Assembly (NCBI GenBank): GCA_963920765.1
Contig: OY987242.1
Coordinates: forward strand, 34,372,002 to 34,436,001
DNA: 64,000 nucleotides
Source of the DNA: Ulota crispa
Taxonomy: Eukaryota > Streptophyta > Bryopsida > Orthotrichales > Orthotrichaceae
Reading direction: 5' to 3'
Shown here: positions 1 through 64,000 of the stretch, piece by piece
Layout of the letters: every line of letters begins with the position of its first letter
How positions within the stretch are numbered: position 1 is the stretch's first letter
Position numbers and translations under genes: made by a program
The notes under the pieces: model-generated
The model's database searches: none
Seen by the model: only the letters and a program-made list of their open reading frames with translations
What the model was told of the DNA's origin: nothing

Positions 1-706
1 GCAACTTCCAGAAACAATAATATAATGGGTGGGCACTTGTCAGTTGTCACCACTATAATGCTACAACACAAGGTAACCACAATGACTAGTCTGGAGTTTA
101 GGCATTAAAGACATTAGGAAGGAACCAACATTATTATGGGAAAAAAGCTGCTGAAAATTGCTGTGGGTTACCTTTACAATGCACAACTTTGTGGACATAA
201 CTAACGACCTCTAACGCTTTGCTAAATTGGCACAATCTAGTTTAGACAGAAGTTTAGAAGCGAAGAGCCAAAACACTTTGTGAACATCACAAATTGCTTG
301 TGTTCTTGGACCACAAAATCCCATACAGCTCAATAGTTGAAGATAAAGTTGGATGTGGTGAACAAATAAAATCTAGAACAAAAATGTTTAAGAATCTAGT
401 AAGCTCTACAATTCAATAGTTCCCTTCAGTAATTGAAGGATTTACTGATAATCTTATGCGCAATACCTCCTCCTTAAAAGAAAATGACACTAGTATCCAC
501 TAATCACTCAAAAACCACACGAAGTTGACAGAAATCTTAGATTGCCTGTGCCGGGTGCCCATCCAAGGTAAGCAAATTTCGAATGATCTGAAATTTGAAC
601 TGCTGCTTTATGGAACCACATGTAACAACTAACAACATAAGTGCAGAGAATGCAAGGTTCTGTAATCTGGAAGATATTGTAATACTCCAATACCCAAGTG
701 TTGGTC
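1..706. other. Non-coding AT-rich spacer
   Basis: No gene is supported here. Short open frames lack recognisable domains, and the 94-aa minus-strand frame at 508-792 runs into the transposable element that starts at 711. Nothing resembles an RNA gene. Confidence 0.5.
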
Positions 707-710
707 TTAA

Positions 711-1352
711 CCCCTAAATGCCGAAGGCCTATCTGAGCTTCTTTTAATTTCCATGAAACTGAATAGTCAATCAACGTTTTCACATATTTCATTTAGTTTA
801 CTTCAATTGTAACCGTACAAATTCAAACTAGACATGTTAGAGATTACGTGGAAAAAGCAAACACAACAATTTCACTTATAGTTTGAAAGATTATACTGTT
901 TGAACATGAGGGTGTTAAAAATGCAAAAGTGACTTGAAATGTTTTAATCCTCATTTCACATGTCAAATCTAAAAAGTTGGTCAACAAAAAAATGAGGTTC
1001 AAGGTCATTACAAGTCTAACTTTGATCAATTTAAAACATTCAAAATCTACTCCTACATTTTTTTTAAATGGATTTCTAATGTGGATTTTTCTCCAAGCTC
1101 TAGTGTATTTGTGGCTCATTTTCAAGATTTTCCAACACAAGAAAATTCAAGATTGCAGTTGACACCCTTGTACAAAATCTTGAGTAGAAAAATCATCAAC
1201 ACTCATTTTCAAAATTGGATTCTTGATGTTGAAAATAGACTTCAAAACAAACTTGAATTGAAAGAAAAAACTAAAAATAGTGATTTGATAAGGTTTTATT
1301 CATCTTCAAAGTTTTGTAAAGACCCAAATCTGGTCGCTTGGGCACTTAGGGG
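711..1352. mobile_element. TTAA-flanked non-autonomous piggyBac-like element, family C, copy 1
   Basis: This 642-bp element lies between TTAA at 707-710 and TTAA at 1,353-1,356. Its ends are inverted: the left begins CCCCTAAATGCC, and the right, read inward, begins CCCCTAAGTGCC. Related copies lie at 28,633-29,274 (same orientation) and 27,546-28,192 (opposite); all three share long internal stretches, for example around the phrase 'ctctagtgtatttgtggctcat'-like segment near 1,098-1,120. It encodes no protein of note; the open frames at 844-1,356 are fortuitous. TTAA plus CCC ends are the signature of the piggyBac superfamily (established); mobilisation by a piggyBac transposase is inferred. 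Confidence 0.8.
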
Positions 1353-1434
1353 TTAATGTGCTGAACTCTCCATCGCCTCATGCTTTTTTTTTATTTTGTA
1401 CTTTTTCGCTTGTCCTTTTGTGCATATACATCAC

Positions 1435-1785
1435 TAATTATAGTCATACTATTAAAATCACAATGACCTCTGTAATATCACATTTCCAACTTTTTTGATA
1501 CTACCGCATAGATACAATTTGAGAGTTTATTGATAATTTCATTTTGCATTCTATATAACACATGAAAATCCTAATAAAATTTTGATAGTGAATGCGTAGT
1601 ATAGTAAGTGCCAACAATTAGTCATTTTACTAAAATCACAATGTCCTTTGTAATATCACCTCCAATCTTTGTGATATTATAAATGCAATTTGAAGACTTA
1701 TTGAAATTTTTACTTAGCATTCTATCTAACATATGAAATCCCAGTAAAGTTTTAATGTTGAACGCATGGCGTGCCAAGCGCCAAT
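1435..1785. repeat. Two-copy tandem repeat, about 180 bp per unit
   Basis: Units at about 1,435-1,610 and 1,617-1,785 are diverged direct repeats. Both share phrases such as 'aaaatcacaatg', 'tgtaatatcac' and 'gcattctat', in the same order. No coding potential is seen. Confidence 0.65.
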
Positions 1786-2492
1786 CGCTAGTGGTTACTA
1801 AAAAAAAGTTGTTTTAAAAATCCAAACAATCAATAGCACTAATTGTAATTTAACTTTTTTTTTATCATGAGATTAATAGAAAACTATGCTTCATTCATCT
1901 ATTGATGACAACTCAAATCAACTTAATTTGAATCGATTTTGTCCTTGTTGAACATGATCCAAATATTTTGAAAAGTTGATGTACACGTATATAATAAAGC
2001 TTATTCTCTCTAGTTTTTATTACACTTCAGAAAAAATTTAAAATTTAAAATTGAAAGCTTGCATTCCACTGCATTTTGAAGCTCCGCTAAGCGGCAAATT
2101 TACTGTTGTTTGTACACTACTTTCAAGTTCTCCCAATTGTAATATTTGTTAAATCCTATGATTATTTTGATTGGGCATGTGTATCAGTACCAACTTGATG
2201 TCTAATAAATTTCTCAACAATTCAAAATGTTGCTCAAAAGTTATAACTCAAAGTGACATTATTTTTGAACTAGCAACAATGTAGACGAGGCAAAGTCCAA
2301 CTGGTATGAATTTTTTTATAAGAATCTCCAAGCCACTTATGCTAACATGATTCTAAAAGTTCAAACGCGTACTAGCAAAACATTTAGACTTAAGGTAGCA
2401 GCACCCATAACCATCACTGTATCCATAGCCATCGCCTCTAAAATTTTGGAAAATTTGTGGAAGTGAATAGATGTAATTACAAGAATGTAAAG
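1786..2492. other. Non-coding AT-rich spacer
   Basis: No gene, RNA gene or clear mobile element is seen. The right part contains one arm (about 2,393-2,413) of a 20-bp inverted repeat whose partner lies near 3,555-3,575. Confidence 0.45.
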
Positions 2493-3356
2493 TCGGGTCC
2501 ATTAGTCTTACAAATTGCTTGTTTTAGGCTTTCAAATTGTTCAATGAAACCTGGAGTACAATTGGTATGTTTTTGTCCAAAAACTTATCAATGCATTCTC
2601 ATGTAATCTCAATCAAGCATACCAAATATCAATTTCAAAAAAGCAAAACTTCATTTGTGGTGAAAGTTTAAAGCAAAATTCCATGGTTTTACATGGAATT
2701 TTATTAAAAACAATTGGTGATGAATTTTTGAGATTTGATTTCATGGGTATGAAGGAAACATGCATATGCACATCTTCCATGCTAAAAATACCCCCTTAAG
2801 TAACAATAATTTGACCAATACAAGATTCAATGAAACTTGTGATAGGCCCAAATCTTGAATTTTTTATTTTATTTTATGAAAATCAAATTTTGTTGTTTGA
2901 CTCAATTATTGTGACTAAGTTTGTATCTTTGAACATGATCTCTTGTTTACTTGATGAAAAGCTAGTTAAAAAATAAAGATATGTATTTTATAGGATTTGG
3001 GCCCTATCACAAGTTTCATTGAATCTTGTATTGATCAAATTTTTGTTACTTAAGGGGTATTTTTAGCATGGAAGATGTGCATATGCATGTTTCCTTCATA
3101 CCCATGAAATCAAATCTCAAAAATTCATCACCAATTGTTTTTAATAAAATACCATGTAAAACCATGGAATTTTGCTTTAAAATTTCACCACAAATGAAGT
3201 TTTGCTTAATTGAAATTGATATTTGGTATACTTGATTGGGATTACATAAGAATGCAATAATAATTTTTTAGACAAAAACATACCAATTGTACTTCGGGTT
3301 TCATTTGAAAAATCTGAAAGCCTAAAAAATGCAGTTTGTAAGACTAATGGACCCGA
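2493..3356. mobile_element. Long palindromic MITE-like (foldback) element, 864 bp
   Basis: The two halves are near-perfect reverse complements. The element starts TCGGGTCCATTAGTC and ends with the complement GACTAATGGACCCGA; the arms stay alignable for over 400 bp around a centre near 2,925. The ends are not TTAA-CCC, so this belongs to another superfamily. I could not define a convincing target-site duplication. No coding capacity is seen. The transcript could fold into a long hairpin. Confidence 0.8.
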
Positions 3357-3979
3357 GTGTACAACATGTGAACATGAAACCTAGGTGTTGGTATTAAGAA
3401 CAATTGCAATCAACTCTTTAAAAATTCACAACTTATTCTCACAGTATCCAAATAATACATTCAAAAATACAAACTCATCATTTCTCTGTTCCTAATAGGA
3501 TCCTATAATTTGCTAGATGTCTATTAATAATCATCAAAACCCTTAATTTGACAGTTACGGGTGCTGCTACCTTAGAGGCTTCTGGAAAGAGTTTGCTAGG
3601 TTTTGGGCAATGTTCAAAAATATTGGCCATTGGAAAAAATTCTAACACATAACGAGTTCTCAGCCTTTTTTCTTTCAACACCATATGTTCCGACTTTTGA
3701 ACAACAAATGAAATCAAACATGTTTCACACAGATAGTATCATTTTGATCATTTGTCCGAATGATTCCAGATAATTGTTTGAGATTTCCAGTATCAATATA
3801 TTGATTAATTCCGAAAAAAAGGAACGCAAAGTTTCCGTAGTTTGAAGGATATAAAGTAATATGTTTCTATCTCAAGAGTGAACTTTTTTTGTTTTAAAAA
3901 ATAGCCCAGCAAATCATGACAAGTTACAAGTACACTAAAATTCTGACACAAACTCTCTCTCTCTCTCAAGGAGCTAGAA
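3357..3979. other. 3' flank of the polymerase V gene
   Basis: This holds the right arm of a short inverted repeat (3,555-3,575, 'gggtgctgctacctta') and a 79-aa minus-strand open frame at 3,478-3,717 that has no recognisable domain and is probably not coding. The 3' untranslated region and polyadenylation site of the gene at 3,980-10,417 should lie here; a (TC)n tract at 3,955-3,967 sits just beyond the stop codon. Confidence 0.45.
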
Positions 3980-6900
3980 TTAAATCTTAGCTGCTTCTGC
4001 CGTGACTGTTGCCATAAGCTTCAAATTCAATTCGCGCAATTTTCCTTGGCTGGGTGTGTCCATGGCTTTGAGGCCTGCTAAGAGCCCTTCAATGCCCAAC
4101 ATTGAGCGAAGTGCCTTCTGTGGGTAAAGCACTCTCAAAGCGTCGATGCAACTATCACAAAACTGCAGAGCAACACGTTTTTTAACAGCCTTTCGTGGAG
4201 GATTTTGAACAGTTGATAAAACAACTGCCCCAAGGGATCCCAAATGCTCCTCAAATGCCTCGGCAAGTTGTTTGAGTTCGTCCACCTGAGCAGTCGGCTT
4301 CTTCTTCTTCTTCGCCTTCCCAGACGTGACTGGTTTCAAGGCTTCTGTGATGAGTTGCAGAGCCTCAACCTTCATAACCTCCGACCGGCCATTTCCAGCT
4401 TTCTCTATCAACTTCCCAATAGAAAACCTTCTTAGCACTGGATATCGTAGGAAAACTTGGCTCAAGAAAGATCCCTTAATGTGTGACTTCTTATGCATGA
4501 AGAAGTCTTCCAAAGCATTTGTAAAAAACCCCGACAATTCGGCATCGCCCTTCTCTGCAATATCTGGTAGATTTCCTAGCAGAACCTTTAATATCCACAA
4601 AATGCACCCCTGCAGGTACAAAATCCACCAGTCTGTAATTAGTCACTAGTCACGCCAGTAGTCAGAAAGTGAATTCCAATGCAATAGTGTAGAATGCTGT
4701 ACAAAATTTATCTACCATAAGCTTAGACAACGTTTATGAAAATCTGCAGCGTCCTTCTCAAAAACTGAAAAACGATTAAAAAGAAGGGGATTGATATGTC
4801 TACCACACCTTTCAACTATTCTACCACACCCCTGGGGTAAATTTTAGATTTCTACCATCAAATAGTTGAATTTGAGAATTTGGAATTCAGATTGGACTTC
4901 GAGACCGTGATTTAGTCTAGAACCATAAAAAGGTTCTAATTGAACAACACCCAATGAAAAAGCTTATCTTTTTTATAAACAAAAGTAAAAGTAATACTTT
5001 TCCCCAAGCTAAGCTTTTTCATTGGGTGTTGTTCAATTACAACCCTTTTTTATAATTCTAGACAAAATCAAGGTCTCTAAGTCCAAATCTGAATTCCAAA
5101 TTCTCAAATTCAACTATTTGATGGTAGAAATCTAAAATTTACCCTGGGGTGTGGTAGAATAGTTGAAAGGGTGTAGTAAACATATCAATCCCCTAAAAAG
5201 AAATATTCTAGACAACCAGAACTGGGGCATCGTATAGAGGTGATAGAAATAAGCAAACAATTCAGCACCAAAACGAGAAGTACCTGAGCTAGTTCTCGCA
5301 CCCTCTTGATTGACGACCTAGATGCCAGTTTCCAGGTTTGCTCCAGCAATCTTCTGATTAATGGTAAATCCACATCCCTTCCCCTTGGATATATCTTTAT
5401 CTGAAACACCTTGCTTTGCAACAGTCCTCCTAACCGCTTCGCTAATACCTCATTCTCTTCAGGTGCTGTCCCCAATTGATTAACGGTATTGACAAACGCA
5501 CTCACAAGACCCTGCACTGCAAGCAAAACCAGACTACTACCCGGATGCTTTTGAAAAAAACACTCCAGCAGTGAGAGAACTCGGAATTTGAAGTGAGTTA
5601 AATCGTTTTGAGCGTTGCTTTTGCTTGCTAATTTCTTCTGCTTCAACACATTAGCCAGAAGTACATCTGCCCTGAACATAGCCTCATCGTCCATATCCGA
5701 GACGTCTGAAGCAGAGTCTCCTGCTTCATCGTCCAGGTCTTCGCCAGATCCTACAGTAAAAGATTATTGTCAGTGTGGGATGCTCACATTCAGGAATCAT
5801 AGTCAGCAGAATTTAAAATTACATGCATTCTTGTGTGCAAAGAGCATGCCCTTAACAAAAAGGGTTGCGAGGAAATACTTTTCAATCTCATTTGTTGCTG
5901 TAAGGTCCTTGATTCACCATCATTATCACCCATCTCTACATCCTCCTCTTCATCATCATCGTTGTCGTCATCATCGTCTTCACCTTCGCCCTCCTATTCC
6001 AATTGTCACAAATAAACCATCTTAACCAAGTGCTGACAATCAGAAAGCCAACAAGCACAAGGAAGGAGAGAAAAGGGCAGCAATCTAATAATACAAGACA
6101 GACTACGCATCATAACAACTTATAACATTTAATTGTGAAAGGCAAACTACCTCTTTTGCCTTTTTCTCCCTTTCATTTGCTTTCCCGACATCGCCTTCCA
6201 CTTCCTCATCCTCGTCATCCTCTAAAATATCATCGTCATCAGTGCCCTCTTCATCCTCCTCTATCATAGACCTATGGCGACCGGACTTAGAGCCCTTATT
6301 TAAAATCCGGAGAACGTCAGCCATGCCTGCGCCCGTGAGATCCTTGCAGTACACTTTGAACACCTGTGCATAGAACACAGACAACTCAGAAGTGAGCGAA
6401 AATTAAGAGCTCACACCGAGCCTATACATATTAGTAAAGGTGAAGCAATGTCACGTATTAACAGACGAACCTCTTCCGCTGCCTTGCGAACTGGAGATGA
6501 CCCTTTCGCCAGCAGCGACAATAAGACATCAAGTAGGACATCCATTACTGGCGGTGCTTCTTCGCTACCCTCTTCCATCTCAACCGGTGGTGCAATCTTG
6601 GACAATTCTGGAAATTCGGGAAAGGCTTTACTGCAACAGATGGCAAGCTCAGCCGCAATGTCATCGGTAGACCCTGGTTCCAGAAAAGACTCGAGGAGCA
6701 AAAGTGATAGGAGAGATCTTAACGCCAACGACCGACTTAATCTATCAACATCCTTCTCAGATTCAACCTGCAAATTGGTGAGGATAGTAAGATACCTCAA
6801 AACACAAAAGCACACTACGAATCAAGCACAATGGGAGCATCTAGGAAAGACTTTCCTACTGGCGCTCAAATCTTCATTGAGATTGGTTGTAATACAAAAC

Positions 6901-9900
6901 CACACTGAAAACATTTAGTAAACAACCATAAACGCCAACTTCAGCCGACATGCCAAGAAATGGAATGCTCAATAATGGAAAGTCTCGGGTTTTGGAGAAC
7001 AGGAAAACGCTACATCACAAAGTAGAAAAGGGATGCAACTCACAGCTGAAGATAAAGCATAAGCAGTCTGTTGAAGGATCTTCACAGATTCTGCAGCGTC
7101 CTCCATGAGAGGCTGCACAAGAACAGCATCTGAAGACTTTTGGATCCTCAAGCAATATAGAGCTGCAAAGTGAGAGAAATCTACATCAACTTCCACTTCC
7201 ACAGTCACTGTACTTGCATCTGCATTATTGCTCCTGGGCTTCTGAGCAGTCACCCAGTGATCGGCAGTGACTAAGATACTGTGGAGGCGCTCTGCACATA
7301 GTTTTCGCAGATTCGGTGTCAAGGACTTCTGAGGCCACTTGAACTCTTTCTTTTTAGCATCACCATTTTTTTGTTGGTTGTTTGCTTCGAACAAGGAGTG
7401 CATGACCAAAAACTTTATCACTTCTCTGTACAGTGATGCCTGAGCTGATTTAAGCTCCAGTTTCACCTGCCGACAAAGGCCACACATCTGCTCTACAATC
7501 CAGATCCTTTCGTTTGCTCCAGCCTTGGCGATTCCGTTCACCGCTTCGTCGTCTGATCCCTTCACAAGTTCCTCAGGAACTTTAAGAACACTAGAGTCAG
7601 CCGTTACAAACAGCTCTTCAAGACTACGGACAAATGCCAGTACGCCATCTTCAGTCGTCAATCCACTAGTGAGTGCTTTAACAGTAGAGGATTTCGACAA
7701 TGTATCGAACTTCCCATAGCTGTTTTTCTGCAACCCCACAATCACAGCAGCCCGACAGAGAGTACTACTTTCAGCCCAAAGGCGCAGCTCGCTCAAGCAC
7801 CTCTTCGCACTTTTATGAAGGAGCGTGTCTTTGGAAGCTAGAATATCTAGAATACATCGAACGAATATGTTAGACAATACAATGCCGACATATTCAGGGG
7901 CCGGTAATCTGGGTAGGACCAAAAGGAGCAGCTCCATTGCTAGACTTTTCCTTTCGTGAGACGATGTCAACAACGCTCCTTCGACGACGATTTTCCAGAA
8001 ATTTTCCAATTTTTTTTTTATCTTCTTGATATCTTTTGTATCCTTGGAGTTGCCAGATTTGGCTCGGTTCTTCTTTGCTGATCCTTGAGTGAGGCTGTTA
8101 CTTGGAGCAAACAGGATATCAAATAACAGATACCAAACCGAATGCACACGAGGATGGCTGCTGGAAGACTCCTGTGTTCAGACAAACCAAAATGCATTAA
8201 TTCGCTTGAGTATGATACTACAAAACCCAAATGTAAATATGAAATTCCATACAAAAGAGTGTATGCGGAATGTATTGAAAGAAATACAGACGTCCATCAC
8301 TACAAGCTGTTTCTGAGAGATCGTCAGTAAAGCCCCGAGATCATATCACACATAACAATCAGGAAGTAAAATAACTTATATATCCGCACCACAGCCTGTA
8401 CTCACCTTCAAGCACGGCACTAGTTTGGCCAGGTGAGATGGCTCAAACAAGTCTTGTAAATTTCCAGATTTGGGAATCAAGGGAGAGCTCTGAGCCGGGA
8501 GTTTATCATGCAACTTCAAGGTTAACAGCAATGCCTCCGCACTCTGACTATTGGCGTCTCCCCGCGACCATTCTTCGAAAACAGGACTTGCGCACACGGT
8601 CTCCCTGACAGCACTTGAAGGCAACTGAACCATTTCAACGTTGTCATAAACAGCACAAGTCAAGCCACAGCCGACTACATGCAGTGCAATGCCTTATGAT
8701 CTGATCTCAACACATTAAGAAAACTATACTGTCATTTCATAGATGCTTCAAATGCTAGGAATGTAGGGCACCTGGGATCACAGAAAGCAACATAGATTTC
8801 CTACTTAATGCCTCCTTCAAAAATCCTAACAGGCACTCTCAAGCCCACCGTGGTAAAAGTAGCAACATGACTTTGCAAGGCATAAAAGATGTAACGAGAT
8901 GCATACCCTGCTTGCAAGCTCGATCACCAAATTCACAGCTGGCTCCTGAAGAAAAGTCTTCCGCTTGGCGAGAGTAAATAGTTGCTCGACAATCTCTTTA
9001 GCCAGTTCCTTCTCTTCTGAACTAGTACCGTCTCCAATTAACCTCTTCGACCGAACCAAAGATCCGTAAGCAAACAAGCGGCCCAACAGTCCGTCTCTTG
9101 CATCCTGCAAAGCCACGAAAGCGAAAAAAACTCAACAAAATTTCAAATTGCATACCCAGAACCACAACTCAAGCGCAGTCATTTCAATGGCATCAGCGAT
9201 TACATTGACACTCTAAGTAGGTGAGCTCTACCAATCCATGAATTCCACTACGCTTAACAAATGCATATTTCTCAAGTTGCTCGATGCTTACGCACAGCTG
9301 CGGTGGCACTTCCTTACGCAAGGCAACAATATGTTTTAAAGACCACATTAACTATGACGGATTAAATGTTACACTCTCAAAATCCTACTATAAACACTCC
9401 AATAGTTAGTCAATGCACAAAACTATCAAAAGAGCGAGAGCCGCTTAATAGCTCTCTCTTTTGTTGAATTCCTCAGAATCTTTACACTCCAAGGCAGTCC
9501 TTTTAATGCATGTTTACCTGTTTCTTCATAGAAGATGTGACCTCCAAGTTCGACGGAATAATCCGCAGCAGAGCTTCTCCTCGAAGAACAGGAAGCGCTC
9601 CAATTACAGCTGTCAACGCAGTGGAGAATCCTTGTCTCGCACACTGCACAGACAATCATCAAATAGGATTTAGGTCATAAACTACAGCCTCCATCTTGGA
9701 CATAGATGATCAAAAAATATCTCCCATTCCTCAATTCTAATGGTCCGTTAAGATTAGGTTGTAGGAGTGGTGTTGTAATCCAAAGATGTGACTCATTCCT
9801 AACACTCGTACTGATCCAATACGTGCCTAATTAATTATTAAACACTCTTGCTAACACCAAATGTGAACGACCTCATTCCATACAATGTCAAAAAGCGAAA

Positions 9901-10417
9901 GCTTTACTGCGAATAGCGAACCGTCTCACCTCACGTGAAGAACCAAGCCCACGCACGAGCCGCCGCAGTGCATATTGCACAGCAGGAGCACAGCCTTCCA
10001 GCATTCCATCAGTATCTTTGGCTCCAAGCACCTACAAGCACACGGAAGCTATTCTCCCAATTAGAAAACGCAATCGAAACCCTAACTCTTACACAAAACC
10101 CTAAACCCTAGCTGAGCCACGGATTGCGAAATTGAAGACGATAAAGGCTGACGCTATACCTCAGCAACGCCGCCTCGTCCTCCGCCAGCTGCGAACTCCT
10201 GCTGCTTCTCTTGCAGCTCATGTACAAGCGCCAGAGCCGCAGCCTCTCGCACAGCCATGTTCAAGGACGACAAGTTCCAGTAAATCTGCATGCCCACGGG
10301 GTTGAGACTCTGGTTGGCAGAGTTGGCAGGCATCGCTTCTCCGTCTCCCACCCGCTCCATGGCTGCTGCTGCTGCTGCAATGCTCATCGTGTCTAGCAAC
10401 AAAGGCCCCGGCGCCAT
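3980..10417 (-). CDS. DNA polymerase V / MYB-binding protein 1A-like nucleolar protein (Pol5 family)
   Basis: Eleven exons give one frame of 1,237 aa: 10417-10160, 10031-9930, 9643-9518, 9104-8907, 8624-8406, 8171-7044, 6767-6471, 6363-6151, 5993-5918, 5750-5284 and 4609-3980. All junctions are GT-AG. All are phase 0 except one phase-1 junction between exons 9 and 10. Family marks include CARQGFSTALT in exon 3 and LLGRLFAYGSL in exon 4. An alpha-helical repeat body follows, then a very acidic tract (exons 8-10, residues about 755-850), and a lysine-rich segment (GKAKKKKK) near residue 1,120. Yeast Pol5 and animal MYBBP1A act in the nucleolus in rRNA transcription and ribosome assembly; despite the name they are not thought to work as replicative polymerases. 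Plant homologues are of similar length. The start is the first ATG of exon 1; a second ATG lies 10 codons in. A MITE occupies intron 10. Confidence 0.9.
4786..5193. mobile_element. Palindromic MITE with 9-bp target duplication (Mutator-like), in intron 10 of the polymerase V gene
   Basis: A 408-bp element with long inverted arms starts GGGGATTGATATG and ends with the matching complement. It is bracketed by a perfect 9-bp direct repeat, TAAAAAGAA, at 4,777-4,785 and 5,194-5,202. Nine-base target duplications with long terminal inverted repeats are typical of Mutator-like elements (established); the assignment is inferred. A related copy lies at about 29,413-29,826, sharing the phrase 'gactattctaccacaccc'-type sequence in both arms. 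Confidence 0.85.
10096..10111 (-). promoter_or_regulatory. Double telo-box-like motif in intron 1
   Basis: AAACCCTAAACCCTAG lies in the first intron of the polymerase V gene. Telo-boxes (AAACCCTA) near the transcription start are common in plant genes for ribosomal proteins and ribosome biogenesis, which fits this gene's role. The regulatory function here is inferred from the motif only. Confidence 0.45.
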
Positions 10418-11390
10418 GGCCCCCTCGCCCCCCGTGGTTCTAGTGCGTAAAGCTTAGGGCAGCTCCCCAGCCCTACACTCGCAGTAACATGTCTCTGGGA
10501 ATTCCAAGGAAGAATTAGGGTTTTGAGTACGAGAACCGGTCTTAACCGTAACTGAGAACATCAGTTTCATCCGTCTATGCGAACTTGGTTATCACCAATT
10601 CCCTGGCTTGTGCTAACGAGCGTTTCAAACACAGTCCGGGGAGTTTTTTTTCAGGTTAACCCTGTAATGTCGGGGAAGCCATTTACTGGCGTTAGAACGA
10701 ATGTCCAAGGATGTGGATGAACAGAAAATTTGATTTTTCATCTATAGTTTTGTTTTTGCTCTATCATGTTAGGTTATGATGAGTTTCTAATTGGATTTGT
10801 AGTTTTATTAGTGTTTTTTTTTATGTAAATGAGAAGTTAGTAAAGAAATGAATCACAAAATATGTTGTTTTAGTGTATTTTGGGAAGTTGTTGCTCTTTG
10901 CTCTAAATTTGAAATTTCTTCATAAAATTTTTATTTCTTGAACTTGAGCCCAACTTACAAAATGAAGGCCATCTACTCCAGTTTCTTCTCCACTTCAAAT
11001 TTTCAAATATTGAATATGTTATTGCTATTTGAACTTTGAATGTATTTTCAATGTCTATTAATTTCTAATTATAAAATGACACAGAAATGGAGTTTACACC
11101 ATGATGTTTGTTATTGTGATATACACACACTGTGAAATTTTCATACTTTTTTAGATGATTTTCTATTTGATGTGACTTTTCTTCACTTTATCTTCAAATA
11201 TTCTCAAAAAAATCAAATTTTCTCAAAAAAATCTAAAGTTTTTGTGAAGTAAAGAAGACGTGTAATTCCATCTCTAAAAATTAAATACAATTTTTTTCAT
11301 ACATATGTAATTGCAAAATGGCAGCAAATTGTATGATGGACAATCACAATTGGATTAGCGGTCATGGATCCGTCAATTGGGGGTGAACCC
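10418..11390. other. 5' flank of the polymerase V gene and AT-rich spacer
   Basis: The gene's 5' untranslated region and promoter should lie within the first few hundred bases, but no TATA box or initiator can be called with confidence. The remainder is AT-rich and without coding signal, up to the TTAA at 11,391. Confidence 0.45.
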
Positions 11391-12344
11391 TTAACCCCAA
11401 AGCTTCCCTGGAAGTTTAGCAAAGGTTTAGCTGTGTTCAAGGAGGCCTTTGAAATTGAATTTTAGCAATTACACAAGGGTAGGCACAAAAGATCTAACTG
11501 CGTGAATTACTAGTTTAGATGTCAGGGAATGTGCTACAAATTTATCTGAGGCAAATAAGGGTTTGTATTGCTTGAGATTCATCAGATTCTGATGGATTTG
11601 TACTGCCAAAAACACCGCTTTTTGAGGAAGTGAGTAAGGTCGGATGCCTTTTAGGGTGGCATTTTCACCAGATTTGGATCCACTTTTTTTTCGCTTTGTA
11701 ATGGGAAGATCTACTTTGCCTTCACAAAAAAAGCGGTTTCAAAGTAATCATACCTCATCCCTCAAGGTAATATGGAAGTTTGGCGTTTTTTGCAGGTAAA
11801 TGCATGCCTGTGATGGTCTTTTTATTGCCAAAAAAAAGGGCAATGGTGGAGGGGAATTCAAGCAATGAATTCTAGCAGCCTAAAAAGAGTGAATAACTGA
11901 ACCAAATAAAACAAACAATCGGACGATGCATTTGGTAGTTTTAGGGGTGGGAAGTTCTCATTCCTGCTCCATCAGGTGGAGTGTAGGGTTCACAAGGTGG
12001 GAAGCTTGCGTGGCCAAGGGGGGGACCCCGCAGATCTTCCTACGTGTTTGACAAAAGGACGATGATTCCAAAAGACATACCAACCGTTTCCCTAAAGATC
12101 TTGCCAATTACTTCAGCTTCACCTTGAGTGACACAACCAACATTTTCCACGCAGACCTAGACGTGCAAAAAACTTGCAACAACCACCACAGCCATACCAC
12201 ATATGTACGATGTCAACAGAAGCTATATAAAACAGACAATATTGTCATCAATTTTCAAAATTGGAGACCACATTCATAGCTTGAAAAGAGTGAGTTCGCA
12301 AAAACAAGCAACAGCAACCACAAAGGAGTTACTCCCAATACTCC

Positions 12345-12505
12345 AAGGTACACAAAACTGAAATCTTGCTAATGAAAAGACAACAAAAATGAGGGGGGTA
12401 CTAAGGGAGGTACTTTTGGTACCCCAAGCTACACAAACATTGAAAACTTGGTAATAGAAAAAAAAATCAAGGGGGTTAACGGAGGTATTACCGGTACCCC
12501 AAGCT
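12345..12505. repeat. Degenerate two-copy tandem repeat, about 73 bp
   Basis: Two successive units each run from 'tacacaaa' through 'ggtacc' to 'ggtaccccaagct'. They lie 3' of the transposase relic, in what would be the element's non-coding tail. The rest of 11,395-12,754 holds no supported gene. Confidence 0.5.
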
Positions 12506-14848
12506 TTGCAGCAACTAGAGTCACACTACTGAAAAAGAAGTGACTATGAGGTGGACTGAATTTGCAAAATGGAAACACCCTAAACCACCCCATCCCTCCT
12601 TCCTTTACAAAGATGCTAACCAAGCTAGGAACTCTAGGGTTCCTACGGTGAAGTTGCCGTCCAGGTGACTTCCACCAATAGCGGCCAAGAAAAGCGGTGA
12701 TGCCAAGTCGCCTGGTTGTCCCCAAAGTAGAGCAGCTAATCCTGCAAAAGGAGATTACTTGAGAACTTTGGCTGCGTATTGGGCAATGGTATGGACCTTC
12801 AGGTAGCAGGGCCCCTCGTACATGTAAACACCCTTACACCCTAGACACAACAGTATCTGCTTCCGGCCACAAATGACGCACTCTTATCTGAGCTTCTCGT
12901 GCTTTGCCAAATAGTGCAATCCCTTGTCTGTTTGGTTGAAAGAACCTGAAGTGTGACCAAGCCGCACTTCACTATTGCACAACCACCCGGCAACCTCGTA
13001 ATGGAATTGAATACAAGACATCACTTGTTTCTGCCCGCAAGTACTTGCATGACTCTTATACAACACATGTGCATTATCTAAGCTAGTATCCAAAATGAAA
13101 AGCATCAAATGGTGCCACCATTTGTGCGATCTAAGCTGTGCACTATACTCCATTCTGCATTGATCCACCAAGTCGACCCCACGCATCATCTCCTGATACT
13201 CAAGTAATATAGGTGAAGTATGAAATACCTTCCAGCCTTCACTCCGTGTCTACCAAAGGCAAAATGTTCCTAGAGATATGCGGTTTGCAGACGTGCTAAG
13301 AAGAAAAACATGGATCTTGTCAAACCAAACTATGGCACACATGTTCCTAGACTGATGCATCTGCGCAATGATTCCACTGCATTCTCCTATTGTTCATGAG
13401 TGTTTCCCCAAATTAGGAGGCATGCCAACCCTATTTGGCATTACAATCCATGCAGCAAGAAACCCTAACTTGAACAGATTGTCAAACCAATGCGGTGATG
13501 TGAAGAAACGATTGGTTACTACAATGTGCCCTAATCCCTTTAGACCTGACACCAAGTTTGTCACTACTTTCAACCCAAGGTCTTTCTCTGCACCCTCACC
13601 CTTTTGTCCTGTATATATGTCTAGGTCATAGACATAGCGGGACTTACTATTTGCGCAACATCACACCTTGATTCCGTACTTGACAGGTTTCACCGGCATA
13701 TATTGTTTGATGGCGCATTGTCTACCTCAATGAAGGATCATTATCTCACCTACGCAAATGTACCCTTCACAATTGTATAGATCTTTACTGATCCCTATAA
13801 ATGACTCGATTAGCCACCGTACCTTTGAAATTTTGTCATACCACTCATCAGATTTGTCCGATACTAAGCCAGTATTATCAACTAGTTGTATACAACAACA
13901 TATGTCTTTGAAACGACCTCGACGCATGGCCCCTAATATCAATGGACAGCCAAAGAATGATCTACGATCCCTATACAAATGTGTATTGGGTAGCTTCTTG
14001 AGCCCCATATAAATACAAATGCCTATCCAGCACCAAATGTCTCTTAGTGCCACATCCGACTAAGTGGGACCACCATTAGTTTTTTCAGGTTTACTAAATC
14101 TAGGTTGGGTTGCATATAGATTTGTGTGATCACAAATCTTGGTGAGGGTCTCCAGTGGCTAGTAGGGTCCAAAAGCTTATGCATTGCCACTGGTCTCCGA
14201 TTGTAATTATGTGTCAGCCCTGGACTTGGGCCGGTGAAGGAACAACAATCGAGAATCAACGTTGTACTTAAATCCTCCCAATGTTGTGGAGATTAACAGT
14301 GGGCAAAGCTCAAGGAATCAAAATATACGTCAGGGGCAGAAGGTAAACTATCCTCTACAACCTCTAGTTCATTTTCATCATTGGAGAGCAACCAATCATT
14401 GTTACCTGAATTAGACTTGTCGTTCCAATCTTAACACTCAGCCTCCCAATCGGGATCAGCTAACGCTTCATTGCTATCCTCCACTCGATCATCCAAATAA
14501 CTTGGCAAGTCTAGTGTGAACGTACTCTCTTGGCTCATGAGGATGGAGTCACTGATGTTGTCTTCCGCCCTCAACGCCATAATTGCCACGTCCCCTTCCT
14601 TGGCATGCATACATTTGTCTTTTGCAACCACCAGAATGCCAAGTACACCCCTAAAGTCAACTTTATACATTCTTGCTTTGGTAATCGGGTGTTCAAACTC
14701 TTTGATGACCTCTCCCAACAACACACTACCCGCTGCAATAGTGGGGCTAAGACCTAGCGACGCACAATGAACCTAGACGTGGCTGACAATGGGATTCTTA
14801 GTGGTTACCGCCAACGCTGAATGTAGGTCTTCATTGCAACCTAGGTGT

Positions 14849-15280
14849 TTACACCCCCACCCCTCCGTCACTGCAAGAATTGTACCACTGCAGACTATGG
14901 CAATGCTTTGTTGCACCGTCAGATGTACCTTCACATACTACAACTCGCTTCCCTTCTTTGATGATTCGGAGTTGCTCTGCATTCTCACAACCAGAACCAG
15001 GTATCTCTTTGGAATCCGCCAGCGTCTTCGTCTCCCCTTTGCCGCAAGTCTCCGTCTCCCTTTTGTTGCAAGTCTCCATCTCCCCTTTGCCACAAGTCTC
15101 CGTCCCCCCTTTGCCGCAAGTCTTTGTCCTCCCTTTGCCACAAGTCCCTTCCAATGAATTATGCAGTTCCCTTGCATTGTCCCCCGCAACTACTTGTGCG
15201 GGTCCTTGCCTGACATCCTGCATTTGGAATAACAAATTTGTCGAGACATTGCTATGAGACGTGGAACGCAGTCTCGCCAT
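14849..15280 (-). pseudogene. N-terminal segment of the transposase relic with CGKG repeats
   Basis: A 143-aa frame begins MARLRSTSHSN and carries five near-identical eight-residue units of the type TCGKGRTK/TCGKGGTE (residues about 46-85), ending at a stop. It lies directly upstream of the transposase core on the same strand and may be part of the same ancestral open frame. Upstream in-frame sequence continues as CQRVYSSDSSG before a stop. I do not recognise the domain. Confidence 0.4.
15031..15150. repeat. 24-bp minisatellite, five units, in frame
   Basis: Units of the form 'cgtctcccctttgccgcaag' plus four bases are repeated five times with substitutions in multiples of three. They keep the minus-strand reading frame open and encode the CGKG repeats. 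Confidence 0.75.
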
Positions 15281-16974
15281 GCCACTAGAGTCGCTACTGT
15301 AAACCCTCTGGCATGTCTCACATTATCTTCTAAAGTTGGAATCCCAACTTTGTCTCCCTCCACTACTAGAAATCAGCCTTTTTATATCTAGAGATTATCA
15401 CTGCCATTAGTATGATTTTGTGCCATATGACTCTGGATGCGTCTTCGCGTCCTTGAAGTCATATGGCGGCGCTTATCACTTCAAAATGTAATCCATTTTT
15501 AGTCACAATTTTTGTCAATTGTATTAGTAGACATAAACGCGTAGCCTTCTTTATGTGCGTAGGGAGCGTTCCCATGAGTATATGTCTCCAGACTTTTTTA
15601 TTTCATCTGCCTAGGCAGCAGGTTCAATCATGACAAAATTTGTCAACATTGATGAGGTAAGAAGAACTGACATTGACATTGACAACTCATACCAGGCAAT
15701 GTCAAAGACCTCTAACAGGTACTTCAAAATTTGCAGACAAGGCATTTCAAACCTGCTAACTTGGTTTTTGCCAATCTGTGACATCCATTCTAACACATAT
15801 TGATGTGGAATGATGATTATAGTTTAGGGTTTACATTGTGACTCCTTACAGTCCCTTTCTCTAATCTTATGTGACTCAATGTAGTCGTAGTTTTGGACGT
15901 GTACGTCTTAATGTCACTACAGTTAGTTACATATTTCTAGTTACATAACATGGTTCAGAGTTCTCTAGAGTCACATGGGTCTAACAGTCCCTTACAATAT
16001 TCTTAATTGATTTTGGTTTAGGTTTCTAGTCTTAGTTAGGAGTGGGCCGCACAGGTATCACTATTTATGTCTTTCTAAAGTCCCCTCTCTATTCATGAAC
16101 GACATTCTTGTTTTCTAAACCCATGAAATTTGAGGCCACCTTACATTGATAGATCTAGACAAAGCAACAACAACACCGTCGGAGTATGCAGGACCAACGT
16201 GAACCGTGACTTGGTGCACATATTGTAGCGCCTAATTTTGCAGTAAGCAAAGGAAAATACAACCACTTAAAGAGTGCAATTTAGGCCAAACAACGTTCAA
16301 TGCATAGTGCTCACACTATGATCACTAGATAAAATACCATATAACCCTTCAGTCGGAACATGGCTTAATGGCTTGCATGCACCACTTTGTGACGGAATTC
16401 AAAGTGTCCTTTAGTCGTTCCTTGGGGGGGTCATTGTTGTTGTTACCCTCATATAAGAGGATGTCTTTGTTCCCCGGAGTAATGAAGAGTATTATGACAA
16501 ACACGTTGTCTTTTTTGATGACCCTTCTATGCAGTGAGGCACCTGCAAAGTTAACTAGCGTCCCATGCACCACCACGGTCTTGGTAGCCATGTTGTCATC
16601 ATCAAGGTCAAAAATCTAGACCTTTGCCCCAAGTGTCAGCAATGATGGGGACTCATCCTCCTTCTTGGGGGGGGTTCTTCTATTTGTACCTCATTCAGGT
16701 CCTACACAGATAGTCATGACATTATGTACCAAAGAACCGAGTTCCACGGCAAAGGAAACAATTTCTGTTGGCAATAATGTACTAGGGATTTAGTAGCAGC
16801 TGTAGTTGTAGTCATGGCGGTGTTGAAATAAAGGCGGGAGAATTGCATGTCCGAAGGGTTTCAAACTAGTACTTGAAACCACTAAATGATCTTGCCCAGA
16901 AAGTCGTCCTTTTCTAACAGAGGATCCCACTTGCCAATAGTCAGAACGTTGGTGGATGGGGACAACAACGTAGC

Positions 16975-17613
16975 CTACACGTCCCAATCCACTTGAAAGA
17001 CGCGTGCTTCACCTTGTGTAGGGACTGGGATCATAGGGAATATATCATGAACGTCCCTAGAAGTTGTCCATCTTTCCTTACCCCACAAGGAGCTCCATTT
17101 CATGTCCATTCCTATTGCCAAGAAATCTGCCATTTCCTTCAGAAGAGCCTCTTCCAATGGGGACCATATCGCCATGTCAAATTGCCCTTGTAAACTACAC
17201 AAGAATGGTCTGCATTGGCTCCGACGTCTGATCTTTGCTTTGTGGTCGCTCTGATAAAGAGTTGGAAGATCAGGTTCCCAAGCACGTTTGTCATGGAAGG
17301 GACGGACGTTGCATAGAAGCCCCACCACATTCAATACTAAAATCTTCTTGCGCGAGTTCTCAAAGACCGTCACCGATGGAACCTTGCAGATGGTGGATTT
17401 AGGGTTCTTCTGTGACACTGGGCTGAGCCTAACTGCACACTTTTTCCGCGCTCTCTTTGAAGGAGGGCTCTCAATCACTGCACACTTTTTTCGCGCTCTC
17501 TTTGACGGAGGGCTCTCAATCACTCTAGTGGTCACTACGTCCACAAGCTCTATGCAATTTTTGCCCGCTACAACTTGCAGTCCTTGTTTATGTTCTCGAC
17601 TCAGAGTTAGCAT
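16975..17613 (-). pseudogene. Unknown open frame with duplicated nuclear-localisation-like motif, inside the CACTA element
   Basis: This 212-aa frame includes two consecutive copies of a 16-residue unit, VIESPPSKRARKKCAV (residues about 31-62), from a 48-bp tandem duplication. The basic cluster SKRARKK resembles a nuclear-localisation signal. The C-terminal half contains LLKEMADFLAIG and ends in VFQVDWDV; frames in the next 200 bases (16,790-16,987) may continue the same ancestral protein with a frameshift. I recognise no family. A transposon accessory protein is one possibility. Confidence 0.35.
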
Positions 17614-18154
17614 TGCAATAGACGTGCATGACTGATGTTAGTCATGTGCAAGGGTGCATATGACTACATGTAGTCACATGGAAGGAGGGCCACGACTGAA
17701 ATCAAACATTTTGTATTGAAGGACTATCTATAAAAATTCACTCAATTGTACTTGAATTTGAAATAATGCAAGGATGGATACTTTGGGTTACTACTAAAAA
17801 ACAGGGACATCCGGCATGAAGAAGCACAAGGCCCTACCTATGTGGGTGGAGGGGGGAACTCTTCAAACAACAGTATATCACAATCACTAGAGGAGGGCGT
17901 ACCTTCGGGTGGAGCTCTGCCACTTGAGCTTCTTCCCTGGCTTTCTCTTCAGCCAATGCCTTCCGGGTTTGGTGGCAAGGGAGGTCCATTGCCGGCAAAA
18001 CTTCTTTTGTGCCTCTCTCCTCAGCCACTGCTTGCCAAATTTGGCATCGAGGGAGCTCAATTTTTGGCATTTGCATTGTTGCTTATCTTCACTTAGCACC
18101 GTCACGATCTTTTGGTGGTGCAGCATCTGCAATGTTCATTGCCTTTAACCTTTG

Positions 18155-18748
18155 CTATGTTACTCTCTTGGACACCAACGGCTCAATGGCAACGTTGGGA
18201 TCCAGCGTCGCTTCACGGCATGGTGCGGCCACCACTGCGGTTGTTGACATGGGGTCAGTCTCTTCCATGGAAATGAATGTTGACATAGAAAGGTTTGGCG
18301 TCTTCCTCGGATTTGTCATCACGCCAATTTCAAAAGTACAAAGATTGATGCTTCCTTTGGATCCTTTGCGTACCTCTTGAACAAAATTTGTCATAGTTGC
18401 TATGAAATTACTAAGTTTGGTATCAACACTATCTTGGAAGACATTGAGCTTGGTGTCCACACTCTCTTGGAAGACATGCAACTCTTTCCAAACTTCTTCT
18501 GCTGCTGCATCTCCACGGCTCCCGCTGAGAATTCTTCCTCTGGAGCTACCTTGCCTTTGTCCTCTGGGCGTCCGCTGATTTACAAGGCCACTGCGTACCT
18601 CCACCTCCGTACATTGCTCTGACAACTCCACTGCTTGCAATAGGCAAAACTGCACACCGTCAATACAGGGTGTCATATGGTGATTTTGACTCTTACAACT
18701 AGCAATGGCACAACTACAATAATGAAAGGTCCACAAGGACTGACACAA
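18155..18748 (-). pseudogene. Unknown open frame with helical repeat, inside the CACTA element
   Basis: A 197-aa frame carries an Arg/Gly/Ser-rich stretch (RGQRQGSSRGRILSGSRG, residues about 63-80). Two copies of a unit like VFQESVDTKL follow, then a helical segment, suggesting a short coiled coil. The following minus-strand segment upstream (18,836-19,174) includes PEDMFFNILKRQMRMQRSN-like basic sequence. No family is recognised, and the surrounding frames contain stops, so this is probably a decayed transposon protein. Confidence 0.3.
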
Positions 18749-18835
18749 TTACTGAAGCCCAAAGGGCTGCATGGATTCACGTGTACCCAACTACATACTG
18801 AAAAGGAAAGAGTGTTTTGCATTCCTACTTCCCAC

Positions 18836-19174
18836 CTACATACTTCTGAAGTACTTTGTCCTCCGGCAATAGTAAATACAAATGTAGGAAATAGCACAGT
18901 GCAGGATCAGTGGCGGGAGTGTAATTACACTCACAAGCCATGATTGGGCTGATTCTTCTGACGGCCCAGAGGGTGACAAAGAATGCACCAACCCCAATCT
19001 AGCATTTCTCATGCGCTCCGTCTCTGCGATCTTGTCTGCGCAAGCAATTAACTTCATGAAGTTGTCGTTGTGCGACTTCTTGACATACACGGGGACTGGG
19101 CCTCCCTCATTGATATTCTTCTTCATGTTTGACCTTTGCATCCTCATTTGCCTCTTCAAAATATTGAAGAACAT
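18836..19174 (-). pseudogene. Unknown decayed transposon open frame
   Basis: This 112-aa minus-strand frame is rich in Lys/Arg/Met near its start and reads KKNINEGGPVPVYVKK and IACADKIAETERMRNARLG. It lies upstream of the frame at 18,155-18,748, with an overlap in sense and spacing that suggests exons or fragments of one gene. No domain is recognised. Further short fragments at 19,653-19,868 and 20,124-20,339 may belong to the same decayed gene. Confidence 0.3.
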
Positions 19175-20399
19175 GTCTTCAGGGACTTTCTAAGGCCACT
19201 TCTATACACATACAATGTAGACATCTTCTCCTTGATTGCCACCAGAAGTGGTCGGGGATGCGCTGAAGTTATTGTTACTCAGATCTAAGTTCCAAGACAA
19301 GCCCAAAAGTTTAATAAGCCAAGCGGAGCCCTTCTCACTGACGGATTTACCTTTATCATCAATGTTGACCCACTCTCAAGTGATGGCCAGCATCGCGGTA
19401 AGACCATAGTCAATGTTCACCACATCCTGGCGGACTGCCAGAGCATCATTTAGGTTGGACCTCCGCCTCCTAGAAGGCCCCTCCCCTAATGGGCCAATTC
19501 CAACGCTCATTGACTACGGAGTTGTCTTCAACATATCCCTGCTATTCTTAAGGAACATCCTTTTATGTGCCATTTCTTAGAGGAGGTCCAGCTTTCGTAG
19601 CTTGAACTCATAGAGGACTGCATTCTGATCGTCTTTGCAAGTGCACCCATTGTCATCCTCCGCTCTGCTCCTTTTGTCCTCTTCCGGTGCCCACGCCTCT
19701 TGCATCTGCGATTTCTGCAAGCCTTTGGAGAGGGCTGGATTTTTGTGGACTTTGGCAAGGACGGTCTTCTATGGCACTACCATCAAACCCTTGTCCTTCG
19801 ACTTTTTCTGAACCCGCCAAGGGTTTATATCCGCCAGCTCCTTCTAAGTCTCCTGCAATAGCGTGCAAGAGCCATGTTCATTTGCATCTCTACCTACCAT
19901 TCTTGTATCATTCAATTTTTTGTACAAAACCAAGGCAGTTTATTTTTCTTACCTTCAAAATCACCGGTTCATTATCAGTGACCTCTTCTTTGCTGAACAT
20001 GTTGTTGACGTCGTCATTGTCCCTATAAGTAGGATCATTGTTCTCACTTTGAGTCGGCATTTTGCTTACTGCTCCAGCTGCACAAGAGCTCTTTCCATCT
20101 GCTTGTTCTTGAACGAAACAAGGTTATTTGAAATGGATACGCGTACTGCGCTTGTACACCCTCGCCTGCATGTTAGAAGTCAGTTCCAAAAGAGGCCATG
20201 TACAGGCAAGCAATCCTACTAGTCCGCGGAACAACTCCGCGTGCATATCATTAAAGAAATTAGCAATCTCCTTTATCTTGTTCACCACTAATTCCTCCAT
20301 TTGGTACCCATATCTGACTTGAATAATATGAGAATTCATTAAAACACCGCAAACATTTTAGTTGTCATTAAAGATGTACAAAGAAATCTTTTATAGTAC

Positions 20400-22600
20400 A
20401 ACATTAAGGTAAATTACCACAAACATGAACCAGCCAAGTGTGGAAGATTCTCACTCCCTCTAATCAATTGACTACCATCAGCTATATAGAATATGACTAA
20501 TCAAAGTCATATGACTCTCAAAAGTAACGTCAACTACAACTTAGATTTCAGGTCCAAATTTCAAGATACCTACAACTTCCGTGCTTTACACTGCAAGTCA
20601 CTTTGTCTTTGCTTTGCCTTCTTATTATATGGCGCCATTTAGAGTTTCTCACAGACTAGCAAGTGCTTTGTGAAGGGCAATGATTGAGAAAGGATCTAAA
20701 TTACACGCGCTTCTGGTTTGCAAGTTTGTAGTCTCGGACATGTAAATACATCATAGACGCGGCAATGTTGGTGGGGGACTTGCTATGGACATCCACAAAT
20801 AGCGCAATTCTGTTTTTGTCATTTTCAACGGTAACCTACAGTGAACAATTGCAGCAATTTCTCCTACATGAAGGACGTTGTCGGGTTGAAAGAAGTGCAC
20901 CTTAGGAACACGTAGAGTGTCTCGATGCAATCGTGCGTTGCTAACTAAAATTATCTTTGGTCTTGATCTTCACTCTTCAGATTTTTAATCTTTAGTTTTC
21001 TGTTGGGCTATCATGTGGCTGGTTCTAGGGATATAAAGGTCAAAGTAGGGATAAGAGCCCAATGGATACGGGACGGGTAGATCAGGACAGCAGATACAAG
21101 CTGTCATTCGTATGACGGGATCCTAAATTCAAATTCACGATTTGTTGGCCAAAACTCCAGATTGTAAGAACAGAGCAAATCTTGATCATAAAAGTGATCA
21201 ATCCCACTTTGTCAACACAACAATAAATGGGGTTAAGTTTGGTTTAATCCAAACTACCCGCAACAAAGTTTACAAAACAGAATGGAAATGAATTAACAAA
21301 TGAGCTTCTAAAACCAGTTAGGAATAACAAAACCACATCCCACACACACATAAAAATTAAACCAAAAACATTCCTCTTGAAGTCTTCATATTTTAGATCT
21401 TTCAGTCTTCATGCTTTCAAGCCTTCATGTTTAATAAAAACAATAGGAAAATCACAAATAACAAGTCCTAGAATGGCTGCGACCTTCTATCTAGTGCCAC
21501 AGGTGGTTCAAAGATTCAAATGCTAAGTATAATAGCAATTTAAAAAGCTCTTCTAATTTTCTAACACTTCTTCAAATTTAAAGTCTATCTAAGCTACTGC
21601 CTAAAAGTTATGCGGGTTCAAAGTACACGTTTTTTTTCCTCCTTGCAAACTAAACACTGCCTTTATAAACCTCTATAACTTTTGTTCTACACATCACTTA
21701 TAGAAACATGATATCAATTTAAAAAAATGATACCACTGGCTACAACTCCTAAAATCTTAATTTCAAAATAAAACTTTGTCCAAAAGTTCTAGTTGATCAA
21801 AATGTGGGTCTCATTTTTTCAAGGAGTATCCAAGTCCCTCAACTTCTACACACTATAACTTCTTCAATAAGAATCCAAATGGAATGATTAAAAACAATTC
21901 AAAAAGCTTTGACAACAAACTATTAATTCTAAAATTTTGAAAAGAAAATTTAATACTGTCCAAAAGTTGTAACTTTTCAAAGTTTTGGCCTTCTCATACC
22001 AAAAGGGCAGCCACCTCCAATTCTTCACACCTCCATAATTTTTTCCTTCAAATTTCAAATCTCAAATTTAAGAATTTTTTTAAAAGCTAATATTAAAATG
22101 AACACTCTCTTTAAATCTTGTTACAAAATGATATACAAATCATAAGCCATGGCTTGTCAAAGTCTCAGCTTTTTTTTAAAATTTGGCTTTTTGACTTCAA
22201 ATTTCAAACATTCATAACTTTTGCATCACAACTTCAAATCAAACTTGCAAACTCATTTTGAAAAAATAATCACACAAAAAACAACTTTTTCAAAATTTCA
22301 ATTCAAATTCATATATACACAAAAAGTTCTCTCACATCAAAGTTTCAAGATTTCTTCTTTTTTCCTATTAACACTCATACACTAACTTCCAACAACTAAG
22401 AAATCTCTCCTTCTTAATTTTGATCATATCTAAGGTAGGAAAGTGAGCACATTATCCCATGCCCCTCTCTATCTTAACCCCACCATAAATGTCAAACCTC
22501 TTTTTCTTTCACACCTTTCCCATTCACTTTTAAATCCTTAGTATTTTTTATTCAAACAAAGGCAAAATATATGAGCCTTCCAAAACATCTAGACAAACAT
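20400..22600. other. AT-rich non-coding part of the CACTA element
   Basis: No gene is seen. The sequence is rich in short phrases such as 'cataacttttg' and 'tcaaatttcaaa' but has no clear tandem unit. Confidence 0.4.
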
Positions 22601-23152
22601 ATAAAAATGATTAAATTACAAAATAAACACCATCATAGAGTGGCCACGTGCCTTTGCGGGCATATAATAGCGTCAAACGCTTGTCTTCAATTGCCAAATC
22701 GTAAACTTGGTTGACTGAAAAAGCGGTCATCTCTAGCCGTCCGCCACTCCAAGTTTGAACCCCATCGAATTCGTCAAGTGGTGATGGCAACCCATCGCTG
22801 CAAGAAATTGGCCTAGCCAATCCGCTACCTACTCCTGAGCTGTACATGTGACAAGACGGCGCAGTACACTGGAATTTATGGCCGTTGCGCTGTCACTAAA
22901 CCGTGATTCTCACCATAACCATCCCTTTTGCTACAACTGTTGATTTATTAAAATCAATACAAACATAAATAAATAACGAGTATCTACAAAATAAAGAGAT
23001 TTCCATCAGGATAACGTATTCCGAGCGTACGTGTCAGTAGCAGTCACACGTACATGACTAGTGGTCATACTTGGAAAAAAGGTGAGCCAAAGTCACCCAA
23101 AGTCACATTTGTTGAGTCATAAAAAGGCTGATTTCTAGTAGTTTTCACCTCT

Positions 23153-24432
23153 CTAGAAGCCATGTCTCCTCGTCACCCAACCAAAGTTTGTGCCCTCTCT
23201 TGAAGCTCTTCTCTCAACCCCAACAATCTGCGCACTCATTTCCTCACTTCTACCTATCTGTTCATCCCTCCCTTCACTCCCATCGATTTGCATAGCCCTT
23301 TTCCTTCTCCGTCTATGCCCTAATTGCCCTCCGCACATGTCATCTGTGCCGACCCTAGAGATCAAGAGATCCGTCTCTATCCCCTCTACAATTTGCTCTG
23401 ATTTGTAAAGCATTACTGGCCCCTCTTGTTGCATGCTATCCATGCTCCGCTTTGGCAAGCCAGGTGTCTTTGGACTGCTTCTTTGCAAATTTCCTGCTTC
23501 GGCAATGTTTCTCTTTGGATCGCCCGGTGGATTTGTCACTGTTAGAAAATGTTGAATTTCTACCCTCTTTTTTGGTCCTTGTACCAATATCGTTGATAGC
23601 GTTTCCAACCTCAGTCCGCTGGTGGGAGGACAAATGAAGTGGGGAGTTTGCTGTTGTCAGTGTTGCTGCCGTGGCCCTCGTCGGAGACACCGGCGGAAGG
23701 ACTGGGCCGTCTCCTTGCAACCCGTGGTTGTGGGTTGCTCCCTCCCTTGCTCGCTCTCGCCACTTCACTCTTTGCTTGCAAGCCGGCAATCGCAACAACA
23801 GCCTCTTTTGCTCGGCAAAATGGACAGCCTCCTTTGCCAACATTTGAAATGACATTATCTGGCCAAGCTTTCGCCACTATTCCAAAAAGCTCGTCAAGGA
23901 AGTCAAGTCTGCGTGTCCACCCTAAAATGCAAGCCACGTTGCTGTAGAAAAGGATCTTCCAATGTGTCGCCTCCAACTCCAATGGTAGCTATCAAATCCT
24001 GCTGCATTGCAGCAACGCAAGCAAGTGCTCTGAGTTCAAGCAATTCAAAATTGCAACCCTCTGCGCTTCAATTGCCTCAATCTCCAGCAACCAAGCTTCA
24101 ATCACTCTCGCTGCTTCTAAGCTTGAAGCTAGAATTTGTAAGCACGCCTCACTAACAAACTTTGCCATCTTGCTCACGACCACAACCCAGAACACGTACA
24201 ATGCACAACAAACTTGCACAGATGGGAGGTAGAGGCTCCAAAAAACAAAGCATAAAACCCTAGAGCTAGGAACCCCACTACAAGTCCTCATTCTAAGAAA
24301 CCTTTGCAAACGACCACCATGATTGCAACGTCGCGGCCCTCGCCGCCTCTCCCCCCTCTCAAGGGTCTCCATTGCTAAGAATAAAAAACACTTCCCCCTC
24401 CAAATTCCACTCTCTCTTCTCATTGTCCTCAC
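23153..24432 (-). pseudogene. Unknown open-frame fragments upstream of the transposase in the piggyBac block
   Basis: Three overlapping minus-strand frames (23,992-24,432; 23,611-23,982; 23,153-23,855) look like one protein broken by frameshifts. From an internal ATG near 24,168 it reads MAKFVSEACLQILASSLEAA, then a segment with ILGWTRRLDFLDELFGIVAK, then Arg/Lys/Ser-rich low-complexity sequence. If the CACTA element is removed, this lies just 5' of the transposase on the same strand, so it may be its N-terminal region or a second gene of the element. I do not recognise the family. Confidence 0.35.
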
Positions 24433-24910
24433 ACAAATCCAGCGCTCCCTACCCTAACGAGCTTCAAATCTACTCGAGCAAATTTGAATTGCTTGTCCTA
24501 CAAAGTTGCTGAAGAATCTTGCAAGTGTGAGGAGGATGCGTGTACTTGGCGGAAGCACACAAGAAATTCTATGTCCCTCTAGACAAACCTTGGCCGCCAA
24601 CGGCTGCTTTCGTTGGGTCCCTTTTCCCAACCTGTGCGTCGACCCCTGGTAAATCCGAGCTGGGCTTTGAAAAAGAGAAGTGGCAATTGTACAACCCCTT
24701 TCTTCCTTAGGAACCCCTCCATGCTAATGTGGCCCTCTGACACATAAGACCCTAAACCTCTAAAACCAAAGAACGTCACCATTTCAAGCACTTACACCCT
24801 AACAATGTGGTAGTTGATTTTTTTTTTCAAATTCAACTTTCCTAAACCGTGACTCAGCTTTGAAAAATGGTCACGGACACAATGTGTTCAGAGGAACGCC
24901 TTGGGGTTAA

Positions 24911-25861
24911 CCCCTAAAGGACCAAGCCCTTTATTATGTGAAAATCACTGTAAAATGCCATTTTTGGGTTTTGAATAGAAATGTAGGAAATAAAGTTTTT
25001 TTGGAAATCCAACCGTAGGATCTTGCCCTAAACTATGGGAGGTACTTGTGGGAAAAAAATCAGCTCATTCTGTTTGTAGAGGAGTGAGATATTCACATCT
25101 AAAGTGAAAAAAAAGTTGTTTTCACTACTGCCTACAAATTTCAGAAGCCTTTGACCTCTCCTATATCAAAAAAATTGCTCTATGCAAAGTTGAGCTTTAT
25201 TTTTGTCATGTAGAAGACCAAATTAGGTATGTGTGGGAGAATTTTTAAATAAAATGGAGGTGTGGATCATACTTTGTAAAATCCTGCAATGCCATAAGGT
25301 CATGAAATTTGCATATACACTAGGCAAAATTGGAGGATTTATGTAAATTTTAGAAATCTGAATTACTTTGATCCAAATGGTAAAAACCAAGGAATCTTAG
25401 TTTGCTACAACTTACAAAAAAAAGACTAAAAAAAAAAATACACAAAGAGCTCAAAAAAGTAAAGCAACAAGTTTTATAAGGGGGAAAATGAATGGAGGTT
25501 TGGGAGTCCCATATCTACCCGCATACTAAAACTTCTCATAACTTTCATCTCATCTATCAAAATTGAATGATTTAATGCTTCCCAAATACATAGAAATCTA
25601 AAGAACCAATTTCAAATATTTATTTTAAAATACTACAATTTTTTTCAATTTATTTTTCTACCCAAATCTCTCTTGTTTTTTAGTTATTCATGTATAACTT
25701 CTTCAATAAATGTTGGAATGAAGAAAAAATTAGATGCCCACACAAATCCTATAATTTCCCACCTACAATAAAAGTTTCAAAAAATTATGCAGAGTAGTTT
25801 AGTCATAGGTACATGCCCAAAATCCCAAATGTCCCCCAAAGGGACAATGGTCCTTTAGAGG
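24911..25861 (+). mobile_element. TTAA-flanked piggyBac-like non-autonomous element, family P3, copy 1
   Basis: TTAA at 24,907-24,910 and 25,862-25,865 flank a 951-bp element. Its ends, read inward, are CCCCTAAAGGACC and CCTCTAAAGGACC (12 of 13 identical). The interior is AT-rich without a coding frame. A second copy in the opposite orientation lies at 59,314-60,354 and matches along most of its length. Confidence 0.8.
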
Positions 25862-26245
25862 TTAAAAGACTGATCTTGAACCTGAAGTCAACCCAGGGCT
25901 CAAACTGAGGAGAGTGCATTGTACATGGGCAGTGAATAGTCTGTGTCATGTGTCAAAGAGAGATAATATTCTCCTCGAAAGAGGGAAAAGGCAATAGTGT
26001 ATCTTGCCCTCACAAAAAGGGCAACAAGGACCCTATGCATCTCTTTACAAATTGGTGTTTAAAAAAATATGGAGGCATTGAAAGCAGCTATTTTTGGCAT
26101 TCAATGATGTGGCACATCTCTTTGACCACTTTCAAGAAAAAAAATTGAAAAAAAAATCTTTTTCCACCCTTGGGGTGTATTTTCGGCATGGAAAGGACAA
26201 TTTTCGTCCTCTTGGATGGTTAAGGGTTAACCCTTAACCTTTTAA

Positions 26246-26316
26246 CCCTTCACCGCCCAAGCAACCATTTTTGGCCCTGATTCCTATCTCATTTGACAAC
26301 CGCAAGCGGTGAGGGG
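26246..26316. mobile_element. Very short TTAA-flanked terminal pair, 71 bp
   Basis: TTAA at 26,242-26,245 is followed by CCCTTCACCGCCCAAGC. The partner end before TTAA at 26,317-26,320 reads, inward, CCCCTCACCGCTTGCGG. This looks like a minimal piggyBac-type element left with only its ends. Confidence 0.5.
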
Positions 26317-27094
26317 TTAATGACCGTGGTTGATTTTGGGGTAGGCAATCCTTTGTATTTCCATTTGGGGGACATTTTAGGGTTAATAAATACAGATGTC
26401 TATCACAGATCTAATCGTACAAATGGGAGTATCTTGCAATGTTTAGTATTATGCATCATGAATTATGCTCACTCTTTAGTTATTATGGCCATCTTATTGC
26501 ATTTATTGGTGTATTTTTAGTTGGTACTCTTTTAGTTTTTTCAACCCTCTAGCCACATGCCACCTTAGATTGGCATGGTTGTTATCCTAAACTCTTCACT
26601 TTCCAATTCCCTAGACCCATCCCCTTTGCCACGTCATCAAATTCCTTGACATGCTCTCCCTACAAACTGAAAAGAGTCAAAATCAACTAGGAAGTGGTTG
26701 ACCAATCTTTAATGGGTTAAATGTCCCAAATGCCCTCTGTGGCTGAATGTCCACCGTATATTGATCTGGCAAAACGCTTTGTTCAGCAATTTGATTGCGA
26801 GGCTATTTTCAAAAAATACAATCCCATAGCTCAACTCCTGAAGGCCGTCAAGGGTTAACTCCTAAAGAATATTGCTGTTTTGTATACGGACTCCCAAGTT
26901 GTATACGGATGGGGTATGTGGATAGCACATGAATCCCATTGGAGTTGTAAGTTTCAAGCCAAGTCATAAACATACTACTTGTCAACTAGAATTTTTTGAG
27001 GAATTTTTAACATTTGTCAAATAGTCCTTTCTTTAAGTACTAAATGGTTCTTGTACAAATACAAACAACACTTTTGGTAGGCAACATCCATTAG

Positions 27095-27320
27095 GGGCCT
27101 TAAAAGCCCCTTGGGCTCTAGAGATACGGTACCAAATACAGTCACAACCAATATTCAAAAATTTGAATCAGTTAGAAATTAAGTATTACAACCATACATA
27201 TTGAAGGGTTGTATGATGGTGGGTGCATAATTTTTTTTGGAAAGCCCTCAAAGCAGCTCAAATACGTCTATATATATGACCATATATACGACTGCAAAGG
27301 ACTTTTGGGCCGTTTAAGGG
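27095..27320 (-). mobile_element. TTAA-family A element, copy 1 (reverse)
   Basis: This 226-bp copy is the reverse complement of the copies at 32,527-32,747 and 60,359-60,582. It shares the phrase 'atgatggtgggtgcataatt' and the end GGGCCGTTTAAGGG-TTAA (TTAA at 27,321-27,324). Its other edge reads TTAG at 27,091-27,094, a one-base decay of TTAA. Confidence 0.75.
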
Positions 27321-27324
27321 TTAA

Positions 27325-27541
27325 ATGGCCATAGACATAGTATGTACACTGGCATATAATTGTCATTTGCTACAGGTTAGAACTTTTAATTTGGGATCTC
27401 AAGTAGCCCACTAGAACTGCATTGACTATTCTCCAACTTCTTAGTTGGTCTCAAATGTAGTAGAGGTGTGGATCTATTCCAAATACAAGAAAAATACCCT
27501 ATATTGTATTGGTCGCAAAGGGCCTCTTAGTCGTTTAAGGG
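27325..27541 (-). mobile_element. TTAA-family B element, copy 1 (reverse)
   Basis: Its edges are TTAA 27,321-27,324, shared with the preceding element, and TTAA 27,542-27,545, shared with the next. The interior matches the reverse complement of 32,752-32,980, including 'tccaaatacaagaaaaata'. The left CCC terminus is eroded; the right is intact (inward CCCTTAAACGACTAAG). Confidence 0.7.
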
Positions 27542-27545
27542 TTAA

Positions 27546-28192
27546 CCCCTCAATGCCCAAGGGGCCCAAACCAAGCCCCTCTAAATTTTATTTAGAGAAA
27601 TCCAAAATTTCTTCAAGATTTTTTTATTGGTTATTATTATAATTAATTTTTTATTAAAGTCTCATTTCAACATTGAGAGTTTGATTTTGGAAATGAATTA
27701 ACATGATTTGTCTATTCAAGATTTCATGCAAGGGTGCCCATTGCAAATCTTCACTTTATGGTGTTAAAGGCTCTTGGAAATAAGCCTCAAGTACACTAGA
27801 ACTTGGAGAAGGAATCACATTCAAAATTTAATTTACAAAATTATAGAATAGATTTTGAGAAACTATAAATTGATTCGGGTTATGTATGTTATACTTTACA
27901 TGTACCTGTATTTTTTTGGTACCCTCAATTTTAAGTTTGAGATGCAAAAATTGGATTGAAAGAGTTCAAATTACTTTCACAATATTAACACCCTCATGAT
28001 CAAACATTACAATCTTTCAATCCATAAGTTTTGTTGTTGTGATTTCTTTTCCGATGTGATCTATAACATGTCTACCTTGAATTTGTATGGTTATGCTTCA
28101 AAGAAATTTGATAAGATTAATCAAAATGCTAGCATTTTGTTCACTTTTCAACAGATTCTCAGATACTCAAAAACACCACGGGCATTGAGGGG
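27546..28192 (-). mobile_element. TTAA-family C element, copy 2 (reverse)
   Basis: This is a 647-bp copy between TTAA 27,542-27,545 and TTAA 28,193-28,196. Its ends, read inward, are CCCCTCAATGCCC and CCCCTCAATGCCC. It is the reverse-complement relative of 711-1,352 and 28,633-29,274. No coding frame is supported. Confidence 0.8.
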
Positions 28193-28436
28193 TTAACCGG
28201 CCAGTATCCTACATTCTCTTGGGCCAATCGGTTATCTAGAATATACTCTTGGCTAAACCTATAGAAATGAAGAACAAACTCCTTTTGTTTCTCTTAAATG
28301 GTTGGTTTCTTCCCTAAACTTTTGAATTCAATTTGGCAATTCTCAAAATCAACCGACTAGCTTGTAACTAAATGCTGGTACTCTCCATACATTGGTTTCA
28401 AGTGCTTGCTGCTTTCTCACAAAGATTTTCACACAA

Positions 28437-29412
28437 GGGAGAATTTACATGGATACCTTTGAAGTTTGCAATATTTGCTCAAATATTTGTATAGATATCC
28501 TTGGATTTTTCAAAAATTGCACATATATCCTTGGACCATAATTTTCAAGCATTTTTTCTATTATGCATGCCACTTCTTTCTCCCTTGTGTGCACGCTGCT
28601 TCTTTTCCATTCTATTGCTCTCCTTGCTTTAACGCCTCATTGCCCTTGGGTTTTTTTGAGTGTTTCAAAATCTGCTATAGAGGAACAAAATTCCAAAATT
28701 TTGATAAAGTTTATCAAATTTTTTGGAACTATAATCGTACAAATTCAAGCTAGACATGTTATGATTATATAAGAAAAGAAAACAAATAACATTACTTATA
28801 GATTAAAATATTAAAAGATTTGATCATGAGATTGTTCAAATCACTTTCAAAGTTTCAAGTCTTTCAATCCTCTATTCACATCTCAAATTCAAAATTGAGA
28901 ATACCAAAAAATTATGAGTATGTAAAGTACAACATGCATAACCCTAATCAATTCACAACTTCTCAAAATATATTTTACAACTTTTTAAATTGAATTTTGA
29001 ATGTGATTTCTTCTCCAAGTTCTAGTGTACTTGAGGCTCATTTCCAAGAGCTCTCATCATTAAAAAGTGAAGATTTGCAATGAACAACCTTGCACAATAT
29101 CTTGAATAGACAAATTATAATCATTCATTTTCAAATTTGGATTTTGATACTAAGATAAGACTTCAATATCAATAATTTGAAATCACAACCACTAAAAAAT
29201 GATCTCAAAGAAAGTCAAGCATCCCAAAAAACAATGCATGGAGGCATTGTTTGAGCCCCTTGGGCCTTGAGGGGTTAACATTGGTCATGAAGGAAGTAGC
29301 GTGCATAACAAAACAAATGCTTGAAAACAATGATTCAAGGGTATTTGTGCAATTTCTGAAAATCAAGGTCATCTATACAAATATGGCAAACTTTAGGGGT
29401 ATCCATAAAAAG
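28437..29412. mobile_element. Palindromic MITE (family E) split by a family C element
   Basis: The left arm (28,437-28,628) and right arm (29,279-29,412) are reverse complements carrying 'catggataccttt' and 'aggggtatccat'. Other copies are at 32,104-32,410 and 62,268-62,582, with a half copy at 47,814-47,955. The arms are separated by the TTAA-flanked element at 28,633-29,274, which must have inserted later. Confidence 0.75.
28633..29274 (+). mobile_element. TTAA-family C element, copy 3
   Basis: TTAA at 28,629-28,632 and 29,275-29,278 flank 642 bp with ends CGCCTCATTGCCC and, inward, CCCCTCAAGGCCC. It aligns with 711-1,352 in the same direction, for example over 'ctctcaagttctagtgtac'-like sequence at about 29,010-29,040. 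It is nested in the palindromic element 28,437-29,412. Confidence 0.8.
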
Positions 29413-29826
29413 AGAATTGATACATGTACCACCCCTTCTTGACTATTCTACCACACCCTACTATAGATGGTCAATATTTAAAATATTAAAATAAGTGTGT
29501 ACCATAGAAAAACATCAAAAATTTGAAAATACAATTAATATAGAAGATGTAGTTTAATTTTGTTGTTGAGCTCTTAATCCTGCTCATAGTATTAATTTCA
29601 AAAAGTAGAAATTAAACTAAACATAATTTAGATTTTTTAATTGATACTATGAGCGGGATCTAAAGCTAAAAAACAAAATCAAAGTTGCAACTTCTAAGTC
29701 AAGTTGTATTTTCAAATTAGTGATGTTTTTCTTGTGGCCCACAACCACTTTAATATTATAAATATTAACCATATATAGTAGGGTGTGGTAGAATAGTCAA
29801 GAAGGGGTAGTACATGTATCAATTCC
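29413..29826. mobile_element. Palindromic MITE, second copy of the family in the polymerase V intron
   Basis: The inverted ends read GAATTGATACATGTAC and its complement, followed by a shared 'attctaccacaccct' segment. The length of about 410 bp matches the copy at 4,786-5,193. It abuts the family E element at its left, so the target duplication cannot be read safely. Confidence 0.75.
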
Positions 29827-29829
29827 CCC

Positions 29830-32103
29830 ACAAAAATTCTCCACTTATTCAAAAACACAGTTTTTCCACGTGCATCCTCATTTCTCACAATACTTTCAAA
29901 GTTGTTCTTTTCTTTCCACTTGAACTCAAAAGTTATTATACTTGTGATTTTATATTTATTTATTTATTTATTTATTTTTGTCATACTCTTACACAAAGGA
30001 GATTAAAGAGGAGGTGTTTAATCCTTGAACATTGATGCGGACATTCTTTTTCTAGTGGATGACAAAAAGATAGTTTGTTGGATGTAAGAAAGTAATTTTC
30101 CATATATACATTTTATGTAAAGTGATTATGGATACACAGTCCATTTTGGAAGGCAAATTTTTATCTCATTGGGTGCACTTGTATTTTGAAGTACCCTAGA
30201 TTGTGGGAAGATTCACAAAGCCAATGGTAGGCTCCATGTTGCTCTTCTTGCAACTTCCATGAGGACAACATTGCCTGCTAGCTTATGCAATTTTTGGGAG
30301 TAGTATTGTATTCTTTGGGCAGTTTGCCATAATAGCCACACACACACCAAGGCCACACAATTGTAGTGGGCAACCACAATGACTAGCTTGTTTTTTATAG
30401 GTTAAAATTTCTACATCTTTTAACAAACAAAACAACAACTTTGATTTTTTCATTAAAAACTTTTAATTGTGTGAGAAGTTTTTAGTTCTTTCTTGAGAAA
30501 ATATCCATTTTCCATAAATAAATTCCTTGAAAATTTTGATGCTCCTCAACTTTGAGACCCTCTACATTTAGAATTCCATTCCTTTGTGAAAATTGCTTGA
30601 GCAAACTCCCTTTCTTAGTTGAGCTGTGCCTCAGAGAAAATTAATAATAGCAATCTTCAGTGATTTTGGCTATTGTTCCTTTATACTTTAGCATTAACTC
30701 ACAATAAGACGAGCAATAAGATGGCCGATTATTGTGACATTACGAGTATATCTATTCAACAAATTCATTATCCTTCTTTATAGACTGTTTTTAGGTTGCA
30801 ATTAGATATGTGTAGGATATGTTTTATTTACATCTTCCAGGCTTTGCTGTTTTAAAAAATCAAACATAATTTTTTCTTTTGATGTTCGAGTTTTTTTTGA
30901 AAAAATTCCAAAACAATAAGAATATAGAAGATCAATCCAATTGAAAATATACACGCCCGTGTGTATTTCTTGGAGAGATTGAATAGTTTTAAGCAAAAAA
31001 TTTACATGAAAAAGGCATTTTTTAATTCAATAAGCAAGAGTTGTAAAAATAATGCTGAAAATCATTTCGCTTTTAGAAAGTTGACTAAGAAAATAATAGG
31101 TAATTGACCCTTAGAATGATTAGAAGTGACAAAACTTATGCGTCAACAGAGTAGTATGAATCGAAGAGAAAAAGGAGGTCATATAATAAATAGAGATGTG
31201 GACGAAAAGATTCATTCCTTATTCAAACTCTCTCCATGTAATCAAATTTTCACCAAATTTAAAACCAATTACATATTTTGAAAGTCTATAACGGGGGAAA
31301 ACATGCATTAAATTTTGGGATGTAGAGTATTCCAACTTCATGCCTTCAACCCATGCCAAGTGCAATTTTGCACTATCAAATATGCTATATTCATCAACTT
31401 TCAATCTTCCATCAACATTTTTTTAGCATTTAACCACCTTCTAAAACTTGAAATTGCCTCAACTCAAGCAAGCCTCTTGTAAATAGAAAGAGGGACACTA
31501 TGCACTAAAATTTGACATGAATCAAATTAGGAGAAGTGTCAACAAAAAATCATTTAGAAAAAACATCAAACTATGATTAAAATACTTTTAAAATTATTAC
31601 AAGTTCACCATTGGTCTAAAACCAATACATTCTCATGCCATTATTAGAACTTTCAACATATGTAATTTTAAATTTTAGATTTAACCAAGTATTGATAGTG
31701 TGAGAGGGATGTGATTGAAGAATGAATCTTTGTGTCCCCATTTCTACAAAAACTAACACAGGAATGCATGAAAAAATAGAATTTCAACATACATGAGGCT
31801 TGTTTACATTCTCTCACTGTTGAGAAGAAACACATGGGTTGTAAGATCGGTTAAAAATACAAGATTCACGTGTTAGAACAACCATTTTGATTTTCTAAGC
31901 TAAGGGTTATACAAACATCATTTTTTTTGCACAATCAATATCGTAGAATGAAATTGAAATCTCAATGGCTCTAATTGAGTTCCTTCTTCATTCTTTCTTG
32001 TTTAAGTTTTTCAAGGCTTATACATACAAACTCAACTCTTTGTTGTCTAGACCTTTAGACGTACAAAAAGAAGACTCTCACTGTCACTGTACTCTTGTTT
32101 CAA
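29830..32103. other. AT-rich intergenic sequence
   Basis: No gene, RNA gene or defined element is seen. There is a (TTTA)n microsatellite at about 29,953-29,977. Short open frames lack domains. Confidence 0.45.
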
Positions 32104-32410
32104 GGGAAAATATGGTGGACCCCTAAAATTTGCAATATTTGTATAGATACCATGATATTTCAAACATTGCACACATCCTCTTGACATCTCAAAGGAGCAT
32201 CTCAAGATATTTTTGCAAGTGTTTTTTTCAATTATTTTGTTCCATTTTTGTGTGTTCCTATACTTCAAATATTATGACATTTATTGCAAGATCTAAAAAT
32301 CATGATTTAGAAAAAGTAAAATAACCTTGTCAAGGATATTAGTGCAATTTTGAAAAACTCGGGGTATCTAAACAAATATGGCAAACTTCAAAGGTATCCA
32401 TAACATTTTT
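32104..32410. mobile_element. Palindromic MITE, family E, copy 2
   Basis: The arms share 'tttgcaatatttgtatagata' in the left half and its complement in the right half ('tatctaaacaaatatggcaaa'-type). The copy is more diverged than the one at 62,268-62,582. Confidence 0.65.
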
Positions 32411-32526
32411 GCTTGTTTTAATCACCACTTGAAGTTGTTCTTAAATTCAAATATGCTAAAATTTTACCTCAAAAACCCTAAGTTCTGATGACCTCAACTC
32501 CTCGAGCAAAAGTGACTTTTACTTAA

Positions 32527-32747
32527 CCCTTGAACATCTCGAAAGCCCTTTGTGGTCATATGTATGACCATATGTATAGATGTATTTGAGCTATTTTGAG
32601 GGCTTTCCAAAAAAAATTATGCACCCACCATCATACAACCCTTCAATTTGTATGGCTATAACACTTAATTTCCAATTGATTCAAACTTCTAAATATTGGT
32701 TGCGATTGTATTTAGTATTGTACCTCAGCCCAAGAGACCTTTAGGGG
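32527..32747 (+). mobile_element. TTAA-family A element, copy 2
   Basis: A 221-bp element lies between TTAA 32,523-32,526 and TTAA 32,748-32,751. Its ends, read inward, are CCCTTGAACATC and CCCCTAAAGGTC. The interior contains 'aattatgcacccaccatcat', as in the other family A copies. Confidence 0.8.
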
Positions 32748-32751
32748 TTAA

Positions 32752-32980
32752 CCCTTGAACGACCAACTGACCATAGTACACAATATAATACGATATATTT
32801 TTCTTGTATTTGGAATACATCCATACCTTAACTACATTTGAGATCAACAAAGAAGTTAAAGAAGAGATCAATGTGATTCTAGAGAGCTAATCAATCTCCC
32901 AAATGAAAACTTTTTTTATAATATGCCAATTATACAGCACCGTACATACTGTGTACTATGGTCGGTTGGTCGTTTAAGGG
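32752..32980 (+). mobile_element. TTAA-family B element, copy 2
   Basis: A 229-bp element lies between TTAA 32,748-32,751, shared with its neighbour, and TTAA 32,981-32,984. The terminal inverted repeats are CCCTTGAACGACCAACTGAC and CCCTTAAACGACCAACCGAC (18 of 20 identical), the best-preserved pair in the window. Confidence 0.85.
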
Positions 32981-33684
32981 TTAAATAAAATCATTTCCAT
33001 GTCAAGTTGTACACAAAAGCGACAAAAGCCCATTTGTCAGTGCATTTAGTGAGGGTTCAGTAGCCATGGCCTACTGCTAGGCGCTAGCTCAAGTGGGAAA
33101 GGACAAAACGAATTCCACACGCGAAAAACGAGTCTCTTCCAAGTAGGGTTACCAATGCCCTCGCCCTCACAAGCCCCCACGAAAAACGAAAAGCATCCAT
33201 CCAATCCGACAGTTATCATCCAAAATCACACAGGAGCAACAGAAAACCAGCTCGGTGATCGTTCCACGTTGAAAATCATCCAAACGTACAATACACCAAA
33301 ATACGTACGAAGGACCGAGATACGTATTACCTCCAACCAAGGCAGTCTGCGCACACCCCTGTTTCTGTACTCTCGTGGTCCGCGTCCATTGCGCTGCGGG
33401 TTTCGCTCTACCGCCATCGCCAGTCCAGTGGCATAAGCCCCTGACCTGCCGCTCAAACCTCGGAGCTCGCAAAACTGTCATTAGTAGCATTTCTTTGAGA
33501 TCGATTCCGGGAAGAATGGCGCAGAAATGAAGCAGAGCGGGCGCTTTTCGAGCTGGAGATGGCGAGGTTTAGGGTAAGGCTCGAAGATGGATGCCCGAGC
33601 AGACCGAGGGAAGCTCCAGCATAGAAGTAGTGCAGACGAGAAGCTCGCACGTTGAAGCAAGGGTTGTTAGGTGGAGTAGGAGTG

Positions 33685-36600
33685 ATGGAGACGGCGTTGC
33701 CGGATTTGTGGGACGCCACGGATCCTTTGATGATTGAGGCGTTTATTGAAGACTACGGGAATTCGAGTAGCTACGAACCGCAGGATGAAGCAGCAGCTTT
33801 GGCGAGTGGTGGTGCGGCAGGGCCGGAGCAGATTGACTCGCTGCTGCAGCAACGGCTGCACGCTCTGGTGGAGGAGTCGACTGAGAACTGGATTTACGGT
33901 ATCTTTTGGCAGCTCTCTCTTGCGTCTAACGGGGAGTCGTAAGTTCGCCTTTCGCTTAACCGATTTTTTGTACTTTTTGATTAACGGATTCTCCTTTACT
34001 GCCGTATTTGCCAATTCTTAGTTCTAGCTCACAACGTCCTAGGACACACGAAGATTGTTTTTCATGAGCAGTAAAGTTCAGCATTAGAGGAGAGAGCATT
34101 GACGCTTGAGTATTACTGAACATCACCTCGGTATGAAGATTTTAGATACAGTGCCTGTTTGCATTAAACCGGAACTGTGGATAACTTGAGAGACGACATA
34201 ATCAAAGTTCGTTCTCAAAAATCTGATTGCTTCAATTCTGCTTTGTTCCGCTCAGTTCTCTCTCACAGTGAACTAAAGCACTAGGAGAGTGTTTTCATGA
34301 GCTATAGAGAAAAGCATTTGTCACTTGAAGAGGAGCTGTTATTATTTGCTCGTGTTTCTTTCATTACGCCTGATTCTAGCAAATTCTGTAATGAGTTCAC
34401 GGTCATCTTAACCGTTATCGTTGTTGAATTAATGCCAACGTTTAGAGTTGAAGAGACTTTTATCAGCTTAGTTTTGCGGTCCATATTTTCAATTTTGAAC
34501 CGTAGTCCTCTTCAGAAGGACAGAATTTTCTGATGGTTTATTAAGGTCTGGAATGCATCAATAATTTGGCGTTTACCTGGTTTTCATTTTGAAGTTGAAA
34601 GCAACCCTATCCCTGGTTCATGTTCTTTGCATTAGCAGAGTTATCCGCTGATTCATAATAGTACGATTCTAGAGAATTTTCCTTTTAGACAGACTCAACT
34701 TTTTCCTTTGAGATTCACATTAGTACAATTACAGAATAGCTGCTGCTCCTTGGTTGGTCCAAGAATTAGCACTTCACACAGACACGGCTAACTTACTTGT
34801 CCAAAACCGGTGAAAAGTCAATTTAACTAGTGAAAGTGAACGTAGGAGTTGACACTGAAGTAACTCGGGGCATTTAGTAATTATTTTTGGTTTGCTATGA
34901 AGTATTTTCTTTGTTTTATGGGCTGACAACGAGGCTGTCGTGAATGGCACCTTTGGCATCGGCAGTACCGTAATGGAACACGTGTCGTTGTGGCAGAATG
35001 TTAGGTTGGGGCGATGGATATTACAGGGGTCCCAGAGAGAGCGATTTCATTGAGCCAAGGCAAACGCAAACAGAAGAGCATCGGTTACAAAGGAAGAAAG
35101 TGCTTCGGGAGCTCCAGGCGCTTGTTTCGTGCTCAGATGATGACGGTGCTGAAGATGTCTCAGACACGGAGTGGTTTTACCTTGTTTCTATGGCTCAGTC
35201 GTTTGCGCAAGGAGTGGGGTATGTCTTCCTCCGTCCTGCTGGTTCTGTGTTCCCTTTTTTCTGATTCTTAGTATATAAGTACTACATGCAGATCAAGTTA
35301 CATGTATGTTTTGCGGAGAATCCTGATTTTGTCGATGTTGTCTTTTGGATGTAGTACTCCTGGTCAGGCCTTGGCGGCTGGCGAATACAGATGGCTAGAA
35401 CAAGCGGATAAGGCCTCCCATCAAGTATGCACACGAGCTAATTTAGCCAAGGTGAAATTACTGGATTTATTCACTTTCAGATACATGGATTTTTAGAGAC
35501 CTAGTGTACGTAGTATCATCCTATTTATTTTCAAAACATTTAGGACAATGTGCAGCCTTCAAGCCTTCTTTTGGTTCCTTGTATATTTTCTTGTCAATGA
35601 CCATGCTGATGAACCCCTTGTTGTTCAAACTAATAACTGAAGACCCTCAAGGGAAGCTAATAACTGATAATATCAACTTTCAAAACATATAACTAACATT
35701 CAAGAACATAGGAGATTATTTCTTCTGTATGTTGATATTTTTAAACTTCCTGAATTGCCTTTTCCAACTCCTGTAAATATGGAAGTAGCCAATTTTGAAT
35801 ATTTGGGGATGTAGGCGTAAGCAGAGTGACGCTTGCAGATATCTAGAACATTTTCAGTTTATGGTGAATTATGCAGATTATTGCTCTGAAAAGGAGTTGA
35901 AAGGATTGGAGATTAAGATTTGGTCGCTGAATAGGGGTGTTTTAGAAAGCCAGACCTGTGAGGTTTCTGTGTTACTCATAATGATGTGTGCTGGTTTTGT
36001 GGTTGCTTTTTGTCCTTTCAACGAACAGATGGCAGGAATTCAGGTATGACGTACTTACAGATACTCTTAATTGTGATTGGTTTGCTGTATGTGAAGTTCA
36101 AAACATTGCTTCGGTCAGCTCATGGACTTTTTCGCTGCAAAGATTAGACTGATATTTTGTTCGGTGAGCTTACAGTCTGTACTCGTCGGTGTTCATGTGG
36201 CAGACTATCTTATGTGTACCCACTATGAACGGGGTGGTTGAGCTTGGTTCGACTGATTTGGTAAGTGTCTAATATCGTGAAATCTCATGGCTGTCTTTGT
36301 GAAGACCTTTTCTGTTTAAGTGTAAAAATTCTCTCAAGATCGACTCTTTTTGCAGCATTGGTCAGAAATATGTTGCTGCACTCTTCTAATTGATGTTTGT
36401 ATGAACGGAAGGTTACAAATCCAAAGCATCTACTAATATTTACCCTTCTCCTGGTTTAGAGGTTTCTTGGTTCTAGGTGATGAACTTGGAATTGCTTTTC
36501 TTCTGATGTGGCACTCTGTGTTCCGGAGTCACCAGTGATTATGTGTCAGCAAAGATTACGTTTCACAGTGGTGTTTTCTCTTTGAATTGCAGATTCACGA

Positions 36601-39424
36601 GAAATGGGAAGTCATTCAGTATATTCAGATGGTGTTCCAAGATTCGATGTGGGGCTTGAGTGATATGCAAATGATGTCGCAATCTGCACTTCCAAACGAT
36701 GAGTCAAGTTTCATGCCCCATAATGCAAGCATACCTTTGGAACCAACGAGTGTCGCAGATGTAACCTCCATGGGATTAAACTTTGATCCAGGTCTAGGGA
36801 GCAACGAAAGTGCGGATTTTGGGGGAAGGGAGCACTTCCACATGGACAAGATGGGGTCTCATTTTGGCTTTGAACATCTGTGGGGGCAAACGAATGTTTT
36901 CCACCTAAACGATATACTGTCAACTGACAACGTCGAGAAAGACTTAGGACAACAACAGCCTGTGTACAATACTTTAGGTAGCTTACCAGTGCAAGAAGAT
37001 CAGCTTCTCTTTTTAGCTTCTAGCCCTAGTCCACTTACTAAAACTATAGAATCAGATTTTAGGCACCCAATTTTCCAGCAGAAAAATGTAAAGATACCTC
37101 CTCAGCTAGAGCATAGGCCAGGATCTTTGCCCACAATGGATAGGCCACCACATCCCAAGCTTCAACCGTCCCATTCCTTTCCGTCGCATAATGTCGGCTT
37201 TGAAGTGAGTGAAATGTTCAACTCTCAACCGATGAGACCAAAAGAGCGCATCGAAGAGCAACAGGTGCATGTTTCACACGTGAACGTTGCAGTTGAAAGG
37301 CCTTCCATGGCGGAGAAGCCTATGCCTGTTTTTAAACCCCTGCCGCCAGCAGTGACGCCAAAGATAGGAGGGCCTTCAATTGCTGGAAATGGCTTACCTG
37401 CTAGTGATCATGCGGAGCAGGATAGTCTGGATTTAGAGGCTGAGGTAATGCCAAAAGAAACTGAGGCCCCAAAGCTGCCTCGCAAGCGAGGGAGGAAGCC
37501 TGCTAACGATAGGGAGGAGCCTCTGAACCATGTGCAAGCTGAGCGGCAACGACGGGAGAAACTCAATAAACGGTTTTATGCACTTCGAGCTGTTGTGCCA
37601 AATGTCTCGAAGGTTAGAATCTACCTTCTTCTCTTGGTACTCCAACAGAGAACATGCGCTTCGTTGGTATATTGCTTGATCTGTCTGCTAATGTGGAATC
37701 ATGGATCTTCACTTCAAACCGAAGCCCTAAGAGTTAAGCTAAACTTTGTAAGATTTGGCAGAATATAATGTGGCTAGGTTTTCTAGAATGATATGATTGT
37801 TCTCTACCAATGGTTCGTGTCGTTTGTTGGCTTTGTGGTGTGCAATTGGAATTTGTGATGTATGCTGTATGCTGTAAGTTATCATTGTAAACTTCCTTGG
37901 GAACAATATAATATCACGATTTAGTGTTAAGTTATTGTTGTCTCTGTCTGCAGGGAGAGACGGTTTGAAAATGTAGAAAGTTATAATATTTAATGAGAAT
38001 GATTCATCTTTGAAAAGTGGTAGTGGCATGGTGGAACTCATTGTTCTAAAGAATGAATCTCGTATGTTTTAGTACATTCATGACATGTAGTTATATGAAT
38101 AGAGCCATTCTAGGATTGTCAAGTGTGATTCAAATATTTTTATAAGTGAGGATCGTATTAAGGGTTATAATGACGATTACATGGAAAACTACACATGAAA
38201 ATCACAAATTTCTATTTTTGGTAGGAAGACTTGTAAGCAGCCGCTTGTTGCAATTGCTTTGACTAGATTCTAACATCATGTGAGCATCCTTCCATCAGAT
38301 GGACAAAGCTTCGCTGTTAGGTGATGCTATTGCGCATATCAACCACCTGCAAGAGAAACTCCATAATGCAGAAATGCTTATTAAGGATCTCCAAAGCCTT
38401 GAAAGTGCCAAGCATGAGGAGGCCTCGGAGTTTCTTTCTGTAAGTGCAGGAAAAGATGCTCGCTTCCAAATACAGCCTGAGCGGAATGGCAAGAGTCCTT
38501 CGTTTGGCATCTACTCTGGTGGTCAGAATTGCAACGTTTCCGTGGACATCCTTGGAGAGGAGGCCATGATACGAGTCAGTTGCCTGCGAAATGCTTACTC
38601 TGTTGTCAACATGATGTTGACTCTGCAAGAACTGCGTCTGGACATACAACATTCTAATACATCCACCGCCAGTGATGACATCCTGCACATTATCATTGCC
38701 AAGGTATCGTGCCTCTAAACTTTGTACGAGGGTGCTACATTCAAGTTCATGCTTCGTGAATTTCATAAGTTGTCATATACCCGAGGTCATAGTGTTCAAT
38801 CAGAATGAGACAAGTATTAGGGCCATTTGTAGCATGTTGAAGCTCACCTTTCCAAGAAATGAGTTTCCTATGCCTAATGAAAATGCAACATATGGTTATA
38901 GGAATTGTGACTTTGTAAGATCTTTGCATAATCATTTTTCAATCGTTAAGGATTATGTTAAGGATCATGTTAAGGATCATGTTAAGGATTATGTTGAGGA
39001 TTATGTTGAGGACTATGTTGAGGATTATGTTTAGGATTGTGCTGAGGGTTGTGCTGAGGTTATATGTGAATAGATAGATATAAAACTCATACATTTCCAA
39101 TTGAGGTAGAGACACTTGTGGTTAGTTGCTTGTTGACTACAGACACCTTTTTTTGACTTCAGATTCCTGCATTGTCTGAGGTTACAACTGCGGAGATGAT
39201 GGTGCTGCATGAACCTCTTTATTTTGTCCACCAATTTTGCGCCTTTCTTCTACATTTCTCACTAATGTACTTATGTATTGCAGATGCAACCAAGTGAAAG
39301 ATACACACCAGAGCAGTTATCTACATTACTTGAAAGGTCCTGTCAAATGGCTGGGTATGCGATGAAGCGGGAACATGGAGACATGCCGTTACAAAGACTT
39401 GGCACCTCCTCTCAACCTCAATGA
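33685..39424 (+). CDS. MYC-like bHLH transcription factor (copy A)
   Basis: Eight exons give 736 aa: 33685-33938, 34997-35218, 35355-35451, 36029-36043, 36204-36260, 36593-37612, 38299-38703 and 39284-39424; all junctions are GT-AG. The bHLH-MYC N-terminal domain runs from about residue 53 to 215, with [54 protein letters not shown] and [10 protein letters not shown] long low-conservation linker follows. The basic helix-loop-helix starts near residue 513 ([18 protein letters not shown]) with the E-box-reading His-Glu-Arg set in HVQAERQRR, split by an intron before [15 protein letters not shown]. An ACT-like dimerisation region lies near residues 625-690, and the end carries [14 protein letters not shown]. 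This fits subgroup IIId/e (MYC2-type, jasmonate-related in angiosperms). The preserved DTEWF activation segment favours an activator. A paralogue lies at 49,576-55,129 in inverted orientation. Confidence 0.9.
38951..39058 (+). repeat. 12-bp minisatellite in intron 7 of MYC copy A
   Basis: About nine units of 'gattatgttaag' and its variants (caag/gagg versions) run head to tail just downstream of the exon at 38,299-38,703. Read in frame it would give KDHVKDHV-type repeats, but it follows a consensus splice donor and is intronic. Confidence 0.8.
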
Positions 39425-41718
39425 CAACTCTCTTCATGTTGTGTATATAAAAAAAAAAGATCTGTACACTGAACCATCACCATTGCTTTTTGGTCAATAG
39501 TTGTAGAATAGTTAATTAGCCCAATTCTTAGCAGCAATCCAAGTAGGTAGTAGCCAATGATTTTGGAAAAGTATTTTTCCATCTCACATGAAGATGCTTC
39601 CGCTAGTTACATAGCAAGTCCCGCAATTGATTGTCAGCTCGTACAAAGAGTTAATGGCTAGCATCTCCGTTTTCTTCTCTTTGTAGATTATGGTGTTTGG
39701 TTTTATTAAGCATTTCTTGTATTATATCTTGTGTGGGGCTAAATTTCTTCGCAGGCACGGTGCGCTCTGACTAGCCGGAAACTTTGGGCATTGCTGGAAG
39801 AGCAGGAAAATGTCCCCTTTTGAAAGTACTCGAGAAAGCTAAATGGAAGGTTTGTATTTGAGTACTTCTATTATGATTCTTACAAGTTACGGTTCTTGAA
39901 CACTGTTTTCAAGTTGTTCGGCTTAGGTCAATGAAATAGTGAAGGTAGGTGTTTTACAATATTATGATCAGTCTTCAAATTGGAAGTTGAAGTAGCCAGA
40001 GCTTTTGTATCATAAAAAGCCTTCAGACGTGGAGTACGGTGGGGGTGAGCACCGTAGGTTGATGTGGGAGGGCCTTGTTGTATGGGAGTTTCAAGGTTTT
40101 CTATCATTACTACCACCATTTCATAATTGAATTTATAATTACTTATGCTGTGTACATTGTCAAAAATAAACAAATTGGGTTTGACCTCATTTGATTCATA
40201 TTAAATAGAATCTTTGATTTGATGCCTCACTTCAAACTTTTGATTTAGTGTTGAATTCAAAGTCATCCAAAACAAATTTGAATGCTCATTATAGAGTTCT
40301 TGTTACAGAAAAAGGTGGTTAGGAGTAAGTGTGCAAGTTTAAGTTCATAAAGCTAATATGATCTCTTTTTTCATAAGATTGAGTTGATTTAGACGTGCCT
40401 TATTTTAGTTTTGAATTGGCCAAAGATACTCTTAAAAGGTATCTTACATTATTCTATTTACAATAATACTTTCTATTCACACCACAAAATTACATATTTT
40501 AAATCCAACTAAATATTTCTACCTTTGCAAAAAAGTTGCACTATTACAAAATCAAATCCTTGATCAAATCAATTTTAGTAGTTGTACAATAACAAATGTA
40601 GAGGTTGAAAGATTGGTATATAAGTATCACACAATACTTACTTTTAAGAATATGTAGAGATCCATTATAGAATGTGACATGGAGGAATATTTTGGAGTTG
40701 ATGTTTGCATAAGCAATGTGGATTTTGAAGTTTGAATTATATTCACATAGTTGTCTCTACCCATATTACCGCTATTAGTAAAAAGTAAAAAAAAATCTCT
40801 AAATTAAATCACAAATTGTTAATTACTTATAAATAGTGCTATATAGTACAAGTGTTTGATTATAAAAAAAGAAGTTTGAAAGAAGATAGTAAATCAAGAA
40901 TTCCCATTTGAAAAAATCAAGAATTCACATTTGAAATTTTCCAACAATTTTGGTTTTTTACTTGGACCTTGTTTACTTTCAAACTTGAGCCTTCTTTCCC
41001 ATCATTGAGAGGTAAAAATTAGCAACAATTAATCTTGGAGCCATAAAGTTGATGTTCTACATACAAATACTTTCAATCCCTGAGAAGCATGATGAGACAT
41101 TAAAACTTAGTTTATTTCAAATTTCCTACAATGCTTTTTGCTAACGTTGGGGGTGAGATGTTATTGAGCAAATTTCATTCATAACTATGATCACATAACA
41201 AAAAGGTAGGATTCCTTAACGAAACATAAACATGGACATTAGCAATCATAAATGAGATTTTGGTTATAAGATTTTGTAAAGTCCACAAATATAAATGAGA
41301 AGTCCAAGGATGGCATTTAAATTTATGCATGCATAAGTCATGAGAGTTCAAAGTTTATTTGGTAGATTTCTCACACCCTGACCTTGATTTCAATATCTTA
41401 GGCTTGTACATTGTGCAATAATTTTCTATTGAGGGCAAGCTTTTGGATGCATCCACCCTACCTTCTCCAATGATAATGCTTGTACCTCCCACAACGCAAA
41501 AGTCACTACCAGATTCCATCATGACTGTGTGTCAATCACTTGGTACAAGTTCATTGCAGATAACGCTGTCACCACGCACATGTCATTCACCACCAAGTGC
41601 CACTTTCTATACTGAACAAAAACTGTTCAAATAAATGAAAAAATAATCCCCAAAGAATGTATCACACAGTGTCGACTACACTCGAAATCAATGAACGTAT
41701 GTATAGAGCACCAAGGAT
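39425..41718. other. Spacer between MYC copy A and the actin-interacting protein gene
   Basis: The first few hundred bases should be the 3' untranslated region of MYC copy A. The rest is AT-rich with no supported gene. The genes on both sides end here, so it is a convergent 3'-3' spacer. Confidence 0.5.
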
Positions 41719-44700
41719 TCAAGAGAGAGTCCAGATACGAACACATGCATCATCTCCTCCGCTGGCCAAAGTTTGGGCATCAATGAACACAAGAGCTGAC
41801 ACACCTCCTAAGTGAGCATTCCTAATAGCAATACGAGCAGAGGCCGCTTTCGCAACATCGTAAACATAAATGGAGCTATCAACAGAAGTTGTAGCAACCT
41901 GAGCGCTGTCAGGAGACCAGGCCACCGCATTCACACGGGCTGTATGGTAAAGCATGTTCTTCACCTTCACCTGCAAGGTCAGCCAAACAGACGCCAAGTT
42001 TAGTTTTCTGAAACAAGGTAGAAAAGTATTAAACCTGAGCTCATCCTTTATTGATCTCTTCCAACACAGTAGCTTGGTCTTCAATTAGCAAGGTTAGGTG
42101 GAACCACGATTTGGTTATATGTCTATGGTCACTGATATTTAAATGGAGAATAAGGTTGTCAATCATCCCTTCAACAGTAGTAGTTTGCAGAAGAAACGGT
42201 TCAGTGATGAACCAATATAATTTTGAGGTAACCTAACTCTTGTACCCAACAGTGATCTCCCAGTTACAAGCATACTTTGACTTACTGATTTCAATGCTTG
42301 AAACCAAAGTGATCCCTCCAGTGAGCTCTATAGAGCATGCTTGTTACTTTGGGCAAGTTTATGCCAAAGGATAGACAGGACAAGAGTGCGGGCAGTTTGG
42401 ACCTAGCAACAAGGCTATTCATGTTGAAATCAAGGTGTGGATGTCAAGGCACGGCACGGATGCAGGGTTGCATTTGTGCTTGACTTAAAATAAATAAAAA
42501 ATAAAAAATTGCTTGCGTCCACGCCTTGACCAATTGCGTTTGAATAAACAAAGCGCCTTGACTGTTTGCGTTTGCGCTTGACAAGCTTGACAAGCATGCA
42601 ATTTAGGTTTGGTCCAATGTGACATCCATGCTATTGAGGGATATTCCAATGGAACCATCCTTTTATGTAATGAACAAAATGCTTGAAGTGAAGCAAATAG
42701 TATCGTCTAACCCAGAGAAAAGGGAAGGATTGATTGAACTCACCTCCCTGCTGATGCGGTCCCAAACCACGGCTTCTCTATTAAGATCCCCGGACGCAAT
42801 CATGGTCCCATCAGGGGAATACCGAACAGCTGAGATCTCGCCACGGTGTTTCTCCAGAACCGCCTCTTGAGTGAGCGTGTCACCCTTCACAGAGTAAACA
42901 TAGAGCTTCCCGTTTTGACCTCCCACAACAGCTTCTTCACCATCTGGAGACAGTGCAGCAGCTGATGCAAAATAGTCGACGTCGATGGTGGATGCAACGG
43001 CACCCTGGTGGAGCAGAATCACCGACCTCTCTGCAGGCACTATGGCTACCTCTGGACAGTTACGCGCTACGTCCAGATCTCTTGGGAGTGACCCGAGGTC
43101 CAGAGCTTCAGCCTCCGTGTAAGCACCTCCTGGTAATGGAACGCTCCGAAACTGGACAGGTCACCATATTAACATCCAAATATCTTACAAACTGTTTAAC
43201 CAAACACGAAAAAAACAACGAAAAAAACAACGAAAAAAATTGTGACTGGGAAATCATTACACATGAGAGTAAGTCATAGTACGATTTATTAATCAGCTAT
43301 TTTAGTACAACACAATCTCCATGTAAGTTAGCAATTTAGGGTAAGCAAAAGTCAACTATTGTAGATGTGTTAACCACTAGTTTTTAATTGAGAATAAACA
43401 TTGCCAACCTTGTCAGCTTTGTCCGTCCCTTCGTTCCTCTTCAATGTCCAGTTTTCGTTCCTTTTTACCTTCAAAAGTTTATCCATACATACCTAACACT
43501 AGAGGAACTGCAAAAGTCAGATTGTTGATTATGTGATATGAGTTTTTTGTGGGAAGCAAAAAAGGTGAGACTATTATAGATGTTTTAACTTGGAACTTGT
43601 AACTATTATGGAGTGTTTGAATGTAATTGTAAGGGAGCATATAAAATACAGAAAATAAAGGTACAAAGAGGTGGAAGTTTTACCTTATGGTCAATGCCAC
43701 AAGTCATTAGGTTGCTCCCTTGAGCAACCATATAAGTAGCAGGATTAACAGTTCCAAATTTAGGCAAGCGTCTGATGTACCCAGACCCTACTTTCCACTT
43801 GATGATAACACCATCAAAACTGCTCGAGTAAAGGTGCATGGATTCTCCCTCTTTTGCTACAGCGAGGGCCGTGATGCTCCTCAAATGCCCAGACAACGTT
43901 CTTGAAGGCGAGTTTGGACTGGATGGAGAAAGATAGGTGATCACTCCACCCAAAGAAATTGTCAGGATGTACTCGCCCATCCAAAGACAGCCTACTTGCA
44001 TATCGTCGGCTCCACCAATATCGGAAAAGGAAAATGTTGTGTTTACCTTTCCGGAACCGTCTGTTGATATGTCCCAAATCTTAGCAGTTTTGTCAGCTGA
44101 TACAGTCAGTACCTGTTCACATTTAGCCATCAAATACCAGGCAAAATTACAAAAACTAGACATTCGTGCACAGCAAAAGACAACTTACTGGCTAATGGTG
44201 AGGAAAAATAACCATTCCAACTGAAGTACATCTCAACACTGCTAGTAGTTCGCTTTCAACTCAACTTTAAGTAATTCTAGATCATATCATAACCTACAAT
44301 GATATGGGATAAAATGATAGGAAAGAACAGAGCCATTTTAAGTATAAATCGATGATGGAAAAGTGACAGCAATGAAAATGACTAATAAACAACTGAAATC
44401 CGACAAAAAACGTTCAAAACATACCAGAAATTAATGAAACCGACTCTTAAAAAGGACCATTGAATTGATGATTGAAGTGATGTATGACCTGCTTTCCACT
44501 GGGACTCCAGCTAGCTGCATAAATACTGCCACTGTGGCCATCTTCAGCAGAAAGTGTTCCGAGCTTTTCACCAGTTTTCCCATCGAAAAGGAATCCATTC
44601 TTGTCGGATCCAACCGATAGGAACTTTCCACCATCAGGAGAGAACCTGATGCAATTTACAAAGTTCACGTGTTCTCTGCAGTTCCCAAGAAAGACTCTTT

Positions 44701-46950
44701 GCTTTTAGGCTGCTGCTACTATGCTCAATCCTGTTAAAAAACATTCCTCTCGCATTATTTCAAAGTATTTTCTCTTGCACATACTCGAAGAACATTGAAA
44801 AGGTAAAAAATCTGCTTCTGTTGAAGCTTTCTGCCTGCAGTCTCATCACTTCCACTCTAAGTCTGAACCAGATTATTATCCAAGGCTACTAGGTGGCATG
44901 TCAAGAACCTCTTTTAGCTACAAGTTTAGGATCAGTTCCATCCTATATTGATGAGCTATTGACTCGGGAAACAGGGACGAACAAGGGCATGAAACATGAG
45001 ATATGAAAATGATTCCAAAGTACACTCTCAAAAGAACTAATGGTAGGATAGGTCTATCAAAAAAGCTCTTAGATGCTACGTGATTTCAACAGCCCTTATT
45101 TTCACACACTTTGCTCAAGTTAAACGTGCCTGTTAGATGTCTTGAACCGAAAGGGAGGACCTTCATAGAAATTCACAAGAAAGTCTTCTCCGCAAGTTAT
45201 AATCCGAAACGGACGACTTGGTTTAAATGCACAGCTCAACACCCGCTTAGAGTGTCCATCAAATTCTCCAACTGTTGATCCAGAATCCCACCTACAAACA
45301 ACGCCAACATATATAACGCTTCAGGCCTATATTCCCTACTAAAATGAAAAGAGCCCGGCCAAAGTTAAGGCAGAGGTACTAAATTGCAACGCGTACCTAA
45401 ATGCAACATCCCAACATCATCCACGATAAATACATTATTGACTTTGAGCATGTACAGCGCCTCTACGTCAAAAATTGTGTCAGTTCCGAGTGATGTATCA
45501 ATAAAACTATAAATCCGTTAAACTTTCAAAAAAGAAATACAAATAACAAATTCTCTGGTACGATAGAATCCTCTTTGATTTGCTAACCAGAATCTTAAAA
45601 CCTGATCATTCCAAACTGTAGATTTGAATGTGGCTTTTTAAGTTACCTTAGAAGCTAGTATATTGTTAGCAGCTAAACCAATGACGTAAACAAAAGAGTC
45701 TGTGATGAAGAAGTGTGAAAGATGACTTCAGATGTGATTTTGAAAATCCTATAAAACAGAGTGAATTTCATCAGTACCGGTGCTTGAAACTGGTGCGATG
45801 GATTTAGGGTTTAGCATGATGAAATCAAGTCCAGACAGGCTGCTAACCCGACGAATCAAGGAAATGTAGGTGAAGAGAACAATCCGGTTGCATCACATTG
45901 CGCAAACCCTAGAATCTAGAATCAAGGAAAGGATCAAGATTCGTACAAAAACGCTTTGACGAAAGTGGAGCCCTTGCCATCGCCATACACGACAATGCGT
46001 GCGATGGATTTAGGGTTTAGCTTGACAGAATCAAGTCCAGACAGATTGCTAATCCGACGATTCAAGGAAATGTAAGTGAATAGAACAATCGGGATGCATC
46101 ATATTGCGCAAACCCTAGAACCCTAGAAACAAGAAAAGGATCAAGATTCGTACAAAAACGCTTTGACTAAACTGGATCGCCACACACGACAATCCGTGCG
46201 ATGGATTTAGGGTTTAGCGTGACAGAATAAAGTACAGACAGATTGCTAACCCGACGAATCAAGGAAATGTAAGTGAAGAGAACAACTCGGGATGCATCAC
46301 ATTGCGCAAACACTAGAACCTAGAAACAAGAGAGGATCGAGATTCGTATAAAAAGGCTTCGACGAAAGTGGAGTCCTTGCCATCGCCACACCACAATCCG
46401 TGCGATGGATTTAGGGGTTGGCGTGATAAAAATCAACCACAGACAGATTGCTAATCCAACGAATCAAGGAAATGTAAGTGAAAATAACAAAGCTAGTTGC
46501 ATCACATTGCGCAAACCCTAGAATCTACAATGAAGAAGGGGATCGAGATTCGTACAAAAAGGCTTTGACGAAAGTGGAGCCCTTGCCATCGCCACACACG
46601 ACAATCCGTTCGCCATCAGGAGACCAATCGAGATCATCGATGGATCCCGACAACGCCCGGATCTCGAACCGGAGAGTGCGGTCCTCGTTGTTGCGGGCCC
46701 AAACCCTGACGGTCCCGGACACATCGCCCGACGCAATCCACTCGCCATTCGGGGAGAATCGGGCCACGGTCACGGGGTAGCCGTGCTCGCCGTAGACCTG
46801 GAGTTGCGACGGATCCTTGAGGCTGCGGATGATGACGGAGCGACCGCTGCAATACAGAATGCATGCCGTCTTGAGATCGCCGGCCACCAGGATCCCGCGC
46901 CCGCGCTCCGTCCCCGGCACGCTTGCGTACGTCTGCGCCAGTTGTGCCAT
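41719..46950 (-). CDS. AIP1: Actin-interacting protein 1 (AIP1/WDR1), WD40 repeat protein
   Basis: Six exons give 610 aa, the family's usual length: 46950-46556, 45291-45130, 44675-44489, 44112-43684, 43151-42744 and 41970-41719. The N-terminus ([20 protein letters not shown]) and [20 protein letters not shown] are typical of AIP1. WD-type repeats follow throughout, such as [59 protein letters not shown] and a last [11 protein letters not shown]1 works with ADF/cofilin to take actin filaments apart in the cytoplasm; its two beta-propellers bind actin. Junctions are GT-AG except intron 2, which is best read as GC-AG (donor AACAG|GCACGT at 45,129, acceptor at 44,676); only this keeps the conserved REHVNFVNC frame. 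Intron 1 carries a tandem array that duplicates the end of exon 1. Confidence 0.93.
42073..42150. repeat. Dispersed intronic repeat, copy 1
   Basis: This segment in the last intron of the AIP1 gene contains 'ggtcttcaattagcaaggt' and 'ctatggtcactgat'. Related copies are at 53,600-53,672 and 54,476-54,545 in introns of MYC copy B. Confidence 0.55.
45793..46606 (-). repeat. Four-unit tandem array (about 200 bp each) duplicating the end of AIP1 exon 1
   Basis: Units start at 45,793, 45,999, 46,196 and 46,400, each beginning near GTGCGATGGATTTAGG. Every unit contains, on the minus strand, a copy of the last 40-50 bases of exon 1 plus the start of intron 1, and a telo-box-like AAACCCTAG. The unit nearest the 5' end of the gene holds the functional exon boundary (46,556). 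Of the three downstream copies, the next one has its donor GT changed to AT, while the two further copies keep GT. Confidence 0.85.
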
Positions 46951-47790
46951 TTGAGACTCGCAGCAGCGCTTCTGGAAATTGATCGCTGCAACGCTACAGC
47001 AGAGGATTTGTAGAATTGGTGAGAGCTGGTGAGAGCTGCTGCTGCAACAACGGCGGTGATCCCGCTGCAGCAAAAACTCTGTAGCGCCAAGCCGAAATTG
47101 GTGTTTCATGAGGAACACTGACACAGAGCATATGCAGGTCTCATCTTGAGGTCTCAGCTTGAGGTCCCAATTTGAGTTCCCATACTGAGATCCTAATTGA
47201 GATCTTGTCGGTGTGTATCGGGAAAAGGGCTATCGTTATCAGGTCCTGTTCTTGGAAGCCGACTGCTGGAGATTAGGGCATGCCTATGAGTGGCACTCCA
47301 AGATGAGAGTCATTCATAGAGCGCCATTTTTTTCACATGTATAGGTGGTTTAAGCCCTCCAACTCGACAATAGGGGGTTTCAAACATGAAATCTAGCTTA
47401 TGAGTTTCTCACCTCACATGAATTCAGGTCACTATTGCAAAAAAAATTGTTCACTCACTTGTCCAAAGTCTCATACTTGTGAGTTTGGGTTTAGGATGCA
47501 ACTTTCGCAACAAAGACGCTATAGGAGCAAGATTAGCACAAGCACAAGCAGCACGAGGAAGGGGAGCAGGGCAAGAGTGGGAGTAGGATGGGTGTGTGAC
47601 GACCTCTGTCCGCATTCACGCTCGTCTCCAAACTGCTACTCACTAGAGCCATGAAGGTGGATTTCTGGTGTTCACTCCTAAGGTGAATCACGTTAGGAGT
47701 GAACTTTAGAGGTGAGTCACCTCCTTGTTCACTACTGAATCCACATAAGTGAACGACAACTTGAGTCACCTAAAAAAATTGATGTTTGAA
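46951..47790. other. 5' flank of AIP1
   Basis: The promoter and 5' untranslated region of the AIP1 gene are expected here. No core promoter motif can be called. No gene is supported between here and the microsatellite at 48,121; the spacer includes a half-copy of the family E palindrome at 47,814-47,955. Confidence 0.45.
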
Positions 47791-47813
47791 ATCCCCTAAT
47801 AACACTCTATATC

Positions 47814-47955
47814 AAAGGAAATTTTTTGATGGATATCCTTTGCCATATCTATAGAAAAACCCCTAATTTTTCAGAAATTGCATAACTATCCTTAGATCAT
47901 AATTTTGGAACATTTGTTCTATTGTGCATGCCATTTCTTTCTCCCTTATGAGCAA
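47814..47955. mobile_element. Partial palindromic MITE, family E (one arm)
   Basis: This matches the left arm of 28,437-29,412 and 62,268-62,582, including 'atggatatcctttg', 'cagaaattgca' and 'gcatgccatttctttctccc'. The complementary arm is absent. Confidence 0.6.
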
Positions 47956-48120
47956 ACAAATAAAATTTCTTGTCAACATCACTTTATGTGAGAATTAGAT
48001 GAGATGGAGACCTTCAAGATTGCTTTCGCTTCTCAAGTTTAGCTATAATTTGAAGTGGCACCCAAATTATATTAATTATTCTTTTACCAGTAGAATTTTA
48101 CGATAGGTTTGAAAAGCCAC

Positions 48121-48371
<251 letters not shown>

Positions 48372-48379
48372 ATTTGTAG

Positions 48380-49575
48380 AGAGCATCTATTCTATTAAGG
48401 AGAGCCATTGGCACTTTTATAATTCGAAGAGTCGTTGGTGGAGACCGAAAAAAAAAAAAAAAAACTATAATGACTCCAAGGCTCGTTGTAGGGCTAGTTG
48501 GAGTGACTTATGTGCATACTTCTACTTGTCCAAGATTATCCAATTGGAAAGAAAACTCTATATTCCACGACATAATAAATTATGATCTGAACAAATTTCG
48601 GATAACTCTAATCATATTTTATGCTTCGAAGACTTAAAACTAAATCATGCAGTCCAATGGAAAATGTTAAAATAACCGCAGCAAGTATACCGAGAGTGCA
48701 TTGCTAGGATATTTGACTGCAAAACAAGTTGTATTTCTGATAATCTAGGACTGAATCAATTAAAGTTTGTTATGCGTTCTGCTTGCCCTATTCCAAGGTT
48801 GGAGTATTCCAAAAACATCCTTGTAAGTGTTGATCCAGGTTCAGTGGGGTGTCCATAAAGCATCCGTGAAAGTATTGATCCAAGTTTCTGAAGAGCTTCC
48901 ACGCTTTAAGACCTATTTTCAAGTGCCAACCTTAAAACGTTCATTTAGTACATTGAAACTCCAAGACGAACTCCATATTGATTGGGCTGCAAACTATCTC
49001 GACAATGGAGCTTATAACTTACATTAGAAGAAAACCAATTGAACAATAAACAAAATGAAGTAACAGTCACCACCTCAAACGAGGTTACTTCTTTAAGCCA
49101 GAGACATTTTAAGAGATTGCTCAGAATCCTCGCGCACAACCACAAATCTTTCTAAAATCAAACTCACAGGAGAACGAATTTCAGTAAACTTGAAACCGAA
49201 AAGACACAACAAAGCACACAATGTGAGCAAATGAGAGCCTGGTGAAAGTACTCACGGTACATCTGTAACCCATCTTTTGTAACTTAGCAGGTGAAGGTTT
49301 TACAAATTTGTTCGGGAATAACCGCATAATGTACATATACGATCCAACAAGGACGTGATAACCATCACTCAGCTCCCCTGTTGGACACTTGGTAGCTTTG
49401 ATATCATTTTGGCAGTCTTAAGAGATTGACTTGCCTCAGCAATCTCCCACTAACAAACTCCCTCTCGAGTTATTGACAGCTGCAACTTTGGCAAAGACTT
49501 CTGTGCCACACTCCTTGAGCGCCAATTCATTCCAGGCGGTGAAGAGAGGTGTCGAAATAAATCAAAGGCAAGAGG
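48380..49575. other. Spacer between AIP1 and MYC copy B
   Basis: No gene is supported. The right part should hold the 3' untranslated region of MYC copy B. An A-rich run lies at 48,450-48,465. Confidence 0.45.
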
Positions 49576-52500
49576 TTATTGTGATCGTCTTAATGAACCT
49601 GGCTTTTCTGAAAGTAAATGAGAGTCAGACCTGTAAGGTTGACATGACCTCTCCAGTATCGCACACAGCTGCTCTTCTGTGTAATGTTCAGTTGGCTCAA
49701 TCTGCAGAAGCAACGCAACAGTCACATACTAAAACATTGCACATTGCAAGTATGAAAATGAAAAAATAACAAAAAGTCACTTACAGATTTTTTACACACT
49801 CAAGTTGATTTGAAAGCTCTAATAACAACAATCTGGACTCTTCTGCACGTTTGTCACACAATCATTGACTGTAAAAGACTTAAAGAGATAAAGGTGAATT
49901 TTCTCACCTTCACGATTACAATGTGTAGGATCATGTCTTTCATGGTGGAGGTATTGGAATGCCGAATCTCCAAACGCAACTCTTGCAAGGCCATCATCAA
50001 TTGAATAAGGGCGGAAGACTGCTTCAAACAGTTTATACGAATCATAGCTTCTTGGCCAAGGATTCGCACAGAAATAGTCGGTTTCGGCCCAGTCAATGAG
50101 TTTCGGGACACTGACGTGCTGTTGGCACTCTCTTGCGGTCTTGTACTCAACCCATCCTTACCTGCGTTGTTGAAAGAACCTCTGACAATTGAGAGTGATT
50201 CTTGCGACTTGCCACCTGAAGCAGCCACATGACCTTTCAGGTCTTTGACTAGAAGCTCAGCTGCTTGAAGCTTGCCAGAAAGCTCATTGATGTATGCAAT
50301 GGCATCCCCTAACAAGGATGCTTTGTCCATCTGATTTGAAACACAAAAAAATCAAACGTTAGTATACTATACTAAGTGTGGGATCATAAAAAACTACATA
50401 CAAATGATGTGCATTCAATGCCTAAAAGCAAGCCAAAAGTGGTCACTTTCACATCAGTAGGAGCTGAAAATTATCATACAAAGTTAGAGGAAAGTTAGAA
50501 AATACATCGAAGGAACGAAGAAACCATGCCCTATGTCAATAAACGATATCAACATGTTTGGAACTTCCAAAGTTTGACTACAACCTTCCAAAGTATTTTT
50601 TAAATCTTTAGTTCATGCACTTATGGGAAAACATACATTACCTAGATATGGATCCAACTAACCATTTTTGGTCCAAGCATTCAACTAATGGATTCCTTAG
50701 CCGGACTTCACTTTCAACCTGAAAGTCAGATGTATTTGGCTTCGATTTCAATTAAGACAGTAAAGATCCACCACGTCTAGATTTAAGTAAGCTTTTTTGA
50801 GTCTTCAGAAACCAAAGTATTGAGCAAATTGAAAGCAACAGCAAGTATTGAGGATCAAGGTTCAAACAACACAATTCAACATGATCAGCTCTCTAATTTC
50901 AAAATCTAAATCTAAGCTTTGTAAGGAAATTATACCTTGAGGTCTATCAATACATTTGAACCTCCTCCAAAAAAAAAAGTACACGTATATTATATGGAGA
51001 GTTTATTGTTTAACATAAATTTTTGGCTTGTAACTTAACAATCACACTAAGTTCATCTTTCCCAAAAAATCTGTAGATTCTAAGACTTCTAGAAAAAAAT
51101 CCCATAGATTCATCCATGAAAATTTGTTTTGAAAAAATCATAATAAACGCTCATTGCTAATTCTACATGAAAGTGCAGATTCACTTTGTTGAAACATCAA
51201 AAGGTTAACTGGGACCAGTTGCAATCAGTACGAACTGTATGCGGGCAACGAAACTGAGCAGTGCTCACCTTTGAAACGTTGGGCACAACAGCCCGCAAAG
51301 CATAAAATCGCTGGTTGAGCTTTTCTCTCCTCTGCCGTTCTGCTTGCACATGGCTTAAAGGCTCCTCCCTGTCATTGGCTGGCTTCCGGCCTCGCTTGCG
51401 TGGAGGTTTTGTACCGACATTCAGGCTGAATTCCACGGCACTACTCTCCTTGAATGAAATTTCAGCTTCAGATTCTTGGCAATCATGTTCTGACTGATCG
51501 AAACCTGAGCGCCCACTTGTGCTAACTGGAGGCCCTGATAACATACTCTGGTTTTGCTGAGGTATATGAACAGGTTTAGCTTTGTCACCCATCGGCTTCG
51601 TGGCTCCTCCAGGTATCCCCGGAATGTGCAAATTCCCTTCTTGCACTGGAAACTTCAGTCCCATCGAATGTCTAAGATCTGGAGAATTCAAGACCTGGCT
51701 CAATTCCCCTGGAACAGCCTTTTGAGGGTAAGTGTATGAAGGGTGCACCTTGACATACGGTAATGACGAAGGCCTCTGCTCTTCAAAAGACAACCTATCA
51801 GCGCTCTGTGGATGCTTCATTTCGGATGCCCTACTTCTACTTATAAGATTTGTAGCCGAAAACGGAAGCTTCTCTTCCTGAATGGGAGGTCTCGGAAGAG
51901 GTTGAAACACGCGTGATTGTCCCTGATCCTTCTCGACCGTGTCGACTGACACCGCATCGTTGAACTGCATGTCTTCTGGCTGTGGCCACATATAGTCCAA
52001 GTTATCAAAACTAGTGCTTACCATCGAGGATCCCATCTTTTCAACCGAGACATTCCTCCCTCGATAACGTGCTTCATTATCCTTGACAAGACCAGAGCCT
52101 CTACTCGCTACAGTCGGACTGGATGTCAACGCACTTGTGGTACCCAACGAAATAACTCTTGGACTTGGTAATGTCCAGGTCGAATCACTGTCCATAAGCA
52201 AGGTTCGAGCCATGGCTTGACTTCGATTGGCTCCCCAAGATGATTCGTCAAAGACCATCTTAATATTCTGGATGACATCCAGGTTTTGCCTTATCTGTAA
52301 GCACATAAAGGAGTGCTGACATGTTAGCATTTACCTTACTTGAAAACACGAAACAGAACACTTTCATACACAAAGGCATTCTATACGTCCTCGGAGCATG
52401 ACAACGAACATCATCTGACTAAATTTGGAACTGAAAAGAACTGCAGAACCACGTTGTAGTACCGCAGCTTGACGCCACCAGCATGTTCCAGCCTGTAATC

Positions 52501-55129
52501 TAACATATCAATGCGCACTACTGGACAATCAATACGCCTAATCTTCTCAACCTTGTTTAGGATACAAACCTTACAGAAATAAATTACAGATTGAGATTTC
52601 GATTATTGGAAAACTACATTGCAAGGCCCTCGGTAGCTCTAGTTTGAACTCCTTTTAACTCACCAGATCTGTTGATCCAAGTTCAACAACACCAGTTTTC
52701 GTTGGAACACAGATAATTGTCTGCCAACACACAAGAAATATTTTGGGTAAGAGTTTGCAAAAGTCTTTCTGCATACAATGGACTCGAGGTGAAGCTCTAG
52801 AGAACGTCAAGAAACCTCAGTAGAGCATGCAAACATAGATGACTACCAACATCGAGATTAAGAAACTAACGCCACAATTGCTGTTTCCCATGGTACATAC
52901 GCAATGCGTGGAATCCGGTCAATACCTGAATGCCAGCCATCTACGTTTTGATGAAGCAACAGAGTGAATACCAATGCCAACAACAAGAAGCCAGTTAGTC
53001 CGAGAAGTTTTACACGCCTTTTCTCGAATGAAGCGATCGATAATTCAAGGACTTCAATAAATGAGTAGCCTGGTATGATCTTTGCAACCTAAAAATTCAA
53101 AACCTGCAGTAAAATCTCTTCTAATGGGGAACAGGAAAAGCTCAGAAGAATAACACTTGAAGTGTACTTAAGTAGCAGTCCAAAATGAAGAGAATAAGCT
53201 TTTGATGCTAACAAAAACCTGGTCTTAGACAGTTACCGGTGGGTGACGTCATATATACTGGTGCGCTAGAAACATATCGAAAAATATGAACAGAATCCAT
53301 CGTATCTGAACATTTACAACTCCCCAGTTGCCAATAAATATGAAAAAGTGGAACAGCGGCAGCTGTACCTTGGCCAAATGCGCTCGTGTACATATATGAT
53401 TAGGGGCCTTATTTGCCTCGGCCAGCCACACAGGGCTGTCACTTGCCAGCGCTCGGCCGGGAGTTCTGCAACAAACACTTATAAACTAAGAGCGTTGAAA
53501 CTAGAAATACACAAGGTAGAAGATATTAAAACCTTTAGAGTCCTGATCCTGGCTCTGACACTGACTCCTCATACCAACAGCAACTCACATAATCATACAC
53601 TTGGTTGGCCTTCAATTAGCAAGTGGAGTAACCATGACTTGGCTAAATGCTCATGGCCACTGATCTTTACACCGAAACGGGTTTATCTACTGTTCTTTCC
53701 ATCTACAACCTCCCACTTCAAATTGCATAAGAAAATCATGCACAGCAATAAAAATTTGACCTCAATAAATTTCCCTCTTGAACTCGAAGCGATCTCTCGA
53801 GACCTCTAGGTTTAACCCCCAAAAAGCACTGTCGTACATATGTTTAAATGCTTAATATAACGCACACGGTACTCTCTACCTTACATGTATACGACAACTT
53901 CAGAGCAGTGACAAACTCTAAGCTCTAGTTATGGTGCAAAGGAAGCCCTAGCATTGGAAGCAAGGCAGGGAGAAAAGATAGAATATCGAAGCTTACCCAA
54001 CGCCATGAGCAAAGGAGTGCGACATAGAGACGAGGTAAAACCATTCTGTGTCAGTAACGTAATCACTGATGTCCTCCTCTGAATTGCTCACAAGAGATTG
54101 CAGCTCTCTCAACACTTTCCGCCGTAGCTGCTGGTCTTCTTCACTGCCCCCTTGCTCCGTTCGCTTCGTGTCCGGTACCTCATTCTCTTTCGGACCCTTG
54201 AAGTACCCGTCTCCCCATCCTAACATCCTGCAACAGCTAACACCACAATCTTTACCACTCTGGCCACAAAATTGACATATGCAGAAGTATTCAACCACAG
54301 CTTCATCATCAACACATGAGATTTAAATAAAGCAAACTATTTGTGCAAACTACAAGTTTGTTTCCAAAGCAGCAGCTCAGATTGTTGCAAACAGATAAGG
54401 ATACTGAAAACGTTAAGGACAACCTGATCTCGTCTCTTGTTGACTAAAATCCTGTTACTAACTTTCAATAAACTTAGCTGGTCTTTCATATGCAAGGTGG
54501 ATGTCATCATGACTTGGCAAAATGTCTACGGCCACTAATTTATGGATAACAATGAGTTGTGTATTATCACCTCCATAATGATTTTCAGCCTTCCACTTTG
54601 CATGATTCCATATATAAATTTTTAGTATTGAGAGAAGTTTGATCTCAAGCTCCACAGCTATACACAAATCTCCAATAACAACGCTCTTACGTGTTGGTAA
54701 AAATGCTTAGAGTGACGCATCTTATTCCGTTAGAAATGACGGGCATCTGCTGACCGTTATAAGTTGTACCATGCTAGTAAGAGAATTTGTTAACCAACGA
54801 AGCTGCGAATTCTGTTAGGAAAAACTCTTGCGTGCAAAATGTAGAAAAGATCAGCGATGGAGTCAAAAAAAGACTTACAGCTCTTCGGTAGGTGACGTCG
54901 AGAGCTGCCAGAAAATTCCATACGTCCAATTCTCCGAAGACTCTTCCACAAGCGAATGCAAACGCCGCAGCAACACGGTCTCGCTGAGCTCCAGACCCTT
55001 TTCACTCGTACTCGTCAGATCATCATGTGCCTCATAGCTCGGGATTCCGTAAGCAGGTCCCATGAACGCCTCGATCATGGCGGAGTCCCCGGCATCCCAG
55101 AAGCTCGGCACTTGCGTCTCCATCATCAT
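49576..55129 (-). CDS. MYC-like bHLH transcription factor (copy B)
   Basis: Eight exons give 741 aa: 55129-54879, 54227-53997, 53465-53369, 52940-52926, 52720-52664, 52294-51269, 50330-49908 and 49701-49576. The number, phases and several exon lengths (97, 15 and 57 nt) equal those of copy A at 33,685-39,424. The N-terminal MYC domain has [54 protein letters not shown] and VVELGSTDL. The DNA-binding region reads [18 protein letters not shown] and HVQAERQRR, then [17 protein letters not shown]. An ACT-like region follows, and the last exon begins [12 protein letters not shown] and diverges from copy A after ERSCQ. As a IIId/e-type bHLH it should bind E/G-box DNA as a dimer. Three ATG codons in a row open the frame; the first is used here. 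Confidence 0.9.
53600..53672. repeat. Dispersed intronic repeat, copy 2
   Basis: It lies in intron 2 of MYC copy B. It shares 'ccttcaattagcaagtgga', 'catgacttggctaaatg' and 'catggccactgatc' with the copies at 42,073 and 54,476. Confidence 0.55.
54476..54545. repeat. Dispersed intronic repeat, copy 3
   Basis: It lies in intron 1 of MYC copy B. It shares 'catgacttggcaaaatg' and 'ctacggccactaat' with copies 1 and 2, more diverged. Confidence 0.5.
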
Positions 55130-55130
55130 G

Positions 55131-55152
55131 AAACCCTAAACATGCAAACCCT
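55131..55152 (-). promoter_or_regulatory. Telo-box-like motifs just upstream of MYC copy B
   Basis: Two AAACCCTA motifs (near 55,131 and 55,146) lie just upstream of the start codon, in the likely 5' untranslated region. Motif recognition only; function is inferred. Confidence 0.3.
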
Positions 55153-55732
55153 ACCAAACGCACATCGCCTTCCCAGATACTACTCTGTCGTCACCCTTTT
55201 CTCATCCCATCTTTAAGCATGTCCTCTCGCCAGCTTCCCGGCGACTGGATTCCTCGCATTCCAAGTCCCGCCCCATCCAAAATTCCTCAGGATTTCTCAA
55301 AAATAAGACCAAGCTCATGTCAAACCGGAATTTGGTGTTCATGAAGTCAGGAAGAAAAGGAGCTGAATCTTTTCCACATGGCCACGATGAGCTCCGAGTT
55401 GCGTTGCGATTTCGGCCTCGGTGATTTGAAAACCCCAGATGTGCGAGATCGGGCGCAAACGTACACCATTTGAGGCAAGAGAAAGCTCAAAAAGTAGCCC
55501 GAAAGCTAGCAAATGTCGCGATAGCGATGCGCAGAGGTTGCAGGCGCGGGTTTGAGATCGCGCGAACGAGTCAAACGCGCGAGCTTTGCTGCTGGATCGT
55601 GAACGAAGAATGACGAAGGGTCGGCGGCCAGGCGCCTGCACCACGTTCCACCAAATCGGGGTTCGTGTGCGGGGTGCGTGCCGTACGTAGAATGACACCA
55701 TGGTCTGAACGTCGTGAGTTCATCCCATGCTA

Positions 55733-56250
55733 CATCCATCCATCAAGTCATCCAATATCATCCATCCATCAAGCCATCCAATATCATCCATCCATCAAGT
55801 CATCCAATATCATCCATCCATCAAGCCATCCAATATCATCCATCCATCAAGTCATCCAATACCATCCATCCATCAATTCATCAAATATCATCCATCCATC
55901 CATCAAGTGATCAGATACCATCCATCTATCAGGTCATGAAATATCAACTATCCATCAATCCATCTAATATCATCTATCAATTCATCTAATATCATTCATC
56001 AATTCATCAAATATCATCCATCCATCCATCAAGTGATCAGATACCATCCATCTATCAGGTCATGAAATATCAACTATCCATCAAGTCATTCAATTTCATC
56101 TATCCATAAAGTCATCGAATTCATCCATCCATCAAACCATCAAATATAATCCGTCCATTAAGGCACCCAAATATCACTCATCCATTAACTTATCAAATAT
56201 CATTCGTCCATTAAGTCATCAAATATCATCCATCCATCAAGTTCGGGAAA
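55733..56250. repeat. 26-bp minisatellite (CATCCATCCATCAAGTCATC family)
   Basis: Five to six near-identical 26-bp units, with T/C alternation at one site, begin at 55,733 and then decay. A block of about 75 bp (from 'catcaaatatcatcc' to 'atcaactatccatcaa') is itself present twice, at about 55,880-55,960 and 56,010-56,085. Traces continue at 56,480-56,690. Confidence 0.9.
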
Positions 56251-56699
56251 TTTTTTGGACTTCACAAACTAAAAACTAGCATTTTTCATATTCAATTGGT
56301 TTTTTGCTAGATTATATTGGATATTTTTCTAAATTTACATAATAATATCTTATTCTTAGAATTTTTAGTAAAATCTAACGAGTTTTTTTACTGACAATTT
56401 CAATTTCAAAATGTAACTCGTTTTTTCCCAATTCCACAAGCTAATTATGAACTAGCTAGGGTTTTTCCCACATCAAATCTCATTCATCTATAAAGTCATT
56501 CAATCTCATCCATCCATCAAGTCATCCACCCTTATTCATCCACTGCGTCATCTAAATATCTAATCCTTTGTCATGCAGTTAACTCATCCAATATTTACCC
56601 CTTGACTCATCCAATACCTCATCCATTCAATAATTAATCCTACCATTGACTCATCCGATCCTATCACCATATTCGTCCACTCGTTCATCCCTGCTTCCA

Positions 56700-59313
56700 T
56701 TGTCTTGTTGGTTATAGAGAATTCTGGGGTCTTGCTCTGCGAAAAAAGAAATGCAAATTAGTGAGGGAATGCTAAATCGTAAGAGCATCTCCTGCAGCAT
56801 GTCAAAATAATCCCAAGCTATGTAGCCGTAATGGCTTTTGCGTATCAAGTCCTCAACAATACTTGATACATCCATGTGCAAGTCGCGGGGCTTTTAGATT
56901 GAGCCTCATTCCCATCAAATTCAAGCTTTGTCCAAGTGCCCTTCATGATCCCTCCCAAGCACTGTTCACGCAGAACCTCACTCCATAGCTAGGTGTACTT
57001 GTGCGATTCGTTGTAACGCAAGTGCAAATCCGGAATGTCTCAAGGTTGCAGGAGAACTTCAAGCCTAGCCGTGAAGGTTTGCGTCATTCTCCCTGTGAAA
57101 TCTCATTTTTCCATGTCTTAGAAAGCATGCTGCAAGAGATGCCCTAAGCAAAGATCTATGAGCAGTGAGCTATGAGCCTATATTTTTTTCAAAACATTAA
57201 ATTTTACTTATAAAAGTGTGTATAGGGTCTTATTATTGCATTTAAAGATTCATTTTTTGAAAATCTTGCTATTTTTAAATCTTTCTATTGATATTTGAGC
57301 TCAAAATTAGTTCTTGCTCATAAAATCTGAAATTGGACTCTTTAACAATACATTCATAATTAAACCTCTTCTCAAAAGATATGAAAAAGCCATATTAATC
57401 CCAAGTTGTTTCATTTGTTTTGGATGTTTAAAAAGTTTATCAAAAAAAGTTTATAATTGATAATTCAAATGCATCTATATGTGTTCATAGAACAAAAACT
57501 TAGCTCACCAATTTTCCTCTCATGAAGTTTTTTCAAAAACATACTATCAAGCTACATATGTATATACAAATCTATATTTTCTTATATAAATCTACATTTT
57601 CTTATATAAATCTACATTTTCTTATATAAATCTACATTTTCTATGCAGGTAGATTACCCTATTATCACTTCTTTGTCTTCAAAATTCCATATCTTTATGG
57701 TTTATCTTCAAATCTGTAATGACAAGTGTTGCATGAAAGTTTTAGAGTCCATTATGTAAGAGTGCAATTTTTTTTTCATTTGATCAAAATTTGCAAAAGA
57801 TAGAGTGTATTAGCCACAAAGACCTCAATTAGACATACAATTTATTCCCCCAACACCATAGCTATAGCAATGTCAATTGTAAGATACCAAAAAAAATTAA
57901 AATTTGACAATTTTTATTTGCTCTTATGGATGACCACAAAGACAAAGGAAAGAAAAAAGAAGTCCAAAGATTAAAATGACAAAATATGATCATTTATGAC
58001 CTCTAAAGAAGGGATAATAGGGCAATTTCAAAATTGAGCTTAACCTTGACCCTTACCTCAGTGAAACCTTGATAACCAAGGGTCGCTTTACACTACAAGT
58101 GGAGACTCGTTTCTAGCCTCTGACACTTGGAATGTTGGTATGTGATTGCTCAATATTTCAAAAATGTCCTCAAAAGCCTTTACACTAGGAGTCAAGGCTA
58201 ATGTTTTAGAAAATATTTAAATATTTCAAAAACAAGATTTGACATAGTCCCAACCTCAAAAATTGGGTCTTCCAAAAATGTGAAGCCAATTCTTAGCCCC
58301 AGGGTTGTTGTCAAATTTTATTAAATTACAACTTTTTGAATAAAATACATTCTTTTGACATACTTAACACCATATGATGGAGTAAGTATATCAATAGTTC
58401 TCTCAAATCACTTTTTTAAATCATTTTCTCTTGAAATTTTCCAAATTTGCTCTAGTGGCCTCAACTTTTTGGCCTCAAAGCCTTTACACACAAGAGAGTT
58501 AACCCCCATTATCTTACATCTATAATAGTCTTGATTCAATTAGTTGGGTAGTTAGGTGTATGTGCTCCAAGAAGATTGAATGGCGGTTATGGTCAACCTC
58601 GAGGATGGGGTATACTCGAAGATAGGGGGTGGCCGCAAGAAAAGACAATCTGCTTAAACTTTCTTGCATGATAGCCTTCCGCCAGAACAGCAGGTGCACA
58701 AGTCCACTAGTACTCATATTAAAAGGGACACTTGGGGCCATTTGGGCTCAAATTTTTGTTAAAATGACTTCAAGTTTACATGGCCTTAACTCCTAGTGTA
58801 AAGCAGCCCTAACTCATACTTTGTTCATTTAGGAATTTGAAACTTCATACAAAACCTTGACTTTGATTATCTTTCAAACAATACCATAATCATGACATTT
58901 GGTGTATTGTAGCTTTTGTAATCAATATTTGAATTAAGACCCAATAATAATAGGGTAAACTGCATGTACTGCATGCTTTTGTATAAGTTTTTTATTTACA
59001 CATTGAAATATTTTAGATGTGGTTGAACCATACAAACTGATTGAGTGAATTCACCATATTGTTGTTGGTGTATTCTTTTAAACATATGCAGTGCTTGATT
59101 TATGAGTAACCCTACTACATGCCCTACTATGAAGCATTAATACTCCTCTAATATACTCACTAAGTAAAAGTCTCTTCATTTTTGATTAAAAACTTCCTAC
59201 TTCAAAACATAATATTTTTTATTTGCTAAAAATTCTACAACCAAACTTGATTCTAATTTTGTTTGGTTGTAATTATAGACAATCATTTTGTATCCATTGA
59301 CCTACATTCATAA
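56700..59313. other. AT-rich intergenic sequence
   Basis: No gene is supported. It contains a 20-bp tandem repeat (57,567-57,641, about four units of 'ttatataaatctacattttc'). A possible element at about 58,080-58,810 has inverted ends that share GCTTTACACTA. Confidence 0.45.
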
Positions 59314-60354
59314 CCCCTAAAGGATTGTTGTCCCCTAAGGGGACAAATGGAATTTCGAGCACCTATGGGATGAATGCTTTTTTTGGAGGCATTGGAGTCA
59401 CGTCCCCGGACTTGTGAATTTGTTCACACTTTTTTAAATAATGAAAATGAGTGACATCTACCTCTAGCCAAACCAATTTTTATGATTTTTAAAACTTTTG
59501 AGGAAGGTGAGGAATTCAAAGATGCACTTGTACATCTAAGTTTTTCTTCATTCTAACATTTATTGTAGAAATTATGCAATAATTTCTAGAAAACAAGGAA
59601 GGGCTCATGTCCCAAAAACTTAAAAAAAAATTGCATTTAAAAACAAAAAAAAAATTGAAATTGGTTCTTTAGATTTATGTATAAGTGGGAAGCTTGAAAT
59701 CATTGAATTTTGTGTGATGATATGAAAGTTATGAGAAGTTTTAATTTGTGGGTAGGTATGGGACTCCCAAACCTCCATTCCTTTTGCCCCTTGTAAAATT
59801 TGGTGCTTTACTTTTTTGAATCTTGGGTATGTTCACTTTTTAACATCTTTTTTCAAAGTTATAGTAGATTGAGATTCCTTGGTTTTCACCAATTGGATCA
59901 AAGTAGTTCAAATTTCTGAATTTCACATAAATCCTCCAAATTGCCTAGTGTATATGCAAATTTCATGGCCTTACGGCATTGCAAGATTCTACAAAGTATG
60001 ATACACACCTCCAATTCATTTGGAAATTCTCCCACACTTACCTTACTTGGTCATCTTAGTGGAAAAATAAACTTCAACTTTGCATAGAGCAATTTTTTTG
60101 ATATAGGAGCAGTGAAAGGCTTTTGAAATATTTGGCCAGCACAAAAACAAACTTTTTTTTCACTTCAGAAGTCAACATCTCATTCCTATACATCTAGAAT
60201 GAGCTGATTTTTTTCCACAAGTACCTCCCATAGTTTAGGGCAAGATCCTATGGTTGAATTTTCAAAAAGCTTTTTTTCCTATCTTTCTATTCATTCTCCC
60301 AAAAGTGACAGTTTTCATTGATTTTAACAAAAAAAGGGCTTGGTCTAGTAGGGG
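59314..60354 (-). mobile_element. TTAA-flanked piggyBac-like element, family P3, copy 2 (reverse)
   Basis: This is the reverse complement of 24,911-25,861 along most of its length. It ends in GGGCTTGGTCTAGTAGGGG next to TTAA 60,355-60,358. The other edge reads ATAA (59,310-59,313), a one-base decay of TTAA, followed by CCCCTAAAGGATTG. It has no coding frame. Confidence 0.8.
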
Positions 60355-60358
60355 TTAA

Positions 60359-60582
60359 CCCCTAAACAGCTTGAAAGCCCTTTGTGGCCGTATGTACAAT
60401 CATATGTACAGACGTATTTGAGATGCTATGAGTGCTTTCCAAAAAAAATTATGCACCCACCATCATACAATCCTTCAATATGTATGGTTGTAACACTTAA
60501 TATCCAGCTACTTCAAACCTTTGAATATTGGTTGCAACCGTATTTGGTACTGTATCTCCAGAGCCCAAGGGCCCTTCAAGGG
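60359..60582 (+). mobile_element. TTAA-family A element, copy 3
   Basis: A 224-bp element lies between TTAA 60,355-60,358, shared with the preceding element, and TTAA 60,583-60,586. The ends, read inward, are CCCCTAAACAGC and CCCTTGAAGGGC. The interior has 'aattatgcacccaccatcat'. Confidence 0.8.
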
Positions 60583-60709
60583 TTAAGTTATAAATACTAG
60601 AAGGTTCATTACAAATTCCTACTCAAACTTCCTTAAGGTAACTTCTTGATGCAAAACCTCCTCCCCTACTATTTAAAATCCAAAAGTAAAAATAAAATAA
60701 AAAAACTAT

Positions 60710-60965
60710 TAAGATAGGAGGTTCTAAAAGCGTTTGGCTCTAGGAACCTCTTACGTTTTGCAGAAATAATGTACAATTGACATTGATGAGTTGGGTAAGA
60801 TAAGAAAATATGCTTATCCTACCCAACTCATGAATGATAGTTGTACATATTTTTTGCAAAATTTGCTTATTCTACCTAACTCTTCAATGACAATCATACA
60901 TTATTTCTGCAAAATGTAAGAGGTTCCTAGAGCTGAACTCTTTTAGAACCTCCTACCTTATTCAA
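60710..60965. mobile_element. Palindromic MITE upstream of eIF3G
   Basis: The inverted arms read TAGGAGGTTCTAAAAG and complement, followed in both by GGAACCTCTTAC and 'tgcagaaataatgta' (complement on the right). It lies about 270 bp before the start codon of eIF3G, so it may touch the promoter. Confidence 0.75.
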
Positions 60966-61234
60966 GGTTTTTTCTAAGATTGCAGGCATAGAACCTCAAT
61001 TCAGTTATGCTGACATGGCAGCTGAGGTGGCATTACTGCGCTTTGTTTCCAGTGATTCCAGTTAGGGTGTTGCTTTCCAGTTGTTCGCGCTCGTTGTTGC
61101 AGCTTCGTCAAGGTCGACAATCGACATAGCTTCTCCGCCTTTCAACGTCTGATCTCTGCACAGCCCGAAAATTGCTGTTATATTGTTGCAGGAATCTCAC
61201 AGCATTGAAGCTTAGAAGAGACTAGAGTCCTTTC

Positions 61235-63404
61235 ATGATGGGAGGACGACGGGAATTTCGATGGGGAGATGCAGCAGAGGAGGATGACGGAATTGAGGGC
61301 GTTTTGCCGCCTACTCAAGTCATAGGCCCTGATGAGATGGGAGTCAAGATTATCATCGAATGGCGCATGAACGATGAGGGAGTCCGCACCAAAGTTACGA
61401 AGACCGTTCGCATCAAGAAGCAGGTAAGTTATGCCGTTCTTGAAGTTTCTTCTTTGTGTAAGTTAAAGGTTTCTTGCTTTCTCTTTCAATTTCCATGGCA
61501 GTATTCAGGGCTTATTATTTTCTCGATTCGATTTTAAGTGAGCTCGAATTGGCTTTTTCTTGTCTCTAATTCGACCTTAATTTTATTTTGAGTTGATTCG
61601 GATTTTATAGATGCATTCTGCTTCCGTATGAGAAGAGTTCAAAATAATTTGTTAAGATAACAAAACGTATGGATAGAAGGGAAGGATCCTGAGTTGCATT
61701 AAGGAAAGTTAGAGATCAGTGTTTTAGGAATTATAATTGCAATCGATACGATCGATTATTAGCTTTCAAATTAGATTTTCTGTTTTGATGTGGACTCCGA
61801 TTGGTTAATGTTGTACTCAAATCAGGTAAAGAAGTTGAATCCGGCAGCAATTCAGAGGCGTTCTTTGAAGAAGTTTGGTGATGCGCTCGGTCAGAATGCA
61901 TCCGACAATCTAACAGTTGTATCGACGGAGGAAATCTTCCTGGAGAGGACCAGACCAGCTGGTGCGAAAGCAGAGCCGGAGAAGGGAGCCGATCTTGCCA
62001 GTCTTGGAAATGCGTCACTGATCGTATGCAGGACATGTGGAAAGAAGGGAGATCACTGGACGTCCAAGTGTCCGTTCAAGGATATCGCTGCGACCAAGGT
62101 CTTTTTCCCTGGAAGTGAGAAGCCACCAGCTGATGACGACATGGTAGTTTCAGGTTTAAACACCATATTAGGTAAATTAGGAAAAACAGATGGACCATTT
62201 TGTACTCCACCTTAATTTTACAGATAGTAAATGTAGGCATATCTATAGCTCAAAGTAGTAATTATTTAAGGGAAAATTTCATGGATACCACTGAAGTTTG
62301 CAATATTTTCATGGATACCCTGCTTTTTCAGAAATATCACAAATACCCTTGTGGACCATAAAATTTAAGGGTTTGTTTTTTTATGCATGTCACTTCCTTC
62401 TCCCTTTGTGCGCACAATACTTCTTTCTTCTTATTTGTGCGCACAAAGGAAGAAGGGAAGTGGCATGCACAACAAAACAAACGCCTGATTTGTTTGGCCC
62501 AAGGGTATTTTTGAAATTTCTGAAAAAGCAGAGGTATCTATGAAAATATTGCAAACTTCAAGGGTATCCATGAAACTCTCCCATTTTTTAAAGGGTCTTG
62601 ATATTGCCACCCCTCTTTTTGATACTGCCACCCCCCTCTCTTACAAAATTGTTCAATTCTTAGTTGTTTTTGGGGACTTTTTTTTTTTTTTTTAATTTAG
62701 AATTAAAAACGTATCAAACTAAATGATTTTTGTTGGTGTTTTTCAAAATAATAAATGGAAATCAAAATTCTTAGCAAAAAAAAGATAAAAGAGTATTGTC
62801 TTTTCTTATCAAATTTTTTGATTGTAGTTAAATATTTTGAAAAACACCAACAAAAAATCACTTAGTTTGATACATTTTTAATTCTAGTTCTAAAAAAATT
62901 GTCCCCAAAAATGACTATGAATTGAACAATGCTGTAAAAGAAGAAGGTGACAATATCAAAAAGAGGGATGACAGTATCAAGACCCTATTTAAAGCTCTTG
63001 GAGGCAATCACTGAGACTTCACCATTGTACAAGAAAATGCACACCTGTTTTTTTGCAATATGCTAAATTTTACATAATGGCAGAAATAGTGAAAGTCCCA
63101 AATGTACTGTTTTTCCCCATTCATCTAATGTGGTGTTTTCAGGCGGAGTATCTGCAGGACCAGGGGCCAAGGGGTCGTATGTGCCACCGAGCATGCGGTC
63201 CGGGGGGAAAGCTGATGGAGGAGAGAGCATGCGACGCGGGAGAGACGACAACTCCATTCGGGTGACAAATCTGTCAGAAGACACCCGCGAGCAAGACCTG
63301 CAGGAGTTGTTCAGACCGTTCGGCGCCATCTCTCGGATTTACGTCGCCTTTGATCGTGAAACCGGACTCAGCCGCGGTTTTGCTTTCATCAATTTTGTTA
63401 ATCG
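61235..63404 (+). CDS. EIF3G: Eukaryotic translation initiation factor 3 subunit G, 5' part (cut by window end)
   Basis: Three exons (61235-61423, 61826-62153, 63143-63404) give 259 complete codons. The final exon or exons, with the rest of the RRM, lie beyond 64,000. The order is family-typical. An N-terminal eIF3G domain has LPPTQVIGPDEMGVK and STEEIFLERTRP. A zinc-binding motif reads CRTCGKKGDHWTSKC (C-x2-C-x5-H-x4-C, residues about 136-150). Then come GSYVPPSMR and an RNA-recognition motif with IRVTNLSE (RNP2) and RGFAFINF (RNP1). eIF3G is a cytoplasmic subunit of the eIF3 complex that helps the 43S ribosome scan mRNA and resume initiation. MM at the start gives two possible initiators. 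Intron 2 is built from nested transposable elements; intron 3 carries another copy. Confidence 0.93.
62268..62582. mobile_element. Palindromic MITE, family E, copy 3 (nested in eIF3G intron 2)
   Basis: The arms match as reverse complements ('tttcatggatacc' left, 'ggtatccatgaaa' right). The centre holds 'tttgtgcgcacaa'. This is the best-preserved copy of the family. Confidence 0.85.
62592..62985. mobile_element. Palindromic element with GGGTCTTGATA ends (nested in eIF3G intron 2)
   Basis: The left arm reads AGGGTCTTGATATTGCCAC and the right arm, inward, AGGGTCTTGATACTGTCAT. The arms stay alignable for over 150 bp through 'aatttagaattaaaaa'-type sequence. The flanks TTTTTAAA and TATTTAAA could be an imperfect 8-bp target duplication. 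Confidence 0.75.
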
Positions 63405-63611
63405 GTAAGGTTTTCGGGCCAGTGCTCCTCCGTCCATCTCTTTAGATTATTTATGTCTCATCATGACTAGGCCGCCACACGTTAAAATGTATAACATGAT
63501 GAAATGACCGTTTGAAGGTAACGTGGATAGAGTTGTCTTAATTCCCGAACTCTTTGATAATGAGTTTTTGTTCTGGAGAGCATGGAATAATTTATATTCG
63601 TCGAGTTTATT

Positions 63612-63880
63612 GATTACAGTACTATATTAGGTAAATTGGGAAAAACAATAAACTCTGGGACTTTCATTGTTTCTATCATTATGTAGAATTTAGTATTTTA
63701 CAAAAAACAAGCATGCACTTTCTTGTATAGTAGTGAAGTCTCAATGATTGCCTCCAAGAATTTCAAATAATTTTAAACTTTAAGCTATAGCTATGCCTAC
63801 ATTATTGTATGTAAGATTAAGGTGGAGTACAAAATAATCCCACCATTTTTTCCAATTTATCTAATATGGTGTTTTATTGT
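63612..63880. mobile_element. Second copy of the eIF3G intron-2 element, in intron 3
   Basis: The left end contains CTATATTAGGTAAATTGGG and the right end, inward, AAACACCATATTAGATAAAT. It shares internal phrases with intron 2, such as 'tttgtactccacctta' (complement) and 'gggactttca' (complement). TTTATTG appears near both edges. This shorter copy lacks the two nested palindromes. Confidence 0.7.
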
Positions 63881-64000
63881 CCTTGTAGCCAAATAATGAC
63901 ACTTGAAAGTCTCACTAATTACATTAGAAATTACGAGCATCACACTACGGTGCTTGTCCGATGTTCATAAAGTTCTGTATTGGATTTGTTTTGTGTTGTT

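Follow-up and report, generated by a model that had tools for sequence, protein, structure and literature searches.

Candidate introns formed by a MITE family with splicing signals in its inverted ends, in eIF3G and three other genes of Ulota crispa

Transposons acting as introns and the eIF3G locus

That a plant transposon may act as an intron was reportedly described for maize Ds by Giroux in 1994. The part of PMC3443670 available to us counts 35 transposon-derived introns over Oryza, Drosophila, Oikopleura and Zea, the rice case being a catalase gene according to its reference list, and treats as unsolved why some transposons undergo splicing and whether any preferentially drive intron gain. 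Introners are reported, in the available part of PMC9860276, in 175 of 3,325 genomes, with only two animal groups represented among animals and land plants. The types described in that part include Chrysochromulina and Symbiodinium types with 4-bp target-site duplications (TSDs), a Chrysochromulina type that carries its own 5' splice site and borrows the 3' one, and an Aureococcus type that adds codons to the mRNA. MITEs of mulberry and carrot alter splicing and give rise to alternative splice variants and exonisation (PMC12595863, available part), and the available parts of PMC12595863 and PMC12550479 discuss plant MITEs near and in genes without a mechanism in which terminal inverted repeats (TIRs) encode an intron. 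Our literature search, in which subscription papers and preprints were little covered, found no land-plant introner recognised as such.

We analysed a window of 64,000 nucleotides of Ulota crispa (contig OY987242.1), in which an eIF3G coding exon is interrupted by a MITE. The sequence makes it probable, in our judgement, that the MITE inserted into an uninterrupted exon and became an intron whose splicing we predict; the same appears to have happened at least three times more, in genes for an ALMT protein, a Myb protein (MYB) and a glycine-rich secreted protein (GRP). Like the algal and protist introners, as the available part of PMC9860276 presents them, this would be intron creation by exon insertion with a 4-bp TSD, an element-borne donor and added codons. 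Unlike them, the element is a MITE in a land plant, most sampled copies lie outside identified exons, and the donor lies 13 nt inside the terminal repeat, whose reverse complement provides a branch and pyrimidine region, so that either orientation should work. The maize Ds and rice cases are alike in that a transposon in a plant exon acts as an intron, here a predicted one; as far as the available text describes them they differ, since here one MITE family recurs in four genes under one rule. The mulberry and carrot MITEs also supply splice sites, whereas the available part of PMC12595863 does not describe them as creating introns in coding sequence that was uninterrupted before. Taken singly, the eIF3G intron thus belongs to a type already on record; a land-plant form that recurs and is encoded by the TIRs would be new. 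If this reading is true, the ends of a transposon can be suited to splicing in advance, and such an element could persist within exons of genes as important as eIF3G.

The interrupted exon and its element

The gene with the interrupted exon is eIF3G: the joined exons match the Pfam families eIF3g (E 4e-32) and RRM_1 (E 1.2e-20). The stretch 62154-63142 splits it between TCA G/ and /GC GGA, in phase 1 on both sides. Solved structures, among the matches listed (60 of 128), include eIF3g relatives and carry nothing on intron positions. The features are as follows (window coordinates; a slash within letters marks a splice junction).

61235-61423, plus strand: eIF3G exon 1, from the start codon to CAG/GTAAGT
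61826-62153, plus strand: eIF3G exon 2, which carries the zinc-knuckle part and ends TCA G/ (with the TIR donor it would extend to 62171); the joined protein matches Pfam eIF3g
62154-63142, plus strand: intron as predicted earlier, 989 nt, CAG/GTTTAA to TTTTCAG/G, also in frame
62172-63142, plus strand: intron, preferred predicted model, 971 nt, TIR donor TAG/GTAAAT to TTTTCAG/G
62155-62158, plus strand: left 4-bp target copy TTTA, register taken from 72 copies
62159-63137, minus strand relative to the family: outer MITE, to which about 245 aligned bases belong, differing by 10.6% from the majority sequence of the sample
62159-62188, plus strand: left TIR AACACCATATTAGGTAAATTAGGAAAAACA, holding the donor TAG/GTAAAT at 62171/62172
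62270-62582, no strand assigned: palindromic repeat nested in the MITE; 40 of 5,893 candidate places in the genome were scored, 38 of them being other places that match at 87-91%
62585-62993, no strand assigned: second nested inverted-repeat element, with a relative at C2:29411087 (86%)
63108-63137, plus strand: right TIR, with a pyrimidine run and a branch-type CTAAT starting 18 nt ahead of the acceptor
63138-63141, plus strand: right 4-bp target copy TTCA, which also forms part of the acceptor TTCAG/G
63143-63404, plus strand: eIF3G exon 3, first part of the RRM, in frame, phase 1
63621-63873, plus strand: another MITE copy of the same family in the next eIF3G intron, 206 of 239 aligned bases agreeing with the family

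An earlier note on this DNA had proposed that an inverted repeat lying about 5 nt from both splice sites forms the ends of a transposable element. Both points hold. The inverted arms (62158-62189 and 63107-63138) are 32 nt long and 84% complementary, the MITE ends 5 nt from each of the splice sites proposed there, and the family TIR has 1,122 + 1,197 = 2,319 matches in the 274.8-Mb genome at up to three mismatches; a reversed TIR control pattern gave 0 matches genome-wide at the same threshold. The interior is not one element, as had been assumed, since the two other inverted-repeat elements are nested within it. The left 109 and right ~150 outer bases together make one complete family MITE in minus orientation, with 26 mismatches in 245 bases (10.6%) to the sampled majority sequence. 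The note had also considered that the true ends might lie well inside the intron; the outer MITE is complete end to end. Many genome places of the nested repeat at 62270-62582 match it on both strands. In the first 1 kb past the window end (L053), a further diverged inverted-repeat copy, TTAACACCATAGTTTGG...AACGAATATGGTGTTT, lies in eIF3G intron 3.

The genome holds two eIF3G paralogs, neither of which has an intron at the insertion site. In the paralog at C1:24052091, residues 62-260 form one exon right across the site, and the paralog at C7:17409647 lacks an intron at the site and has one about 18 codons upstream of it. Because both paralogs are without it, we read the intron of the window copy as a gain. 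It could instead be an old intron later filled by transposons, with the original sequence lost save its ends, and the next intron of the gene, at a position common to the paralogs, does hold a copy of the same family. We consider this very improbable: in addition to the intron-less paralogs, similar copies occur in three other exons, and only 10 nt of the intron as drawn earlier is non-element sequence, to which an older intron would need to have shrunk, so that this explanation appears untenable. The upstream intron of the C7 paralog (L052, C7:17409647-17410562) is itself absent from the other two eIF3G copies and has AAGG at both likely edges, as set by us; it may be another gain, or may have been lost in the other copies.

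The state of the gene bears on whether the gained intron is removed. Without splicing, the frame meets a stop 20 codons past the 62153 junction, ahead of the RRM, whereas the exons past the junction are open as far as the stop codon. Of the residues common to both paralogs, the window copy has changed 5 of the 92 that precede the junction, four of these in the linker directly ahead of the site, and 0 of the 105 that follow it. Where the two paralogs have identical codons, changes confined to the window copy are 11 synonymous and 0 nonsynonymous before the junction, and 24 synonymous and 0 nonsynonymous after it. The dN/dS values are 0.053 before and 0.013 after the junction against the C1 paralog, and 0.080 and 0.026 against the C7 paralog. 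The 0 of 105 shared residues changed downstream provide our best available argument that the gene works and that the element is spliced out. Since the element itself is 10.6% diverged and a dead exon could have decayed meanwhile, the downstream exons appear to have been under selection while the element was present. That the insertion broke this copy, leaving no full-length protein, would agree with the early stop in the unspliced frame, and splicing is here predicted from DNA rather than read from RNA; given the unchanged shared residues and the open exons downstream, we find a broken gene hardly credible.

Target duplication and splicing signals of the family

The sampled copies are mostly ~257 bp long with a 30-bp TIR, and the family is a MITE family in being short, in having terminal inverted repeats and a 4-bp TSD, and in its high copy number. 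The TSD was determined on 72 copies of 220-300 bp. Agreement between the two flanks rose above background only at the 4 bases touching AACACC...GGTGTT, at 51, 51, 53 and 59 of 72 copies, against 11-24 of 72 in the four columns on either side. The 4-bp duplication is perfect in 39 of the 72 copies, matches at three of four bases in 14 more and at fewer in 19, while mispaired controls are perfect in 1.7%; an earlier, overlapping sample had it perfect in 13 of 26. The 4-mers at the eIF3G insertion, TTTA and TTCA, match at three of four bases.

TTTCAGG is indeed present at both edges of the insertion, as the earlier note had observed when it took this heptamer for the TSD. Because the family duplicates 4 bp, with flank agreement limited to those bases in the 72 copies, we rejected TTTCAGG as the family's duplication; the genome search which the note had proposed, for the TIR with 7-8 bp duplications, recovered the TIR family and duplications of 4 bp. 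A direct repeat of at least 6 bp anywhere in the 14-nt flanks occurs in 5 of 72 real copies and in 53 of 2,000 mispaired controls; the eIF3G site is therefore not alone in having such a repeat, although few sites do. The longer TTCAGG repeat here is best read as old exon, TCAGGT TCAGGC, probably encoding Ser-Gly twice. The empty site would have been TTCAGGTTCAGG with a 4-bp duplication, versus TTTCAGG once with a 7-bp one.

Within the TIR, AACACCATATTAG/GTAAATT, a donor-like site lies 13 nt in from the end of the element. The opposite end of the MITE, in the same reading direction, is TTTTTCCC...CTAAT...GGTGTT, which is a pyrimidine run with a branch-type motif; the plant branch consensus is CTRAY. 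Donor and branch motif are kept in at least one orientation in 55 of the 72 sampled copies, a figure that leans high because the copies were found by their TIR. In eIF3G the TIR donor (62171/62172) lies 18 nt beyond the one proposed earlier (62153/62154) and in the same frame. Its pairing with U1 is only moderate, at -6.9 kcal/mol, and somewhat better than that of the earlier donor (-5.7); eIF3G intron 1 reaches -12.3, and two paralog donors, as set by us, -5.1 and -9.2 kcal/mol. The earlier donor and the acceptor at 63142/63143 do keep the eIF3G frame, with phase 1 on both sides, as had been stated; the 5' site chosen there is in frame without being the best donor.

These data are consistent with the following course of events. 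The MITE would have landed in the uninterrupted coding exon of the window copy and given rise to a spliceosomal intron. The element would supply the 5' splice site TAG/GTRAAT, 13 nt inside its terminal inverted repeat, and its 3' end, as the reverse complement, would supply the pyrimidine run and the CTAAT branch-type motif. The acceptor AG would be the first one in the host flank just past the element, and either orientation should work because the ends are inverted repeats. After splicing, the mRNA would still contain the left target copy, followed by 13 nt of transposon sequence. Because the family duplicates 4 bp and the donor lies 13 nt inside the end, the old exon is probably restored inexactly, the mRNA retaining six codons (18 nt past the earlier donor).

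The competing view is that a 7-bp TSD, TTTCAGG, was created, and that splicing from CAG/GTTTAA to CAG/G restores the old exon exactly. The heptamer at both edges, the preserved frame and the flank repeats of at least 6 bp in 5 of 72 copies (53 of 2,000 mispaired) speak for it; yet the family's TSD is 4 bp, TTTA, the four bases between TTTCAGG and the left TIR, is left unexplained, and the donor is somewhat weaker than the TIR donor. We regard exact restoration as doubtful while granting it a real chance. Of the earlier proposal of an intron made by a DNA transposon, the insertion is well supported by the paralogs, the complete element and the downstream frame; the exact geometry, in view of the 4-bp TSD and the inner donor, is not.

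Copies in other coding exons

The arrangement that we prefer for eIF3G extends beyond what the earlier note had thought: it recurs in three other coding exons. In a first screen, the flanks of 84 distinct copies were joined without splicing assumptions and long frames across the junction were sought. A splice rule that leaves nothing to choose, with the donor at +13 and the acceptor at the first AG past the element, was then applied to 79 distinct copies outside the window gene, drawn from exact TIR matches, from patterns favouring AGGT or CAGG beside the ends, and by similarity to the eIF3G intron. This gave 103 oriented copies in which the donor was present and an AG followed within 40 nt. 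Exons with gene evidence were found for 3 of the 79, the rest being without it or unsettled, and since sampling was not random this is no clean rate.

The names ALMT and Myb rest on Pfam. The ALMT element (L002, C5:4871351-4871927) lies within the last part of the gene (Pfam E 1e-10); a paralog has the two matching stretches in one 165-codon frame, the linker around the site being missing there. The MYB element (L102, C5:2565841-2566053) lies in an exon open to the stop codon, ~1 kb after a same-strand Myb domain (E 2e-9). We infer that this exon, which itself has no Pfam match, and the domain belong to one gene. The MITE sits between coding repeats, and a neighbouring repeat shows the unsplit sequence. 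The split exon (C5:2565520-2566450) consists of tandem coding repeats (GDGAGASVQAREAVYSPGNRQQLGL), one of them cut by the MITE. The GRP element (L036, C2:15694163-15694683) follows the signal-like N-terminus of a glycine-rich secreted protein for which Pfam gave no family above cut-off. In two paralogs, 66% and 51% identical, a single frame runs from the signal peptide into the conserved part, although the exact insertion point does not align.

Under the splice rule all four predicted introns, in eIF3G, L002, L036 and L102, are in frame and in phase 1. The donor is at +13 in 4 of 4, the acceptor is the first AG, 5-14 nt past the element, and CTAAT starts 18-27 nt ahead of it. For L002, L102, L036 and eIF3G jointly, the rule-joined products read ...KDG-NTTS-GWIP, ...GDG-PSIL-GASV, ...KAA-NTIL-GEAA and ...SGL-NTIL-GGVS. 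By our estimate a copy passes the rule by chance, with no stop and the right phase, at about 2/9, which gives 0.011 for three passes in three (ALMT, MYB, GRP). Another copy, L100, has no in-frame solution under the rule and may be a fourth exonic copy besides these three; its sole gene evidence is a Pfam match of E 0.063 that scores 14 bits where the cut-off is 27. Counting it as a failing exonic copy, three of four has a chance of 0.037.

It could be argued that eIF3G is a lone lucky case, the other in-frame fits being chance in a family without special ability. There are only three such cases, with a joint chance of ~1%, or ~4% if L100 is a failure. Three exons nevertheless read on past the element in the same phase, and 55 of the 72 sampled copies have the donor and branch motif in one orientation or both; we therefore consider luck rather improbable, and repeated formation of introns by the family remains our reading. 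Under the splice rule, joined frames of at least 43 codons on each side occur in 8 of 103 oriented copies versus 51 of 2,623 mispaired ones, and of at least 60 codons in 4 of 103 versus 7 of 2,623. Among these 4 are L026 and L036 read in antisense, and the test therefore favours our reading only when combined with gene evidence.

Five copies with long open joined frames (L061, L026, L035, L091 and L076) had no gene identified. The 213-codon joined frame of L061 is probably spurious: its left flank resembles an exon read in a different frame that has a GC donor ~40 nt ahead of the element. This flank may be part of a gene, Pfam having given nothing above cut-off for it. The other four were likewise not accepted as exonic cases, no gene having been identified.

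Predicted introns of the family thus occur in several unrelated genes (eIF3G, ALMT, MYB and GRP), with predicted splice sites at a constant place. That the coding sequence was previously uninterrupted is clear for eIF3G and for the MYB repeat, and the evidence is supportive for GRP and ALMT. On balance we favour, with some reserve, the view that this is a land-plant introner family whose ends are two-faced splicing signals, such that an exonic insertion in either orientation may become an intron once a host AG follows. It would account for some tens of introns genome-wide, a guess of order only, obtained by scaling 3 of 79 to ~1,160 copies.

A further family copy (L086, C1:23614892-23615100), with a left flank that matches no named gene and with the TSD absent, lies directly ahead of an exon for a B3 DNA-binding domain (E 3e-9) and is in frame by the splice rule, in phase 2.
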